64,000 nt of DNA from Marinomonas posidonica IVIA-Po-181 (GTDB taxonomy: Bacteria > Pseudomonadota > Gammaproteobacteria > Pseudomonadales > Marinomonadaceae), in NCBI RefSeq assembly GCF_000214215.1, contig NC_015559.1, positions 2,901,001-2,965,000 on the forward strand, given 5' to 3'. A program made the position numbers and the translations under genes. The notes below the pieces were generated by a model, which searched no databases, was not told the origin of the DNA, and saw only the letters and a list, made by a program, of their open reading frames with translations. This document shows positions 1-64,000 of the stretch, piece by piece (within the stretch, counting starts at the first letter, position 1; each line of letters opens with the position of its first letter).

Positions 1-1102
1 CATTTTTTCGTAGCATTTGATGTAAATCCAAATACTTTTGCTGTATTTGCTTATCCTGTCGAAAAGATTGCCAAGTTTGCACTAAACGTATGGCCAAACT
101 TTCTGGTACGGCATCATCTTGCAATAACTCAGGCACAAGCGTCTCATTGGCCAATAAGTTCGGCAGAGACACATAAGGCACCTTAATCATACGTTTCATA
201 ATCTCAAAGGTTAAACGATTCACCTTATACGCCACGACCATAGGACGCTTTACCAGCATGGCCTCTAAGGCCGCCGTACCAGATGCCAACAAAATAGCAT
301 CGGCAGCGGCCATCACGGTACGTGATTGACCGTCTGTAATCACGGCTTGCGTATTCGCTTCTTGTAAAATAGCTTCTATTTGTTCGCGTCTGGCTTGATT
401 CGCGGCGGGCATTAGAAACGTCGCCTGAGGTTCCTGCTGTTTAATCAACTTAATGGTCTCAACAAACAAAGGAGCGAGTCGCGAGACTTCCCCTTCACGT
501 GAGCCAGGTAAAACCGCAAACACTGGACCAGTTATTGACCCCAAATTTAACACTTCACGAGCCTGTTGAGGATCACTCTCTAGAGGAATTTCATCCGCCA
601 AGGTGTGACCAACACAGACCACTGGAATATTGTGTTGATGATAAATAGGTAACTCAAATGGAAACAAGGCCAACATCAAATCAATTGATTTTTTAATTTT
701 GAAGATGCGTTTTTGACGCCAAGCCCAAACAGATGGACTCACATAATGCACCGTCGGAATGCCGATTTGTTTTAGTTTTCTAGCCAATGGTAGATTAAAA
801 TCTGGCGAATCTATCCCAATAAATGCTGTTGGGGGATTTACCTCGCAGGATTGGTAAAGGCGCTTACGAATGCCCAACAGCTCTTTTAAGCGACCTAAAA
901 CTTCCACGAGCCCCATTACTGATAATCGGTCCATTGGCACCATACTGGTTAGCCCTTCCGCTTCCATTAAAGGTCCGCCAATACCTTCAAACACAGCGTC
1001 GGGCTGTAAGGCTTTTAAATGCTTTATTAAATTCGCCCCTAAAATATCACCAGATGCTTCTCCGGCAACCAACACGTAACGTGCTGTCGACGTCACTTTC
1101 AT
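1..1102 (-). CDS. lpxB: Lipid-A-disaccharide synthase, 3' end cut by window edge
   Basis: LpxB condenses UDP-2,3-diacylglucosamine with lipid X to make the lipid A disaccharide at the inner membrane. The frame is open from an ATG at 1102 to the window edge (367 codons). The N-terminus carries the family's VAGEASGD motif, followed by GIGGPLM, a YVSPSVWAWR segment and VLPGSREGEV. LpxB is usually about 380 residues, so only the last few residues are missing. AGAGG precedes the ATG. It follows lpxA, but an intrinsic terminator lies between the two, so it may be partly uncoupled from the upstream genes. Confidence 0.95.
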   Translation of the reverse strand, partial: MKVTSTARYVLVAGEASGDILGANLIKHLKALQPDAVFEGIGGPLMEAEGLTSMVPMDRLSVMGLVEVLGRLKELLGIRKRLYQSCEVNPPTAFIGIDSPDFNLPLARKLKQIGIPTVHYVSPSVWAWRQKRIFKIKKSIDLMLALFPFELPIYHQHNIPVVCVGHTLADEIPLESDPQQAREVLNLGSITGPVFAVLPGSREGEVSRLAPLFVETIKLIKQQEPQATFLMPAANQARREQIEAILQEANTQAVITDGQSRTVMAAADAILLASGTAALEAMLVKRPMVVAYKVNRLTFEIMKRMIKVPYVSLPNLLANETLVPELLQDDAVPESLAIRLVQTWQSFRQDKQIQQKYLDLHQMLRKN

Positions 1103-1120
1103 TAACACAACCTCTAATAA

Positions 1121-1155
1121 CAAAAAAACCCCGAAGCGTTCCGGGGTTTTCTTTT
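1121..1155 (-). terminator. Intrinsic terminator between lpxA and lpxB
   Basis: A GC-rich hairpin (CCCCG at 1129-1133 pairing with CGGGG at 1142-1146, extended by flanking A/T pairs) is followed on the minus strand by a run of seven T. It sits just after the lpxA stop and 19 bp before the lpxB start, so it probably lowers read-through into lpxB. Confidence 0.8.
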
Positions 1156-1167
1156 TCTATGGGGGAG

Positions 1168-1944
1168 TTATCGAATTATCCCGCGCTCAGACGCTCGAAT
1201 CGACATGACAAATTTTGCCACTTCAGGGATTGAATAGTCTGGGCTTTGCTCCAATTCATTCAATACAGATTCCAATGTTAGCCCTTTCAAGTAAACACTT
1301 TTATACGCATTTTTCAGTGCACGTATCACGTCTTTCGATGTACCACGACGACGCATGCCTTCAAAATTCATACCATGGGCTTTAGCCGGATTACCGGACA
1401 CCATGATAAATCTTGGTACGTCTTTTGAAACCATGGATCCCATGCCACACATGCTATAAGAGTTCACCTGACAAAATTGATGAATCCCAGTATAACCACC
1501 CAGAATGACATTATCGCCTAACTTCACGTGCCCCGCTAAAGCGGCATAGTTCGCCATAATATTGTTGTCACCAACAACACAATCGTGACCTATGTGTGTA
1601 CTAGCCATAAATAAATTATGGCTACCGATTACAGTAATGCCCTTATCCTGAACAGTACCACGGTGAATCGTGGCATTTTCTCGAATCACATTACTATGAC
1701 CTATGACTAAACGAGTTGGCTCACCCTTGTACTTTTTGTCTTGGTTTGCTTCTCCAACGGAAGCAAACTGGTAAATTTCGTTATTTTCACCAATCTCGGT
1801 ATGACCATTTATCACCACATGAGATTTAATAACACTACCAGCTCCAATTTTAACATTCGCTCCGATCACAGAAAATGGCCCAATCTCAACACTTGGATCA
1901 AGTTCAGCGTTCGGATCGACTAAAGCAGTTGGATGTATCGCCAC
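1168..1944 (-). CDS. lpxA: Acyl-ACP--UDP-N-acetylglucosamine O-acyltransferase
   Basis: LpxA carries out the first step of lipid A synthesis, moving a hydroxyacyl chain from ACP to the 3-OH of UDP-GlcNAc. At 258 aa it has the family's usual length. Hexapeptide repeats of a left-handed beta helix fill the N-terminal two-thirds, with the catalytic-His segment THIGHDC and the IHQFCQVN stretch, then a helical C-terminal domain. The start is GTG and overlaps the fabZ stop as TAGTG, pointing to translational coupling. The N-terminus MAIHPTALVDP matches the family and supports this start. Confidence 0.97.
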   Translation of the reverse strand: MAIHPTALVDPNAELDPSVEIGPFSVIGANVKIGAGSVIKSHVVINGHTEIGENNEIYQFASVGEANQDKKYKGEPTRLVIGHSNVIRENATIHRGTVQDKGITVIGSHNLFMASTHIGHDCVVGDNNIMANYAALAGHVKLGDNVILGGYTGIHQFCQVNSYSMCGMGSMVSKDVPRFIMVSGNPAKAHGMNFEGMRRRGTSKDVIRALKNAYKSVYLKGLTLESVLNELEQSPDYSIPEVAKFVMSIRASERGIIR

Positions 1945-2381
1945 TATAACTTCCTATCAGCACACATGATGGTTGCAGAACAAGCAAGCTGGCCGTCAAC
2001 GGTTGCCTTACACTCGAATTTCCAGATACCACGTTTTTCAGCAATGATCTTTGCTTCTAATTGTAGACGATCACCAGGCACAACAGGGCGCTTAAATCGA
2101 GCATTGTCAGACCCAACAAAATAATAAATAGAACCGTCTTCTGGTGTCTTATCCATTGTTTTGAAACCGAGAACACCGGCCGCTTGCGCCATGGCTTCAA
2201 TAATCAATACACCAGGCATTACTGGATGATCTGGAAAATGACCATTAAAAAATGGTTCATTCACCGTTACATTCTTATACGCCACGATGGAATCGTTCAG
2301 ATTTAACTCAACAACACGATCAACTAGTAAAAACGGGTACCTATGAGGTAAATACTGACGAATTTCATTTACGTCCATCAT
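1944..2381 (-). CDS. fabZ: 3-hydroxyacyl-[acyl-carrier-protein] dehydratase FabZ
   Basis: This hot-dog-fold enzyme dehydrates beta-hydroxyacyl-ACP in fatty acid elongation and competes with LpxA for hydroxymyristoyl-ACP. The 145-aa product has the active-site stretch [20 protein letters not shown], with His48 and Glu62 as the catalytic pair. Its ATG overlaps the lpxD stop as TAATG, and its own stop overlaps the lpxA start. The lpxD-fabZ-lpxA order is the classic gammaproteobacterial arrangement. Confidence 0.97.
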
Positions 2382-3418
2382 TAAACATCAACCTTTTCTG
2401 AAAGCTTATTAATTTTCTTTTCCAGTGTTGTAACTTGCTTCGCCATACTATCAATTCGTCTAATGCGTGCGACAGAACGACGCCATTTAGGCGTTGGTTC
2501 CATCCCCATTCCTGAGGAATAAGAGCCCGCTTCTGGAATCGATTTACTGACCATACTCATCGCTGTGATATGAACATGATCTGTGATTGTGATATGGCCC
2601 GCAATCCCTACGCAACCAGAAATTGTACAGAAAGCACCTATCCTTACACTCCCTGCTATCGCTGCTCCAGCAGCAATGGCGGTATTATCGCCAATTACAA
2701 CGTTATGAGCAATTTGAACTTGATTATCAATTTTAACGCCGTGACCAATTTGAGTACTTTCAAGCGCACCACGATCAATCGTCGTACTAGAACCTATCTC
2801 CACTCGATCGCCAATCACCACACTGCCAAGCTGATCGATTTTTTCCCATTGACCATTATCTGGCGCAAAACCGAAACCATCTGCTCCAATAATTGAACCA
2901 CTGTGAAAAATACAATCCGCTCCCACTTCCACATCATGGTAAAAGGTGACATTGGGATATAAACGTGTTGCCCGACCTATTTTACAACCTCTGCTAACCA
3001 CACTACCAGCACCGATCACACAACCGTCAGCGATGGTGACACCACTGTCGATCACCGCATTCGGGCCAATTACTACATTGCTACCCAACTGCACATCGTC
3101 GGCCACAACAGCAGAAGCATGTACTCCTAACCAGGATTCTTTTAGTGGAACAAATAGATGTGATAATTGCGCAAACGCAAGGTAAGGGTTAGCAACAATA
3201 ATGGCATGATCAAGAGCAATCGCCAGCTCTTCGGTTTTTACTAGGACAGCACCCGCTTTAGTCTCTGCAAGCTGGCTTTGATATTTAGGGTTAGCTAAAA
3301 AACTTAATTCGTTTTTTGTGCCTTTTTCAAGCGTCCCCAATTTATCAATGACGAGGTTACGATCGCCTTTGACGACCCCCCCCACTTTTTCTGCCAATTG
3401 CCCTAGCGTATAACTCAT
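2381..3418 (-). CDS. lpxD: UDP-3-O-acylglucosamine N-acyltransferase
   Basis: LpxD adds the second hydroxyacyl chain (N-linked) to UDP-3-O-acylglucosamine in lipid A synthesis. The 345-aa product starts with the uridine-binding domain ([14 protein letters not shown], then [13 protein letters not shown]), then a long run of hexapeptide repeats including the [17 protein letters not shown] segment, and ends in a helical tail rich in Lys and Glu. The start lies 3 nt after the skp stop, and the stop overlaps fabZ. Confidence 0.97.
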
Positions 3419-3421
3419 AAA

Positions 3422-3916
3422 TTAATTGTCCTTATTAATACGTTCCACCAACTCATTGGTGATATCAGATTCACTATTAGCATATAAGCTTAGCTGCCTA
3501 TTTAATACTAAGTCTAGTTTGCGTTCATCAATAATGGATTTTAGAGCCGCCTCACCTTTAGGGGTAAGGTCTTCAATCAGCTTTTTCTCTAACAACTTGG
3601 CTTGTTGCTGCATTTTTGCTGCCATTTGGCGAATACCGTTCTGCTTTTTCACCAAATCACCACGACGCTTGTTAAACTCATCTGGCGCCAAGGTTAACTC
3701 TTCTCGTTTAAGTTGCTCATCCGCTTCTTTTAACGCCACCTGCTCTTGTTTCAAACGTGCTTCCATTTGCGCCACTTTTTGCTTTGGTTCTTTGGCGGCT
3801 TCTTGGCCTATATTACTCTGTAACAACGCCGCTCTAAAATCGACCACAGCCATCTCTGTGGCTTGCACACTGTTTATCAACATCAGTGAACACAACGCCA
3901 ATATCATTCTTTTCAT
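3422..3916 (-). CDS. skp: Periplasmic chaperone Skp/OmpH
   Basis: Skp is a trimeric periplasmic holdase that carries unfolded outer-membrane proteins to the BAM complex. The product (164 aa) begins with a clear signal peptide (MKRMILALCSLMLINSVQA, cleaved before TEMAVVDF), then a long Lys/Glu/Gln-rich helical stretch forming the tentacles, and a C-terminal segment with LDLVLNRQ. GAGGAT precedes the ATG. It sits directly downstream of bamA, its functional partner. Confidence 0.95.
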   Translation of the reverse strand: MKRMILALCSLMLINSVQATEMAVVDFRAALLQSNIGQEAAKEPKQKVAQMEARLKQEQVALKEADEQLKREELTLAPDEFNKRRGDLVKKQNGIRQMAAKMQQQAKLLEKKLIEDLTPKGEAALKSIIDERKLDLVLNRQLSLYANSESDITNELVERINKDN

Positions 3917-3949
3917 TACAAATCCTCTTATGCTTTTACTCAGATTAAC

Positions 3950-6262
3950 TTAAAAAGTTGTACCCAACTGGAATTGGAAGACGTCTGTACTGTCACCATC
4001 CTGTGCATTTAACGGTCTCGCAAAGTTAAACGACAATGGCGCAATCGGTGTAATCCATGTCCAACTAAATCCTAGACTGAAACGAATTTCATCTAGATCC
4101 ACACCTTCATTACAATCGGTATTGGTCGACAAACAAGCATCCGTAAAGACGTTACCACCATCTAAGAAAATCGACGTACGAACAGATTTATGATCTTCCA
4201 CCATAGGAAGCGGGAAAATCAGTTCCGCGGTTCCAGTCATTAGGATATTGCCGCCTAATGCTGATGTACTGGTATCTTCATCGTCGTATGAGTTTTGCGG
4301 CCCTAATGAGGAAGCACCATAACCACGTACAGAATAAGCACCACCCGCATAGTAGTTTTCGAAGAAAGGCAAGGCATCACTGTCGCCATAACCCGCCCCG
4401 TAACCAAGACGACCTTTCAGACGAAACAACCACAGGTCCGAACCACTTAAATTCCAATACTTTTGTGATGTCAGCCCCACTTTCGCGTACTGCTGATCAC
4501 CCACAGGCAAGGCCACTTCTAACGTTGCCTTAGTGGAATAACCATTAGTTGGCAACACACCACCAACCAAGTCGTTGTCGGACCAAGTCAAACTGGCGAT
4601 GACATCATCATAATTATCGCCATGAGTATCAACATAGTTTGCAGTTTCATTAGATGGATCGTAACCTAACTTAACCGTACTCTCTTTCACCGTCATACCA
4701 AAGGTTAAACGTTGCGTATCCGAAATTGGGTAACCGTAACTGACGCCAACACCAATTTCATCTAGATCATAATCCTCAACATCGTCGTCTGCATGGTCGC
4801 TGGTTTGATAAAAAATCTGGAAACCACGACTGACGCCGTCCACAGTAAAATAAGGATTATCATAATTAATCGAGTAATCCTGAGTTGAATCGGTACGAGA
4901 AGCACTGAAGGATAATTTATTCCCCGTTCCTAAGAAGTTACGTTTGGAAATACCAAAACCCAGTACCGTACCGTCTTCTTGTGAATAACCAATGCTGGCT
5001 TGAATGCTACCTGAAGCTTGCTCTTCCACGACCACATCGATATCAACTTGATCCGTCGTGCCCGCCACAGGTCGAGTACGTAGGTCCACATTACCGAAGA
5101 AGCCTAAACGCTCAATACGACGCTTGGATGACTGAATTTTAGAATGAGTCGCCAACGCGCCTTCAAATTGCGTCATCTCACGACGCAACACTTCGTCCTG
5201 AGTTTCGCTGTTACCACTAAAGGTAATGCGTCGAACATAGACTTGCGGCCCAGGGGTAATTTGATAGCTCAGATTAACCGTGTGATTATCCAATTTTTCG
5301 GGAATCACATTCACATTGGTAAATAAATATCCATCATCGCCCAGCTCAGTCGAAATACCTTCGATGATTTCCGTCACTTGGCTACGAGAAAACAAATCCC
5401 CTTTTTTCTGCGTAATTTGCTTCCAAACTCTGTCTTCAGCAATCGGTAAGCTACCACTCAATGTCACGTCATTTAGAAAATATGGCTGGCCTTCATCAAC
5501 ATTTACCACAATGTAAACATCACGTTTGTCAGACGACAAACTAACTTGACTAGATACTACTTGAAAGTCTAGATAACCATTATCAAGGTAGAAGCTTTTC
5601 AAGGTGTTAATGTCACCCTGAATTTTAGCCTTGGCATATTCATCGGCGGAGCTGAAGGGATTCCAATAACCGGTTTCGCGAGATTCAAAATCTTTTGTTA
5701 AAGTCTCTTCGTCAAAACTGTTATTACCAACAATATTGATGTGAACAATCTTCGCGGTATCGCCTTCATCAATATTAATCTTAATACCAGTACGGTTTCG
5801 CGGCATATCCTCAACAGAAATATCCACTTTGGCACTGTAACGGCCCAATGCGTAATATTGGCGCTGTAATTCTTGCGCGATTTGATTCAGAGTTTCTGGC
5901 TTGTATATCTCGCCAATTTCTAACCCTGATAGTTTAAGACCTCGTTCTAAGTCTTCTGTTTTAACCAGTTCATTACCTTCGATTGTAAGGTTGCCAATAG
6001 AAGGACGCTCAACAAGTTTAAAAATGAGCACTTTGTTTTCTTCATAGACATCAATATCACTAAAGAAACCGGTATCAAATAAAGCACTAATCGCTTGATA
6101 AACCTTACCCGAGTCATATGACTGATTTTCATTAAAACCGATTAAATCAAATGCTCTGGCTGATGGCATTTGTACTAGGCCATCAATTCGGACATCCTCA
6201 ACCGCTTTTGCAATACTTTGCACACTGATTAAAGTCAACAATACAGCTAGAACGACTCTCAC
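3950..6262 (-). CDS. bamA: Outer membrane protein assembly factor BamA
   Basis: BamA is the essential core of the outer-membrane beta-barrel insertion machine. From the chosen start it is 770 aa: a signal peptide (VRVVLAVLLTLISVQSIAKA), five POTRA domains to about residue 405, and a 16-strand barrel with the loop-6 VRGY motif, ending in the expected aromatic Phe. The open frame extends to 6304, but the GTG at 6262 is preferred: AGAGAGG stands just upstream, the signal peptide begins there, and the longer version would overlap rseP. The gap to the rseP stop is 10 nt. Confidence 0.95.
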   Translation of the reverse strand: MRVVLAVLLTLISVQSIAKAVEDVRIDGLVQMPSARAFDLIGFNENQSYDSGKVYQAISALFDTGFFSDIDVYEENKVLIFKLVERPSIGNLTIEGNELVKTEDLERGLKLSGLEIGEIYKPETLNQIAQELQRQYYALGRYSAKVDISVEDMPRNRTGIKINIDEGDTAKIVHINIVGNNSFDEETLTKDFESRETGYWNPFSSADEYAKAKIQGDINTLKSFYLDNGYLDFQVVSSQVSLSSDKRDVYIVVNVDEGQPYFLNDVTLSGSLPIAEDRVWKQITQKKGDLFSRSQVTEIIEGISTELGDDGYLFTNVNVIPEKLDNHTVNLSYQITPGPQVYVRRITFSGNSETQDEVLRREMTQFEGALATHSKIQSSKRRIERLGFFGNVDLRTRPVAGTTDQVDIDVVVEEQASGSIQASIGYSQEDGTVLGFGISKRNFLGTGNKLSFSASRTDSTQDYSINYDNPYFTVDGVSRGFQIFYQTSDHADDDVEDYDLDEIGVGVSYGYPISDTQRLTFGMTVKESTVKLGYDPSNETANYVDTHGDNYDDVIASLTWSDNDLVGGVLPTNGYSTKATLEVALPVGDQQYAKVGLTSQKYWNLSGSDLWLFRLKGRLGYGAGYGDSDALPFFENYYAGGAYSVRGYGASSLGPQNSYDDEDTSTSALGGNILMTGTAELIFPLPMVEDHKSVRTSIFLDGGNVFTDACLSTNTDCNEGVDLDEIRFSLGFSWTWITPIAPLSFNFARPLNAQDGDSTDVFQFQLGTTF

Positions 6263-6272
6263 ATATACCTCT

Positions 6273-7622
6273 CTACAAGCGGGCAATATCATTAAAAATG
6301 GCAACGGCCATCAGAGCAAACAACAAAGAAGCTCCAACTCGATACGCCACACCCTGAATTTTTTCAGAAACGGGTTTGCGACGAATAGCCTCAATACTAA
6401 AAAACAACAAATGCCCACCATCCAACATTGGGATGGGTAACAAATTCAACACACCAAGACTCACACTCAAGTAAGCCATAAATTTCAAAAACGACTGCAA
6501 ACCTGAATCAGCAGAGGCGCTGGCCACCTTCGCGATGGTGATCGGCCCAGATAAATTATCCAGTGAAATCAATCCTTGTAACATCTTTCCAATGGAGGAA
6601 ACCGTCAAAGAGATCATCTTAGACGTTTGTTGAAAACCGTAACCTATGGCTTCAAACAGACCGTAATGACGCTCTCGAATTAAACTCTCATCCCATTTGG
6701 GTGGCACAACGGCCAAACCAGCATAACCCATCACCTTACCATTACGGTCCGCAGCGGCTGGCGTTAAGAAGAGGCTTTTACTTTGTCCTTGCCTTAATAC
6801 TACTACTGTCAGACGTTTACTTGGGCTGGTTTGCACTTTCTTTACAACCTGCTGCCAGCTAGACATAGCCTCACCATCGATCGACTCAATGGTATCACCC
6901 GCTTCAAAACCACCAAACTGCGCTGCTCCGCCATCAACCACCTGAGCGATAATAGGTACCACCGTCGGCTGCCATGGTAGCAAACCAAAGGACTGAATTA
7001 GATTATTAGGCTTTTCACCGACTAGCCATCGATTCAAGCTAACGGAATCCTGCTGAATACTACTCAATCCTTCAACACGATAGCGAACGATAATGGTTCT
7101 TGTTTGACCAATCAAGCCCGCGAGCGCTAAATTCACCTCTTCCCAAGAAGAAACCGCTTCCCCAGCAACCTCAACCAGCTCATCACCCTCTTGCATCTGT
7201 GTTTGAGAAGCCAAACTCCCTTCAGCAATATGACCAACTTTTGGCGCCAAACTCTGAATGCCTAGCAAAGCCACTAGACCATAAATCGCCACTGCCAAAA
7301 TGAAATTGGCCAGAGGCCCTGCAGCTACAATAGCAATACGCTGCCACACATTTTTCTGAGTAAAGGCTTGATGCTTAAGAGCTTCCGGTACATTACCTTC
7401 ACGCTCATCCAACATACGCACATAACCACCAAGAGGAATCATCGCCAAGGTAAATTCGGTACCGGTTTTCTTGCTCACATAACGGTAAATGGGTTTACCA
7501 AAACCAACCGAAAAACGCAGTACTTTCACACCACAACGACGGGCCACATAATAATGCCCAAATTCATGGAAGGTTATCAGCACACCCAAAGCGACAATAA
7601 TCGAAAAAATATTTTGCAGCAT
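6273..7622 (-). CDS. rseP: Site-2 intramembrane metalloprotease RseP
   Basis: RseP cuts the anti-sigma factor RseA inside the inner membrane during the sigma-E envelope stress response and also clears signal peptides. The product is 449 aa, with the zinc-binding HEFGH at residues 19-23 in the first membrane helix, two PDZ domains in the periplasmic part, and the second active-site motif MLDGGH near residue 396. The frame is open to 7670, but the ATG at 7622 gives the standard N-terminus MLQNIFSI and overlaps the dxr stop as TAATG. Confidence 0.96.
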   Translation of the reverse strand: MLQNIFSIIVALGVLITFHEFGHYYVARRCGVKVLRFSVGFGKPIYRYVSKKTGTEFTLAMIPLGGYVRMLDEREGNVPEALKHQAFTQKNVWQRIAIVAAGPLANFILAVAIYGLVALLGIQSLAPKVGHIAEGSLASQTQMQEGDELVEVAGEAVSSWEEVNLALAGLIGQTRTIIVRYRVEGLSSIQQDSVSLNRWLVGEKPNNLIQSFGLLPWQPTVVPIIAQVVDGGAAQFGGFEAGDTIESIDGEAMSSWQQVVKKVQTSPSKRLTVVVLRQGQSKSLFLTPAAADRNGKVMGYAGLAVVPPKWDESLIRERHYGLFEAIGYGFQQTSKMISLTVSSIGKMLQGLISLDNLSGPITIAKVASASADSGLQSFLKFMAYLSVSLGVLNLLPIPMLDGGHLLFFSIEAIRRKPVSEKIQGVAYRVGASLLFALMAVAIFNDIARL

Positions 7623-8794
7623 TAAAATGTCTCCTGAACAATACAGGCTTCGGCCAGCTTGCGGGCACAAACATCCGCAGCAAACACCACGTCAAGATCA
7701 TTCACTGGGATCACCTCAGCTTGGTGCAAGACTTTATGATTTACACGCGCAATGTCTAGGAAACCAATTCGTCCCTGCAAAAAGGATGCAACCGCTATTT
7801 CATTCGCCGCATTTAGGGTCGCCATCGCCGTCCCCCCCAAATACCAAGCATCCGCCGCTAGCTGTAAATTGGGGAATCGCCGTAAGTCTGGAGACTCAAA
7901 ATTTAACCTAGCAATTTCGGTAAGATTTAAAGGCGGTACATTGGTTTCAATTCGATTGGGCCAAGTCATGCCATAAGCGATGGGAATTTTCATGTCCGGA
8001 TTGCCCATCTGAGAAATGACCGACCCGTCTCGATACGACACCATTGAATGAATGATACTTTCAGGGTGAACCACCACATCAACTTCATCAGGCGTAACAT
8101 CAAATAGCCAACAAGCTTCGATTAATTCCAATCCTTTGTTCATCAAGGACGCAGAATCAATGGAAATTTTTTGCCCCATCGACCAATTAGGATGCTTACA
8201 AGCTTGCTCCGGTGTGACATTCGCCATCTCATCTAATGACCAAGTGCGGAATGGGCCACCAGATGCGGTCAAAATAATTTTATCTACATCTTGCTTATGC
8301 GCTCCAGCTGAATGCTGAGGCAAGCTTTGATAAATAGCATTGTGTTCACTGTCAATCGGCAGCAAACACACATTGTGATTTGCCACCTCATCCATAAACA
8401 ACTTGCCCGCTGTGACTAAGGACTCTTTATTTGCTAGTAGAATACGCTTACCTGCACGAATCCCTGACAAGGTCGGCTTTAAACCAGCAAACCCCATGAT
8501 CGCGGCCATCACTTGATCGACAGCACTGTCTGCAGCAATACTTTCTAAAGACGATTCACCCCATTCAAAGGAAATATCGAGATCAGCACACAACAACGCC
8601 AACTCGTCTCGAGCAGATTGAGAGCCCATCACTACTCGCTGTGGCTGAAACTGACGACAAATATCCACCATTTTGGCCACACTGGTATTGGCGGAAGCAC
8701 TGACAAGGGAAAACTTATCTGGATGCTGAGCGATAATGTCCAGCGTACTTTGCCCAATCGAGCCCGTTGCGCCTAACAGACAAATACCTTGCAT
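7622..8794 (-). CDS. dxr: 1-deoxy-D-xylulose 5-phosphate reductoisomerase
   Basis: Dxr (IspC) converts DXP to methylerythritol phosphate with NADPH, the committed step of the MEP isoprenoid pathway that feeds undecaprenyl synthesis by the nearby uppS. The 390-aa product begins with the nucleotide-binding motif LLGATGSIGQSTL and contains LLANKESLV, the metal-site PIDSEHNA, TASGGPFR and MSMGQ-like NWSMGQKISIDSASLMNKG stretch, then HPESIIHSMV. It starts directly after the cdsA stop with no gap. Confidence 0.97.
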   Translation of the reverse strand: MQGICLLGATGSIGQSTLDIIAQHPDKFSLVSASANTSVAKMVDICRQFQPQRVVMGSQSARDELALLCADLDISFEWGESSLESIAADSAVDQVMAAIMGFAGLKPTLSGIRAGKRILLANKESLVTAGKLFMDEVANHNVCLLPIDSEHNAIYQSLPQHSAGAHKQDVDKIILTASGGPFRTWSLDEMANVTPEQACKHPNWSMGQKISIDSASLMNKGLELIEACWLFDVTPDEVDVVVHPESIIHSMVSYRDGSVISQMGNPDMKIPIAYGMTWPNRIETNVPPLNLTEIARLNFESPDLRRFPNLQLAADAWYLGGTAMATLNAANEIAVASFLQGRIGFLDIARVNHKVLHQAEVIPVNDLDVVFAADVCARKLAEACIVQETF

Positions 8795-9598
8795 CTAAAG
8801 CCATCCACTTAACAATAAAAACAAAACATACACTGGCGCTGCCGCCGTCAAACTGTCGACACGATCCATCACACCACCATGACCTGGAATCAAATGGCTA
8901 GAATCTTTTAACGATTCATGGCGCTTAAACAAACTTTCCGTTAAATCCCCTAACACTGAGACAGCCGTCGTCAACAGTGCAACCAAAGCTAATAGAAGCC
9001 ACTCAAGTGTGCTAAAAGCCTGCCATTGACAGAAAAGAGCAACGCCCACTTGTGTAAGGAGAATACCACCAATTACCCCTTCCCATGATTTACCTGGGCT
9101 GACGAATCTTGCTAACTTGCGCTTACCAAATGCACGGCCAGCAAAATAAGCCCCTGAGTCAGCCCCCCAAATCAGTCCCATCAATAACAGCACCCAAACA
9201 ACAAAATCAGCGGACTGCTTTAATACCACTAAAGCGGCCCAAGTTGAGACCATGACCAACACTCCAAACACAAGTCGCGCATAGGTATGTTGCCAGAGCA
9301 AAGGCGTTGGGTAGCGAATCACCCAATATAAAGCCAAACACCATAAAATTGGACTAATATACAAACTAAAGGTCAATAACTGATAGTCAGAGATAACATA
9401 ACAAAGCAGGGCGACAAAAGTCGCAAAACCGATACGACCGACTTGCCCTTTAACACCGGATAAACGTGCCCATTCCCAGGCCGCCAGTACAACAACCCCA
9501 GCCATAGAAACAGAAAAAGCGAATGCATCTAAGAAAAAGACCGCATAGATAAACAAAAAAGCCATCACGATGGCACTAAGAATACGAGGAAGTAGCAT
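8795..9598 (-). CDS. cdsA: Phosphatidate cytidylyltransferase
   Basis: CdsA makes CDP-diacylglycerol from phosphatidic acid and CTP at the inner membrane, feeding all phospholipid synthesis. The 267-aa product is mostly hydrophobic, with about seven to eight membrane segments. The C-terminal part holds SPGKSWEGVIGGI and the family signature around LKDSSHLIPGHGGVMDRVDS. It lies 2 nt after uppS and abuts dxr. Confidence 0.96.
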   Translation of the reverse strand: MLLPRILSAIVMAFLFIYAVFFLDAFAFSVSMAGVVVLAAWEWARLSGVKGQVGRIGFATFVALLCYVISDYQLLTFSLYISPILWCLALYWVIRYPTPLLWQHTYARLVFGVLVMVSTWAALVVLKQSADFVVWVLLLMGLIWGADSGAYFAGRAFGKRKLARFVSPGKSWEGVIGGILLTQVGVALFCQWQAFSTLEWLLLALVALLTTAVSVLGDLTESLFKRHESLKDSSHLIPGHGGVMDRVDSLTAAAPVYVLFLLLSGWL

Positions 9599-9600
9599 GA

Positions 9601-10332
9601 TTATCGCCCACCATAGCGACGCTGACGATTCTGATAAATACCAATTGCCTCATCAAAATCAGATTGATCAAAGTCCGGCCATAAAACCGGTAAAAAAACA
9701 AACTCTGAATACGCTGATTGCCACAACATAAAGTTACTAATACGCTCTTCTCCTGACGTTCGGATTAATAAATCCGGTTCAGGTAGATCCGCTAATTGAA
9801 TACGAGAAGCCAATTTTTCCGTTGTAATGTCATCAGGGGATAATTGACCTGCCGCGACTTCTTTGGCTAACAATTTAGCCGCTTGCGCGATATCCCAGCG
9901 ACCACCATAGTTCGCTGCGATCACCAATGTCATCTGATCATGATCTTTGGTGGCTTCCTCTGTAGCTCGGATTTGCGCCTGCAAGTTATCGCTAAAGCCG
10001 GAAACATCACCCATCACTCGTAATCGAATTTTATGCGTTTTAAGACGTTTTAGTTCTTTCTTCAAGGAGCGCATAAAAAGCCCCATCAAACCATCCACTT
10101 CCACCTGTGGGCGCTTCCAGTTTTCACTGGAAAATGCGAACAAGGTCAACACCTTTACCCCGGATCGAGCCGCCGCCTCAACGGTTCGACGAACAGCCGC
10201 CGCACCAGCTGTGTGGCCAGCAATACTCGGGAGATGTTTTTTCTTCGCCCAGCGATTATTACCATCCATGATAATGGCAATATGAGCTGGGCCGACTGCA
10301 GACTCTGCGCTGCCGTCAACCAATTCAGACAT
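9601..10332 (-). CDS. uppS: Undecaprenyl diphosphate synthase (cis-prenyltransferase)
   Basis: UppS extends farnesyl diphosphate with isopentenyl diphosphate to the C55 carrier used for peptidoglycan and O-antigen. The 243-aa product carries the catalytic-Asp motif IAIIMDGNNRWA, LFAFSSENW, and LLIRTSGEERISNFMLWQ. An intrinsic terminator stands immediately upstream, between frr and uppS, so expression may depend on read-through or on a promoter I could not identify. Confidence 0.96.
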   Translation of the reverse strand: MSELVDGSAESAVGPAHIAIIMDGNNRWAKKKHLPSIAGHTAGAAAVRRTVEAAARSGVKVLTLFAFSSENWKRPQVEVDGLMGLFMRSLKKELKRLKTHKIRLRVMGDVSGFSDNLQAQIRATEEATKDHDQMTLVIAANYGGRWDIAQAAKLLAKEVAAGQLSPDDITTEKLASRIQLADLPEPDLLIRTSGEERISNFMLWQSAYSEFVFLPVLWPDFDQSDFDEAIGIYQNRQRRYGGR

Positions 10333-10350
10333 ATCTATATCCTAGCCAAT

Positions 10351-10376
10351 AAAAAAAGCGAGCCAAGCTCGCTTCT
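10351..10376 (-). terminator. Intrinsic terminator between frr and uppS
   Basis: The hairpin AAGCGAGC / GCTCGCTT (about 10356-10374, 3-nt loop) is followed on the minus strand by a run of T at 10351-10357. It begins a few bases after the frr stop and ends 18 nt before uppS. Confidence 0.8.
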
Positions 10377-10380
10377 CTCA

Positions 10381-10938
10381 TTAAATTTCCATCAAGTCTT
10401 TTTCTTTCGCTGCAAGGCGCTCTTCAACCTGGGCGACAAACTTATCGGTTAGTTTTTGCACTTGATCTTGGCCACGACGATCTTCGTCTTCTGAAATTTC
10501 TTTCTCTTTCACTAAGTCTTTCAAATTTGCATTCGCATCACGGCGAATATTACGTATGGCAATACGGCCATTTTCCGCTTCCGACTTCGCCTGTTTGAAA
10601 TAATTTTTACGAGTCTCTTCCGTCAAGGCCGGCATTGGGATACGAATCAAACTTCCGTTCGTTGCTGGGTTCAAGCCAAGATCCGATTTCATAATGGCTT
10701 TTTCAATTTCCGGCACAAGGTTACTTTCCCAGGGAGAAACGCCAAGAGTACGAGCGTCTTCAACCGTAACATTGGCTACCTGACTTAAAGGCGTTTCAGA
10801 ACCGTAATAATTCACTTTAATTGAATCTAACAAACTTGGATGCGCACGCCCCGTTCGGATTTTTTTAAACGCGGATTCAACAGACGATACCGCTTTGCTC
10901 ATGCGCTCTTCTGCGTCTTTCAAAATTTCGTTAATCAT
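10381..10938 (-). CDS. frr: Ribosome recycling factor
   Basis: RRF, with EF-G, splits post-termination ribosomes. The 185-aa product equals the E. coli length and has the typical start [13 protein letters not shown] and the stretch [15 protein letters not shown]. The open frame reaches 10953, but the ATG at 10938 has GAGGAAG just upstream and lies 7 nt after the pyrH stop, so it is preferred. The pyrH-frr pairing is widely conserved. Confidence 0.97.
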
Positions 10939-10945
10939 AACTTCC

Positions 10946-11668
10946 TCACTCAATCAGTGTGCCTTCATTGCCACCAACCATGATATTGATCAGGGCGCCT
11001 GGCTTGTTCATATTAAATACTCTTAACGGCATAGAATGGTCACGAGTCAAACAAATGGCGGTTAAATCCATCACGCCCAATTGCTTCTCTAATACTTCAT
11101 CGTAACCCAATTTATCATATTTAACGGCATCAGGATCTTTCATCGGATCCGCCGAGTAAACGCCATCTACTTTTGTCGCTTTCAATACAACATCGGCATC
11201 AATCTCAATACCGCGCAAACAAGCAGCAGAGTCCGTTGTAAAGAAAGGGTTACCCGTGCCCGCAGAGAAGATCAACACATCACCTTCTTTCATTAACCGC
11301 ATCGCACGACGTCTGTCGTAAGGCTCAACAATACCTGTCATGGTAATGGCCGACATCACACGAGTCGCAATATTCGCTCTTTCAAGCGCATCACGCATTG
11401 CCAAAGCATTCATTACCGTTGCTAACATCCCCATGTGATCACCTGTCACACGGTCCATACCAGCTTGACTCAAAGCTTGGCCGCGGAATAAGTTACCACC
11501 ACCAATAACAATCCCTACTTCAACCCCAATACCGCGTAATTGACCTATTTCCAGTGCAATACGGTTCAATACTTTAGGATCGATACCGAAAGACTCATCA
11601 CCCATCAAGGCTTCGCCACTCAACTTAAGCAAAATACGTTTGTAATTTGGATTCTTTTCTTTTGGCAT
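10946..11668 (-). CDS. pyrH: UMP kinase
   Basis: PyrH phosphorylates UMP to UDP in pyrimidine synthesis and is regulated by GTP and UTP in its family. The product is 240 aa with the amino-acid-kinase motifs [21 protein letters not shown] and, near the C-terminus, [14 protein letters not shown]. The frame is open from a TTG at 11683, but the ATG at 11668 is preceded by a strong GGAGGTGG and gives the usual length. It is separated from tsf by a strong terminator, so pyrH-frr probably has its own promoter in the 11669-11745 gap. Confidence 0.96.
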
Positions 11669-11745
11669 ACCCACCTCCGGCAAGGGATTTCATCTTTAGA
11701 GCAATTGAATCACACAAAAATGACTCTTTTGCATCCAGCTTTCAT

Positions 11746-11773
11746 AAAAAGGGGCAGTCAAGCTGCCCCTTTT
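11746..11773 (-). terminator. Strong intrinsic terminator after tsf
   Basis: AAAAGGGGCAG (11747-11757) and CTGCCCCTTTT (11763-11773) form a perfect 11-bp stem with a 5-nt loop, ending in a T run on either strand. It closes the rpsB-tsf unit. Confidence 0.9.
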
Positions 11774-11797
11774 AAAAACACATTACACAACTCGGAA

Positions 11798-12658
11798 TTA
11801 ACCTTTAAGCTGTGCAGCAACCTCTGCAGCGAAGTCAACTTCTTCCACTTCAATACCTTCGCCTACTTCAAGACGAACAAAAGAAGTTACAGAAGCACCA
11901 GCGTCTTTCACTAGTTGACCCACTTTAATTTCTGGGTTTTTAACGAAAGGCTGCTCAACAAGGCTGTTTTCAGCCAAGAATTTTTTCATGCGGCCAACAA
12001 TCATTTTATCAACGATTTCAGCAGGCTTACCAGCCATATCAGGCTGTGCACGAACGATCTCTTCTTCTTTAGCAAGTACGTCAGCAGGCATGTCGTCACC
12101 TTGCACAACACGAGGGGCAACAGCCGCAACGTGCATTGAAACGTCTTTTGCCAATTCAGCAGAACCGTTTTCAAGTTGAGTCAATACAGCAATTTGACCG
12201 TTACCGTGAAGGTAACCACCAATTAGACCACCTTCAACAATAACCGCACGACGAGGCGTGATGTTTTCACCGATCTTTTGAACCAAAGCTTCACGAGCCT
12301 GGCCAATTTCGCCAGCCAACAAAGTTTCCATGCTAGTTTCTTTCGTTGCAAAAACAACGTCAGCAACTTTGTTAGCAAAAGCAACAAAACCTTCATCACG
12401 TGAAGCGAAGTCAGTTTCAGAGTTCACTTCAACCAACACACCGTAAGAAGCATCGTCAGCAACACGCATAACGATTGTTCCTTCCGCTGCAGTACGGCCT
12501 GCCTTCTTAGCAGCTTTCATACCACTAGATTTACGAAGCTCTTCGATAGCTACTTCGACATCACCATTAGCAGCGACAAGTGCTTTTTTACACTCCATCA
12601 TGCCAAGGCCAGTACGTTCACGTAGCTCTTTTACCAATGCTGCAGATACTGCGGCCAT
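11798..12658 (-). CDS. tsf: Elongation factor Ts
   Basis: EF-Ts is the nucleotide exchange factor for EF-Tu. The product is 286 aa with the N-terminal UBA-like domain ([20 protein letters not shown]), the EF-Tu-contacting [12 protein letters not shown] stretch, and the two dimerisation subdomains. It follows rpsB as in most bacteria, separated by 89 bp that hold a terminator-like hairpin. Confidence 0.97.
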
Positions 12659-12687
12659 GTTAAATCCTCTTTTACCAATTCAAATTT

Positions 12688-12719
12688 AAAAAAGGAGGCG
12701 AGTCACTCGTCCTCCCTTT
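12688..12719 (-). terminator. Attenuator-like terminator between rpsB and tsf
   Basis: On the minus strand an imperfect GC-rich hairpin (GGGAGGACGAGT / ACTCGCCTCC) is followed by TTTTTT. It lies between rpsB and tsf, where E. coli also has an intergenic attenuator, and would set the S2 to EF-Ts transcript ratio. Confidence 0.65.
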
Positions 12720-12747
12720 AGAAACCAGAACAAACTCGAAAGTTTGC

Positions 12748-13482
12748 TTACGCTTCAGCAGCTTCGTTTACTTCAACGAATTCGTCAGCACTGCCAGCAG
12801 TTGCAGAACGGCCTTCAAGAACCGCATCAGCAAACGCTGAAACATAAAGCTGAACCGCACGAATCGCATCGTCGTTAGCTGGAATGATGTAATCAACACC
12901 ATCTGGGTTACTGTTAGTATCAACGATACCGATAACAGGAATACCCAATTTGTTTGCTTCTTTAATCGCGATACGCTCGTGATCAACGTCGATAACAAAC
13001 AATACGTCTGGTAGACCACCCATATCCTTGATACCACCCATTGAAAGCTCAAGTTTCTCAAGCTCACGAGTACGCATCAAAGCTTCTTTCTTAGTCAATT
13101 TCTCGAACGTACCATCAGTCATCTGAGACTCAAGCTCACGAAGACGCTTGATAGAAGCACGGATGGTTTTGTAGTTCGTCAACATACCACCTAACCAACG
13201 GTGGTTAACGTATGGCATGCTTGCACGAGCGGCTTGCTCTTTGATTGTTTTAGATGCTGCACGCTTTGTACCAACAAACAAAACCTTGTTTTTGTTCTCA
13301 GCCATTTTCTTAACTAGCTCAAGTGCTTCGTTAATAGCAGGAACTGTGTGTTCAAGGTTGATGATATGAATCTTGTTACGTGCACCGAAAATGAATGGCT
13401 TCATTTTTGGATTCCAGTAACGAGTTTGGTGACCAAAGTGTGAACCAACCTGTAGAAGGTCGCGCATAGATACTGTAGGCAT
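12748..13482 (-). CDS. rpsB: 30S ribosomal protein S2
   Basis: S2 binds the 30S subunit late in assembly and is needed for S1 attachment. The product is 244 aa from the ATG at 13482, with [19 protein letters not shown] at the N-terminus, [22 protein letters not shown] and an acidic C-terminal tail. The frame is open to 13530, but AAAGGAT lies just before the 13482 ATG and the extension does not match S2. Confidence 0.98.
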
Positions 13483-13640
13483 TTTACTATCCTTTATTTG
13501 GGTTAAATTGTGCTTACCAGCTAAAAGCATCAGTCAAACAAGGTTTAAAGCAACCTAAGACACCCCAGACACTTTCATTTATTGCGGTAAGATCGTTAGT
13601 TTTAAGTTATTACTTAACTCATGGACATAAGCCCGTTAAG
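13483..13640 (-). ncRNA. rpsB 5' leader, candidate S2 autoregulatory element (t44-like)
   Basis: The roughly 160-nt untranslated leader of rpsB contains a CTGGGGTG segment followed by an AGGTT-GCTTTA-AACCT hairpin (around 13541-13556). In gammaproteobacteria the rpsB leader (t44 family) is bound by S2 to shut off rpsB-tsf translation. The position and a GGGG-plus-hairpin layout fit, but I could not fold or align it, so membership in the family is inferred. Confidence 0.5.
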
Positions 13641-13647
13641 CCGGCGT

Positions 13648-13675
13648 TTTATACCACAAACCAGACCAAATCAAA
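13648..13675 (-). promoter_or_regulatory. Candidate sigma-70 promoter of rpsB-tsf
   Basis: On the minus strand TTTGAT and TATAAA are separated by 16 bp, and the -10 box is followed by the GC-rich stretch ACGCCGG. GC-rich discriminators are typical of stringently controlled ribosomal promoters. The placement about 165 bp upstream of rpsB leaves room for the leader. No start site has been mapped. Confidence 0.55.
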
Positions 13676-13799
13676 AGACAAAAAGCGTATTTTTGCCATT
13701 AAACCAAGCAATGTTTTTTCATTTAGAGAGGCGATTCTGCCGCTTAACTCATGTAGAATACCCCACAACTAAATGAAAATTCTTTAAGATCGATAGACT

Positions 13800-14657
13800 A
13801 TGAGCAACGAAATCCTACAAAAAGTTGAACAACTCACACAAAACGGCCGCCTTGATGTCCCTAAAGCAACGCCACGTCCTGCTGCGACCCGCTTCACTGA
13901 CATCAGCGATATAGAAGGTATGCGAACGGCCGGCAAACTTGCCGCAGACGTTCTAGTCATGCTCGAAGAATTCGTTGTACCGGGTGTTAGCACAGAACAA
14001 CTTGATATCATTGCCCACAATTACATTGTTGAGCAACAAGGCGCCATTCCAGCCCCACTGAACTATCACGGTTTTCCTAAATCCTGCTGCACATCGGTTA
14101 ACGATGTGATTTGTCATGGCATTCCAAACGATAAAGCTTTAAAGAAAGGTGATGTCGTCAATATCGACATTACCATCATCAAAGACGGCTACTATGGCGA
14201 CACCAGCAAGATGTTCTTTGTTGGGCCCGTTGCTCCTCATGCTGAGCGCCTAGCAAAAGTGACTCAAGAATGCCTATACATTGCCATCGACCTGGTCAAA
14301 CCAGGCGTACAGCTTGGTGATATTGGTGCCGCTATCGCTGCGCATGCTCACAAAAACCACTATTCTGTTGTTGAAGAGTATTGTGGCCATGGCGTCGGCA
14401 CCACCTTCCATGGCGAGCCACAAGTGGCTCACTACGGCAAAGCTGGCACGGGTGTGACATTGGAAGAAGGCATGACTCTGACCATTGAACCGATGATTAA
14501 CGCCGGCAAAAAACAGGTTAAGCACTCAGGTCCTGATAACTGGATTGCCAAAACCAAAGATGGTCGTTTATCTGCTCAATACGAACATACTTTGTTAATT
14601 ACGGCCGATGGCGTTGAAGTTCTAACTCGTCGCCCAGAGGAAACGCGCTTCGCATAG
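13800..14657 (+). CDS. map: Methionine aminopeptidase, type I
   Basis: Map removes the initiator methionine from nascent proteins. The product (285 aa) has the five metal ligands in their usual settings: NIDITIIKDGYYGDTS (two Asp), CGHGVGTTFHGEP (His), TIEPMI (Glu) and QYEHTLLIT (Glu). It carries about 30 residues before the usual N-terminus (ISDIEGMRTAG), whose role is unknown; no strong ribosome binding site precedes the start and no better internal ATG is obvious. It is divergent from rpsB across 317 bp, a common arrangement with rpsB. Confidence 0.95.
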   Translation: MSNEILQKVEQLTQNGRLDVPKATPRPAATRFTDISDIEGMRTAGKLAADVLVMLEEFVVPGVSTEQLDIIAHNYIVEQQGAIPAPLNYHGFPKSCCTSVNDVICHGIPNDKALKKGDVVNIDITIIKDGYYGDTSKMFFVGPVAPHAERLAKVTQECLYIAIDLVKPGVQLGDIGAAIAAHAHKNHYSVVEEYCGHGVGTTFHGEPQVAHYGKAGTGVTLEEGMTLTIEPMINAGKKQVKHSGPDNWIAKTKDGRLSAQYEHTLLITADGVEVLTRRPEETRFA

Positions 14658-14715
14658 AAGCGCCTTTTCGATTTACTAACACAGATCAACCTGATCCATT
14701 CTTCGAGGCTTTTGT

Positions 14716-17409
14716 ATGGACTTCCCTGCTTTTCCGGACGCTCCGCCACTTCTTTCAAATGAAGAAAAACACGAACTTTCACAAGCTGAATGCTCCATTT
14801 CTCGCTATAAAGCTATTATTGAAGAAAAAACCAACGCCTATAATGATCTGTTTCACTCTCTCTACCCGATTGAGAAACTGGTCAAAGGACTCTCTGCTTT
14901 TTTCGATGAAGTACTACAAGCCGCATGGAAAGCCAAAGATCTCAATGTCGAAAAGCACGTCAGCCTAGTGGCGGTTGGGGGTTATGGTCGTAGCGAACTG
15001 CACCCAAAATCGGACATTGATCTGCTGATTCTGATTGAAAATGAGACGTCAGCACCAAAAGACAAACTCGAAGCCTTTATCACCTTCTTGTGGGACATCA
15101 ATTTAGACATAGGACACAGTGTCCGCAGCCTAGATGAATGCACAGAAATCGCCAAGCAAGACATCACCATCATCACCAATTTGATTGAGTCTCGCACCCT
15201 GATTGGCCCTGTTGCCTTGCTCGATACATTACAAGTCAGCATTGATACGGACAAGATGTGGGATGGTCGCTCGTTTTATGAAGCCAAACTGCAAGAACAG
15301 AAGCAACGTCATGGCAAATATCAAAATACCGCCTACAATTTAGAACCTAATCTAAAAGAATGCCCTGGCGGTTTACGTGACATGCAAGTCATTGACTGGG
15401 TCGCTAAACGCCACCTTCATACCCATAGACTTAGTGCTTTAATTGACAAAGAGTTCCTTTCGGAAGACGAATACATTCAAATCAAAGGGGCGGTAAGTCA
15501 CTTGTGGCGTATTCGCTGGGCACTTCACATGATCGCAGGACGCAAAGAAGATCGTCTGTTATTTGACCACCAGCGCACTCTAGCGAAACTATTTGGCTTT
15601 GATGATGACGATCTAAAACGCAATGTTGAGCGTTTTATGCAGGGCTATTATCAAAGTGTCGCTGCGATTCAACAGCTAAATGACCTCTTACTACAGCATT
15701 TTGAAGAGTCCTTTTTAAGCAGCGACGAGAAAAACAACATTGAAATCATTAATGAGCATTTTCAAATCGCCAATGGTCAGCTTGAAGCACGCACCCCGAC
15801 CCTCTTCCAAGACAACCCTTCGAGCATGCTAGAACTGTACGTTGTCTATGGCGAGTACGAAAATATTCGGGGCATTCGTGCCAACACCATGCGCCAGTTA
15901 CGCGACAATCTTGAACTTATCGACGATGACTTCCGTCACGACAGTGTTAACACCAACCTGTTCTTGGATGTTATTGCCAGTCGTTATCGCTTAACTACCA
16001 TTTTAAGATCAATGAAACATCTAGGCTTGTTGGGTCGTTACTTACCGGAATTTGGCGCCATCATTGGGCAAATGCAGCACGACCTATTCCACATTTATAC
16101 GGTCGATGCTCATACCCTACAACTCATTGAAAACCTTCGTCGCCTCTGGCTTTCTGAGTACAAGCAGAAGTTTCCCATTTCCGCCCAAGCCATACGCCAC
16201 GTTCCGAAAGTCGAATTGCTTTACATTGCCGGACTTTATCATGACATAGCGAAAGGCCGTGGCGGCGACCATTCAGAACTGGGCTGCGTGGATGCGCAAC
16301 TCTTTTGTGAACGCCATGGATTATCCAAACGCGATACCGAATTAGTCATTTGGATGGTTCGCAATCATTTATTTATGTCAGTGACCGCACAACGTAAAGA
16401 CATATCAGACCCAGAAGTCATTTGGGAATTTGCCAGCTACGTTAAAGACCAAGAACATCTGGACTACCTCTTCATCTTAACGGTAGCCGACATTAACGCC
16501 ACGAATCCAACCATGTGGAACAGCTGGCGTGCATCGTTAATGCGTCAACTCTATCTGGAAACAAAGCGCGCCCTTCGCCGTGGCCTTGACTCTCCAATAG
16601 ACGCAGAAACCATTAGTGACGAGCACAAACAAAGAGCCTTGGAATTCATCATTGAACGCAATGTCGACATTGCAGAAGCCGAAGCCATTTGGGACACTAT
16701 TGAAGAAGAGTATTTCATTCGCTCGAACGGGGATGAAATTGCCTGGAATACCGAAGCGATTATTCACCATCGCCCAAGTGACAAACCACTGATCGCCATC
16801 ACACCGCTGGGGGGAAGAAATTTCTCAGGGGCCAGCAAGATTTTTATCTACACCCCCATCAGCCAACACTTATTCGCAGTGACAGCGGCCATTTTTGAAC
16901 AACTAGGTCTGACTATCTTAGACGCTAAAATCAGCCACACCAGTGATAATTACACCTTAGACAGCTTTGTGGTAATGGACAGCAATGAAGCAGACAAGAA
17001 TCTCTACTTAGATAAACAGCGCATTGATTTGATAAAAGACACCCTGATGGAACAACTGGAAAACCCTTCCTCCTACGGCAGTGTGGTACAACGTCACACA
17101 CCAAGAATTTTGAAGATTTTCAACTCACCATCAACAGCTCATTTTGTCAGTCAAGCTGAAGAAGTATGGTCCGCCCTTGAGGTGACAGCCCCTGATCGCC
17201 CAGGTTTATTAGCACTGATCGGCCAATTCTTTATGAACCACAACATCATGCTACATAAAGCCAAAATTGCGACTTTAGGCGAACGAGTAGAAGACACCTT
17301 CTATATTACCGACGATCAAGGTGAGCTGATTTCTGATCCACAGCGCATGGACAAAATTTGCAACCTATTGAAAGAAAAAATTGACCGCTTTTCTCAAGCG
17401 ACGGATTAA
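14716..17409 (+). CDS. glnD: Bifunctional [protein-PII] uridylyltransferase / uridylyl-removing enzyme
   Basis: GlnD senses glutamine and adds or removes UMP on PII proteins, setting nitrogen assimilation through GlnE and NtrBC. The 897-aa product has a nucleotidyltransferase domain with GGYGRSELHPKSDID at residues 88-102, a PII-UTase linker domain (NLEPNLKECPGGLRD), an HD hydrolase domain with AGLYHDIAKGRGGDH near 505-520, and two C-terminal ACT domains (about 705-790 and 815-895, the second opening with EVTAPDRPGLLALI). It is followed 7 nt later by dapC, as in Pseudomonas. Confidence 0.97.
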   Translation: MDFPAFPDAPPLLSNEEKHELSQAECSISRYKAIIEEKTNAYNDLFHSLYPIEKLVKGLSAFFDEVLQAAWKAKDLNVEKHVSLVAVGGYGRSELHPKSDIDLLILIENETSAPKDKLEAFITFLWDINLDIGHSVRSLDECTEIAKQDITIITNLIESRTLIGPVALLDTLQVSIDTDKMWDGRSFYEAKLQEQKQRHGKYQNTAYNLEPNLKECPGGLRDMQVIDWVAKRHLHTHRLSALIDKEFLSEDEYIQIKGAVSHLWRIRWALHMIAGRKEDRLLFDHQRTLAKLFGFDDDDLKRNVERFMQGYYQSVAAIQQLNDLLLQHFEESFLSSDEKNNIEIINEHFQIANGQLEARTPTLFQDNPSSMLELYVVYGEYENIRGIRANTMRQLRDNLELIDDDFRHDSVNTNLFLDVIASRYRLTTILRSMKHLGLLGRYLPEFGAIIGQMQHDLFHIYTVDAHTLQLIENLRRLWLSEYKQKFPISAQAIRHVPKVELLYIAGLYHDIAKGRGGDHSELGCVDAQLFCERHGLSKRDTELVIWMVRNHLFMSVTAQRKDISDPEVIWEFASYVKDQEHLDYLFILTVADINATNPTMWNSWRASLMRQLYLETKRALRRGLDSPIDAETISDEHKQRALEFIIERNVDIAEAEAIWDTIEEEYFIRSNGDEIAWNTEAIIHHRPSDKPLIAITPLGGRNFSGASKIFIYTPISQHLFAVTAAIFEQLGLTILDAKISHTSDNYTLDSFVVMDSNEADKNLYLDKQRIDLIKDTLMEQLENPSSYGSVVQRHTPRILKIFNSPSTAHFVSQAEEVWSALEVTAPDRPGLLALIGQFFMNHNIMLHKAKIATLGERVEDTFYITDDQGELISDPQRMDKICNLLKEKIDRFSQATD

Positions 17410-17416
17410 AGAAAAC

Positions 17417-18604
17417 ATGAACCCATTTATCGATTCCTTACATCCTTATCCATTTCAGAAGTTAGCTGAGTTATTAGAAGGCTTACAGCCCAACCCTGAT
17501 AAGACACTGATCAAACTGACGATTGGTGAACCACAGCACCAAGCACCGCAAGTGGCTCTGGATGCACTGGCTGACAACCTCAACGGCGTGAGCAAATACC
17601 CAAGCACAAAAGGTGAACTAGCACTTCGCCAGTCCATCACCGAATGGACTAAAACACGCTTCAAGCTGAACTCTCTCAACCCTGACACACAGGTTTTGCC
17701 CGTTACAGGCACACGCGAAGCTCTGTTCGCCATCACTCAAACTCTGGTCGGAGAAAAGCCCTCCCCTCTTGTAATTAGCCCTAATCCTTTTTACCAAATA
17801 TACGAGGGCGCAGCGATTCTCGCAGGAGCGAATCGTCATTTCTTGCCATGCGATGCCAACAATCAATATAAGATTGACTACCAAGCCGTAACAGATAACA
17901 TCTGGCAAAATTGTGAAATATTGTTTGTCTGCTCACCAAATAACCCGAGTGGCACAGTTACTACCCTAGAGGAATACGCCTTCCTGATTGAAAAGGCCAA
18001 ACAATTTAACTTTACGATTGTTGCGGACGAGTGCTATTCGGAGATTTATTTCGGTGAAGATGCGCCTCTGGGGCTATTAGAGGCCTGCCAGATCTTGGGG
18101 CACTTAGATTATCAGCATTGCTTAATTTTCCAGTCACTTTCTAAACGTTCTAACCTACCTGGCCTAAGATCAGGGTTTGTGGCAGGTGATGCCAGCCTAC
18201 TGAAACCTTTCTTGCTGTATCGAACTTATCAAGGTTGTGCCATGCCAATTCACCATCAACAAGCCTCAATTGCCGCTTGGAACGATGAACGCCATGTCAT
18301 GGAAAATCGTCAAATTTACACTCGTAAATTTGACGCGGTATTAGACATATTGGAACCCGTCATGCAGGTAAGCAAGCCCGAAGCTGGCTTCTATTTATGG
18401 CCACAACTCACCATGTCTGACGAAGAATTTTGTACAGCTCTATACCAAGAAGAAGCCGTTTTGGTCTTACCTGGCAGTTACCTTGGTCGTGAAGTAAACG
18501 GACACAATCCCGGCAGCCAACATGCTCGAATGGCATTGGTTGCTGAAGAATCAGAATGCACTGAAGCAGCACACAGAATAAAAGCCTTCCTCAGTCGCAG
18601 ATAA
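17417..18604 (+). CDS. dapC: N-succinyldiaminopimelate aminotransferase
   Basis: This class I/II PLP aminotransferase is assigned to the transamination step of the succinylase branch of lysine/meso-DAP synthesis. The 395-aa product begins MNPFIDSLHPYPFQKL and has the PLP-binding lysine in SLSKRSNLPGLRSGF, with FVCSPNNPSGTV upstream. The frame is open from 17381 inside glnD, but the ATG at 17417 matches the family. Its neighbours glnD and dapD support DapC rather than another aminotransferase. Confidence 0.92.
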   Translation: MNPFIDSLHPYPFQKLAELLEGLQPNPDKTLIKLTIGEPQHQAPQVALDALADNLNGVSKYPSTKGELALRQSITEWTKTRFKLNSLNPDTQVLPVTGTREALFAITQTLVGEKPSPLVISPNPFYQIYEGAAILAGANRHFLPCDANNQYKIDYQAVTDNIWQNCEILFVCSPNNPSGTVTTLEEYAFLIEKAKQFNFTIVADECYSEIYFGEDAPLGLLEACQILGHLDYQHCLIFQSLSKRSNLPGLRSGFVAGDASLLKPFLLYRTYQGCAMPIHHQQASIAAWNDERHVMENRQIYTRKFDAVLDILEPVMQVSKPEAGFYLWPQLTMSDEEFCTALYQEEAVLVLPGSYLGREVNGHNPGSQHARMALVAEESECTEAAHRIKAFLSRR

Positions 18605-18639
18605 CCCCTTAGCTATAAAACTCAGTTGGAGATAAATAC

Positions 18640-19677
18640 ATGAGTAATTCAATTTTTGCATTCGGTCTTGGTATTGGCACTCAAAACAAAGAAGGCGATT
18701 GGCTTGAAGTCTTTTACTCAGCGCCTTGTTTAGGGGCTGAAAAAGCCACCCTTGATGCCTTAGTAGAAAGCACAAACTATGAAGGCGGCAATAGCACGCT
18801 AGTATTAGATGAAAGCGACCTAAACCGTCTTCACATGAGCCTTCTAAAAGCCGGTAACATTGAACAAGCAGAATTGGCTTCTCGCCTAAAAGCATCGACC
18901 CAACCAATTATTCTATGTGTATTGGCGTCAGATGAAGCACCCAGCAACCCTGCTGAAGTCTACTTGAAGCTGCAACTTATCTCTCATCGTTTAGTTAAAC
19001 CGCACAGCACAGTGTTAGACGGCATGTTCGGATTGTTGGTTAACACAGCTTGGACCAACGAAGGTCCTATTGATGTTCGCGAACTCGCTGACCGTCAACT
19101 AAGCGCTCGTATGGAAGGTCGCACTATTGAAGTATTCAGTGTGGATAAATTCCCTAAAATGCTTAACTTTGTTGTACCCGCTGGCATTCGTGTTGGTGAT
19201 GCCGCACGTATCCGCCTTGGCGCTCACTTAGGTGAAGGTACCACAGTGATGCACGAAGGCTTTGTAAATTTCAATGCCGGTACGTTGGGCACCAGCATGG
19301 TTGAAGGCCGTATTTCAGCTGGCGTTGTGGTTGGTAATGGCTCTGACTTAGGCGGCGGTTGTTCAACTATGGGCACCCTATCTGGTGGCGGCAATATTGT
19401 CATCGGTGTCGGTGAACAATGTTTGATCGGCGCCAACGCCGGTATCGGCATCGGTCTTGGTGATCGCTGTACGGTTGAATCTGGCCTGTACATCACAGCA
19501 GGTTCTAAGGTAACCGTACTGGACGAGAACAACCAAATTGTCTCTACGGTTAAAGCTCGTGACCTGTCTGGTCAATCTGATCTATTGTTCCGTCGCAACT
19601 CAGAAACAGGTGCAATTGAATGCAAAACCAATAAGACAGCCATTGCTTTAAACGAAGCATTGCACGCACATAACTAG
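18640..19677 (+). CDS. dapD: 2,3,4,5-tetrahydropyridine-2,6-dicarboxylate N-succinyltransferase, long form
   Basis: DapD succinylates tetrahydrodipicolinate from succinyl-CoA in the DAP pathway. The 345-aa product is the longer Pseudomonas-type version, with an N-terminal alpha/beta region and a C-terminal left-handed beta helix (GVVVGNGSDLGGGCSTMGTL and following hexapeptides). TTGGAGAT precedes the ATG. A strong terminator follows it. Confidence 0.95.
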   Translation: MSNSIFAFGLGIGTQNKEGDWLEVFYSAPCLGAEKATLDALVESTNYEGGNSTLVLDESDLNRLHMSLLKAGNIEQAELASRLKASTQPIILCVLASDEAPSNPAEVYLKLQLISHRLVKPHSTVLDGMFGLLVNTAWTNEGPIDVRELADRQLSARMEGRTIEVFSVDKFPKMLNFVVPAGIRVGDAARIRLGAHLGEGTTVMHEGFVNFNAGTLGTSMVEGRISAGVVVGNGSDLGGGCSTMGTLSGGGNIVIGVGEQCLIGANAGIGIGLGDRCTVESGLYITAGSKVTVLDENNQIVSTVKARDLSGQSDLLFRRNSETGAIECKTNKTAIALNEALHAHN

Positions 19678-19696
19678 TTTTTAATGAGTCAAATTG

Positions 19697-19732
19697 TGGC
19701 GCTTTAATATGACGTTAAAGCGCCATCTTTTT
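19697..19732 (+). terminator. Intrinsic terminator after dapD
   Basis: TGGCGCTTTAA (19697-19707) pairs perfectly with TTAAAGCGCCA (19715-19725) over a 7-nt loop and is followed by TCTTTTTA. Confidence 0.9.
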
Positions 19733-19757
19733 ATCCTCAATATTATGGGAGTCCGTC

Positions 19758-20102
19758 ATGCTGAATATTTATGGCATTAAAAATTGCGACACGATGAAAA
19801 AAGCTTTTCGCTGGCTTGATGAGCACCAAGTGGAATATCAATTCCATGATTACAAAAAAGAAGGCGTAAATGCAGAACTTGCCGCTGCCTGGGTGGCTAA
19901 ATTAGGTTGGGAAGCCGTCATTAATAAACGCGGCACAACTTGGCGCAAGTTAACCGATGACGTTAAAGATAATATGAGCGAAAGCAATGCCGTGACACTT
20001 ATGCTTGAGCAACCTTCGCTGATTAAACGCCCACTTATTGTGAAAAACGAAGAGGTCTACTTAGGGTTTAATGCAGAGCATTACGCTCAAACCTTAATCT
20101 AA
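19758..20102 (+). CDS. Spx/ArsC-family protein (YffB-like)
   Basis: A 114-aa thioredoxin-fold protein of the ArsC/Spx/YffB group. It has the N-terminal single-Cys motif IYGIKNCDTMKKA, the KRGTTWRKL stretch and the C-terminal IKRPLI that mark the family. YffB-type proteins commonly sit next to dapE or dapD, as here, but their biochemical role is not settled. It lacks the set of cysteines needed for a full arsenate reductase, so that name would be misleading. Its stop overlaps the convergent small lipoprotein gene by 4 bp. Confidence 0.88.
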   Translation: MLNIYGIKNCDTMKKAFRWLDEHQVEYQFHDYKKEGVNAELAAAWVAKLGWEAVINKRGTTWRKLTDDVKDNMSESNAVTLMLEQPSLIKRPLIVKNEEVYLGFNAEHYAQTLI

Positions 20103-20296
20103 CGTAGAACTGGGGTATAAATGCGCGGCGTTTCTTTTCTCTGAGTCATAGGCGTAACGGTTGGTGTGTATCCTGAAGTCGATACATCTGAACGAATCAC
20201 GGGAACGAAAAAAGATTCCTGAACAACAGGTTGTGGTCCGAAAATACTGCAACCAGCCACGATAGAACTCAATAAAATGACAACACCTAACTTCAT
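20099..20296 (-). CDS. Small predicted lipoprotein, unknown function
   Basis: A 65-aa protein with a lipoprotein signal peptide: MKLGVVILLSSIVAGC, with the lipobox ending at Cys16, followed by a Pro/Thr/Val-rich tail without recognisable domain. GGTGGG stands 4 nt before the ATG at 20296. The open frame continues upstream to 20437 but that part overlaps dapE and has no ribosome binding site. It is divergent from dapE and convergent with the YffB-like gene. The mature part is only about 50 residues, probably a short disordered envelope peptide. Function not recognised. Confidence 0.75.
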   Translation of the reverse strand: MKLGVVILLSSIVAGCSIFGPQPVVQESFFVPVIRSDVSTSGYTPTVTPMTQRKETPRIYTPVLR

Positions 20297-20375
20297 AATC
20301 CCACCTTTATACAAATCTCCTGTTATAGTAACAGAATCTTTTATAAAGTAGCTAAAACCAACACAAAGGTAAAGA

Positions 20376-21521
20376 ATGTCTGACTTGTCTCCTACCCTAA
20401 AACTTGCCATCGATCTTATTTCACGCCCTTCCGTCACACCAGAAGACGCTGGCTGCCAAGAGGTTATGATCCAGCGCCTCGAAAAGCTTGGTTTTAAGGT
20501 CGAAAAAATGCCTTTTGGAAAGGTGAAAAACTTTTATGCAAAACGCGGAGACTCGGGACCAAACCTTTGTTTCGCTGGTCATACAGACGTAGTACCAACC
20601 GGTCCTGAAAGTGAATGGAAAGTTCCACCTTTCCAGCCAGAAATCATTGATGGCATGCTTTACGGACGTGGTGCCGCTGATATGAAAGGCAGCTTAGCCG
20701 CCATGGTTACAGCGGTGGAAAACTTTGTACAAGCCCACCCAAATCATCCGGGACAAATCTCCTTCCTCATTACCAGTGACGAAGAAGGTCCCTTTGTTGA
20801 TGGCACTACACGAGTCGTCGACGCCTTAATGGAACGCAATGAAAAAGTCGATTGGTGTATTGTTGGTGAACCATCCAGTACGAAACAACTTGGTGACATT
20901 ATCAAAAATGGCCGTCGTGGTTCGTTTAGCGGTGATCTCACTGTCTATGGTAAACAAGGTCATGTTGCCTACCCTCATCTGGCCGTCAACCCGATTCACC
21001 TAGCTGCACCCGCTCTAGCGGAAATGGCTAATACACATTGGGATAATGGCAATGACTTCTTCCCGCCGACCAGCTTTCAAGTCTCTAATATCCAAGCAGG
21101 CACAGGTGCAACCAATGTTGTTCCAGGTACACTAAAGGCACAATTCAATTTCCGTTTCTCGTCTGAACTGGATTTTGACGCCTTAAAAGAACGCGTGTTA
21201 AGCATTCTTGAGCAACATCAATTGGAATACCATATTGACTGGACTTACAATGGCCTTCCCTTCCTAACCAAACCTGGCGAACTGGTTGATGCCATGATAA
21301 AGGCAATTGAAACAAACGCTGGCATCACACCAGAACTATCCACTTCTGGCGGCACTTCAGATGGTCGCTTTATCGCTAAGATGGGCGCTCAGGTTGTTGA
21401 ACTTGGACCAATTAACGCCACCATTCATCAGATCAACGAATGTGTAGACGCCAACAGCCTAGAACAGCTATCCAATGTATATTCTGGTATTTTAGAAAAT
21501 CTATTTGTGAAGACAAAATAA
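20376..21521 (+). CDS. dapE: Succinyl-diaminopimelate desuccinylase
   Basis: DapE hydrolyses N-succinyl-LL-DAP to LL-DAP and succinate, using two zinc ions. The 381-aa M20-family protein shows the metal-site motifs [34 protein letters not shown] and, near the C-terminus, [22 protein letters not shown] precedes the ATG. With dapC and dapD upstream, three succinylase-branch genes lie within 4 kb. Confidence 0.97.
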
Positions 21522-21531
21522 CGATTCAGCA

Positions 21532-21813
21532 ATGAAAGAAAAAATCCACCGATTAGCCATGAAGCTAGGCAACAGCCCAAAACTCGCCTTGATCAAAATG
21601 ATTCAAGGCGGCTTGCTTTTTGTTTTTGGTGTTTTGATGCTGATGGTATCTGACCGAGTATTAAGCGAATCACTCACACAAGAAATCATTGCTTTGTTTG
21701 GTTTGATCTTAGCAAGCTGTGGTGTTATCTGGACAATGGCTGGCTATCTATCAATGAGCGTCTTAAGGATTTATCATATGCTACAAAAAAGAGATGAAGA
21801 CGATGCAAACTGA
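21532..21813 (+). CDS. Small inner-membrane protein, unknown function
   Basis: A 93-aa protein with two hydrophobic segments (about residues 25-42 and 50-76), a basic N-terminus and an acidic C-terminal tail ending DEDDAN. It starts 10 nt after dapE and its end overlaps the next gene by 20 bp, so it is probably co-transcribed with dapE. No known domain recognised. The tight spacing and the clean hydrophobic pattern argue that it is real. Confidence 0.7.
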   Translation: MKEKIHRLAMKLGNSPKLALIKMIQGGLLFVFGVLMLMVSDRVLSESLTQEIIALFGLILASCGVIWTMAGYLSMSVLRIYHMLQKRDEDDAN

Positions 21814-22177
21814 CATCGAAATTTACCTACTATCCTGCCCAACTGACAAGATTATCAGCTGGCTAGAAGGCGAGTTCAACGTCATTGAGAAAAAGCAGCC
21901 TACAGCGGTCTGCACTAAGCTCACCTTCGAATATCAACAGGCAGACATCAAGGTCACCATCTTAGAACAAGCCGCAGGAAAGCGCTTTACGTCTGTTTGG
22001 TTTGACTCTGATAAAACCCCCTGGGAAGACGATATGGCTTGTGCTAGACAAGCCTTCTCCAGCCTAAATTGTGAAGTCCGCTGCAATTATCAAGGATGGG
22101 AAGAAGCTGGCGAACAAGACCCTGACCAGTGGTGGCGAATCAACCAACAGGGCGAAGGACCATTCATTTGGACATGA
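21794..22177 (+). CDS. Conserved-looking hypothetical protein
   Basis: A soluble protein of 127 aa (or 124 aa if the second ATG, at 21803, is used; neither start has a strong ribosome binding site). It is acidic and Trp-rich toward the C-terminus (VWFDSDKTPWEDD, DQWWRINQQGEGPF). It has no signal peptide or membrane helix. It overlaps the preceding small membrane-protein gene, suggesting translational coupling and a shared role. No family recognised. Confidence 0.7.
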   Translation: MKTMQTDIEIYLLSCPTDKIISWLEGEFNVIEKKQPTAVCTKLTFEYQQADIKVTILEQAAGKRFTSVWFDSDKTPWEDDMACARQAFSSLNCEVRCNYQGWEEAGEQDPDQWWRINQQGEGPFIWT

Positions 22178-22236
22178 TATCGCTGAACACCCACAAGGTA
22201 AAAGCGCACTAAGAAAATAAGAGTAGAGAGACCGTA

Positions 22237-22617
22237 ATGCAAGTAACACTTTTGAAAGGCAAACTTCATATGGCCAGCGTTACCCAAGCTGAGCTTTGGT
22301 ACGATGGTTCATGTGCGATCGACAAAGACCTAGTTGAATTAGCTGGTTTTCGTGAATTTGAAAAAATCGATATTTATAATGTTGATAATGGCGAACGCTT
22401 CCATACCTACGTCATCCTAGCCGAATCAGGTTCAGGCACCATCTCCATGAATGGCGCTGCAGCACGTCGCGTACAAGTGGGTGACCGTGTCATCATTGCC
22501 GCTTACGGCCAACTTGATGAATCTGAAGCTGATCAATTTAAGCCCAAGCTAGTCTATCTAAAAGAAGGCAACATTGTTGAGCGCTCGACCAACACCATTC
22601 CAATGCAAAAAGACTAA
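22237..22617 (+). CDS. panD: Aspartate 1-decarboxylase proenzyme
   Basis: PanD makes beta-alanine for pantothenate/CoA. The 126-aa proenzyme has the self-cleavage site Gly24-Ser25 in [11 protein letters not shown], where Ser25 becomes the pyruvoyl group, plus the GAAARR active-site stretch. AGAGAGA precedes the ATG. No panB or panC neighbours are seen. A terminator shared with the convergent tpx gene follows. Confidence 0.97.
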
Positions 22618-22648
22618 GCTAGCATTTTAAAAAAATGTATCCGGCAGA

Positions 22649-22685
22649 CAAAAAAATCCCAGCCTAAAGACTGGGATTTTTTATT
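22649..22685. terminator. Bidirectional terminator between panD and tpx
   Basis: AAAAAATCCCAG (22651-22662) pairs with CTGGGATTTTTT (22671-22682) over an 8-nt loop. T runs occur on both strands, serving both convergent genes. Confidence 0.9.
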
Positions 22686-22696
22686 GAATATCGAAC

Positions 22697-23191
22697 TTAT
22701 AAAGACGCTAACGCGGCTTCATAGTTAGGCTCATCAGCCGTCTCAGCTACTTGCTCTGAGTAAAGCACCTTGCCAGACTCATCCAATACAACAACCGAAC
22801 GGGATAACAGACCCGCCAGTGGACCGTTAGCAAAAGCCAAACCATAGTCCGCTCCAAAAGCAGAACGGAAGCTAGAACCCGTATCAACATTATCAATGCC
22901 TTCAGCGCCACAAAAACGAGCTGCCGCAAAAGGCAAATCCGCAGACACACAAATCACATTAACGCCCTTTAGCGCCGCCGCGGATTCGTTGAACTTGCGA
23001 ACGGATGTTGCACAAGTTGGTGTGTCGATAGATGGAAAAATATTTAATACTAATTTAGCGCCTTGGTAATCGGCTAGCGTCGTCTCAGACAGATCCGTTT
23101 TAACCAATTTAAAATCAGGAGCCTGAGATCCAACAGCAGGTAAAGTACCTACTGTCTCAAAAGGATTTCCTTTCAATGTTACCTGAGCCAT
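22697..23191 (-). CDS. tpx: Thiol peroxidase (Tpx, atypical 2-Cys peroxiredoxin)
   Basis: Tpx reduces hydrogen peroxide and lipid peroxides using thioredoxin. The 164-aa product has the peroxidatic Cys in SIDTPTCATSVRKFN (about residue 60) and the resolving Cys in FAAARFCGAEGI (about residue 94), the spacing typical of Tpx. AGAGGCG precedes the ATG. Confidence 0.96.
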   Translation of the reverse strand: MAQVTLKGNPFETVGTLPAVGSQAPDFKLVKTDLSETTLADYQGAKLVLNIFPSIDTPTCATSVRKFNESAAALKGVNVICVSADLPFAAARFCGAEGIDNVDTGSSFRSAFGADYGLAFANGPLAGLLSRSVVVLDESGKVLYSEQVAETADEPNYEAALASL

Positions 23192-23220
23192 ATTCGCCTC
23201 TTAAAATTCAATCGCGACAA

Positions 23221-23679
23221 TTAGCCGCGAACAATGGATACGTTTTCAGCTTGCTTACCTTTCTCACCTTCAGTGACGTAAAAGCGAACAAGTTGACCTT
23301 CAACTAGGAATCGACGGCCACGACCACGAATCGCACGGTAGTGAACAAAGACATCGTCACCGTTTTCCATGGTTAAAAAACCAAAGCCTTTTGAAGAATT
23401 AAACCACTTCACAGTACCCTGCTCACGGTCGTCATCGTCATCTTCATGGCCAGCTGAACCTGACACTCGAATTTGATTTACCATAGTACCAAGGTAAACC
23501 GATACTAGAACAAAACCAAAATACACTAGGTAGTTTGTTGCAATGTCTTCTTTTAAAACCCCTGCAATTAGCAATGGCACAATAAGTGCGATAACTAAGC
23601 TAACAATAAAAGCACGCAATGAAAAAAAACCGGTACTTGACGTACCTTGACTCGAAAAATTATCTTGATGATCATTCAT
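23221..23679 (-). CDS. Membrane-anchored cold-shock-domain protein
   Basis: A 152-aa protein with an unusual layout: a short polar N-terminus, two hydrophobic helices (about residues 18-41 and 49-67), an acidic linker [10 protein letters not shown], and a C-terminal cold-shock domain from about residue 87. The domain is intact, with [14 protein letters not shown] (RNP1) and DVFVHY (RNP2). Ordinary Csp proteins are about 70 aa and soluble. This one should tether a single-stranded nucleic-acid-binding domain to the inner membrane, facing the cytoplasm if both ends are inside. The function is unknown; RNA localisation or nucleoid contact are guesses. Confidence 0.88.
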
Positions 23680-23966
23680 AACAATATATCTCTTATCTCA
23701 TTAAATAGTATTGTGATGCAAAATCGGCCGAATAAAGCCAACTTCGTGTTAGTAAAAGTGAATAAATAGATATTTTTACCAAACTCTTTCTTAAATGCCA
23801 TGTGAAGCCAATAAAGATGAGAGTAAAATACCAACATCCTATCAATAGGCAATTTTCACGCCATTCTTACTTTATAAATGACCGCGACATAAGTCATGCA
23901 ATTTTTTAGAGAATGACTGTAAAAATATGAGCTTAGCTTAATAAGACTAACACACAGAAGGCCCCT

Positions 23967-24179
23967 ATGAATACCTCACAACTCAATCTACGTATCGATG
24001 AATTAGAGATTAAAGCACAGTTTCAAGAAGAGACAATTGATAGTTTAAACCAGGCGCTGATTCAGCAACAAAAAGACATGTTAATATTGAAAGAACAGTT
24101 AGGTTTGTTTGCAAAACAATTGGAAACTTATCGACAACAACAATCCATTAATGACAATGAAACACCGCCACATTATTAA
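23967..24179 (+). CDS. slyX: SlyX family protein
   Basis: A 70-aa predicted coiled-coil protein with heptad-like Leu/Ile spacing (LNLRIDELEIKAQFQEETID) and the family's C-terminal PPHY. SlyX proteins are widespread in gammaproteobacteria but have no firm function. GAAGG stands 5 nt before the ATG. The 287 bp upstream, shared with the cold-shock-domain gene, shows no element I can name. Confidence 0.88.
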   Translation: MNTSQLNLRIDELEIKAQFQEETIDSLNQALIQQQKDMLILKEQLGLFAKQLETYRQQQSINDNETPPHY

Positions 24180-24194
24180 TGGCTAGTTCTCGTA

Positions 24195-24983
24195 TTAGGG
24201 AAGGTCAAGTGATTTCAAAACATACACATCGAAGCGACCAGATTTACCATCTAATTGATAAGTCGGTTCTTCACCATTAAGGTAAGGTGCGCCTTTTGGT
24301 CGCTTCACAACCACTCGATACTTGGCCCGTTGCTTCGCTTCGGCTAACAACCGATCGGCATCGTCGTCTTTGCCAATCAAGTCGCGAAAAAATGCCATCT
24401 CTTTCTTAGCCGCAGCGGAAGATTTCTCGGTATGAGGATACATAGGGTCAAGGTAGACCACATCGAACACCGCGGCCTCATCCATCTCTGTAATATCACC
24501 GACTTGCAATGTCATCTTAGCAGTAATTTCAGCCACCTCAGCATGTATCGACGCGCGATATAAGCCATCTTCCAACATCTGACGCACAAAGCCTACACGT
24601 TCGCACAAGCTAACCTCACACCCCAAACAGGCCAGCACAAAAGCATCACGCCCCAAGCCAGCCGTCGCGTCTAAGACCGATAATTGATTGCGTTTATTTA
24701 ACCCCACAGCCTTAGCTATGTCCTGACCTTTACCGCCACCAAAACGTCGTCTGTGATCGGCCGCCCCAGAAGTAAAATCAACGAAGACAGGTTTAGGCGC
24801 CCCCTTGCCCGTTTTGGCAATCGCCACCCCTTGAGCACTTTTTAGTAAAAGATAATCGTATTCGGTAGCGAATTTGAGCTCTTTTTTCAGAAAAACATAA
24901 GGTAGACGCAATTGTTGTGACAAGGCTTTCACCTCGCTGATGAATGAAGACTCATTTGTCGCAACAGCAATAGAACTTGGCAT
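24195..24983 (-). CDS. rsmJ: 16S rRNA (guanine(1516)-N(2))-methyltransferase
   Basis: RsmJ methylates G1516 of 16S rRNA using SAM. The product is 262 aa with the SAM motif [16 protein letters not shown], the family stretch [15 protein letters not shown] and the catalytic [10 protein letters not shown]. The frame is open to 25004, but the ATG at 24983 has GGGGAG upstream and gives the usual N-terminus. It is 34 bp downstream of uppP. Confidence 0.93.
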
Positions 24984-25017
24984 AAACGCTCCCCAATGAA
25001 GCACAATCCCAACAGAG

Positions 25018-25818
25018 TTAGGCGTAAACCATCAATAAAAGAATCACACCCAACACAAGGCGATAAATAAAGAATGGGAAGAAACCTATGGTATTTAACC
25101 ATTTTAAAAACAGGTAAATACATAAATATGCACTGATGGCAGATAAAATCACACCCATGATAAGACTAGACCAATCCACAACAATAGCCGAAGACATTAG
25201 TTCAATCAGCTTTAAACTACCGGCTGCGGTAATAAGAGGGATGGAAAGTAAAAATGAAAAGCGTGCTGAGGTTTCACGATTAAATCCCAAGCTGCGAGCC
25301 GCAGTCATGGTAATACCAGATCGAGACGTTCCTGGAATCAAGGCCAAAGCCTGAGCCAAACCTATCGCAAGCACACTGTTTAAAGCAAAATCTCTCTGAG
25401 TTTTATTTGAGTGTCCAAAACGATCAGCAAGCCACAGTAATACACCGAAACCGATTGTGGTATAAGCAATCACTTCGATAGACCGCAAGTGCGTGCTGAT
25501 AAAGTCATCAAACACCAACCCAGCAATACAGGCAGGAATCGTTGCAAGCACAATCCACCAGGCCAACTGACTATCATTACTGCAACCTTTACCAGAAACA
25601 GAACCTACCCAAGCGCAAATAATCTTCCATAAATCACTTCGGAAGTACCAGATTATGGCCATTAAAGTACCAACGTGCACAGCCACATCAAAGGCCAATC
25701 CTTGATCGGGCCAATCCAATAATTGCGCTGGGAGAATAAGATGAGCTGAGCTGGAGATAGGCAAAAATTCTGTTAAACCCTGAATTAAGGCCAGAAATAC
25801 AATGTGGTACCACAACAT
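25018..25818 (-). CDS. uppP: Undecaprenyl-diphosphatase UppP/BacA
   Basis: UppP dephosphorylates undecaprenyl diphosphate so the lipid carrier can be reused in cell-wall synthesis, and its overproduction confers bacitracin resistance. The 266-aa membrane protein has the two signature segments [20 protein letters not shown] near the N-terminus and [10 protein letters not shown] centrally. Its ATG lies 1 nt after the tsaB stop. Confidence 0.96.
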
Positions 25819-25819
25819 C

Positions 25820-26527
25820 TTAACGCTTTCCTATACGAGGAGCCTGCTTTTCCCAGGTAATTTCATCTCTTAAATAAGTCGGAATCGCGTCATACGCGGA
25901 AACCACTTCCCCTTTCGCCAATTTGATGGCGGCCAATTCAGCAATACAAGCCGCTCGTGGCGCTAAATCGTCAAGTACATGAGACGGCGCTTCAGGCAAC
26001 AAAGACACTAATCTTTCCTCATAGCACCAACCAGAACCCACACCGCTAAAGGCTTGCTTGAATTTAGGTAATTCATCCGGTTTTGATACAGCTTCAGGTA
26101 GCAAACACTCAACTTGATAACCTTGAGCATTTTTATCGACTCGATAGCCCGCCATGTAAATTTCACCCATGCGAGCATCCAATGCAGCCAACCAATAAGC
26201 TTGACTGGTTTTTTGGAACCCTTCTAGTGCCAAGGCTTCTAATGTCGACACTGGTACAACTGGCAAATCCGCACCAAAAGCAAGCCCTTGAACCACACCC
26301 GCACTAATACGGAGCCCAGTAAAGGAACCTGGACCACGTCCAAAGGCAATGGCATCCAAATCGGATAAAGTAAGTTCAGCTTGTTGCAGAAGCTGATCTA
26401 CCATAGGTAAGATCAGATCATTGTGCAGACGCGGCGCCATGCGAAAATCTTCCAACACAACACCATCAATATTCAACGCCACAGAGCATGCTGGCGTTGA
26501 CGTATCTAATGCTAAAATGGTGGTCAT
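25820..26527 (-). CDS. tsaB: tRNA threonylcarbamoyladenosine biosynthesis protein TsaB
   Basis: TsaB is the scaffold partner of TsaD (and TsaE) in making t6A37 on ANN-decoding tRNAs. The 235-aa product has the ASKHA start ILALDTSTPACSVAL and GPGSFTGLRISAGVVQGLA. It sits between adk and uppP, 7 nt after the adk stop. Confidence 0.95.
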   Translation of the reverse strand: MTTILALDTSTPACSVALNIDGVVLEDFRMAPRLHNDLILPMVDQLLQQAELTLSDLDAIAFGRGPGSFTGLRISAGVVQGLAFGADLPVVPVSTLEALALEGFQKTSQAYWLAALDARMGEIYMAGYRVDKNAQGYQVECLLPEAVSKPDELPKFKQAFSGVGSGWCYEERLVSLLPEAPSHVLDDLAPRAACIAELAAIKLAKGEVVSAYDAIPTYLRDEITWEKQAPRIGKR

Positions 26528-26534
26528 TGAAACA

Positions 26535-27218
<684 letters not shown>

Positions 27219-27420
27219 CTAAATTGCATGATTGGCTGACACAATAAGACTAAAACGCGCCCATTTGGTCACGATAAAAAGTGTACAGACAAACTATTTG
27301 CATATTAAAAAATTGAATGGCCGCCAAGCATACCCAAGCCGCCCTTCCTTTTGCAAATTTACCTGCCTTTTTTTGTCATTTTCTTACCCATAGTGAGTAT
27401 TTTTTAATCTTTTAGGTAGA

Positions 27421-30051
27421 TTAGCCTGTATTTTGCATACCGCTGGCAATGCCTGCCATGGTAATCATCAAGGCTTTATTCACTTCTGCATTTTCTTCAT
27501 CACGACGACTGCGAAACAAAAGCTCAGCCTGCAAATAATGCAATGGGTCAATATAAGGATTCCGCACATCAATCGACTGACGTATGGTTTTATTGTCTTC
27601 GATCAAACGCTCTTGCTGTTTCAGTTTCTTCACCAAATCACTGACTTGACTAAGCTTGCCTCGTAACAATCTACCTAAGCCTTGAAGCTCTTCAGGCACC
27701 AGACGCTTTTCATAGTATTCTGCAATCTCAGGTTCAGCTTTGGCTAAGACCATATCCAGCATGTCTAGATAAGCACCAAAAAAAGGCCATTTTTCGTGCA
27801 TCTCACGAAGCTTGTCCAAATTACCAGACTCTATGCCTTGCTCAATCGCGCTTTCAGCCCCTAGCCAAGCAGGTAACATCAGGCGAATTTGCATCCAGGC
27901 AAAAATCCATGGAATTGCCCGTAAACTTTCTACGCCACCATCCAAACGACGTCGAGCAGGTCTTGAACCGAGAGGCAATTTCGCCAACTCCTGTTCCGGC
28001 GTCGTCGCGCGAAAATAAGGTACGAAGTCTTCATGACCACGAACAATTGAGCGATATTGATTCATGCCAACTTCAGCCATTTCATCCATAATGGCACGCC
28101 ATTCTTCTTTTGGCGGCTCAGCGGGTATCAAAGTAGCCTCCATGACCGCAGAACAATAAAGCTCTAACGAGCGCACTGCGATGTCAGGAATACCAAATTT
28201 AAAACGAATCATTTCACCTTGTTCTGTGACTCGAATCGCGCCATTCACCGAGCCAGGTGGCTGCGATAAAATCGCCACATGAGCTGGGCCGCCGCCACGT
28301 CCCACAGTACCACCGCGGCCATGGAATAAGGTTAGATGAATGCCATGCTTCTGACACAGTCGCGTCAGGGCTTCCTGAGCACGATATTGTCCCCAAGTAG
28401 CCGCAATTTGACCAGCATCCTTAGCAGAGTCGGAATAACCGATCATAACTTCTTGACGACCGTTTATGTAGGATTTGTACCAAGGCATGGAAAGCAGCTG
28501 CTCAATAATGGGTTCCGCATTATCCAAATCCGCCAAGGTTTCAAATAAGGGCACGATTCGCATGGGGAAGCTCACCCCAGACTCTTTCAGCATCAAAGCA
28601 ACCGCCAACACATCAGAAGGTGCACTGGCCATTGAAATCACGTAGGAACCAAACGAACTTTGATCTCCTTGCGCTATCATAGCAAAGGTATCTAACACCT
28701 CTTTCACTTCGTCTGTGGGTGACCAATCCAGCGGTAACAAAGGGCGCTTAGAATTCAATTCCGCCAATAAGAACGCCTGACGAGACGCCTCATCCCATTC
28801 AGCATAATCCCCAAGCCCATAAAATCGAGTAATGGCTGATAAAGTGTCAATGTGTCGCGCCGAATCTTGACGAACATCCAAACGCACCAATGTCATACCA
28901 AACGTGGCGGCACAACGAATCAAGTCAAGCAACGAGCCATTGGCGATCACCTTCATTCCGCTGTCTAAAAGAGACTGGTAACACAACACCAAATCACTAA
29001 TTAACTCTTCGCTATTGAGAAACACACCCTCATCTGACACTGGGTTACCATCCAAACACGCCTTAGCCCAGTTTTTAGTTTTATGCATTTTCATTTCAAG
29101 ATGGCGCAACACTTCACGATAAGGCTGAGCACTGTCGCCAACTCGAGCTCGTAAAGCGTCATTGCATTGCGTCATGGAAAACTCTGAACGCAGAACATTT
29201 AAGTCTTTTATATAAAGATCGGCTGCCATCCAGCGGGCTAACAAGGCTACTTCTTTGGTGACCTTATGAGTCACATTCGGGTTACCATCCCGATCACCGC
29301 CCATCCAAGTTGCAAAGCGAATAGGCGCCAAGTCCAACGGTAAATGCTCCTGTTGAGAATGCTCACTAAACTGCTCGTCCAGTTGGCGAAAAAAGCGTGG
29401 AACAGCTTGCCACAAAGACTGCTCAATGACCGCAAATCCCCATTTAGCCTCATCCACTGGCGTCGGACGCTCTTCACGAATCTCATCCGTGTGCCAAGCT
29501 TGGGTAATGATTTCTTTTAGGCGACGAATGTGTTTGGTTTCTTCCAGTGGCAGGATATTGTCTTTATCAAGCGCTTCCAATTCGCTGGAAATATTATCAT
29601 ATTTACGAATTAATGAACGTCGCACCACTTCAGTAGGGTGAGCCGTTAACACAAGCTCGATAGACTGTCCCTGTAACGCTTCGATCATTTGCTCTGAGGT
29701 GTAATTTTGCTTTGCTAAACGCTCGAGTAAATCCCCTACTGGGTTATGGTAAACACCCAGACTTTCATTGGTTCGACGTCGATGAACTCGATGGTATTGC
29801 TCCGCAATGTTAGATAGGTTTAGGAACTGGTTAAACGCTCGAGCGACGGGGACTATTTCTTTATCATCTAACGCTTCTAGAGCATCAATGAGTGCGGCTG
29901 AATCCCCAGATTGTCGACCATCTTTAGAGAGCAGGCGAATGTTTTCGACTTTTTCAAGAAAGCCCTCTCCCAAGTGATTACTCATGCTCTCGCCGAGACA
30001 ATCTCCCAGCAACCTAACATTTTCACGTAACGACGCCTGACGATCACTCAC
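27421..30051 (-). CDS. ppc: Phosphoenolpyruvate carboxylase
   Basis: Ppc carboxylates PEP to oxaloacetate, topping up the TCA cycle. The 876-aa product matches the E. coli length and has the catalytic-His motif ELVLTAHPTEVVRRS near residue 137, FHGRGGTVGRGGGP for PEP/bicarbonate binding, and the C-terminal MQNTG end typical of the enzyme. Confidence 0.97.
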   Translation of the reverse strand: MSDRQASLRENVRLLGDCLGESMSNHLGEGFLEKVENIRLLSKDGRQSGDSAALIDALEALDDKEIVPVARAFNQFLNLSNIAEQYHRVHRRRTNESLGVYHNPVGDLLERLAKQNYTSEQMIEALQGQSIELVLTAHPTEVVRRSLIRKYDNISSELEALDKDNILPLEETKHIRRLKEIITQAWHTDEIREERPTPVDEAKWGFAVIEQSLWQAVPRFFRQLDEQFSEHSQQEHLPLDLAPIRFATWMGGDRDGNPNVTHKVTKEVALLARWMAADLYIKDLNVLRSEFSMTQCNDALRARVGDSAQPYREVLRHLEMKMHKTKNWAKACLDGNPVSDEGVFLNSEELISDLVLCYQSLLDSGMKVIANGSLLDLIRCAATFGMTLVRLDVRQDSARHIDTLSAITRFYGLGDYAEWDEASRQAFLLAELNSKRPLLPLDWSPTDEVKEVLDTFAMIAQGDQSSFGSYVISMASAPSDVLAVALMLKESGVSFPMRIVPLFETLADLDNAEPIIEQLLSMPWYKSYINGRQEVMIGYSDSAKDAGQIAATWGQYRAQEALTRLCQKHGIHLTLFHGRGGTVGRGGGPAHVAILSQPPGSVNGAIRVTEQGEMIRFKFGIPDIAVRSLELYCSAVMEATLIPAEPPKEEWRAIMDEMAEVGMNQYRSIVRGHEDFVPYFRATTPEQELAKLPLGSRPARRRLDGGVESLRAIPWIFAWMQIRLMLPAWLGAESAIEQGIESGNLDKLREMHEKWPFFGAYLDMLDMVLAKAEPEIAEYYEKRLVPEELQGLGRLLRGKLSQVSDLVKKLKQQERLIEDNKTIRQSIDVRNPYIDPLHYLQAELLFRSRRDEENAEVNKALMITMAGIASGMQNTG

Positions 30052-30117
30052 CTCAACCTCCTAAAAAAGTACCACAAACACATATTGAGTCGCGTTATTA
30101 TTCTTTCCATTACAAGG

Positions 30118-30924
30118 CTATAAACCTTCGCTTTTAGCTTGCTCCCAGTAACGGTCTAATTCTTCCAAAGAACAATTCGTTAATTTTCTATTCTGTGCTA
30201 CTAACAACGTCTCGATTCTAGCGAAGCGACGTCGAAACTTAATATTGGTTTTGTTTAATGCCATATCAGGTGAAACATCTAAATGACGCGCTAAGTTGGT
30301 CATGGCAAACAATACATCCCCCATTTCTTCGGCAATATGTTCTTGCTCACCGGCCTTTATGGCCTCTTCCAGCTCATCCAATTCTTCTCGAATTTTGGCA
30401 AACACTGGCATCACATCAGGCCAATCAAATCCAAATTTAGAGGCTTTTTGTTGCAATTTAACGGCTTGCATCATGCTCGGCATGGAACTTGGCACGTCAT
30501 CCAATACACTCTGCTTGGGTTTTGACGCCTTTTCTTGCGCTTTAATCGCTTGCCATTGGACTGAGATTTCGGCCTCTGACAAAGTATTTGGCTCACCAAA
30601 GCGGCTAAGCTCACCTTGAGGAAAAATATGCGGATGACGACGCAACATTTTAGCCACTATGCCATTCACTACGTCATCAAAATTGAATTTGTCATCTTCA
30701 AGCGCTATTTGAGAGTAAAAGATGACTTGGAACAGCAAATCCCCCAGTTCATCCTTTAAATCGTCGTAGTCCGATCTCTCGATAGCATCAATGACTTCAT
30801 AGGCTTCTTCCAAAGTATAGGGTGCGATGGTCTGATACGTTTGTTGCTTATCCCAAGCACAACCAAACTCTTTATCACGCAAACAAGTCATTAAATGTTG
30901 TAAGCGCTGGATTGCTTCACTCAA
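30118..30924 (-). CDS. mazG: Nucleoside triphosphate pyrophosphohydrolase MazG
   Basis: MazG hydrolyses NTPs and dNTPs and in E. coli moderates ppGpp effects. The 268-aa product has two tandem MazG domains; the first shows CAWDKQQTYQTIAPYTLEEA and DLKDELGDLLFQVIF, the second EELDELEEAIKAG and HIAEEMGDVLFAM. It begins with TTG, overlapping the relA stop (TTGA). Coupling to relA is widespread in gammaproteobacteria. Confidence 0.95.
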   Translation of the reverse strand: MSEAIQRLQHLMTCLRDKEFGCAWDKQQTYQTIAPYTLEEAYEVIDAIERSDYDDLKDELGDLLFQVIFYSQIALEDDKFNFDDVVNGIVAKMLRRHPHIFPQGELSRFGEPNTLSEAEISVQWQAIKAQEKASKPKQSVLDDVPSSMPSMMQAVKLQQKASKFGFDWPDVMPVFAKIREELDELEEAIKAGEQEHIAEEMGDVLFAMTNLARHLDVSPDMALNKTNIKFRRRFARIETLLVAQNRKLTNCSLEELDRYWEQAKSEGL

Positions 30925-33176
30925 AAGTCTTTCTCTCTATACACGTTTAATACATTTGGCAACTGATTGATTCGGTGTAATAACTTACTCAATACAGTCA
31001 ATTCCCCTACTTCAATAGTAAAACGGATATTGGCCGTATGATTCTCTTTTGCCGATAGCGTATTCATCGACAATAGGTTGACTTTTTCATTGGCAAGCAA
31101 CCCAGTAATATCATTTAGCAAGCCAGTTCGATCATAAGCTTCTACTTGAATGTTCACTGGGTATTGGTTGTCTAAACGCTCCCCCCAGCTCACATCAATA
31201 ATACGTTCTGGCTCGTCCATACCCAACTGCACTATGTTAATGCAATCCTGACGATGTACCGAGACGCCACGACCATGGGTAATGTAACCGGCAATATCGT
31301 CACCCGGAATGGGCGTACAACACTTGGCCATCTGAGTTAAGAGTTTCCCCACACCCAGAATATGAATGTCATTATCAGAGGATTTATGGCGACTTTTCTT
31401 TAAACGAATTGGACGTGTCGTACTCGACGACGCTTCACCGTCCGGACTTAGGAACTCATCAACCACTCTTAGAACTCGAGCCAGTTGAATGTCCCCAGCC
31501 CCTAATGACACATAAACTTCATCCGCATTGGAGAAATTAAACCGTGCCGCCACCGTTTGTAAGTCAATTCGGTTATCATCCACCCCCAAACGCTTAAGTT
31601 GTTTATCCAATAAAGCCTTACCAGCCTCAAGGTTTTTGTCTCGATCTTCCTTACGAAACCAATTTTGAATTTTGGCGCGGGCACGGTTGGTTTGCACATA
31701 ACCTAAGCTTGGGTGCAACCAATCTCGACTTGGTCCACCTTCTTTTGTGGTGAGGATTTCAACCTTGTCACCGGTTTTTAGATGCGTCACCAAAGAAATG
31801 ATCTTGCCATTTACTTTAGCACCACGACATCTGTGACCAATCTCAGTATGCACTCGATAAGCAAAGTCCACTGGGGTCGCATTTACCGGTAAATCCACCA
31901 CGTGACCATCCGGTGTAAATATATAAATTCGATCTTGTTCAATGTCACTGCGAACTTGTTCAGATAAGGATTCTAAATCCCCTTGCACTTCGTGAAAATC
32001 CAGAATGGTTCTAAGCCACTGCAGCTTTTCTTCGTAACTGGTGCTGTTCGAACTTAGGTCGGTACCCTTGTATTTCCAATGGGCACAAACCCCAAGCTCA
32101 GCATCTTCATGCATTTTGTGGGTACGGATTTGTATTTCTAAGGCACGACCTTGGGGCCCAACCACAGCAGTATGGAGAGATTGGTAGCCGTTTGATTTAG
32201 GGTTACTGATGTAGTCGTCAAACTCTTGTGGGATGGGGCGCCATAAATTATGGACCACACCGAGAACGCCATAACATTCCATTGGCTCGTCAACTAAGAT
32301 ACGCACAGCACGCACATCGTAAACTTCATCAAAACCAATGTTTTTGCGCTTCATTTTGCGCCAAATACTGTAAATATGCTTCGCTCGTCCCATCAAATCC
32401 GCATGAATATTAATGCCTTTTAGACGTTGATCGAGCAATCCAATCACATCATCTATGTACTGCTGACGATCAAGACGTTTTTCATCTAGCCATTTGGCGA
32501 TGCGTTTGTATTCGGTTGGGTATAGGTATCGAAACGAAAGATCTTCGAGTTCCCATTTAATGTGACCAATCCCCAAACGGTGCGCCAAGGGTGCATAGAC
32601 ACTTTGAACTTCCAAAGCGACTGCAACTCGACGATCTTCTCCTTGATACTTTGCTTCCTTGATCGCACAAGCTCTCTCTGCGAGTTTAATCAGCACCACT
32701 CTCACATCATCGATAATCGAGACCAGCATCTTGCGAAGTGATTCCAGCTGGTTTTCATTGCTGCCTAATACTTCGACAGCGGTGTCTGCGGTTAAATTCT
32801 TCGACACCTCTCCCATGCGAATCACCCCTTCAATGAGAGATGCGACTTTACGACCAAACATATCCACCACTCGGCTGATTGGCAGTTGGTCTTCTCGAAC
32901 CGCTCGATACAAGGCGGCAGCAACAAGGGAGTCTTGATCGGCTCGAAAACCAGATAAAATCTCAACCATCTCCAAACCAGCACGGAAGGTACTAGCTTGC
33001 GGGCCCCAATAGGAAGGCCGGGCACATTGCAACTCAGCCTGTCGCGCCAACTCACAAGCCATCCTTAGAGGTACTCGAGCACTATCATCAATTAGATCAG
33101 AAAAATTAGACATCCAAGCATCAATATCGACACTACCATCCTCTAGTACAGGATGATCTTTTCTTACTGTTACCAT
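30921..33176 (-). CDS. relA: GTP pyrophosphokinase RelA
   Basis: RelA makes (p)ppGpp on ribosomes stalled with uncharged tRNA. The 751-aa product has a degenerate HD hydrolase domain (LVAAALYRAVREDQLP in place of an HD pair), so it should be synthetase only; a synthetase domain (EFDDYISNPKSNGYQSLHT, then EIQIRTHKMHEDAELG); a TGS domain near residues 410-470; and a C-terminal ACT domain. AAGGACAG precedes the ATG. Confidence 0.96.
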   Translation of the reverse strand: MVTVRKDHPVLEDGSVDIDAWMSNFSDLIDDSARVPLRMACELARQAELQCARPSYWGPQASTFRAGLEMVEILSGFRADQDSLVAAALYRAVREDQLPISRVVDMFGRKVASLIEGVIRMGEVSKNLTADTAVEVLGSNENQLESLRKMLVSIIDDVRVVLIKLAERACAIKEAKYQGEDRRVAVALEVQSVYAPLAHRLGIGHIKWELEDLSFRYLYPTEYKRIAKWLDEKRLDRQQYIDDVIGLLDQRLKGINIHADLMGRAKHIYSIWRKMKRKNIGFDEVYDVRAVRILVDEPMECYGVLGVVHNLWRPIPQEFDDYISNPKSNGYQSLHTAVVGPQGRALEIQIRTHKMHEDAELGVCAHWKYKGTDLSSNSTSYEEKLQWLRTILDFHEVQGDLESLSEQVRSDIEQDRIYIFTPDGHVVDLPVNATPVDFAYRVHTEIGHRCRGAKVNGKIISLVTHLKTGDKVEILTTKEGGPSRDWLHPSLGYVQTNRARAKIQNWFRKEDRDKNLEAGKALLDKQLKRLGVDDNRIDLQTVAARFNFSNADEVYVSLGAGDIQLARVLRVVDEFLSPDGEASSSTTRPIRLKKSRHKSSDNDIHILGVGKLLTQMAKCCTPIPGDDIAGYITHGRGVSVHRQDCINIVQLGMDEPERIIDVSWGERLDNQYPVNIQVEAYDRTGLLNDITGLLANEKVNLLSMNTLSAKENHTANIRFTIEVGELTVLSKLLHRINQLPNVLNVYREKDF

Positions 33177-33192
33177 TTATCTGTCCTTCAAT

Positions 33193-34509
33193 TCACTTTT
33201 GCTTTTGCAATAGCATCATGGTTTCCACATGTGATGTTTGTGGGAACATATCCATTAAACCCGCCCGCACTACCTTATAACCATTTAACACTAAATACTC
33301 AGCATCTCTTGCCAAAGTAGACGCGTTGCAAGAAACATACAAGATTTGCTGTGGCGCGATATGAATAATAGTATCTAAAAACTCAAACGCTCCGGCTCGC
33401 GGTGGATCAAGCAATATCTTATTAATGTTTTCAGCTGAAAATTGCCCTGCAACTGGTTGTGTTAAATCCGCTGCCACAAAACTCAAATTCTTTAATCCAT
33501 TCAAACTGGCATTATGTCGGCCTGCTTGAACCATTGATTCCTGTAACTCCACGCCAATTACACTGCCAGCAAGTTGCGCCAATGGCAAAGAAAAATTTCC
33601 TACCCCACAGAACAAATCCAACACCGTATCGTCTTTCTGTGGTGCCAACCAAGCCATGGCTTGAGCCACCATTTTTTGATTCATAAACTCATTTATTTGA
33701 ATAAAGTCTTGAGGATGATATTTCAAACGCAAATTGCTCACATCATAATAGCGCATTTGCTCATCTGTAAGGTCGGCTCTGCTCGCTTTTGGTGCCTGCC
33801 AATATAATTCGACATCTTGTTGTTGTGCCCAGTCTAGGTAAGCCTGTTGTTGCACCGGCGTAATATTAGATACGAGACGCAGAACGACAGACAGACCTTT
33901 GGTGTCTTCTAACAGTTCAATGTGCCCCAATGACGACAAAATAGGATGCTGCTTCAAACAAACTTTAAGGGAAACGAACAGAGTTTGTAGGGACGGCGTT
34001 AAGACGTGACATTGCTCAACGTCAACAACGCGATTAGAGGCTTTACTGCGAAAACCAAGCACCAAGGCGTTTTTTTTATGATCAATCGCGATACGAGCTC
34101 GACGACGATAACCTGACCCCACATCAAATAAACATTCAATTTGCTCTTTCGACAGCAGATTTCTTAACTGTCCTGCCAACCAATCCGCTTTAGCAAGGCG
34201 TTGCGCCGACTCTTCTAGATGCTGAAAACTGCAGCCACCACAATCACCAAAATGTTGGCAAGCTGGTGACACACGATCAACACTGGTTTCGATAACGGCA
34301 TTCAGAACAGCTTCGTCAAAACGACGACCAGGTTTATTCACCTGTGCGGTGACCGTTTCCCCAGGCAAAGCACCTTCAATAAAGGTGACTTTACCATTAA
34401 GGCGAGCCACACCTTTCGCCTCATGGGTTAACCCTTCAACTAAATAGGTTTGCATTGGCCCTAAAGGGGCTTTTTTCGCTGGACGGCGGGTTGCTGTTCG
34501 TCTTCTCAA
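33193..34509 (-). CDS. rlmD: 23S rRNA (uracil(1939)-C(5))-methyltransferase
   Basis: RlmD makes m5U1939 in 23S rRNA. It has a TRAM domain (GVARLNGKVTFIEGALPG), an iron-sulfur cluster site with three Cys in CQHFGDCGGCSFQHL plus a later one, SAM-binding LDLFCGVGNFSLPLA and the catalytic ILYVSCNASTLARD. The frame is open from a TTG at 34545, but the TTG at 34509 follows GAGAAGG and gives 438 aa, close to the E. coli 433. Neither start is ATG, so this is tentative; an ATG at 34455 would cut into the expected N-terminus. Confidence 0.9.
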   Translation of the reverse strand: MRRRTATRRPAKKAPLGPMQTYLVEGLTHEAKGVARLNGKVTFIEGALPGETVTAQVNKPGRRFDEAVLNAVIETSVDRVSPACQHFGDCGGCSFQHLEESAQRLAKADWLAGQLRNLLSKEQIECLFDVGSGYRRRARIAIDHKKNALVLGFRSKASNRVVDVEQCHVLTPSLQTLFVSLKVCLKQHPILSSLGHIELLEDTKGLSVVLRLVSNITPVQQQAYLDWAQQQDVELYWQAPKASRADLTDEQMRYYDVSNLRLKYHPQDFIQINEFMNQKMVAQAMAWLAPQKDDTVLDLFCGVGNFSLPLAQLAGSVIGVELQESMVQAGRHNASLNGLKNLSFVAADLTQPVAGQFSAENINKILLDPPRAGAFEFLDTIIHIAPQQILYVSCNASTLARDAEYLVLNGYKVVRAGLMDMFPQTSHVETMMLLQKQK

Positions 34510-34591
34510 GATACCTTCTCGATTCGCAGTAAAATGGATATTCAACCTGCATTCTAACGCATCTCAGGAGAGATCAACATGACAACTTTTG

Positions 34592-35482
34592 TTAATCAAA
34601 CACACCTGTGGACAAATATCGATCGCCACGATCGCATACAATCGCTACGATCACAGCACCGTTTAACTGCTCAGATAACGCCATTGCCATTGCCACAGAA
34701 CCACCAGATGATACACCACAAAAAACCCCTTCCTCTTTAGCGAGGCGACGCATGGTTTGTTCGGCATCTTGCTGGGACACGTCCATCACAGTATCAACAC
34801 GCGTGTCATCGAAAATAGACGGCAGATACTCTTTTGGCCAACGTCGTATTCCTGGAATACTGGCACCATCTTGTGGCTGCAACCCAATAATCTGAATCTT
34901 GTCATTTTGCTCTTTCAAATACTGCGAGACCCCCATTATGGTCCCCGTGGTCCCCATGGAACTCACAAAATGCGTCACAGTACCTTGCGTTTGCTGCCAG
35001 ATTTCAGGACCCGTTGAAAGATAATGAGCATTAGGGTTATCTTGATTAGCGAACTGATTAAGCACCTTGCCAATCCCTTGATCCTGCATCTCTTGAGCTA
35101 AATCTCTTGCTCTTTCCATGCCCTCTTGTTTGCTGACCAGATGCAGAACAGCCCCGTATGCAGCCATCGCCGACTTACGCTCTTGGCTCATATTATCTGG
35201 CATAATTAAGTGCATTTTATAGCCCTTAATCGCGGCAGCCATAGCCAATGCAATCCCAGTGTTACCACTGGTCGCTTCGATCAAACTGTCACCCGGTTTG
35301 ATCTCACCACGACGCTCAGCCTGCAAAATCATATTTAATGCTGGTCGATCTTTTACCGAACCAGCGGGATTTTGCCCTTCCAGTTTTAACAGTATGGTAT
35401 TGTTAGAATTTGGGTTGATTCTTTGTAGACGCACCAGAGGCGTTTGCCCAATCAAAGACTCGATACTTGGATACTCGATCAT
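34592..35482 (-). CDS. cysM: Cysteine synthase B
   Basis: CysM makes cysteine from O-acetylserine and sulfide or thiosulfate with PLP. The 296-aa product has the PLP lysine in NPAGSVKDRPALNM, the substrate loop EATSGNTGIALA and the phosphate-binding MGTTGT. Its length and the GLQPQDGASIPGIRRW segment favour CysM over CysK. It lies upstream of rlmD-relA-mazG as in Pseudomonas and is divergent from the small lipoprotein gene. Confidence 0.93.
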   Translation of the reverse strand: MIEYPSIESLIGQTPLVRLQRINPNSNNTILLKLEGQNPAGSVKDRPALNMILQAERRGEIKPGDSLIEATSGNTGIALAMAAAIKGYKMHLIMPDNMSQERKSAMAAYGAVLHLVSKQEGMERARDLAQEMQDQGIGKVLNQFANQDNPNAHYLSTGPEIWQQTQGTVTHFVSSMGTTGTIMGVSQYLKEQNDKIQIIGLQPQDGASIPGIRRWPKEYLPSIFDDTRVDTVMDVSQQDAEQTMRRLAKEEGVFCGVSSGGSVAMAMALSEQLNGAVIVAIVCDRGDRYLSTGVFD

Positions 35483-35619
35483 ATAAAAACTTCATTGACA
35501 TTAATTACGGACAGAATGACACTTAACTCATTGGGCCTATTTAAGACCACTTGCCACCAAGAGTACAATAAGAAAGCGTTATAAACTTAGTCTCAACCAC
35601 TCAATGTTAAGGCGTGCAC

Positions 35620-35841
35620 ATGGGCTACAAACGTATTTTATTAGTTTTTACACTTGTTACACTACTCATTGCCTGTGAGCAAAATGAGAGTATCGCCACC
35701 GATTTAAACAATTTAGAACTGAGAACCCAATGGCGTCAGTGCCTTTATGATTCAGTCACTAAAAGCGATGAAAAAGCCTGTCAACAGTACCAAGAAGAAT
35801 GCGAAAAACGCCAAGGCAGCAACAATTTTGCCTGTTATTAG
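35620..35841 (+). CDS. Small Cys-rich predicted lipoprotein upstream of barA
   Basis: A 73-aa protein with a lipoprotein signal (MGYKRILLVFTLVTLLIAC, lipobox LLIAC) and a short mature region of about 55 residues with four further cysteines and many charged residues (RQCLYD, KACQQYQEECEKRQ, FACY). TAAGG stands about 8 nt before the ATG at 35620. It ends 20 nt before the hybrid kinase gene, so the two are probably co-transcribed. No family recognised. The four cysteines could form two periplasmic disulfides. Confidence 0.8.
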   Translation: MGYKRILLVFTLVTLLIACEQNESIATDLNNLELRTQWRQCLYDSVTKSDEKACQQYQEECEKRQGSNNFACY

Positions 35842-35861
35842 TCAATGCTAAATAGGACCCC

Positions 35862-38645
35862 ATGATTAACATTCGTTTACCAAAACTTCAGCTAAACCAC
35901 GACAACAAACTGTTTTGGTCTTTATTTTCGCCTGTTTTTGGTATCTCCATCATCACCTGCACGTTTTTAATCCTTAGTCGCTTCAACGATCTTGACGATA
36001 ATCTTTATCAGCGCACTCAACACATAACAGAACAAGTTGCTACCACCAGCGAATACGCCATCGTGTTTTCTGATCAAAATATGATGTATCGAATCCTGCA
36101 AAACGCCCTCAGCAACCAATACATCAGTAGCGTCCAACTGTTTAACAGCGAGCAAAAAATCATCGCCGAGCTAGGCTCCGAATTTATCACCCAAATAACC
36201 GGCTTCCCAACCGCCAGCGAGATACAGAAATTCCCAGATCATGTCGTTTCCATTAGTGCTGTTCATTACAACAATAATGCATTGGACGGAGCCTTTAACC
36301 CACAGGCCGACTTATTTACTCCAATGAGCCAACAAAACCTCATTGGTTGGGTCAAAATCCAAGCTGATACCGCCGTAGTGCAAATCCAAAAATACCAATA
36401 TGCCAGCTTAGTCCTATTGATTTTCTTTGCGTTTAATTTATGCAGTGGGCTCATTTTCTTACGCATTACCAAACAATTAATCCAACCCGTTAAAAACATC
36501 GAAAACACCTTAAGTAAACTGGCCAAAGAACAATTCTCCGTAGCAAAATTGATGCGACTTCCAGTGGAATATCATACCTTACAAAAAGATTTGCTATTCC
36601 TAACGGAGCGGCTTGAACATAACAAACAAGAAATGACCGCCGGCATAGAGCAAGCGACGGAAGACCTTCGTCGTAGCATGGACAGCATGGAGGAAAAAAG
36701 CGCGCAATTACACATCGCAAACCGAGAAGCAACGGAATCCAATCGCCTGAAATCTCAGTTTCTCGCGAATATCAGCCATGAAGTCAGAACCCCATTAAAT
36801 GCCATTTTAGGCTATACCAAAACTCTTCAGAAAGGCATTAAAGACCCGCAGCATAAGCTCTATATAGATACCATTGAGCAATCAACAAATAGCTTGCTCG
36901 CCATCATTGGCGATATTTTAGATTTCTCGAAAATAGAAGCCGGAAAATTAAGCTTAGAAAGCAATCACTTTAATCTTCGGGCCTTAATCGATGATGTTTA
37001 TCAAACGCTGAGCATTAATCTGTTAACCAAAGAAAAGCAGATTGATCTGGTCACAGAGTTCGATGCTCAACTGCCGGAATGGATCATTGGTGACAGTACT
37101 CGCGTCCGTCAGATACTCACCAACCTGATAGGCAATGCCATTAAATTCACCCATCAAGGTTCGGTCAAAACCAAAGTATCTTGCCAAACCCAGTCTGATA
37201 ACAAGTTGACCCTGCTATTCCAAATCATCGACACTGGTATTGGTATTCCGGAACATAAAATTGATCGCCTCTTTAAGCCATTTTCACAAGTAGACACCAG
37301 CACAACACGACAGTTTGGCGGCACTGGTTTAGGCCTAGTCATCAGTAAAAAACTGGTTGAACAAATGCAGGGAAAAATCGAAGTCAGTAGTGATCCAAGC
37401 ATAGGTTCTACGTTTCGCTTCTCCCTGTGTCTACAAGCCTCAGGCAACCTGATGAATCAAAAAGACTCATTAGACAGACACATCATCTTACTGGAACCAA
37501 ACAGTACCTATCGAGCACATCTGACCAGCTATTTACACAGCATAGGCGTTAAAACCACCCGTTGTAGCGACATTGAACAATTGATTTCCGCGCTCAAGGA
37601 AAAGGCCGACACCATTGACGGTATTGTGCTGAGTTTAGGGCCAGAAGAAACCAGTGTAGAGGAAACAAAAGAGCTGATTAATTACGCCAACCAGCACTTT
37701 TCTATCCCCTGTATTGTGATGATTCAGCCCCCCAGAAACATCACCCAAAATCCAGAGCTTAAAGCCCTTGCTAGCGAAATACTGCTTAAACCCGTCAGCC
37801 ATGATCGTCTCTATAAAGCACTACAGCAGATCGACCAAAGGGTTATCCAGGTCGACGAAGACAGCGACAGCACCCCAATTGAGTCAGACCAGCCCCGTCA
37901 AGGTCTTAAAATTTTGGCAGTTGACGATGCGCCGATCAACTTACAACTGTTAAGTCATTGGCTCCAACCACACGGTATCGAAGTCGCTCTAGCCTACAGC
38001 GGCCAACAAGCCTTAGCATTAGCATCGGAGCAATCATTTGACCTCATTTTCATGGACATTCAAATGCCTGAAATGGATGGCATGGAAACCACTCAACAAT
38101 TACGACAATTAAAGTCTTACCAGAACACCCCTATTATTGCTCTGACAGCACACGCCCTTGGTTCAGAACAGCAACAAATTCTCGCCAGTGGCATGAATGC
38201 CTATTTAACCAAACCCATTGCTGAAGAAGTGTTGTTTCACACCATAGATGAGTGGTGCTCTAACACCAAGACCTTCCAGCAACAAGTTGATGCCACATTG
38301 GTGAATATTTTCGACATGCAAAAAGCCTTAGACATAGTCGATGGTAAAACAGAAATCGCTCGAGAAATGTTTACCATGCTGGCCGATTCGTTGAACAATG
38401 AGAAAAAATTGATTCAGCATCACTTAGAAAACCAAGACACAGAAAAACTCATTGAAGTAGTTCATAGAATCCACGGAGCCTCTAAATACACAGGCACCTT
38501 TAATATTGCCCGCCATGCAGGTTTTTTGGAAACGCACTTAAAAGAACTGGGTATGGAAGACGTTGAAGGGGTGGCGGAAGATTTCATTCACGCTATTGAT
38601 GATCTGTTAAATCATAGAGATCTTATTACTTGGCCTCAAGAATAA
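35862..38645 (+). CDS. barA: BarA/GacS-type hybrid sensor histidine kinase
   Basis: A 927-aa tripartite kinase, probably the partner of an unseen UvrY/GacA regulator controlling Csr/Rsm RNAs. It has two membrane helices (about 19-40 and 175-195) around a periplasmic sensor, a HAMP-like linker, HisKA with the phospho-His in ANISHEVRTPLNAIL (about 306), an ATPase domain (IGNAIKFTHQG, FGGTGLGLVIS), a degenerate receiver (about 538-650), a canonical receiver with Asp in IFMDIQMPEMDG (about 732), and an HPt domain with VVHRIHGAS (His about 870). Proximity to relA-rlmD-cysM matches Pseudomonas gacS. Its 3' end overlaps acpS by 20 bp. Confidence 0.88.
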   Translation: MINIRLPKLQLNHDNKLFWSLFSPVFGISIITCTFLILSRFNDLDDNLYQRTQHITEQVATTSEYAIVFSDQNMMYRILQNALSNQYISSVQLFNSEQKIIAELGSEFITQITGFPTASEIQKFPDHVVSISAVHYNNNALDGAFNPQADLFTPMSQQNLIGWVKIQADTAVVQIQKYQYASLVLLIFFAFNLCSGLIFLRITKQLIQPVKNIENTLSKLAKEQFSVAKLMRLPVEYHTLQKDLLFLTERLEHNKQEMTAGIEQATEDLRRSMDSMEEKSAQLHIANREATESNRLKSQFLANISHEVRTPLNAILGYTKTLQKGIKDPQHKLYIDTIEQSTNSLLAIIGDILDFSKIEAGKLSLESNHFNLRALIDDVYQTLSINLLTKEKQIDLVTEFDAQLPEWIIGDSTRVRQILTNLIGNAIKFTHQGSVKTKVSCQTQSDNKLTLLFQIIDTGIGIPEHKIDRLFKPFSQVDTSTTRQFGGTGLGLVISKKLVEQMQGKIEVSSDPSIGSTFRFSLCLQASGNLMNQKDSLDRHIILLEPNSTYRAHLTSYLHSIGVKTTRCSDIEQLISALKEKADTIDGIVLSLGPEETSVEETKELINYANQHFSIPCIVMIQPPRNITQNPELKALASEILLKPVSHDRLYKALQQIDQRVIQVDEDSDSTPIESDQPRQGLKILAVDDAPINLQLLSHWLQPHGIEVALAYSGQQALALASEQSFDLIFMDIQMPEMDGMETTQQLRQLKSYQNTPIIALTAHALGSEQQQILASGMNAYLTKPIAEEVLFHTIDEWCSNTKTFQQQVDATLVNIFDMQKALDIVDGKTEIAREMFTMLADSLNNEKKLIQHHLENQDTEKLIEVVHRIHGASKYTGTFNIARHAGFLETHLKELGMEDVEGVAEDFIHAIDDLLNHRDLITWPQE

Positions 38646-39009
38646 CAAAGGCCTGCGCATAAGCGCGCTCATCTGTTAAGCTTAAGTGCCAAACCACTGG
38701 TTGCTCAAAGCGCTCAGAAATACTGTTATCCACTTCTAAACAAGGCTGACCTGACGGCAGATTAATCACGTTAAAGTGTTGAAAACTAACACCAGACCCA
38801 ATACCAGTTCCCAAGGCCTTCACCGCCGCTTCTTTTGCAGCAAAGCGTTTGGCCACATAAGCATTAGCCTGATCTGGATGTGAAATAGCCTGCCAACGTA
38901 ACTTTTCCTGCGCGGTAAGAATACGATCAATAAAACGATCCCCCAAACGTGCAACTGAGTTAGACACACGTTCGATTTCAACTAAATCTGTTCCAACGCC
39001 TAAAATCAT
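38626..39009 (-). CDS. acpS: Holo-[acyl-carrier-protein] synthase
   Basis: AcpS transfers 4'-phosphopantetheine from CoA to apo-ACP. The 127-aa product has the N-terminal ILGVGTDLVEIERV and the KRFAAKEAAVKALG motif. The frame is open to 39129, but GGAAAGGA precedes the ATG at 39009 and the extension would run into recO. In many gammaproteobacteria pdxJ lies between recO and acpS; here the gap is only 28 bp. Confidence 0.96.
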   Translation of the reverse strand: MILGVGTDLVEIERVSNSVARLGDRFIDRILTAQEKLRWQAISHPDQANAYVAKRFAAKEAAVKALGTGIGSGVSFQHFNVINLPSGQPCLEVDNSISERFEQPVVWHLSLTDERAYAQAFVILEAK

Positions 39010-39037
39010 AATCCTTTCCCTTACCGTTAAAATGCCT

Positions 39038-39775
39038 TTACAAAGCTCGAAATACTGGCACACCCAAATGCAGTTCACCTCTGAACGAGGTCGTTGGTAA
39101 TAGCTCTCGAGACACCACAGGCTTACCATTCAATAAGCCATCCAACCAGTGTCGATGTAACACTTTTGCCAAGCTTAAAACCTGCTTATCACGCCATACA
39201 CCAGCATGATATTGCATCGCCACCTGCCCTTCGACAAAGACGATTGGTGTTTGTTTTAATATCTCACCATGATATGGCCGCAAACCAAACTGACCATGAA
39301 ACTGATACATTTGCGTCGCCTTCAGTGGTTCACCACGCCCGGTTACGCCCATACTAATGCTTGATCCTAAGTCGGCAAACAACCCCACTTCAAAACGCCT
39401 TAAGAGTGGGGCTACGGGCGCACCGGCGTACAGGCTCTCAATCAGCCATTGGTATAAAGCATACATATCTGGCAGGGGTAAATTGGTCGGTAAAAGCTTC
39501 TCGAGTAACTCATGAACATACAAGGCTGCATACAAATTTAGCCCATCCAACGGACTAGGAGCAGACAAAGACTCCAAGCTTTTGATCGTCTTCAAGTCAC
39601 TGCGCCCGACATAGTCCATCTCGTAACACAAAAAAGGCCCAGGTAAGACCCGGGCCTCTTTTTTCGGTAATCGCCAAACACCGCGCATCAAACCTTGTTC
39701 TTGGGTCAATAGGTCAACCAACACCTTGTTGTCCTGAAAAGGACGAGTATGAATGACATACCCATTAGCGCGCAT
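39038..39775 (-). CDS. recO: DNA repair protein RecO
   Basis: RecO helps load RecA onto SSB-coated DNA in the RecFOR pathway. The 245-aa product has the N-terminal OB fold (GYVIHTRPFQDNKVLVDLL) and a helical C-terminal part (LYAALYVHELLEKLLP). It lacks the Cys4 zinc site found in some RecO proteins. The 5-nt gap to era supports the rnc-era-recO operon. Confidence 0.93.
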   Translation of the reverse strand: MRANGYVIHTRPFQDNKVLVDLLTQEQGLMRGVWRLPKKEARVLPGPFLCYEMDYVGRSDLKTIKSLESLSAPSPLDGLNLYAALYVHELLEKLLPTNLPLPDMYALYQWLIESLYAGAPVAPLLRRFEVGLFADLGSSISMGVTGRGEPLKATQMYQFHGQFGLRPYHGEILKQTPIVFVEGQVAMQYHAGVWRDKQVLSLAKVLHRHWLDGLLNGKPVVSRELLPTTSFRGELHLGVPVFRAL

Positions 39776-39780
39776 CCGAC

Positions 39781-40683
39781 TTACTCTTCCTGATAACCCA
39801 GACTTGCCAAAGCACGTTCATCATCAGACCAACCTGAACGAACTTTAATCCACAAATTCAACATCACCTTATGTTGAAACAAGTCTTCCATATCAATGCG
39901 AGCTTCTTTACCAATGAGTTTAATTTTTTCGCCACGATCACCAATGATAATGCGCTTTTGACCATTACGCTCAACCAAGATCAACGCACTAATATGAATC
40001 GCAGATTCTTCGTAAACAAACTCTTCAATTTGTACCGCCACTTCATAAGGCACTTCTTGCCCTAACTGACGGGTAATTTTTTCTCGCACGATTTCAGCGG
40101 CTAAAAAACGCGAGCTGCGATTGGTAATTTGATCTTCTGGGTAATACTGCATTCCCTCTGGAATATAGCTTTCCACCAAACGTTCAAGACGATCTAAATT
40201 CTTATTTCGCAAAGCAGAAATCGGCACGATTTGAGCAAAATCCATGCGTTCAGATAAATTCGCCAAACGAGGCAATAACTCATCTTTTTGATCCAGCTGA
40301 TCAACCTTGTTTACCACCAAGACCACAGGGCATGAGGCAAACTTTACCTTTTGCAAAACCGACTCATCTTCTTCAGTCCAACGATCAGCATCAACAACAA
40401 ACAGCACCAAATCCACATCTTTCAAGGCCGCCGTGGCGGTACGATTCATAATGCGGTTAATGGCTTTGGTTTCACCCAAATGTAATCCAGGTGTATCCAC
40501 ATAAATGGCTTGGATATGACCTTCAGTTTTCACCCCTAGGATCTGGTCTCGCGTGGTTTGCGGCTTCCGAGAGGTAATCGAGAGCTTTTGCCCTAGAATA
40601 TGGTTCAGCAGGGTTGATTTGCCCACATTTGGGCGGCCAACTATGGCGATATAACCACAATGGGTTACTTCAACATCAGACAT
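39781..40683 (-). CDS. era: GTPase Era
   Basis: Era binds 16S rRNA and guides 30S maturation. The 300-aa product has a GTPase domain ([25 protein letters not shown]) and a C-terminal KH domain ([19 protein letters not shown]). Its ATG overlaps the end of rnc by 8 bp. Confidence 0.97.
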
Positions 40684-41359
40684 TCACTTTTTCCAACTTT
40701 TCTAGGGCTTTAGCGGCGGCATTTTGTTCAGCGATACGACGACTGTTGCCACAACCTTCTATGGCTTCATTGCACAACTCAATGTGGCAATGCACATGAA
40801 ACGTTTGATCATGAGGTTCGCCAACAATATCCACAACATCGTATTGAGGCAAAGCATGTTTTCTGGCTTGCAAATATTCTTGCAAACGTGTTTTAGCGTC
40901 TTTCGTCACCACTTTCAGAGAAGTCGCTTCTAAACGATCTTTGTACCAAGCTAAAATATGTTGACGACAAATGTCCATGCCAGCATCTAAATACATGGCA
41001 CCGATAATGCCTTCGACGCTATCCGCTAAAATCGAATCACGACGAAAACCACCGCTTTTCAATTCACCAGCGCCGAGTTTTAAAAAATCTCCTAGCTGAA
41101 ATTCACGCGCCAGTTCAGCCAACGTATCGCCTTTGACCAATGACGCACGTAAGCGACTTAATTCCCCTTCCTTGGCTTTTGGAAAACGATGAAACAAGTC
41201 TTCCGCTATCACATAATTGAGAATCGAATCACCCAAGAACTCAAGACGCTCATTATTTTTCCCGCCATAACTGCGGTGTGTCAGCGCCAGTTCAAGCAAT
41301 CCAAGGTCGGCAAAAAAGTAACCTATGCGCCGACACAATTTCTGATACAGTGAACTCAA
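40676..41359 (-). CDS. rnc: Ribonuclease III
   Basis: RNase III cuts double-stranded RNA, including the 30S rRNA precursor. The 227-aa product has the signature [17 protein letters not shown], the second active-site part [15 protein letters not shown], and a C-terminal dsRNA-binding domain ([18 protein letters not shown]). It is in the lepB-rnc-era-recO operon. Confidence 0.97.
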
Positions 41360-41377
41360 AATGTCTCCAATTATTAT

Positions 41378-42202
41378 TTATTCAATCAAACCGTTATTTT
41401 TAAAACTTGGGATACTGAAAAAGTCATCCCAATGAAGCCATACATAAAATGCACGCCCCTTCATATTTGCTTCTGGAACAAAGCCCCAAAAGCGACTATC
41501 CGCACTGTTATCACGGTTATCACCCATGACAAAATAATGGCCTTCCGGCACGACCCAATCCCCCTCATGTGGGGTGTTACGATTACTATTATAAATATCG
41601 TGCTCTACTCCGCCTAAGTTTTCCTTAAATAGAGTAACAGGCTCCTCATTCGGATTAAGCGAAATAGGCAAAGCCGCCAAAAACGCTTTACTGACTTGTT
41701 GACCATTCACGGTCAACACCTTGTTGCGATAACGAATCTTATCACCCGGCAAGCCTACCAAACGCTTAATATAGTTTAGACTAGGATCCAAAGGGTATTT
41801 AAAGACAACGACATCACCACGTTTTGGTTCAGACGTCGGGATTAACGTCGTGTTCGTTACAGGCAAACGCAGTCCATAGTCAAACTTATTCACTAAAATA
41901 AAGTCGCCAATCTGCAACGTCGGTAACATAGAGCCTGATGGAATTTGAAATGGTTCGACAACAAATGAACGTAAACCAAATATCACGGCAATAATCACAA
42001 AGTAGGATTTAACTTCCAATACCAAGGTAGGGGTATCAGCCAAACGCTCCTTTGCTGCTTTACTCAGGGCCTTTTGTGCGGCTTGATCCATACCAGCTAA
42101 AAGGCGTTTTCGCTTTGGTGCAAACACGATACGGTCATACACCCAAAAAACACCTGTAATCAGAAAGGCAATTGCCAGTATCAACTCAAAATCAAAACCC
42201 AT
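41378..42202 (-). CDS. lepB: Signal peptidase I
   Basis: LepB removes signal peptides at the periplasmic face of the inner membrane. The 274-aa product has two N-terminal membrane helices, the catalytic Ser in FQIPSGSMLPTLQIGD (about 91), the general-base Lys in NYIKRLVGLPGDK (about 146), and the family box GDNRDNSADSRFWG. GGAGTA precedes the ATG. It follows lepA. Confidence 0.97.
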   Translation of the reverse strand: MGFDFELILAIAFLITGVFWVYDRIVFAPKRKRLLAGMDQAAQKALSKAAKERLADTPTLVLEVKSYFVIIAVIFGLRSFVVEPFQIPSGSMLPTLQIGDFILVNKFDYGLRLPVTNTTLIPTSEPKRGDVVVFKYPLDPSLNYIKRLVGLPGDKIRYRNKVLTVNGQQVSKAFLAALPISLNPNEEPVTLFKENLGGVEHDIYNSNRNTPHEGDWVVPEGHYFVMGDNRDNSADSRFWGFVPEANMKGRAFYVWLHWDDFFSIPSFKNNGLIE

Positions 42203-42248
42203 ACAACATTACTCCACCGAGATGCTCACGCATCGATTTGGTTTTCTA

Positions 42249-44054
42249 TTAGCTGTCCAGCTGTAAAACCGCAAGGAAAGCAGATTGCGGTACTTCCACA
42301 TTACCTACCTGCTTCATGCGCTTCTTACCTTCTTTCTGCTTCTGTAGTAGTTTTTTCTTACGACTCACATCACCACCGTAACATTTTGCTGTTACATTTT
42401 TACGCATGGCTTTTACGGTAGTGCGTGATATTACTTTTGCACCTACTGCTCCCTGAATCGCCACGTCAAACATTTGACGAGGAATCAAATCTTTCATTTT
42501 TTCACACAAAGCACGCCCTTTAAATTGAACGTTATCCTTATGCATAATCAAAGCCAAGGCATCGACACGCTCACCATTGATCAGGATGTCTAAGCGACAC
42601 AAAGCCGCTGCACTGAAATGAGAAAAGCTGTAATCCAAGGAAGCAAAACCACGACTGCAAGATTTCAATTTATCAAAGAAATCCATTACCACTTCGTTCA
42701 TCGGCAATTCATAACGTAATTGCACCTGACGACCAACATATTGCATGTCTTTTTGAACGCCACGCTTTTCCACACAAAGGGTGATGACGTTTCCTAGAAA
42801 TTCTTGTGGTACTAGAATATTCGCTTCCACAATGGGTTCGCGCATTTCTTTTACCGTACCTGGGTCTGGCATTTTAGAGGGGCTATCAACATACACCACT
42901 TCACCATTGTTCAACTCAATTTCGTACACTACTGTTGGCGCAGTCGTAATCAAGTCTAGGTCGTATTCACGCTCCAAACGCTCTTGAATGATTTCCATGT
43001 GCAGCATGCCTAAGAAACCACAACGGAAACCAAAACCCAACGCATCCGAACTTTCTGGCTCATAGAACAATGACGCATCATTCAATGTCAGTTTGCCTAA
43101 GGCAACACGAAAGTCTTCATAATCATCTGAGCTGACAGGAAATAAACCAGCGTAGACCTGTGGTTTCACTTTTTGGAAACCAGACAATTGTTCTACATCT
43201 GGGGTAGTGGCATGGGTGATGGTATCACCAACTGGCGCACCATGAATGTCTTTAATACCCGCCACAACATAGCCTACTTCACCGGCTTTCAAGACACCGG
43301 TCTCTTTACGTTTTGGCGTAAAAATACCGGCCATGTCCACTGGGTGTGCTTGTTTGGTGGATTTGATGAAAATCTTGTCTTTCTTGCGTAAGGTACCTTG
43401 TTTGATTCGAACCAGAGACACAACACCTAGGTAATTATCAAACCAAGAGTCAATAATAAGCGCCTGTAATGGTGCCTCAGTATCGCCTTCTGGCGCTGGT
43501 ACAGTCGCTACCAAACGCTCCAATACGTCTTCAACGCCCATTCCTGTCTTCGCCGAACAGGTCACCGCGTCCATCGCATCAATTCCGATGATTTCTTCAA
43601 TCTCAGCACTGACTCGCTCAGGTTCAGCTTGTGGCAAATCAATTTTGTTCAAGACCGGCATCACCTCAAGGCCTTGTTCAATCGCGGTATAGCAGTTAGC
43701 AACAGATTGTGCTTCTACACCTTGTGCCGCATCAACCACCAACAAAGCCCCTTCACAGGCTGCCAATGAACGAGACACTTCATATGAGAAGTCAACGTGT
43801 CCTGGAGTATCAATGAAATTTAACTGGTAGGTTTCACCGTCTTTAGCTTGGTAGTCCAACGTCACACTTTGTGCCTTGATGGTAATGCCACGCTCACGTT
43901 CAATGTCCATTGAATCAAGTACTTGAGCCGACATTTCACGTTCACTTAAACCTTCGCAGGCTTGGATAAAGCGGTCCGCCAAAGTAGATTTACCATGATC
44001 GATGTGGGCGATGATACTGAAATTGCGTATGTGCTTAAGATTGTTTGAAGACAC
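42249..44054 (-). CDS. lepA: Elongation factor 4 (LepA) GTPase
   Basis: LepA is a ribosome-associated translational GTPase thought to act in initiation or back-translocation under stress. The 601-aa product has the P-loop [14 protein letters not shown], switch [18 protein letters not shown], and the LepA-specific C-terminal domain. The start is GTG ([15 protein letters not shown]), with only a weak ribosome binding site. A 189-bp gap separates it from the riboflavin synthase gene. Confidence 0.97.
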
Positions 44055-44243
44055 TATTTTCTCACACTATAAAAGCGATATTAAAATGATCACAGGCTGA
44101 CAGGGGCCACAAGATAGACAGCTATTTACAAGATATTCTCTTGCTAAGCACATTGGGCCAGGTTATCAACCTATTATCTGGTTAGAATTTGCCGAGCATT
44201 CTACCGAAATTCCGCTTAGGACTCCATTGATTTCATGTCTTCC

Positions 44244-44876
44244 TTAAGGCAAGACAATGCCTTTCTCTTTTAATACTCGTTCTACCGTATCCACAGTTGC
44301 TTGAGTGTGAGCGTCAATCTCCAAATTCACCTTATCACCAACAGATAACATAGAAAACGTCGTTAATCGCAAAGTTTCTGGTATTAAAGACACTTCCAAC
44401 CAATCATTGCCAATATCACTAATCGTCAAGCTGGCACCGTTCAAGCCAACATAGCCTTTATCGAATAAATAACGACGTGCATCCACTTCTTGCTGACGAT
44501 CCGTGACAAAACGGATATGAACGCTTTCGTCAACCTTCTCAATATGAGAAACGCTTACCGACGTCATAATATGACCCGACATAACATGACCGCCAACTTC
44601 ATCGCCCATTCTAGCGGCACGTTCAAAATTGACCGTATCGCCCACTTGCAATAAACCGATATTGGTCAACGCAAGGGTTGTGTCGATCACATCAAATGTC
44701 AGTACATCATGAGCTATTTCCGCCACGGTTAAGCAAACACCATTGATAGCAACACTGGCCCCCAACTGCTGACTTAACATCACACCTTCAGGGAACAAGA
44801 CTTCCAAACGTTTATTTCGGCCATCCTGAATAACCGACTGAACACTTGCCTTGCCTTGAATAATTCCTGTAAACAT
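44244..44876 (-). CDS. ribE: Riboflavin synthase, alpha subunit
   Basis: This enzyme dismutates two 6,7-dimethyl-8-ribityllumazine molecules to riboflavin. The 210-aa product has the two tandem lumazine-binding repeats: MFTGIIQGKASVQ with ASVAINGVCLTV, then VGGHVMSGHIM with GLNGASLTIS. It resembles the E. coli RibC-type. It stands alone rather than in a rib operon, and no FMN riboswitch precedes it. GGGAGC lies before the ATG. Confidence 0.93.
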   Translation of the reverse strand: MFTGIIQGKASVQSVIQDGRNKRLEVLFPEGVMLSQQLGASVAINGVCLTVAEIAHDVLTFDVIDTTLALTNIGLLQVGDTVNFERAARMGDEVGGHVMSGHIMTSVSVSHIEKVDESVHIRFVTDRQQEVDARRYLFDKGYVGLNGASLTISDIGNDWLEVSLIPETLRLTTFSMLSVGDKVNLEIDAHTQATVDTVERVLKEKGIVLP

Positions 44877-45023
44877 AAGCTCCCCTACTTCTGGTCAGCA
44901 TAAAAAAGAAACAATATTGCGCAAGATTCATACTAAATTTCGGCACTGAAGAAGAATTGAACACCCCCTCACAAAGCACGACTTTCACTGGCTTACAATG
45001 AGTTATCATTAAGTCACCAATAG

Positions 45024-45050
45024 GGTTATCCACAGGTTACGGGGATAACC
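45024..45050. repeat. Inverted repeat containing a consensus DnaA box
   Basis: GGTTATCC (45024-45031) and GGATAACC (45043-45050) form a perfect 8-bp inverted repeat over an 11-nt spacer. The left arm overlaps TTATCCACA (45026-45034), a perfect match to the DnaA box consensus. It lies in the glgC-ribE gap, about 150 bp upstream of ribE. A single box is not an origin; it could be a DnaA-responsive promoter element or chance. Confidence 0.5.
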
Positions 45051-45129
45051 GAAACACGCAAGGTAAACCCTACTAATGCGCCCTAATTCCAACTTTTCAA
45101 GCAAGCAGAGAAAACTTCTTACTCTTTAC

Positions 45130-46380
45130 TCAAGTCAATGCTTCAATCATGGCCTGTGTCACCAGAATAATGCCATCTTCGTTTCGGTAAAAACGCTCAC
45201 TATCTTGTTGCGGGTCTTCACCAATAACCGTACCTTCGGGAATCTGACAATCAGCATCCACCACCACCTTATTCAAACGGCAATGACGGCCTATGTCACA
45301 TCGCGGTAAAATAACGCATTCATTAACATAAGAATACGAATTCACACGCACGTTATTGAATAAAATTGATTGCTCCACAGTTGCTCCAGAGACAATACAA
45401 CCAGCCGACACCACAGAGTTTAGGGCGGTACCAATGCGTTCTTCGTAGTTATAATTAAACTTAGCGGCAGGTCGTTGATAATGAGCGGTCCGAATCGGCC
45501 AATTTTCATCGTATAAATCCAACTCAGGCACGAGTTTAGTGAGGTCCATATTGGCTTCCCAATAGGCCGTTAACGTCCCCACATCACGCCAATAAGCATC
45601 TTGTGGATAATTTTCGTTCACCACCACGCTGTTGGAGAAATGATGAGCTTTAATATGGCTTCGACCAACAAAATAGGGGATTAAATCTTTGCCAAAATCG
45701 TGGCTAGACTCAGTATCTTGCGCATCTGAACACAAGTTCTCAGATAAAAATTTGGTATTAAAAATATAAATCCCCATGCTCGCCAATGAGACTTCTGGCT
45801 TACCGGGCATAGTGGCTGGATGGGCTGGTTTCTCCTCAAACGCAATGATATTGTCACTTTCATCTACATGCATAATGCCAAATTGATTCGCTTCCTCAAC
45901 CGGCACTTCAATACAAGCAACCGTCACATCAGCGCCACTTTCAAGATGCTCCTTTAACATCAAGCTGTAATCCTGTTTGTACACATGATCACCCGCCAGC
46001 ACCAAGACAAATTCACTTTTTAAGCCTCGAATCATCGACAAATTTTGGTATACCGCATCGGCGGTGCCACGATACCAATCCCCACCAGTTTGCTGCTGTG
46101 CAGGCCATAACTCGATAAATTCATTAAAATCAGTACGCAAAAAATTCCAACCCCGTTGCACATGCTGATTCAATGTGTGTGATCGATACTGAGTTAACAC
46201 AGCGATTCGTCGCATGCCCGAATTAATGCAGTTGGATAAAGGGAAATCGATAATTTTATATTTACCAGCGATTGGTACTGCTGGCTTAGAGCGTTGATCC
46301 GTTAACTGTTTTAACCTTGAACCGCGTCCACCCGCTAAGATGATGGATATTGTCTTCATGCGCGCCGTATTTAAATCCAT
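45130..46380 (-). CDS. glgC: Glucose-1-phosphate adenylyltransferase
   Basis: GlgC makes ADP-glucose, the committed precursor of glycogen. The 416-aa product has the nucleotidyltransferase start SIILAGGRGSRLKQLTDQRS, KPAVPIAGKYKIIDFPLSN, and a C-terminal beta-helix domain (CVILPRCDIGRHCRLNKVVV). AAGGGC precedes the ATG. It is divergent from glgA across 88 bp. No branching enzyme, phosphorylase or debranching enzyme gene is in the window. Confidence 0.96.
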   Translation of the reverse strand: MDLNTARMKTISIILAGGRGSRLKQLTDQRSKPAVPIAGKYKIIDFPLSNCINSGMRRIAVLTQYRSHTLNQHVQRGWNFLRTDFNEFIELWPAQQQTGGDWYRGTADAVYQNLSMIRGLKSEFVLVLAGDHVYKQDYSLMLKEHLESGADVTVACIEVPVEEANQFGIMHVDESDNIIAFEEKPAHPATMPGKPEVSLASMGIYIFNTKFLSENLCSDAQDTESSHDFGKDLIPYFVGRSHIKAHHFSNSVVVNENYPQDAYWRDVGTLTAYWEANMDLTKLVPELDLYDENWPIRTAHYQRPAAKFNYNYEERIGTALNSVVSAGCIVSGATVEQSILFNNVRVNSYSYVNECVILPRCDIGRHCRLNKVVVDADCQIPEGTVIGEDPQQDSERFYRNEDGIILVTQAMIEALT

Positions 46381-46468
46381 GTAAAGCCCTTAAAAGTAAT
46401 AAATAACTCTCATTCAAACATCAGTTAGGTATACTTCAACCTACTACATAAAATGAAGACACCCAACC

Positions 46469-47899
46469 ATGAAAATACTTTTCGCAGCCTCGGAAATTTA
46501 CCCATTAATCAAAACTGGCGGATTAGCTGATGTCGCAGGATCTTTACCTCTTGCTCTGCGAACAAAAGGACATGACGTCAAGCTCATCATGCCAGCTTAC
46601 CGAGGCATACTAGAAAAGGTAGCGCCTATTCAGAAGACTATCAACTTGGGAAACCCATTTGGTGTAGGAGATTTACGCATTCTTGAAACCCACATACCAG
46701 AAAGTGACATTCCCATATGGTTAGTTCAATGTCAGGCACTTTATGAAAGAGAAGATGGTCCCTATGTAGATAAAAATGGCCAAGACTTTGATGACAACCA
46801 TCTGCGCTTTTGTGCCTTTTCTTGGGCCGCTGCAAGCTTGGCCAACCAGAGTGAAATAACGGGTTGGCAAGCTGATATTCTGCACCTTAATGATTGGCAA
46901 ACTGGCTTTGCGGCAGCGTATTTAGAAAGCTGGAAAAATAAATCCGTCGCGGTCGTCACAACCGTTCATAACTTGCGTTACAACGGCAGTTTCGAGATGC
47001 ATAAATTTGCTAGCACTCAGTTATCAACTGAGTTACTAACCATGCAAGGAATGGAATTCTATGGCCGTTTTTCTGGCCTCAAAGCGGGATTAGTGTATGC
47101 CGACGCGATTACCACCGTCAGCCCTTGTTATGCTCAAGAAATTCTCACACCAGAATACGGCGATGGCCTCGACGGCATCTTAACGCTTCTATCGGATAAG
47201 CTCACAGGCATACTCAACGGAGTGGATTATGACGCTTGGAACCCAGCAATCGATCCATTGATTAGCCAGACCTATGATGTGACGTCACTAGAGCAAAAAA
47301 ACCTTAACAAACAAGTTTTATTAGCTGAAAATAATTTATCAACCGATCTATCGAAGCCGTTATTCGGTGTCGTAAGTCGACTAACAGAACAAAAAGGCCT
47401 TGATCTAATACTCGAAGCACTGCCTGAGCTACTCTCTCAAGACGCTCGCTTTGTCTTATTAGGATCAGGGGATAAAGCCTTAGAACAAGGTTTTATCGAG
47501 CTGCAGCAGCAATACCCTGAGCAAGTGGCTATTCGTATTGGTTATGACGAAAACTATTCTCACCGCCTACAAGCAGGACTGGATGTGCTGTTGATCCCTT
47601 CACGCTTTGAGCCCTGTGGCCTCACTCAGCTTTACGCCCTTAAATACGGCACACTGCCTCTGGTTCGACAAACAGGCGGTTTAGCAGACACAGTGTTTGA
47701 AGGGGGAGAAAAGGCCAACGGTTTCCACTTTCAAGATACCACAACGGATGCACTAAAAGCTTGCTTACAACGTTGTTTGAACGCCTACTACCAACCACAG
47801 ATTTGGCGTCAAAAACAAATTAACGCCATGCACTACGATTACAGTTGGGAGACGGTAACCGACCAATGGATTACGCTGTATGAGTCTTTAATTCAATAA
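46469..47899 (+). CDS. glgA: Glycogen synthase (ADP-glucose type)
   Basis: GlgA is a GT5 glycosyltransferase that adds glucose from ADP-glucose to glycogen. The 476-aa product starts MKILFAASEIYPLIKTGGLA (the KTGGLADV ADP-glucose site), has VTTVHNLRYNG and the C-terminal RFEPCGLTQLYALKYGT with RQTGGLADTV. It is of normal length and pairs functionally with the divergent glgC. Its end overlaps the convergent solute-binding gene by 12 bp. Confidence 0.96.
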   Translation: MKILFAASEIYPLIKTGGLADVAGSLPLALRTKGHDVKLIMPAYRGILEKVAPIQKTINLGNPFGVGDLRILETHIPESDIPIWLVQCQALYEREDGPYVDKNGQDFDDNHLRFCAFSWAAASLANQSEITGWQADILHLNDWQTGFAAAYLESWKNKSVAVVTTVHNLRYNGSFEMHKFASTQLSTELLTMQGMEFYGRFSGLKAGLVYADAITTVSPCYAQEILTPEYGDGLDGILTLLSDKLTGILNGVDYDAWNPAIDPLISQTYDVTSLEQKNLNKQVLLAENNLSTDLSKPLFGVVSRLTEQKGLDLILEALPELLSQDARFVLLGSGDKALEQGFIELQQQYPEQVAIRIGYDENYSHRLQAGLDVLLIPSRFEPCGLTQLYALKYGTLPLVRQTGGLADTVFEGGEKANGFHFQDTTTDALKACLQRCLNAYYQPQIWRQKQINAMHYDYSWETVTDQWITLYESLIQ

Positions 47900-48712
47900 C
47901 GCCTGATGATTTTTAAGCGACCAAGTTGACACACCATCAAGCAAGGCTTGCTCCATAAAGCCTTCTTGATTCATATCTCTTAAAGCGATAGCAATACGAT
48001 GACGAAGACCTGGGGTATTACAAGCAGAAGCTTTTGAAAAGGTAAGATAGAGCCCTTCACTGCTAACATGAGGCTCAACGGCTTCCAATTCATCAGACAA
48101 TCCAAGCAAGCCAGCGTAGGCTTGAGCAGGGCTTTTCTCGTAAAGTACATAATCGACACGATTCGTGGCCAACATTTTTAAAGCTTGCGCTAAACTGGCC
48201 ACCGTTAAAATATTAAGATTGTCTTTTGCGTAACGATCAAATTGTTCACCAAAGCTGTTATTAATCACAGTAACGCCCCAATGACCTTGCAAATCCTCTT
48301 TTCGCTGAAAAGGAAAGGGAGTCGCCTTACGCTGCCAAACCACACTCTGGGTATACAAGATCACAGGCGTAAAATAATCCATGTAATCCGCTCGGTTATT
48401 GGTGTAAAACGCTCCAGCCATAAGGTCTATGCGACCAGCTTTGACCTCACTTTGCGCTCTAGACCAAGGACCAACATGCTGTAACCGAATCGGCACACCA
48501 ATACGATGACTTAACTCATCCATGATAATTCGATTAGCACCCTGTAATTGCATTGAATTCTGTTTATCACGCCATAAAAAAGGAGGGTATTCTGAGTTTC
48601 CCGTTGCAGTGAGTTCATCACAGGAAGCCAAACTTGGTCCTGCCGCCACACTGACCTGCGAAAATACGATCAGCACGAGGCTGAATAAATAATATGAAAC
48701 GGCGCGCGACAT
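47888..48712 (-). CDS. Periplasmic solute-binding protein, family 3-like
   Basis: A 274-aa predicted periplasmic protein with a signal peptide (SYYLFSLVLIVFSQVSVAAG) and the pattern of amino-acid-binding proteins (GNSEYPPFLWRD, AGRIDLMAGAFYTNNRADYM, LKMLATNRVDYVLYE). No permease or ATPase gene is adjacent, so it may act as an orphan receptor or partner of a distant system. The GTG at 48715 is immediately followed by the ATG at 48712, which is preferred. The ligand cannot be told from sequence. Confidence 0.8.
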   Translation of the reverse strand: MSRAVSYYLFSLVLIVFSQVSVAAGPSLASCDELTATGNSEYPPFLWRDKQNSMQLQGANRIIMDELSHRIGVPIRLQHVGPWSRAQSEVKAGRIDLMAGAFYTNNRADYMDYFTPVILYTQSVVWQRKATPFPFQRKEDLQGHWGVTVINNSFGEQFDRYAKDNLNILTVASLAQALKMLATNRVDYVLYEKSPAQAYAGLLGLSDELEAVEPHVSSEGLYLTFSKASACNTPGLRHRIAIALRDMNQEGFMEQALLDGVSTWSLKNHQALLN

Positions 48713-48850
48713 CACTTTACGCCAGCCTTAATAGGATTATTTAGCAAGCTTTTTCCCAAAAAATGATAAAAACACATACACAACAATAGCTTACTCTATG
48801 ATTATGGCAAATAAAAAACAAGAGTGATGGTATAGGTTTAGACTTATTTA

Positions 48851-51151
48851 TCAAAAAGGCCAAAAGCAGGAAGTTGATTTTTTCGGCTCAGTACCAAGCA
48901 CAAACGCTAGCGACACTTTGTCATCACACCGATCTGCAGCCTTTTCAAACGAGTCATTCAATACCTGAAAACGACCCGCACCAGAAGGCAAACGACTAGG
49001 AAGTGATGTCGAGTTCACATGGCTCGTAAAATCAATCCAAACTTTCTGCGCCCCACTACTGCCAGTAATGCTAAGGGGGACATTGTCATCATCGCCCAGC
49101 CAAACTGTGGTCGAGTAATCCCCTGTAATACCGATATACCAACTGTCCTTTTGTTGATTTGTAGTGCCGGTTTTCGCGGCAAAGGTTAAATTCGGTAGCG
49201 CCGCTTTCGCCGCTCGAGCTGTCCCGATTTCAGGTGTTTTGGTCATACCATCTAAGGTGACGGCTAATACGGCATCAGTAAAGGGCACATGGGTTTGTCG
49301 ATTAAAGCGCTTAATTAAGCGGTTATTTTGATCCATCACCGCTAAAACAACCCCCAGTTCACTACTTTGCCCTTGCGATGCAATTGGTTGGTATAGTCGT
49401 GACACCTCAAACGGTGACAATTCAAGAGCACCCAACGCCATAGCTGGATGCATGGTAAAGGGACGTTTAACACCCAACTGCCGTAAGGCATCACCAACTC
49501 GGTCAAAGCCAATTTGATTCGCTAAAGATATCGTTGCTAGGTTATAAGATTTGGCCATAGCTTCATACAAGTGCACTTCGCCATGTACCCGTCGATCGTA
49601 GTTTTCAGGCGCCCAAATATCGCTACCAACCTTGAAACGTAAGCGCTCATCTTCAACCTTTGTCCACCAGGTATAACGCCCCGTGGCCAATGCCGATAAA
49701 TATAACGGCGGTTTAACCAGAGAACCGATTGGACGAACAGCGCCAAGTGCACGATTGAAACCTGTATAATATTGATCACTCGAACCGACGATCGCTCGAA
49801 CTTGCCCAGAAACACGATCTGTAACCACCATTGCCCCTTGCAACCCCAGCAAATGACGATCACCTCGTTCAAGATTCGCAACTTGACGTTGCATAGCTTG
49901 GCTTGCTGCTCGTTGTGCTCGAATGTCGACACCGGTATAAATTTTTAAATTTTCACTTGCCAAGGTATTTTCATCAAAATCTCGTGACAACTGCATGGCA
50001 ACTAAATCTAAATAATCGCCGTAAACAGTGCGTTCACGCTTTTTATCGGCCAACCGAATTGGCTGTTTAATCAGACTCTGATAATCACCTTGTGACAGCC
50101 TTCCTTGATGATTTAATACCGTCAGCACCACATTACGTCGAGTTTTTGCTCGCTCAGGAGAGCGCTGAGGATTATACAAAGAGGGTCCTTTCACCATACC
50201 CACTAGTAAAGCAAATTCATCAATGTTTAATTCATTTAGTGGTCGACCAAAAAAGTGCTGACTCGCCGCCGCGAAGCCATGCAAAGCACTATTACCAACT
50301 TGCGCTAAATACACTTCATTCATGTAGGCTGTAATGATGTCTTGCTTAGAATAATGGAATTCTAACAACAAACTCATAATGACTTCTGTGAGCTTACGAG
50401 TATAGGTCCGCTCCGAGCTCAAATACATGTTTTTGACGAGTTGCTGAGTCAGGGTGGAGCCGCCTTGTCGTCGTGCACCATGGGCTAGATTGACCACCAA
50501 TGCTCGAGCGATCCCTGTTAAAGAAATGCCCCAGTGGTGATAAAAGTCTTTATCTTCTACCGCCACTAAAATATCCAATAAAGGTTGAGGAATCTGGTCA
50601 TAGGTTAGAATCTGACGGCTTTCAGTATTACCACCATACAAAAAACCAATCCGCTGTGGCTCAATACGAGCTTCGTCTATGGCGTCACCATTCAGTGCAT
50701 TAATTTGCAATACACCACGGTAAAAAGAAAAAATTCGGCGTTGGCTTTCATGGAAACCAAGGTGGTCAACATACGAACGTAAATGAGCGCTGAGTTTGGT
50801 ACGACTTCGAGCCGCCCATCCTACCTTTTGGCTGTTGCGCCCAAATCGATAACCCGTTTCTTCTAAAAGGCGTTCCAGATCGGCCTTTTTCCAAGGTGCA
50901 CCACTCTTGAGAATAATCGGCGCACTGTAAACTTCTGATGGGACTTGCCATTTCTGCCCTTCAAAGCGACTAACAACTTGCCCATTCAGCCACCAAACCC
51001 AGATTGAAAAAGGTACACTGGCAACCAGTGCCAATAGACATCCCCATTTAAACGCCGCTCGAAAAAAGCTCTTTAGTGTGGAAAGCTGTGTCGTTTTTTT
51101 ACGTTTCGTCGATGACTTACGTATTGGTTTTTTTGAAGTGTTCTTGGCCAT
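48851..51151 (-). CDS. mrcB: Penicillin-binding protein 1B (bifunctional transglycosylase/transpeptidase)
   Basis: PBP1b polymerises and cross-links peptidoglycan. The 766-aa product has a basic cytoplasmic tail (KKPIRKSSTKRKK), one membrane helix, a UB2H-like region, a GT51 domain with VEDKDFYHHWG (Glu about 197) and GGSTLTQQLVKNMYL, and a transpeptidase domain with SLVK (Ser about 475), SYN and KTGTT (about 659). The ATG at 51151 is chosen over an upstream TTG at 51184 because the N-terminus fits; neither has a clear ribosome binding site. Confidence 0.94.
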   Translation of the reverse strand: MAKNTSKKPIRKSSTKRKKTTQLSTLKSFFRAAFKWGCLLALVASVPFSIWVWWLNGQVVSRFEGQKWQVPSEVYSAPIILKSGAPWKKADLERLLEETGYRFGRNSQKVGWAARSRTKLSAHLRSYVDHLGFHESQRRIFSFYRGVLQINALNGDAIDEARIEPQRIGFLYGGNTESRQILTYDQIPQPLLDILVAVEDKDFYHHWGISLTGIARALVVNLAHGARRQGGSTLTQQLVKNMYLSSERTYTRKLTEVIMSLLLEFHYSKQDIITAYMNEVYLAQVGNSALHGFAAASQHFFGRPLNELNIDEFALLVGMVKGPSLYNPQRSPERAKTRRNVVLTVLNHQGRLSQGDYQSLIKQPIRLADKKRERTVYGDYLDLVAMQLSRDFDENTLASENLKIYTGVDIRAQRAASQAMQRQVANLERGDRHLLGLQGAMVVTDRVSGQVRAIVGSSDQYYTGFNRALGAVRPIGSLVKPPLYLSALATGRYTWWTKVEDERLRFKVGSDIWAPENYDRRVHGEVHLYEAMAKSYNLATISLANQIGFDRVGDALRQLGVKRPFTMHPAMALGALELSPFEVSRLYQPIASQGQSSELGVVLAVMDQNNRLIKRFNRQTHVPFTDAVLAVTLDGMTKTPEIGTARAAKAALPNLTFAAKTGTTNQQKDSWYIGITGDYSTTVWLGDDDNVPLSITGSSGAQKVWIDFTSHVNSTSLPSRLPSGAGRFQVLNDSFEKAADRCDDKVSLAFVLGTEPKKSTSCFWPF

Positions 51152-51378
51152 GGGAGGCAAGTATAGGGAGCAAAGCTTGAGCAAGCAACGCTGGAAAATA
51201 AACTAACTCAATTCTTGCATATTGACTCAATTAACTTACCGAATTAGAGTCTTCCTATGCGGAAAATTAATCGAGATAGCATTATCCCGCGTATTTTGTT
51301 TCAGTTGGTGATAAATTGAAGCCCAGCTTCCGTTTATTTTAGTCATTCTAATCATTATAAAAATAGTACGGTCATCAC

Positions 51379-51705
51379 GTGTTTCAGAAGCATCTAATAC
51401 CTAATGCGCAAGACCTACCTGAAGGAAAAGCGCTCACACTAAAAATTGAAGATTACGATTTTTTAGTCACCCGCCAAAAAGGCGAGATCGTGGCCTATGA
51501 GAATCGCTGTCCACATCAAAACAAGCCACTACACTGGTCAGAGCAAGAGGTTGTTGCCGATGAGGATTATTTAAAATGTCATCATCATGGCGCTCTTTTT
51601 TCACCGCTTGATGGCACTTGCGTCACAGGCCCTTGTCAAGGCAGTCATTTGAAAAAGGCCACTGTTGGCATTGAGCAAGGAAATTGCTATTTACTATTGG
51701 CTTAA
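51379..51705 (+). CDS. Rieske-type [2Fe-2S] ferredoxin
   Basis: A 108-aa single-domain Rieske protein with both cluster motifs: CPHQNKPL (Cys-x-His) and CHHHGALFSPLDG (Cys-x-x-His). Small standalone Rieske ferredoxins pass electrons in oxygenase or nitrite-reductase-like systems, but none is nearby. The start is GTG at 51379, with no good ribosome binding site. It ends 42 bp before modA on the same strand; a link to molybdate uptake is only positional. Confidence 0.85.
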   Translation: MFQKHLIPNAQDLPEGKALTLKIEDYDFLVTRQKGEIVAYENRCPHQNKPLHWSEQEVVADEDYLKCHHHGALFSPLDGTCVTGPCQGSHLKKATVGIEQGNCYLLLA

Positions 51706-51747
51706 GGATCCCTTAAGCCAATTACGCCACAGGGATTCCTAAGTTAG

Positions 51748-52536
51748 ATGAACAAATACTCTATTATTACCATCAAGCGAGGATCCCCTGCTTTCAACGT
51801 CTGTGTCTTGCTTGCTTTCCTAGCACTTGCCTACCAGCCGTCCAATGTCAAAGCACAGACTCTCAAACTCGCTGTGGCATCGAATTTTATACATCCAATC
51901 AAGGTCATCGCTGAAGATTTCAAACAAGAAACAGGGCACAACCTAAGTATATCCTTTGGCTCATCAGGCAAATTATTCGCACAAATACAACACCATGCCC
52001 CATACGATGTGTTTCTTTCTGCCGATCTTCAAAAGCCACAAGTCTTACTTGATAAGGGCTTAGCACAAGCAGGCAGCTTAGCCATTTATGCCAAAGGCAA
52101 ACTGGTTTTGTGGGCACCTTCTTCTCTAATTATAGACGAACTCGCTGAGGCATTAAAAAAGACGAAATACCTTGCCATAGCGAACCCTAAATTGGCACCA
52201 TACGGTAAAGCTGCACAACAAAGCCTGCAGCATTTAGGCATCTGGTCATCGCTCGAAAACAAACTCATCACCGGAGAAAACATTGGTCAGACTTATCAAT
52301 TTGTCCATTCTGGAAATGTGGAATACGGTTTAGTCGCTTTGTCACAAACGCTGAAAGACAATACACAAGCTCACATAGTGTCCATTCCGGCCACCTTCCA
52401 TGACCCTATTCTTCAAGCTGGCGTGATCCTAACTCATTCAAACAAGATTGCTTTAGCGCATGAATTCATGGCGTTTTTACTACGCCCAGACACTCAAGCG
52501 AAACTGCAAACCTTCGGCTATGACACAGCTTATTAG
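51748..52536 (+). CDS. modA: Molybdate ABC transporter substrate-binding protein
   Basis: ModA binds molybdate or tungstate in the periplasm. The 262-aa product has an unusually long N-terminus before the hydrophobic signal (CVLLAFLALAYQPSNVKAQ), then LKLAVASNFIHPIKVIAEDF, SFGSSGKLFAQI, PYDVFLSADLQKP and AIANPKLAPYGKAAQ, which are typical of ModA. It lies 6 bp before modB. Confidence 0.93.
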   Translation: MNKYSIITIKRGSPAFNVCVLLAFLALAYQPSNVKAQTLKLAVASNFIHPIKVIAEDFKQETGHNLSISFGSSGKLFAQIQHHAPYDVFLSADLQKPQVLLDKGLAQAGSLAIYAKGKLVLWAPSSLIIDELAEALKKTKYLAIANPKLAPYGKAAQQSLQHLGIWSSLENKLITGENIGQTYQFVHSGNVEYGLVALSQTLKDNTQAHIVSIPATFHDPILQAGVILTHSNKIALAHEFMAFLLRPDTQAKLQTFGYDTAY

Positions 52537-52542
52537 CGCCTT

Positions 52543-53244
52543 ATGATGAACCTCAGCCCAGCCGACCTAACTGCCATCTGGCTCACCTTAAAATTGGCCA
52601 GCTTAGTGACGTTACTCTTGCTGATATTTTGCACACCTATGGCTTGGTGGTTGGCACGGACACGATCTATTTTCAAAGCACCAATCAATGCCTTGATCAC
52701 CATGCCGTTGGTATTACCACCGACCGTACTGGGCTTTTATTTACTTATCTTTCTAAGTCCAAACAGCACTCTCGGCAAAATTTTGTCCGATTTAGGCATC
52801 GCTTCCCTGCCATTTAGCTTTGCTGGTCTCGTGGTCGCATCTATGCTGTACTCCCTACCTTTTGTGATGCAACCATTACAAAACGCCTTTGCCAGCCTTG
52901 CGTCAAAACATCTAGACGCTGCTGCTACCCTTGGTGCTTCGCCATTGGATCGATTTTTTTCCATTGTTATGCCTTTGTCAAAATCAGGTTTTATCAGTGC
53001 CGCTGTATTGGGGTTTGCCCACACCGTCGGAGAGTTCGGCGTTGTATTGATGATTGGTGGCAACATTCCAGGTGAAACGAAAGTGATTTCTGTGCAAATT
53101 TATGACCATGTCGAAGCATTAGAATACGCGCAGGCACACACCTTATCCTTATTAATGATGGCCTTTGCTTTTATCGTCTTATGCTTGCTCTACCTTACTC
53201 AAAGAACCAAACATGAGAAGGATAAAAAAGGAGTTTGGTCATGA
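52543..53244 (+). CDS. modB: Molybdate ABC transporter permease
   Basis: ModB is the homodimeric channel of the molybdate importer. The 233-aa product has about six membrane helices and the EAA coupling motif in HLDAAATLGASPLDRFF, with EFGVVLMIGGNIPGET typical of the family. Its stop overlaps the modC start as ATGA, indicating translational coupling. Confidence 0.94.
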   Translation: MMNLSPADLTAIWLTLKLASLVTLLLLIFCTPMAWWLARTRSIFKAPINALITMPLVLPPTVLGFYLLIFLSPNSTLGKILSDLGIASLPFSFAGLVVASMLYSLPFVMQPLQNAFASLASKHLDAAATLGASPLDRFFSIVMPLSKSGFISAAVLGFAHTVGEFGVVLMIGGNIPGETKVISVQIYDHVEALEYAQAHTLSLLMMAFAFIVLCLLYLTQRTKHEKDKKGVWS

Positions 53245-54332
53245 TAAAGCAAGGCTTGAAGATACAGTTCAATCAAACAAAACCAACGCCTTCAGACTTT
53301 GCACTAGAATTGAATATTCAACTCGCCCCCTCTGGCGTTACTGCCCTGTTTGGGCCTTCTGGCTCAGGCAAAACAACATTATTACGCTGTATCGCGGGTC
53401 TCCAATCAAACATCCAAGGCTATTTGGAATTTGCCGGACAAATTTGGCAAGACAATCAAACCTTTTTAGCACCACACCAAAGGCCGATCGGTTTCGTATT
53501 TCAAGATACCAGCTTATTCCCTCATTTGACCGTTCAGCAAAATTTGGCCTTCGCCATCAAACGAGCTAAGCAGAAAAGACAGCGCTTTGTTTATCAAGAT
53601 ATTTTATCACTTATGAGTCTTGGGCCTTTACTAGAGCGTTACCCGAATCAAATATCTGGCGGGGAAGCACAGCGAGTTGCCATCGCCCGGGCCATGTTGT
53701 CACAACCTAGCATGCTATTGATGGATGAGCCTTTATCAGCATTGGACAATCGTCTAAAACAAGACATATTGCCTTACCTTGAAAAAGCCTGCCTAGCCAC
53801 AGACATTCCAATTTTATACGTTAGTCATGCCTTAGATGAGGTCAGTCGATTGGCCAATAACATTGTGGTGATAGAACAAGGGAAACTGGTAGAAGCTGGC
53901 AAGGCATCGGATCTGCTTAGTCAGTTGGATTCTTCTTTTACCAATCATCAAGATGCCAGTGTATTGATCTCAGGAAAGGTCATCGAGCAAAATGCCGAAT
54001 GGCAACTGTCGACTCTGAGTCTCGGTCATCAGCAGATTTTCTTTGCACAAGGAGACGAAGCGCTAGGGGAAACCGTCAGATTGAGAATTCAAGCCAGAGA
54101 CGTCAGCCTGAGCTTAACCCATTCGGATCAATCCAGTATTCTGAATCGTCTCTTTGCTGTGATTGATGATCTACAACAAGAAACTAGCAACCCTAGTATG
54201 ACCCAAGTAAGGCTTTTGGTTGATGACACCCCTATTGTTTCCAGAATTACCAGTTTTTCCGCTCAGCAATTGGGGCTAACTATTGGGATGCCAGTAATCG
54301 CTCAGATCAAGTCCGTTGCACTCTGTCGCTAA
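53241..54332 (+). CDS. modC: Molybdate ABC transporter ATP-binding protein
   Basis: ModC powers molybdate uptake. The 363-aa product has Walker A GPSGSGKTTLLRC, signature NQISGGEAQRVAIARAML, Walker B SMLLMDEPLSALD and an H-loop (YVSHALDE), then a C-terminal TOBE/regulatory domain (about 285-360). The ATG at 53241 has GGAG 7 nt upstream. No modE regulator gene is adjacent. Confidence 0.94.
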   Translation: MIKQGLKIQFNQTKPTPSDFALELNIQLAPSGVTALFGPSGSGKTTLLRCIAGLQSNIQGYLEFAGQIWQDNQTFLAPHQRPIGFVFQDTSLFPHLTVQQNLAFAIKRAKQKRQRFVYQDILSLMSLGPLLERYPNQISGGEAQRVAIARAMLSQPSMLLMDEPLSALDNRLKQDILPYLEKACLATDIPILYVSHALDEVSRLANNIVVIEQGKLVEAGKASDLLSQLDSSFTNHQDASVLISGKVIEQNAEWQLSTLSLGHQQIFFAQGDEALGETVRLRIQARDVSLSLTHSDQSSILNRLFAVIDDLQQETSNPSMTQVRLLVDDTPIVSRITSFSAQQLGLTIGMPVIAQIKSVALCR

Positions 54333-54338
54333 GCCCAA

Positions 54339-54788
54339 TTAGACTTTTGCCCAAAAAGCCGCCAGACGGCGCTTAATTACCAAAGACATCACAATTGAAA
54401 AAACGATGCCCATTGGCAATGCTGTTAGAAGTGTCGCACTCCATTGTTTGATAAACGCCTCTAACGCAAGCAATCCGTGTACATTTAATGTGGTTACTAT
54501 GGCCATAATGGATTCCATAATCAGCGCCATAATCAAACCAAACACGAGGTCTTGCTTCAGCTTAGATATATTTGGCAAAGCCCCATCCACCAAATGATGC
54601 ACTAAATACGAAATCACCCCACCGATCGGTGCAATGCACAACACACACAAAGCAAATGATGATAACCAGGCCATCATGAAACCTTCGCCAAAACCCAGAT
54701 TACGCCAGGTCATCACGAAAGTCAGCGTGCCACCCATGACCATAACAAGGCAGGCAATAATAGCAATTTTTTGAAGCATTTTTGACAT
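54339..54788 (-). CDS. DUF2798 family membrane protein
   Basis: A 149-aa membrane protein with four hydrophobic helices forming two similar halves (FVMTWRNLGFGEGFMMAWLS and VTTLNVHGLLALEAFIKQW), the layout of DUF2798 proteins. Function unknown. It is divergent from a marR gene, across palindromic sites, so MarR probably controls it. Its stop lies 6 bp from the modC stop on the opposite strand. Confidence 0.82.
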   Translation of the reverse strand: MSKMLQKIAIIACLVMVMGGTLTFVMTWRNLGFGEGFMMAWLSSFALCVLCIAPIGGVISYLVHHLVDGALPNISKLKQDLVFGLIMALIMESIMAIVTTLNVHGLLALEAFIKQWSATLLTALPMGIVFSIVMSLVIKRRLAAFWAKV

Positions 54789-54811
54789 AGGTATTCTCTC
54801 GGGGGAATTCT

Positions 54812-54876
54812 AGTTGTTTACCAACAAAAAGTAGTTGATAATGTCAATTATTATGCTATATGTTGACTTTGTCAAC
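54812..54876. promoter_or_regulatory. Palindromic operators of the MarR-type regulator
   Basis: The gap between the DUF2798 gene and marR holds a perfect palindrome GTTGACTTTGTCAAC (54862-54876), a related copy GTTGATAATGTCAAT (54834-54848) whose centre is 28 bp away, and a third GTTG-N5-CAAC (54814-54826). MarR proteins bind such 15-20 bp palindromes, so divergent control plus autoregulation is likely. Confidence 0.7.
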
Positions 54877-54891
54877 TATCTTGGAGTGTTT

Positions 54892-55341
54892 ATGTCTCAA
54901 CTCGAATCTAAGTTGCAACTGATGTTTATCCATACCATCAATGCCCTTCAACAATCTATGAAACAGACTATGAAGCATCATCAGCTCAAAATGACGCCTT
55001 TATCTTTCCTGATGCTCAAAACGGTCCATGACACAGCGGAATGTACAGCTCATTCAATTGCAGAGATTACCTACAAAGATAAAGGGCAAATCACTCGTTT
55101 ATTAAAAGAAGTGATTGATCAAGGACTGATAGAAAGGCACCCCAACCCGAAAGATAAACGCAGCCAAATACTGACCTTAACGGAACAAGGTGAAACCGTT
55201 TTTACAACACTTCAGCAGGCGGACTATGCTGCGTTGAACGCTTTGAAAACGGGCTTAACAGAAGAGGAATTGAATGATTTTTTAATCATTGGTCAAAAAA
55301 TGATTCACAATATCAATGAATTTAATGCTAAATGTGGTTGA
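54892..55341 (+). CDS. MarR family transcriptional regulator
   Basis: A 149-aa winged-helix regulator with the recognition region STADI-like AHSIAEITYKDKGQITRLLK and the wing DQGLIERHPNPKDKRSQILT. The frame opens at 54835, but the ATG at 54892 follows TTGGAGTG and lies downstream of the palindromes, so it is preferred. It most likely represses itself and the divergent DUF2798 gene. The ligand is unknown. Confidence 0.92.
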   Translation: MSQLESKLQLMFIHTINALQQSMKQTMKHHQLKMTPLSFLMLKTVHDTAECTAHSIAEITYKDKGQITRLLKEVIDQGLIERHPNPKDKRSQILTLTEQGETVFTTLQQADYAALNALKTGLTEEELNDFLIIGQKMIHNINEFNAKCG

Positions 55342-55482
55342 AATCATGAGCAACATCGGCACTTTCCTGCGTCATCAAAGAAGCCCCAAATACTTGCCCA
55401 AATGACACCAGACTTTCCGCTAACCTACTGACTACTTAAACCGTAAATTGGCGCACATTATGGATCAGTATAAAGGCAAAAT

Positions 55483-55515
55483 AAAAGCCCTTAGCAATAT
55501 TGCTAAGGGCTTTTA
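55483..55515. terminator. Perfectly palindromic bidirectional terminator
   Basis: A 32-bp perfect palindrome, AAAAGCCCTTAGCAAT (55484-55499) and its complement, ends in T runs on both strands and sits just after the ompW stop, 140 bp after the convergent marR. The 140 bp between marR and this hairpin hold no gene I can support. Confidence 0.88.
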
Positions 55516-55529
55516 AGACACTTCAACTA

Positions 55530-56141
55530 CTAGAAAGTGTAACCAACACTGGCCATAAAAGTAATCGGGTCAATGTCAGCATCGATTGTACCAACTGCTG
55601 TCTCCACATCGGTATTAATGTCCATATACCAAACTGAAGCGTTAGCAAACCAATTCTCAGCAAAAGTGACATCAACACCAACCTGAGCGGCTAAACCTAA
55701 AGAGTTATCTAAACTCACATCCGTGCCTGCTAAATCACCTTTACCCTCTTCGTCAAAGAAGATCGTGTAGTTCAAACCTGCGCCAATATAAGGTCGAATC
55801 TGACTGTTTGCTTCACCAAAGTAATATTGCGCCATAAAAGAAGGTGGTAAATGAGAGACTTCAGCCACTTTACCAAGGTCACGTGTCGACACATCATGAG
55901 TAAATGGCGTTGCTGCTAACACTTCCAAACCTAACTTGTCTGACAACATGTAAGTCAGCGTCACCCCCACTTGGGTATCATTATTCAATTCCAATTCACC
56001 GCTGCCCACCACGTCGTCACTGCTTTCATTTGGTATCACAGTCGCCAGACCACCACGCACAAACCAGTCGCCAGCATCGTGCGCCAAAGCAAACGAAGAA
56101 CACAATACAGAGGCTAAAACCAATGGATAGATCGCTTTCAT
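55530..56141 (-). CDS. ompW: OmpW family outer membrane protein
   Basis: OmpW is an eight-stranded barrel with a hydrophobic channel for small molecules. The 203-aa product has a signal peptide (MKAIYPLVLASVLCSSFALA), the DWFVRGGLATVIPN start of the mature barrel, LEVLAATPFTHDV, YYFGEAN and QIRPYIGAGLNYTIFF, and ends in Phe. The ATG at 56141 follows AAGGAG. An FNR-like site upstream fits the oxygen-responsive control known for ompW in enterobacteria. Confidence 0.93.
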   Translation of the reverse strand: MKAIYPLVLASVLCSSFALAHDAGDWFVRGGLATVIPNESSDDVVGSGELELNNDTQVGVTLTYMLSDKLGLEVLAATPFTHDVSTRDLGKVAEVSHLPPSFMAQYYFGEANSQIRPYIGAGLNYTIFFDEEGKGDLAGTDVSLDNSLGLAAQVGVDVTFAENWFANASVWYMDINTDVETAVGTIDADIDPITFMASVGYTF

Positions 56142-56479
56142 AATCAACTCCTTTCTTATTGAACATAGTATTTAGATAGAACAAAGTGTTAGCCACTAAA
56201 CTACTCGCTCAAAAAAAGAAAAAATTAATCTAGATCAAGGTTCTAGGCACCAAAGATAGACCATGACAAGCAATAAACTCCTATGTCAAAAAAAGCTCTA
56301 TTGCCACAAATAATTCACAATAAGACAATTTTCATTAAACCAAACAAAAACTGACTAGCGGCATGGATATTGTCCAGAAAACCATCAGTAAACTTTTATA
56401 ATTGAAAAAGTAAACAGCTTTCCCTCTTTAATAGAAGCCAGTAAACTTAGCGACAACTTCATTAACGGGATCTAAGTTC
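56142..56479. other. 338-bp divergent intergenic region, ompW / EamA gene
   Basis: An A+T-rich divergent regulatory region. Apart from the FNR-like site I see only short A/T runs and a 23-codon frame at about 56283 with no ribosome binding site, which I do not call a gene. Confidence 0.6.
56225..56238 (-). promoter_or_regulatory. FNR/Anr-like binding site upstream of ompW
   Basis: On the minus strand the site reads TTGATCTAGATTAA, one mismatch from the FNR consensus TTGAT-N4-ATCAA. It lies 84 bp upstream of the ompW ATG. FNR controls ompW in E. coli, which supports the reading. Confidence 0.55.
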
Positions 56480-57367
56480 ATGCCAATACTTCTCGCCGTG
56501 ACCCTATTGTGGGCCTTTTCCTTTAGCTTGATTGGTGTTTATCTTGCTGGGCAAGTCGACGCTTGGTTTTCGGTACTCATGCGTGTTTCATTAGCCACTC
56601 TGGTGTTTTTACCTTTTCTAAAATTACGTCAAATAGAAGCTAAAATTGCCTTATTACTGATGATTTGCGGGGCATTACAGCTTGGTATCATGTATGGTTT
56701 TTATTACCAATCGTTCCTTTATTTGTCCGTACCTGAAGTCCTTCTCTTCACCGTTATGACCCCTTTGTATGTCACGCTATTGAATGACATTCTAGATCGT
56801 CGACTTAATGTGGGTTTTGCCATCAGCGCCTTATTGGCCATTCTGGGGGCCGTTGCTATTCGTTATCAAGGCGTTGACGATGGCTTCATCAAAGGCCTGT
56901 TGATTGTACAAGGCGCTAACCTTTGCTTTGCCGCAGGACAGGTGGGCTACAAACGTGTGATTGAGAAACAGCGCCCTGATTTGCCTCAAAGAACCGTTTT
57001 TGGCTGGTTTTTCATCGGTGCTCTGGCGGTTGTGATTCCATGTTATTTGGCCATGGGCAACCCAGAAAAACTCCCAACGACCACACTACAATGGGCCATT
57101 TTGACGTATCTTGGCATTGTCGCTTCTGGGCTGGGGTATTTTGCTTGGAATAAAGGAGCGACATTAGTCAACATAGGAACACTGGCCGTCGCCAACAATC
57201 TGTTGATTCCGGCCGGAATCTTAGTCAATGTGCTCTTTTGGAATCGTGATGCCGATATTATGCGATTGGCCATTGGTGGTGGCATCATACTATTGGCACT
57301 TTGGGTAAATGATAAATTTAATCAAAAAATTGCCGCAAGAGCCAACCGGTTAAGCGAATCACACTAG
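56480..57367 (+). CDS. EamA/DMT family transporter
   Basis: A 295-aa integral membrane protein with about ten helices in two EamA repeats (ILLAVTLLWAFSFSLIGVYL in the first, LCFAAGQVGYKRVI in the second). These carriers export metabolites or amino acids; the substrate cannot be read from sequence. GGGATCTAAG precedes the ATG. Confidence 0.88.
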   Translation: MPILLAVTLLWAFSFSLIGVYLAGQVDAWFSVLMRVSLATLVFLPFLKLRQIEAKIALLLMICGALQLGIMYGFYYQSFLYLSVPEVLLFTVMTPLYVTLLNDILDRRLNVGFAISALLAILGAVAIRYQGVDDGFIKGLLIVQGANLCFAAGQVGYKRVIEKQRPDLPQRTVFGWFFIGALAVVIPCYLAMGNPEKLPTTTLQWAILTYLGIVASGLGYFAWNKGATLVNIGTLAVANNLLIPAGILVNVLFWNRDADIMRLAIGGGIILLALWVNDKFNQKIAARANRLSESH

Positions 57368-57377
57368 ACAACTCAAA

Positions 57378-57418
57378 CGTGCCAATACAGCAGGTTGACA
57401 GCACTTTGTATTGGCACG
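57378..57418. terminator. Long-stem hairpin between convergent genes
   Basis: CGTGCCAATACA (57378-57389) pairs perfectly with TGTATTGGCACG (57407-57418) over a 17-nt loop. It lies between the convergent EamA and DUF2057 genes, but no T run follows directly, so terminator action is likely but not certain. Confidence 0.5.
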
Positions 57419-57435
57419 ATTAAGTGGTACTTTTG

Positions 57436-58155
57436 TTATTCGTTCACCAACCAAACCTGAAAGGTTTTCTTCGTTCCATCGTCAGCCTTGTTGTACCACA
57501 ACATCATCATTTCCAACTGTATATTTGACACATTGGCTTGGTATTGATCATCCGCAATCCAAATTCGCATGGCTTTTCGCGTCGCGGTATCAGATTTGTT
57601 GTACCAGAATTTCATCATCTCTAACGCTGGATCCGTCTCCATACGAACGGGGGCGGCACCCGGCCCCTTGCTCGCATCGTAAGCACTATTATTAAGTTGC
57701 TTCACTTCAACCAGATAATCACGCAAATTTTGCAAACCTGACTTTTCTTTCAACAACCTTTTTTGGTAGCTCACATCACGACCACTGGCTTCATCATGAA
57801 GCGTAAAAGTTGGCTCATCGGCATATTTTTCGGCTTGTCGAACCGATGATATATAAGGCGCTTTGAGCTGTAAGTAGGCACCTTGAGCCACTTCGACATC
57901 CATCACTATAGGCTCTGATTGAAACACTTCCGAATCGCCACCAGTGCGCAAAATTTTATTAAAACGCAACACAATTTGATGTTGTCCTGGTGTTAACGAC
58001 ACTTCAAAATCGTTACCAAACTGCTTTGCAGACTGTTGATCCACATACATTATTTCGAACCATTTAGGCACTTCTAAGGTTTCACCGTACGCCGACAAGG
58101 TGGTAAAAGTCGACATGATAAAACTTATGTAGGCTAGCCATTTTTTCTTCAGCAT
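57436..58155 (-). CDS. DUF2057 family secreted protein with a duplicated C-terminal motif
   Basis: A 239-aa predicted periplasmic protein with a signal peptide (KKWLAYISFIMSTFTTLSAYG) and a DUF2057-type region (LEVPKWFEIMYVDQQSAKQF, GQHQIVLRFNKI). After a linker, a stretch of about 27 residues is present twice: LEMMKFWYNKSDTATRKAM and LEMMMLWYNKADDGTKKTF, each ending in a Trp-containing strand (IWIADD, VWLVNE). The ATG at 58155 has AAGGA six bases upstream; the ATG at 58161 abuts it and is less likely. Function unknown. Confidence 0.82.
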   Translation of the reverse strand: MLKKKWLAYISFIMSTFTTLSAYGETLEVPKWFEIMYVDQQSAKQFGNDFEVSLTPGQHQIVLRFNKILRTGGDSEVFQSEPIVMDVEVAQGAYLQLKAPYISSVRQAEKYADEPTFTLHDEASGRDVSYQKRLLKEKSGLQNLRDYLVEVKQLNNSAYDASKGPGAAPVRMETDPALEMMKFWYNKSDTATRKAMRIWIADDQYQANVSNIQLEMMMLWYNKADDGTKKTFQVWLVNE

Positions 58156-58380
58156 TTTCATTCCTTAGAGCGTAATTTCCAACAACGCTACCACACTCTA
58201 GCATTGACTCTCACATAGACTTCGTAAAACCTCTAAAGATTCGATTTTAAGCCTAATTTCATGCAATATCAGGCCTCTTGGCTTTTCCGTTCCATCCGTT
58301 AACAAATCACCTAAAGACACGCTCCTTCAGTCAGGTATGATGAGATAAATAATAGAGACTAGCCAAGACTAAAGCTCCCA

Positions 58381-59418
58381 ATGCCAGACTTAAGCCAAAC
58401 GAAGCTAAACCACAAACTGACCCTAAGAATCATCGAAATGACCTTGGTTACCTTGGTATTTTCGCTGTTAGCTCGTCCTATCTTGGCAGAGTTACACCCA
58501 TATTATTTCTGGATTGCTATCTTTGATATCATAATCACAAGCAGCTTATATCTCGTAGTACGATCTAATAAATGGCCTAAATGGCACATTTCTCTGTCAC
58601 TTATTTCTTCTCTGATTATTATTTTACCTATGCTGTCGATATCTGGCGGTGTTAACAGTCAAGTTGCCTTCTTCCTGCCTTTATACCCTATAGTAGGCGC
58701 TTTAATAGGGGGACGACTTGAATCACGCTTAATGAGTCTGTTCTTAATTGTCGCCGTTCTTTTCGCCACCATTTTTAATCATTCCATTATCAATGTGTCA
58801 GGAGAGTATTACGCCGATAATACTTCTTATCTAAGAGGGTTTTGGTTAATCCTCGCGATTATGTTCAGTGCCATTTTTGGGCAGTTCTTCCTCAACCGCT
58901 ACACCGAACTAACAAAAAAATTAACAGCAGAAAATTTGCAAGACCCGCTCACAGAATTGCTCAATCGTCGAGGTTTGAACTTGCATTTTTCCCTGGAATT
59001 AGAACAAGCAAAAGAAACAAAATCGCCATTTTGCCTGATGCTAATTGATATCGATTACTTCAAAAAAATCAACGATCAATATGGACACGATGTAGGAGAT
59101 ACTTGTCTTATCGAGGTCGCAGATCGACTGAATAAAGGTATCCAATCACATCATTATTTAGCACGTTTTGGAGGTGAAGAATTCATCATCGTCTTACCCA
59201 ACACCCATCTACTGGAAGCGGAAAAAATTGCCGAACAACTAAGACAGACGATCGAAGACAGTCACTTTAGCCATTTAAAATTACCAATAACCATTACCTT
59301 AGGCATTGCAAGGCTACACGGGGAAAGAGACAACGCTTTAAAAATCATTAAGCGGGCTGATAAAGCACTGTATCGAGGCAAAGAAAAAGGTCGTAACCGT
59401 ATTGAATTAGAAAACTAA
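58381..59418 (+). CDS. Membrane diguanylate cyclase (GGDEF)
   Basis: This protein should make c-di-GMP. The 345-aa product has five to six N-terminal membrane helices (to about 180) and a GGDEF domain with LQDPLTELLNRRGL, IDIDYFKKINDQYGHDVGD and the active-site ARFGGEEFIIV (GGEEF about 264). The positions five residues before GGEEF read QSHH rather than RxxD, so product inhibition through an I-site is not expected. The ribosome binding site is weak. It is convergent with the hybrid kinase gene. Confidence 0.92.
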   Translation: MPDLSQTKLNHKLTLRIIEMTLVTLVFSLLARPILAELHPYYFWIAIFDIIITSSLYLVVRSNKWPKWHISLSLISSLIIILPMLSISGGVNSQVAFFLPLYPIVGALIGGRLESRLMSLFLIVAVLFATIFNHSIINVSGEYYADNTSYLRGFWLILAIMFSAIFGQFFLNRYTELTKKLTAENLQDPLTELLNRRGLNLHFSLELEQAKETKSPFCLMLIDIDYFKKINDQYGHDVGDTCLIEVADRLNKGIQSHHYLARFGGEEFIIVLPNTHLLEAEKIAEQLRQTIEDSHFSHLKLPITITLGIARLHGERDNALKIIKRADKALYRGKEKGRNRIELEN

Positions 59419-59469
59419 GACCTCTCTCAAGAAAACATCGCTTGGGAAGGTAGAGCACATCAAACTAAC

Positions 59470-61275
59470 CTAATCCCTGCGTCCCATACAAATACTGTTA
59501 ATAATGCTTTCAAGATCTTCGAATAAAAACGGTTTGCTTAAAAAAGCATTCATCCCTGACTGTAAACATTTACGCTTTATGTCTTCCTCAACATGAGCGG
59601 TCAAGGCGACGATTGGGGTTTCAGCTAATTGCTGGTCTGCTTCAATCTGACGAATCGCTCGAGTTGCCAAAAAGCCATCCATTTCAGGCATATTACAATC
59701 CATGAAAATAACGTCATATACCTGCGCCTGTCGAAATCGCTCTTTAGCAATCAAACCATTTTCGGCTAAATCAACACGGCACCCTAATTTCAGCAAAAAC
59801 TGTTCACAGACGATTTGGTTCACCTTATTATCTTCGACCAATAAAATACGCAATGATTGAGTGGTTTCAGGGGAATTTTCAGATGTTTGACTAAGATGAT
59901 CTATTCGCTCCACACGGTCACTTTCGGTCCGTTCAAAAGGTAAAGCGACAGTAAAAACAGTCCCCCTCCCAACTTCGCTCTGCAAAGATATCTGCCCGCC
60001 CAATAGTGCCACAATGCGCTGAGTAATACTCAAACCGAGACCGGTTCCGCGAATGTTAGGATTAAATTGATTAACTTGGTAAAACTGGTCAAAGATTCGC
60101 TGTTGATCTTCTGGAGCAATACCAATTCCTGTGTCCTTCACCGCAAAAGACACAATGTATTCATTCGCTTCCTCTCGTGTTTTCTCACCGCTCACTTGGA
60201 TGGCAATCTCTCCTTCATGAGTAAATTTAAAGGCATTACCAACCAAGTTATAAAGAATTTGATGGAGGCGATGAGGGTCACCTAAAACAGACTCTGGTAC
60301 ATTATTAAAATGACAGTAGAGCTGTATGCCCTTCTTTTCAGACTGAGTGGACAACAGTTGAACCACATCATTAACAACATCCTGTGGACTAAAGGGTATT
60401 TTTTCCAAGCTCAACTGTTGAGCATTAATTTTTGAGTAGTCTAAGATGTTGTTAATAATATGCATCAAAGTGCTACCCGCATTATTAATGACGCTTACTT
60501 GTTGTCGTTGTTGATCACTCAAATCTCCCATTGAAAGCAGTTGTGCCATCCCCAGCACGCCGTTCAAAGGTGTGCGTATTTCATGGGTCATCGCCGCGAG
60601 AAAATCTGCTTTAGCTTGACCGGCTACTTCAGCCGCTTCTTTTGCTGCCGACAACTCTTCTGCTTGTTCTGACAGTTTCAAATTATCATTGAGTGCTTGC
60701 CAGTAACTAACATTAAGCTGTTTCCCTGTCAGATAAATAAAAAAACCGTAACCAATGATCAGCCCCATAACAATCCAGTTACCTGGCCCTTCTAAAAATG
60801 CCGCCGCCGCAAATGCAAAAGGCAGCCCAATAAGCAAACAATAATTGCGCAGCATCTTATGGGATAAAGCCAATATGGTTACCCCACCAATACTAATACC
60901 CGCTGCCGACATCACATTTACGGTTACCGATATATCAATCAGAGGGTTAACATAAAACAACCATGCGGAGCCACTCACCCACACAATAGCAGAAGCATTA
61001 TAAACAAACGCGTAACGTGAAAAGTAAGCAGGAATCTGAAGCGTTTTACTGGCAAAAACCTGATAGTAGAGATAAAAGCGAGCAGCTTGCAATAGGATAA
61101 AACAAACAGAAAAAGCGCTTATCACGGCCAAATGCTCACGAGCCGTCGCAGAACTAAATACCGCGGCCCAAAATGCCAACAAATAAAATAAGCCGCCATA
61201 TCGAGAGCGTCGAGCCAAATCCTTTAGGCTAATTTCACTGACTTGTTTATCACCAAGAGTGTAACGTGACTTCAT
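59470..61275 (-). CDS. Hybrid sensor histidine kinase / response regulator
   Basis: A 601-aa kinase with about six N-terminal helices (residues 25-190) and short loops, so it probably senses within the membrane, then a coiled linker, HisKA with phospho-His in AAMTHEIRTPLNGVLG (about 231), an ATPase domain (LVGNAFKFTHEG, IRGTGLGLSIT) and a C-terminal receiver with Asp in VIFMDCNMPEMDG (about 525). It has no HPt domain, so a separate phosphotransfer protein is needed. AAGGTC precedes the ATG. The pathway is not known. Confidence 0.92.
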   Translation of the reverse strand: MKSRYTLGDKQVSEISLKDLARRSRYGGLFYLLAFWAAVFSSATAREHLAVISAFSVCFILLQAARFYLYYQVFASKTLQIPAYFSRYAFVYNASAIVWVSGSAWLFYVNPLIDISVTVNVMSAAGISIGGVTILALSHKMLRNYCLLIGLPFAFAAAAFLEGPGNWIVMGLIIGYGFFIYLTGKQLNVSYWQALNDNLKLSEQAEELSAAKEAAEVAGQAKADFLAAMTHEIRTPLNGVLGMAQLLSMGDLSDQQRQQVSVINNAGSTLMHIINNILDYSKINAQQLSLEKIPFSPQDVVNDVVQLLSTQSEKKGIQLYCHFNNVPESVLGDPHRLHQILYNLVGNAFKFTHEGEIAIQVSGEKTREEANEYIVSFAVKDTGIGIAPEDQQRIFDQFYQVNQFNPNIRGTGLGLSITQRIVALLGGQISLQSEVGRGTVFTVALPFERTESDRVERIDHLSQTSENSPETTQSLRILLVEDNKVNQIVCEQFLLKLGCRVDLAENGLIAKERFRQAQVYDVIFMDCNMPEMDGFLATRAIRQIEADQQLAETPIVALTAHVEEDIKRKCLQSGMNAFLSKPFLFEDLESIINSICMGRRD

Positions 61276-61485
61276 TAAGACCTTTCTCAGATGGATTGAG
61301 GGTAAATATAGTCATCATAGAGATTAAGTTCATTTTGTAACCATAACACCGAAAAAAGACCAAAATACATAATCTCAACAATATAAAACAATCCACTACA
61401 GCTTTCCCTTAACCATTAACACTGAGCTTTGATGATAAAGATCAAAACGATGAGACATAGATTCAATAAACAACAAACCTCAAGC
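61276..61485. other. Upstream region of the hybrid kinase gene
   Basis: A+T-rich DNA likely to hold the kinase promoter. A TTTGAT-N7-ATCAAA inverted repeat at about 61426-61446 resembles an FNR site, but the spacer is 7 rather than 4, so I do not call one. Together with the repeat copy and terminator that follow, it makes up the 535-bp gene-free stretch before 61811. Confidence 0.4.
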
Positions 61486-61694
61486 CTTAGGGAAGATGTG
61501 AACAAGTCCACTGACTACGGAGCTCCTCGGCAACCGCTCCTGCGTTGCCCTACTACACCACATCCTTGTGGTTATGCATTGCTCTAATCCTCTACATCCA
61601 TGTAGGGGTCAGCTTGTGAATAAGTTTCTTTTATTCAAGGCTCGTTTCACCGTTCAATATTGAACATATTGGCAAGAAGCTTAAAAAAGAATAA
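61486..61694. repeat. Structured dispersed repeat, copy 1
   Basis: A 209-bp element whose near-identical second copy lies at 63296-63522 in the same orientation. Shared landmarks in order: CTTA-GGAAG, ACAAGTCCACTG, CTCCTCGGCAACCGCTCCT, hairpin ACCACA-TCCT-TGTGGT (61557-61572), hairpin CCTCTACA-TCCA-TGTAGGGG (61589-61608), and the perfect palindrome GTTCAATATTGAAC (61652-61665). It has no open frame. It resembles a REP/MITE-like non-autonomous element, not one I can name. Confidence 0.85.
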
Positions 61695-61761
61695 GGGGAG
61701 CTTAGACCACGCCCTTCGGGTCTTTCTTAGCACAAGAACGCCAAAACATAAGAGCATAAAA

Positions 61762-61783
61762 AAAGAGCGCTAAAGCGCTCTTT
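61762..61783 (-). terminator. Terminator of the phytase-like gene
   Basis: AAAGAGCGCT / AGCGCTCTTT with a 2-nt loop, followed on the minus strand by a run of T (61756-61764). It lies 28 bp after the gene's stop. Confidence 0.85.
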
Positions 61784-61810
61784 GAAATTCATTCTTTTTC
61801 AAACTCAGTA

Positions 61811-63223
61811 TTACTCAGATAGTAAATCCGTTTTGATAATGTACAACTGATTCGAATCAACGGTCGTGTCATTCAAATATTTTTGCTCAAGCTTACCTTT
61901 CGTTGACCAAGTCGCAAAATCATCGTCATTCAATACCCCTAAATGATGATCATCGATTATCCACAGACCTTCCATTTTATCATGTGGATACGCCACTTCT
62001 TTAACCATGTCGACCACCAATACTTTACTTACAGGTTTAATGCCTTTTTCCGCTAATGCCGCCCAGCCTTGTTGCTGAGCGTATTGCTCTAAGGTCAAGC
62101 CATCAATCAACAAACCGTGACTTCCATCTCGCGTTATCGAACCCGACAAAGCCACACTTGATAAAGGCGTTGCTGTGTTTAAATCAATGCGATAAACCTG
62201 CTTTTGAGCCTTTGGATTGGCTTTTTTAGGGCCGCCTAGCAAGAAACTACCATCCCGCTCAATGACTAAAAATTGACTCTCGGTTAGAGCTGCGATTTCA
62301 GAGTTTGAGTTTTGATTCTTCTCCTGACGATACAAGTATTGCTCTGTCTTACCCGTCTGTAGATTCACCGTCACAATGCGTGTTAGATCGCCCTTTTGAG
62401 CTGCTTTATCAGGGTTCCGCATGGTAGATTGCATAATCCCAACCAGAGTTTGCTCATCTGGGCTGATTGCTAACCCTTCCATGCCTCGGTTGGCACGGCG
62501 ATGCTGGAAGACAGTAGGAAGGTAAAACGTGTTACGTGAATCCGCTTGGAATGCATTGATACGACCAATTTCAACACCACTAGCATCATAATGAACCATA
62601 TGCGGTCCATACTCATCACTGACCCAGAAAGTGCCGTCTTTTAACGCCACCAAACCTTCCCCGTCCAAACCATAATCATCTAGTTTAATCGGATTACTTT
62701 GCCCGTTATAAGCTTTTGAATCGTCCATTAATACTGGCTGACCATTCGCGTGGTAAGGCGTTTCACCTGTGCCGCCGAGGGCCGAGGTATTGGGTAAACC
62801 TGAAATCAATTGACCATCAGGACGCTTCAATAAAATGCTTTCAAGCAGAGTAATTTGACCGCTTTCCGACACCTCAAATAAGCCAATACGAGGAGTGTAA
62901 GAAGCCACAGGGAAAGTTTTTCCTTTACCGTAATCCCCTGTGTAATTAGCATTTGGGCCGCGGTCCGTTAGAGCATAAAACTGATTACGAATGCTTGGGT
63001 GAGCTGTCATGGCCGAGCCAAACCCTCCATTACGAACTTCAAAGGGTTGGCCTGTTTTCCCATCCAGCAGATCTGCTCTTAAAACGTCATAAGGCAAAGA
63101 TGCACCCTGTTTAGGAAAATTTTCTGCAAACTCAATACCTGACGCTGATGAGCTGGAATGACTCATGCAACCAGTTAGAACAAGCGTTGAAATCAAACCA
63201 GCCAACCACACTTTACTTGTCAT
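61811..63223 (-). CDS. Esterase-like/phytase-like family lipoprotein
   Basis: A 470-aa predicted lipoprotein (signal LAGLISTLVLTGC, lipobox LTGC) followed by a Ser-rich linker and a beta-propeller-like domain of the 'esterase-like activity of phytase' family (PF13449). Family-like segments include YALTDRGPNANY, DYGLDGEGLVALKDGTFWVS, SDEYGPHMVHYD, NRGMEGLAISPDEQTL and KMEGLWIIDDHHLGVLNDDDF. Substrates of this family are poorly known, so phytate hydrolysis should not be assumed. AAGGGGCG precedes the ATG. The gene is bracketed by two direct copies of the structured repeat. Confidence 0.85.
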   Translation of the reverse strand: MTSKVWLAGLISTLVLTGCMSHSSSSASGIEFAENFPKQGASLPYDVLRADLLDGKTGQPFEVRNGGFGSAMTAHPSIRNQFYALTDRGPNANYTGDYGKGKTFPVASYTPRIGLFEVSESGQITLLESILLKRPDGQLISGLPNTSALGGTGETPYHANGQPVLMDDSKAYNGQSNPIKLDDYGLDGEGLVALKDGTFWVSDEYGPHMVHYDASGVEIGRINAFQADSRNTFYLPTVFQHRRANRGMEGLAISPDEQTLVGIMQSTMRNPDKAAQKGDLTRIVTVNLQTGKTEQYLYRQEKNQNSNSEIAALTESQFLVIERDGSFLLGGPKKANPKAQKQVYRIDLNTATPLSSVALSGSITRDGSHGLLIDGLTLEQYAQQQGWAALAEKGIKPVSKVLVVDMVKEVAYPHDKMEGLWIIDDHHLGVLNDDDFATWSTKGKLEQKYLNDTTVDSNQLYIIKTDLLSE

Positions 63224-63295
63224 TACGCGCCCCTTTGTTTGTTTTTTAACCGTCCAAACAGCATAAGAGAGCGTGATGACGCTTTCATGACATGA

Positions 63296-63522
63296 CTTAA
63301 GGAAGGTACAAACAAGTCCACTGGCGACGGCAACGAGCTCCTCGGCAACCGCTCCTCGGCAACCGCTCCTACGCTGCCCTATACACCACCTCCTTGTGGT
63401 TATGCGTTGCTCTAATCCCCTACATCCTTGTAGGGGTCAGCGTGTGAATATTTCTTTATTATTCGAGGTGAGTTTCGCCGTTCAATATTGAACATATTGG
63501 CAAGCAGCTTAACAAAGAATAA
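63296..63522. repeat. Structured dispersed repeat, copy 2
   Basis: A 227-bp second copy of the element at 61486-61694, same orientation, 1.81 kb away. It differs mainly by an extra 14-bp unit (GCTCCTCGGCAACC twice in tandem). It keeps the hairpin CCCCTACA-TCCT-TGTAGGGG (63417-63436) and the palindrome GTTCAATATTGAAC (63480-63493). It fills most of the 371-bp gap between the phytase-like gene and isocitrate lyase. Apart from the aceA terminator, the remainder shows no other feature. Confidence 0.85.
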
Positions 63523-63557
63523 AAAAGGGCCTAGCAGGGGAATGACTAGGCCCTTTT
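63523..63557 (-). terminator. Terminator of the isocitrate lyase gene
   Basis: AAAAGGGCCTAG (63523-63534) pairs with CTAGGCCCTTTT (63546-63557) over an 11-nt loop. The minus strand runs on into T. It abuts repeat copy 2 and lies 38 bp after the aceA stop. Confidence 0.88.
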
Positions 63558-63594
63558 AATTAAAACCACGACGTAATTACATAACCTTTGGTCT

Positions 63595-64000
63595 TTAAAC
63601 CGCCGCGAATTGATTCATCGTATTGTCTTTACCAGATGCTTTTAGTGCATTGTCACCAGAGAAATACTCTTTATGATCATCACCAATATTGGAACCAGAC
63701 ATGTCTTGGTGCTTAACACAGGCAAGACCTTCACGAATCTCTTTACGTTGTACTTCTTTTACATAACCCAACATGCCCTGATCACCAAAGTAATCTTTCG
63801 CCAAATTATCCGTCGACAACGCAGCAGTATGGTAGGTAGGCAAGGTAATCAAGTGGTGGAAAATCCCTGCTTGAGCCGCTGCATCGCGCTGGAAGTTACG
63901 AATGCGTTCGTCCGCCTCTATCGCTAGTGTGGTCGCATCGTATTCTTTTGACATTAGACGATCACGATCATATTCATTCACGTCTTTGCCCGCTTCCTGC
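63595..64000 (-). CDS. aceA: Isocitrate lyase, C-terminal fragment cut by window edge
   Basis: The last 135 residues of isocitrate lyase, the glyoxylate-shunt enzyme that splits isocitrate into glyoxylate and succinate. Visible stretches: GIFHHLITLPTYHTAALSTD, YFGDQGMLGYV, CVKHQDMSGSNIGDDHKEYF and GKDNTMNQF. These match the long (about 530 aa) Pseudomonas/Acinetobacter-type enzyme. The frame continues open to the window edge with no stop, so the rest lies outside. Confidence 0.93.
   Translation of the reverse strand, partial: QEAGKDVNEYDRDRLMSKEYDATTLAIEADERIRNFQRDAAAQAGIFHHLITLPTYHTAALSTDNLAKDYFGDQGMLGYVKEVQRKEIREGLACVKHQDMSGSNIGDDHKEYFSGDNALKASGKDNTMNQFAAV

Follow-up and report, generated by a model that had tools for sequence, protein, structure and literature searches.

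Insertion sequences of the IS5 family prefer YTAR targets, and ISEc68 is an element that we take to belong to this family. The end of ISEc68 has been printed as the 17-bp sequence GGAAGGTGCGAATAAGT (PMC6763765). Two further described systems involve small hairpin-bearing repeats: the REP sequences associated with TnpA-REP, which are short bulged hairpins present in many, mostly intergenic copies, form tandem arrays and show junctions without target duplication (PMC8266576), and the double hairpin elements of fungal mitochondria, which are small, dispersed in intergenic DNA and potentially mobile (PMC2800124). Marinomonas posidonica itself has been considered poorer in mobile elements than its congeners on account of having only 6 transposase genes (PMC3577112). 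No description of the repeats analyzed here, either of the whole MITE family or of the module inside it, was found in the titles, abstracts and passages of the open-licence literature; six literal sequences sought in open-licence main texts matched only the ISEc68 end, literature searches for Marinomonas with MITE and inverted repeat and for Endozoicomonas with palindromic repeats yielded nothing, and the main text of a MITE review mentions neither IS5 nor Marinomonas (PMC10969869).

The window, a stretch of 64,000 nucleotides from the genome of the seagrass bacterium M. posidonica IVIA-Po-181T (3,899,940 bases, one contig), contains two repeats on either side of a gene for a phytase-like lipoprotein (Table 1). 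The two repeats are very probably independently inserted and decayed IS5-type MITEs that carry a double-hairpin module, with the phytase-like gene as a bystander. That they are copies of one another in the same orientation, as an earlier note on this DNA had proposed, is real: 141 nt align without gaps at 88% identity (61554-61694 versus 63382-63522), with further matching blocks to the left, and this likeness is far above chance expectation. The two TCC-loop hairpins, the C-to-T change that preserves a G-T pair and the 14-bp palindrome GTTCAATATTGAAC, perfect in both copies, are likewise present as had been described. The perfect palindrome occurs in only 4 of 30 aligned loci (the window pair, L004 and L024), the remaining loci showing looser versions, such as CCAATATCAGTATATTGG, or missing that part. 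The limits first given to the elements had to be redrawn. Alignment of the copies in this genome with their flanks revealed that the fuller ones are bounded at both ends by the inverted repeat GGAAGGTGCGAAYAAGTC, so that the repeats as first noted comprise only the left and central portions of the element; copy 1 extends further to the right than had been thought, with TTAG on each side, and copy 2 incorporates an additional 14-bp unit. Compared with a fuller copy in which both terminal inverted repeats (TIRs) are present (G000:1512209-1512470), the right TIR missing from copy 1 corresponds to the 22 bases of intact copies between ...GGGTCTTTC and the target, and copy 2 ends directly against the isocitrate lyase terminator. 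Judged by their similarity to other copies in the genome, the two do not form a recent duplicate pair, since the match of copy 1 to the copy at 2425893 (87%, 255 bits) is about as close as its match to copy 2, which is shorter (89%, 222 bits).

Table 1. Features of the two repeats and of the gene between them (window coordinates)
Feature	Position	Strand	Remarks
Target-site duplication TTAG, left of copy 1	61487-61490	+	TTAG again at 61727-61730
Copy 1, IS5-type MITE	61491-61726	+	Left TIR GGAAGATGTGAACAAGTC at 61491-61508; right TIR lost
Double-hairpin block, copy 1	61517-61608	+	Coordinates by eye, comparison with other copies, structure analysis
Outer module, copy 1	61517-61526 plus 61575-61608	+	5' part decayed; coordinates by eye
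Inner module, copy 1	61527-61574	+	Nested in outer module loop; coordinates by eye
Hairpin P2, inner module	61529-61549	+	Bulged pyrimidine, TCCT loop; read from sequence; covariation in related modules
Hairpin P3, inner module	61557-61572	+	TCCT loop; read from sequence; covariation in related modules
Hairpin P3, outer module	61589-61608	+	TCCA loop
14-bp palindrome, copy 1	61652-61665	.	
Target-site duplication TTAG, right of copy 1	61727-61730	+	
Terminator-like hairpin 3' of phytase-like gene	61758-61783	-	Outside element; read from sequence by eye
Phytase-like lipoprotein gene (PF13449), 470 aa	61811-63223	-	Neighbourhood conserved in M. aquiplantarum (L058)
Target TTAA, left of copy 2	63297-63300	+	Empty TTAA site in M. 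aquiplantarum
Copy 2, IS5-type MITE	63301-63522	+	Left TIR GGAAGGTACAAACAAGTC at 63301-63318; right end deleted
Nested double-hairpin block, copy 2	63327-63436	+	One additional 14-bp TCGGCAACCGCTCC unit
14-bp palindrome, copy 2	63480-63493	.	
Terminator-like hairpin 3' of isocitrate lyase gene	63523-63557	-	Abutted by copy 2; also in L058

The two copies belong to a sizeable family. Searched against its own genome, copy 1 returns 35 matches, its own location among them; E is 1e-35 or lower for 12 of these, and because four pairs of matches are pieces of one element the total represents about 31 sites. With up to 3 mismatches allowed, the TIR pattern occurs 114 times in the genome and a reversed control 3 times. 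Pairing of TIRs (at most 5 mismatches in 18) in the stretches fetched from 100 of these 114 places recovers at least 49 elements, with lengths of 48-360 bp; six of them look chance-like or false. Identical 4-bp flanks accompany 25 of the 49 pairs, 20 of them conforming to YTAR (about 0.2 expected by chance), and the other 24 pairs are without identical flanks. Of 45 scored elements (the 49 pairs minus the six chance-like ones, plus the two window copies), 44 lie outside ORFs as delimited by a rough ORF caller. The multi-copy intergenic family with conserved ends anticipated by the earlier note hence exists, and the REP-like reading fits it only by analogy, the whole element being an IS5-type MITE with IS5-group TIRs, a 4-bp YTAR duplication and a short length without a transposase. 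In the Marinomonas genomes compared, a TIR match at 1 mismatch or less is present in 42 of 48, and one genome (G022) reaches 113 such places, the highest count in this sample. A plasmid sequence search gave no match to the whole element. Four elements of M. posidonica (G000:1074409, 2689201, 3186309 and 3190729), of 48-51 bp, are barely more than two head-to-head TIRs; the 4-bp flanks are identical in two of these elements.

Several lines of evidence connect these elements with IS5 transposases. The TIR is identical to the 17-bp ISEc68 IRL in the form printed in PMC6763765, DUF772 transposase matches occur in 37 of 48 Marinomonas genomes, and the two Marinomonas transposases that were scanned both fall into the NCBIfam IS5 family. 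A TIR variant within 4 mismatches is present at 23 of 30 DUF772 transposase loci of the genus, mostly adjoining YTAR; none of these 30 loci holds an IS5 with the exact TIR at both ends, and the best candidate (L184) is 1 base off at one end and 4 at the other. In M. posidonica DUF772 is matched at a single site, a broken IS5 relic (L168, G000:3092837-3093063), which has TTAG on both sides and lies near a flagellin-like gene, and no intact autonomous partner was found in this genome. The TIRs, the YTAR duplications, the match to the ISEc68 end, the IS5 transposases of the genus and the IS5 relic are together the reason for calling the elements IS5-type MITEs. An IS5-group transposase would act on the GGAAGGTGCGAAYAAGTC ends and move non-coding elements of about 50-360 bp, mostly into YTAR; the identity of the transposase that moved the MITEs is one that we infer.

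The TCC-loop hairpins make up a double-hairpin module of about 48 nt (P2 and P3). The module block is missing from 26 of 53 scored elements (the 49 TIR pairs, doubtful ones included, and four one-ended copies); where it is present, it occurs either singly or nested. Three elements of M. posidonica form the clearest series in this respect: the one at 1102001 is module-free, that at 2077020 has a 49-nt module between GGCT and TCAGC, and in that at 1512209 the loop of such a module holds another one, of 48 nt, flanked by GTGCTCC and TGCGTTGC. Once the inner 48 nt are removed, the nested copy agrees with the un-nested copy at 88 of 90 bases, and once the 49 nt are removed, the single-module copy agrees with the module-free copy at 56 of 60. 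The module junctions of this series show no target duplication, and in other Marinomonas elements (L031, L032, L042) the module is located at other points. Step-wise duplication of module halves could be an alternative source of the AABB order.

The earlier note had taken the pair-preserving C-to-T change as a hint that the fold matters, and compensatory stem changes in the module across genera bear this out. All six outer P2 pairs are formed in 56 of 66 distinct modules, recovered with a search pattern that fixes Y at one P2 position and leaves other bases there invisible. Among 32 aligned modules, chosen for having both hairpins in the usual place (L321 and L337 were excluded), 95.4% of cells are paired, against 83.8% after shuffling; 63 cells are changed on both sides, against a shuffled mean of 19.8 (sd 5.8, with 0 of 500 shuffles reaching 63); and the covariation score is 0.386 against 0.164, kinship among the aligned modules inflating some of these fold measures. 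The number of pairs changed on both sides gives a modest signal (6 against 4.2 shuffled, reached by 11 of 500 shuffles), and further pair types are no better than shuffles (17 against 16.6, 295 of 500). When the alignment is slid by 1-3 columns, at most 43.9% of cells are paired and at most 12 are changed on both sides. RNAalifold, unaided, recovers the same two hairpins, one pair shorter. The module loops and inner GC pairs are nearly fixed and the P3 stem is variable. G-T and A-C wobbles, tried as a guide to the folded strand, number 11 and 9, respectively, with the pattern-fixed position excluded, a near balance that singles out neither strand. A possible outer stem around the module was also considered; given its weak signal (permutation p 0.010, 34 flanks), it is not claimed that the module always stands at the apex of a larger stem.

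The distribution of the module extends well beyond Marinomonas. The exact 16-mer CTCCTGCRTTGCYCTA is found in 27 of 390 genomes of an order-level sample (14 of 142 genera) and in 35 of 369 genomes of a class-level sample (29 of 272 genera), the M. posidonica genome being included in both, and the reversed 16-mer is found in no genome of either. About 2 chance matches are estimated per 369 genomes, and multi-copy genomes are thus the solid part of this distribution. Up to 146 module copies are present in a single genome (G226), where the module also forms head-to-tail arrays with a 47-bp period (G226:C1:4941004-4941254 and others), with up to six units among the places listed. With a 101-base module region (L333) as the query, plasmid sequences gave 8 records, six of them Pseudoalteromonas replicons. 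In IMG/VR, 15 stretches contain the 16-mer, and 6 of these 15 (L338, L339, L341, L342, L344 and L345) appear by eye to be real modules with P2 arms, the rest being chance-like; L339 and L342 look alike. On an IncR plasmid (L388, NZ_CP133280.1), positions 1501-1537 hold a 37-nt module stretch, at 97%, inside an annotated BREX pglX gene.

Many of these distant modules sit within inverted repeats of their own. Outside Marinomonas, inverted repeats with at most 2 mismatches in 16 flank the module at 26 of 52 sites, and controls placed 900 bases away are flanked in this manner in 5 of 100 cases; with at most 1 mismatch the figures are 15 of 52 against 0 of 100; the 52 sites are those scored among 55 candidate loci, several of which share a genome or family and are therefore not independent. 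Nine of the 15 best bracketed sites represent one family (f8), and the brackets at two loci (L334, L335) resemble tRNA T-arms, not transposon ends. The other half of the module sites outside Marinomonas are without surrounding inverted repeats. Of 49 module sites outside Marinomonas, bracketed or not, 5 lie inside ORFs of at least 150 aa. The carrier ends include AGCAGCCTGTCGGACTTAAG, AGGAGCCTGACCGAGAATAG, TAAGTACTCAACCATACGAAATC, TAGTCCGCATATCTCACCG and AAGCTCTGAAYAAG, among others, and the AGCAGCCTGTCGGACTTAAG and AGGAGCCTGACCGAGAATAG ends are perhaps related to each other. At least four dissimilar kinds of end, the Marinomonas type included, thus surround one small structured unit. In one locus (L329, from G495) the module lies in an element with another IS5-like end, of GGAAGCTCTGAAYAAGYC type, from a different family of the class.

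The arrangement of two direct copies about 1.81 kb apart, bracketing this gene alone, had led the earlier note to view the gene as a possible removable cassette, and the patchy presence of the gene across the genus would agree with this. We regard it as very unlikely that the copies recombine, deleting 1.8 kb with the phytase-like gene, or work as a composite transposon. The closest relatives of the gene are found in Marinomonas and some Psychromonas. In M. aquiplantarum (L058), the nearest relative found, isocitrate lyase, the phytase-like gene and a histidine kinase follow one another as in the window, with protein identities of 93% (the query being the partial isocitrate lyase gene inside the window), 89% and 86%, respectively, yet the site of copy 2 is without an element and presents TTAA at the matching place. 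This synteny without copy 2 implies that, between M. posidonica and M. aquiplantarum, the gene has neither moved nor been lost together with the copies. Close to where copy 1 would lie, M. aquiplantarum carries a TIR element some 63 bp long, which may be an orthologue reduced in length or have inserted separately, and the insertion of copy 1 may on this account predate the split of the two species. Among 20 relatives' loci in Marinomonas and Psychromonas (L058-L076 and L118), a TIR-like match falls within the 4-kb flanks in three (L058, L063, L075) and no element pair brackets the phytase-like gene in any; in 7 of the 20 the gene follows isocitrate lyase at a distance of no more than 4 kb downstream; and no relative among the gene-bearing loci compared shows the single hybrid copy that loss of the gene would leave. 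Furthermore, the right TIR is absent from both window copies, and the two are unlike in content. The patchy distribution (a match in 27 of 48 genus genomes, about 24 of them convincing, M. posidonica included) means that the gene is gained or lost over longer times, with no tie to these repeats seen. Its position with respect to its two neighbours, isocitrate lyase and histidine kinase, varies among species: it stands between them in L058 and the window and after the kinase in L062, L064 and L065, and in L070 and L071 the kinase is also upstream of it.

The hairpins might alternatively belong to a REP/BIME family spread by TnpA-REP (RAYT), with the TIR part incidental. P2 is indeed an imperfect palindrome with a bulge, preceded on the complement by TAG, often GTAG (TAG stands in every row of a set selected with a pattern containing it); the 47-bp tandem arrays of G226 and the compared module junctions without target duplication would also fit, and M. 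posidonica has a RAYT-size gene (L259). On the other hand, the first base of GTAG varies (CTAC, CTAG, CTAA and CTAT on the module strand), TIRs and a YTAR duplication are foreign to REPs, and the 231-aa RAYT-size HUH transposase gene of M. posidonica (G000:965358-965684) is bracketed by a different, inverted repeat, GGGGTCAGAGTAAAATTAA, unlike the module. Y1_Tnp matches occur in 36 of 40 genomes searched (12 + 28), 38 of which are module-bearing (G224 and G241 are without the module). Of the Y1_Tnp loci returned, 60 were inspected, 59 of them from module-bearing genomes; 58 of these 59 are without a nearby module, the single exception being a 1.7-kb contig end (L274) with a module within about 0.75 kb; no HUH-transposase link to the module, and no TnpA-REP gene flanked by the same repeat, appeared among the loci inspected. 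A module in G246 that is 165 bp from a Y1_Tnp gene sits in an inverted-repeat element, and none of three sibling copies of that gene has a module. A REP origin is hence improbable, and we think equally little of a role for the hairpins at the RNA level, be it in termination, processing or stabilisation of transcripts. The compensatory fold changes would agree with such a role, as would the folding of the plus strand of copy 1, which is better than that of shuffles (z -3.4), but for the minus strand, on which the neighbouring genes of the window are read, folding does not exceed that of shuffles (z -1.1), and the orientation of modules relative to flanking co-directional genes (same/opposite) is 7/18 in M. 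posidonica, 14/17 in other genomes and 9/14 in G226. An Rfam search likewise gave only sub-threshold matches, none at the gathering score; the top one in the window, DUF3800-I (32.4 bits, cut-off 44.2), falls on the terminator of the isocitrate lyase gene and shares 8 nt with the right-hand end of copy 2.

The reading of the two repeats as decayed IS5-type MITEs therefore draws on what is observed of their ends, target duplications, copy number, decayed IS5 and empty copy 2 site, and the account of the module on its conserved fold, its nesting and its presence inside inverted-repeat elements with dissimilar ends. The module is more widespread than the MITE family, riding in MITE-like elements with dissimilar ends as well as in its own copies and being amplified with them. 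It may also move by itself, most likely as folded single-stranded DNA joining at hairpin tips, as the absence of target duplication in the series compared, the nesting in its own loop, the palindromic carriers and the lack of a sense-strand bias suggest. Against single-strand joining stand the lack of a linked transposase among the loci inspected and the weak signal of an outer stem. We put forward only tentatively, as a possibility with the odds somewhat against it, the fuller proposal that the module of about 48 nt is a mobile element itself, far below the size of any IS, and that as a folded single strand moved by some enzyme it enters hairpin tips, its own included, and hitch-hikes in MITEs of different IS families across the Gammaproteobacteria.

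With about 43 two-ended MITE copies (49 minus 6 doubtful ones), in addition to one-ended ones, set against 6 transposase genes, the M. posidonica genome illustrates that transposase counts miss most small mobile DNA. In a wider sense, a structured 48-nt unit with compensatory stems, in MITE-like carriers with dissimilar ends, raises the question of what recognizes the module, and candidate proteins can now be assayed for this on a short synthetic oligonucleotide.

Compared with IS5-family MITEs with ISEc68/IS5 ends, the M. posidonica elements have the same TIR, 4-bp YTAR duplications, non-coding length and IS5 transposases in the genus, and they differ in that no intact partner was found in the genome and in a modular interior with a double-hairpin passenger. 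The module shares with REP sequences, as these are presented in PMC8266576, all the traits listed at the outset, and departs from them in lacking a strict GTAG, in having no linked TnpA-REP among the loci inspected, in having two different hairpins per unit and in being often found in inverted-repeat elements; the REPMb of Marinomonas MWYL1 is given there with a TTTA loop, whereas the module loop is TCCN (NGGA on the complement). The double hairpin elements of fungal mitochondria, in the terms in which PMC2800124 portrays them, resemble the module in size, dispersal and potential mobility, yet they occur in unrelated hosts, and the module is set apart from them by conserved loops on stems that vary in a compensatory manner.
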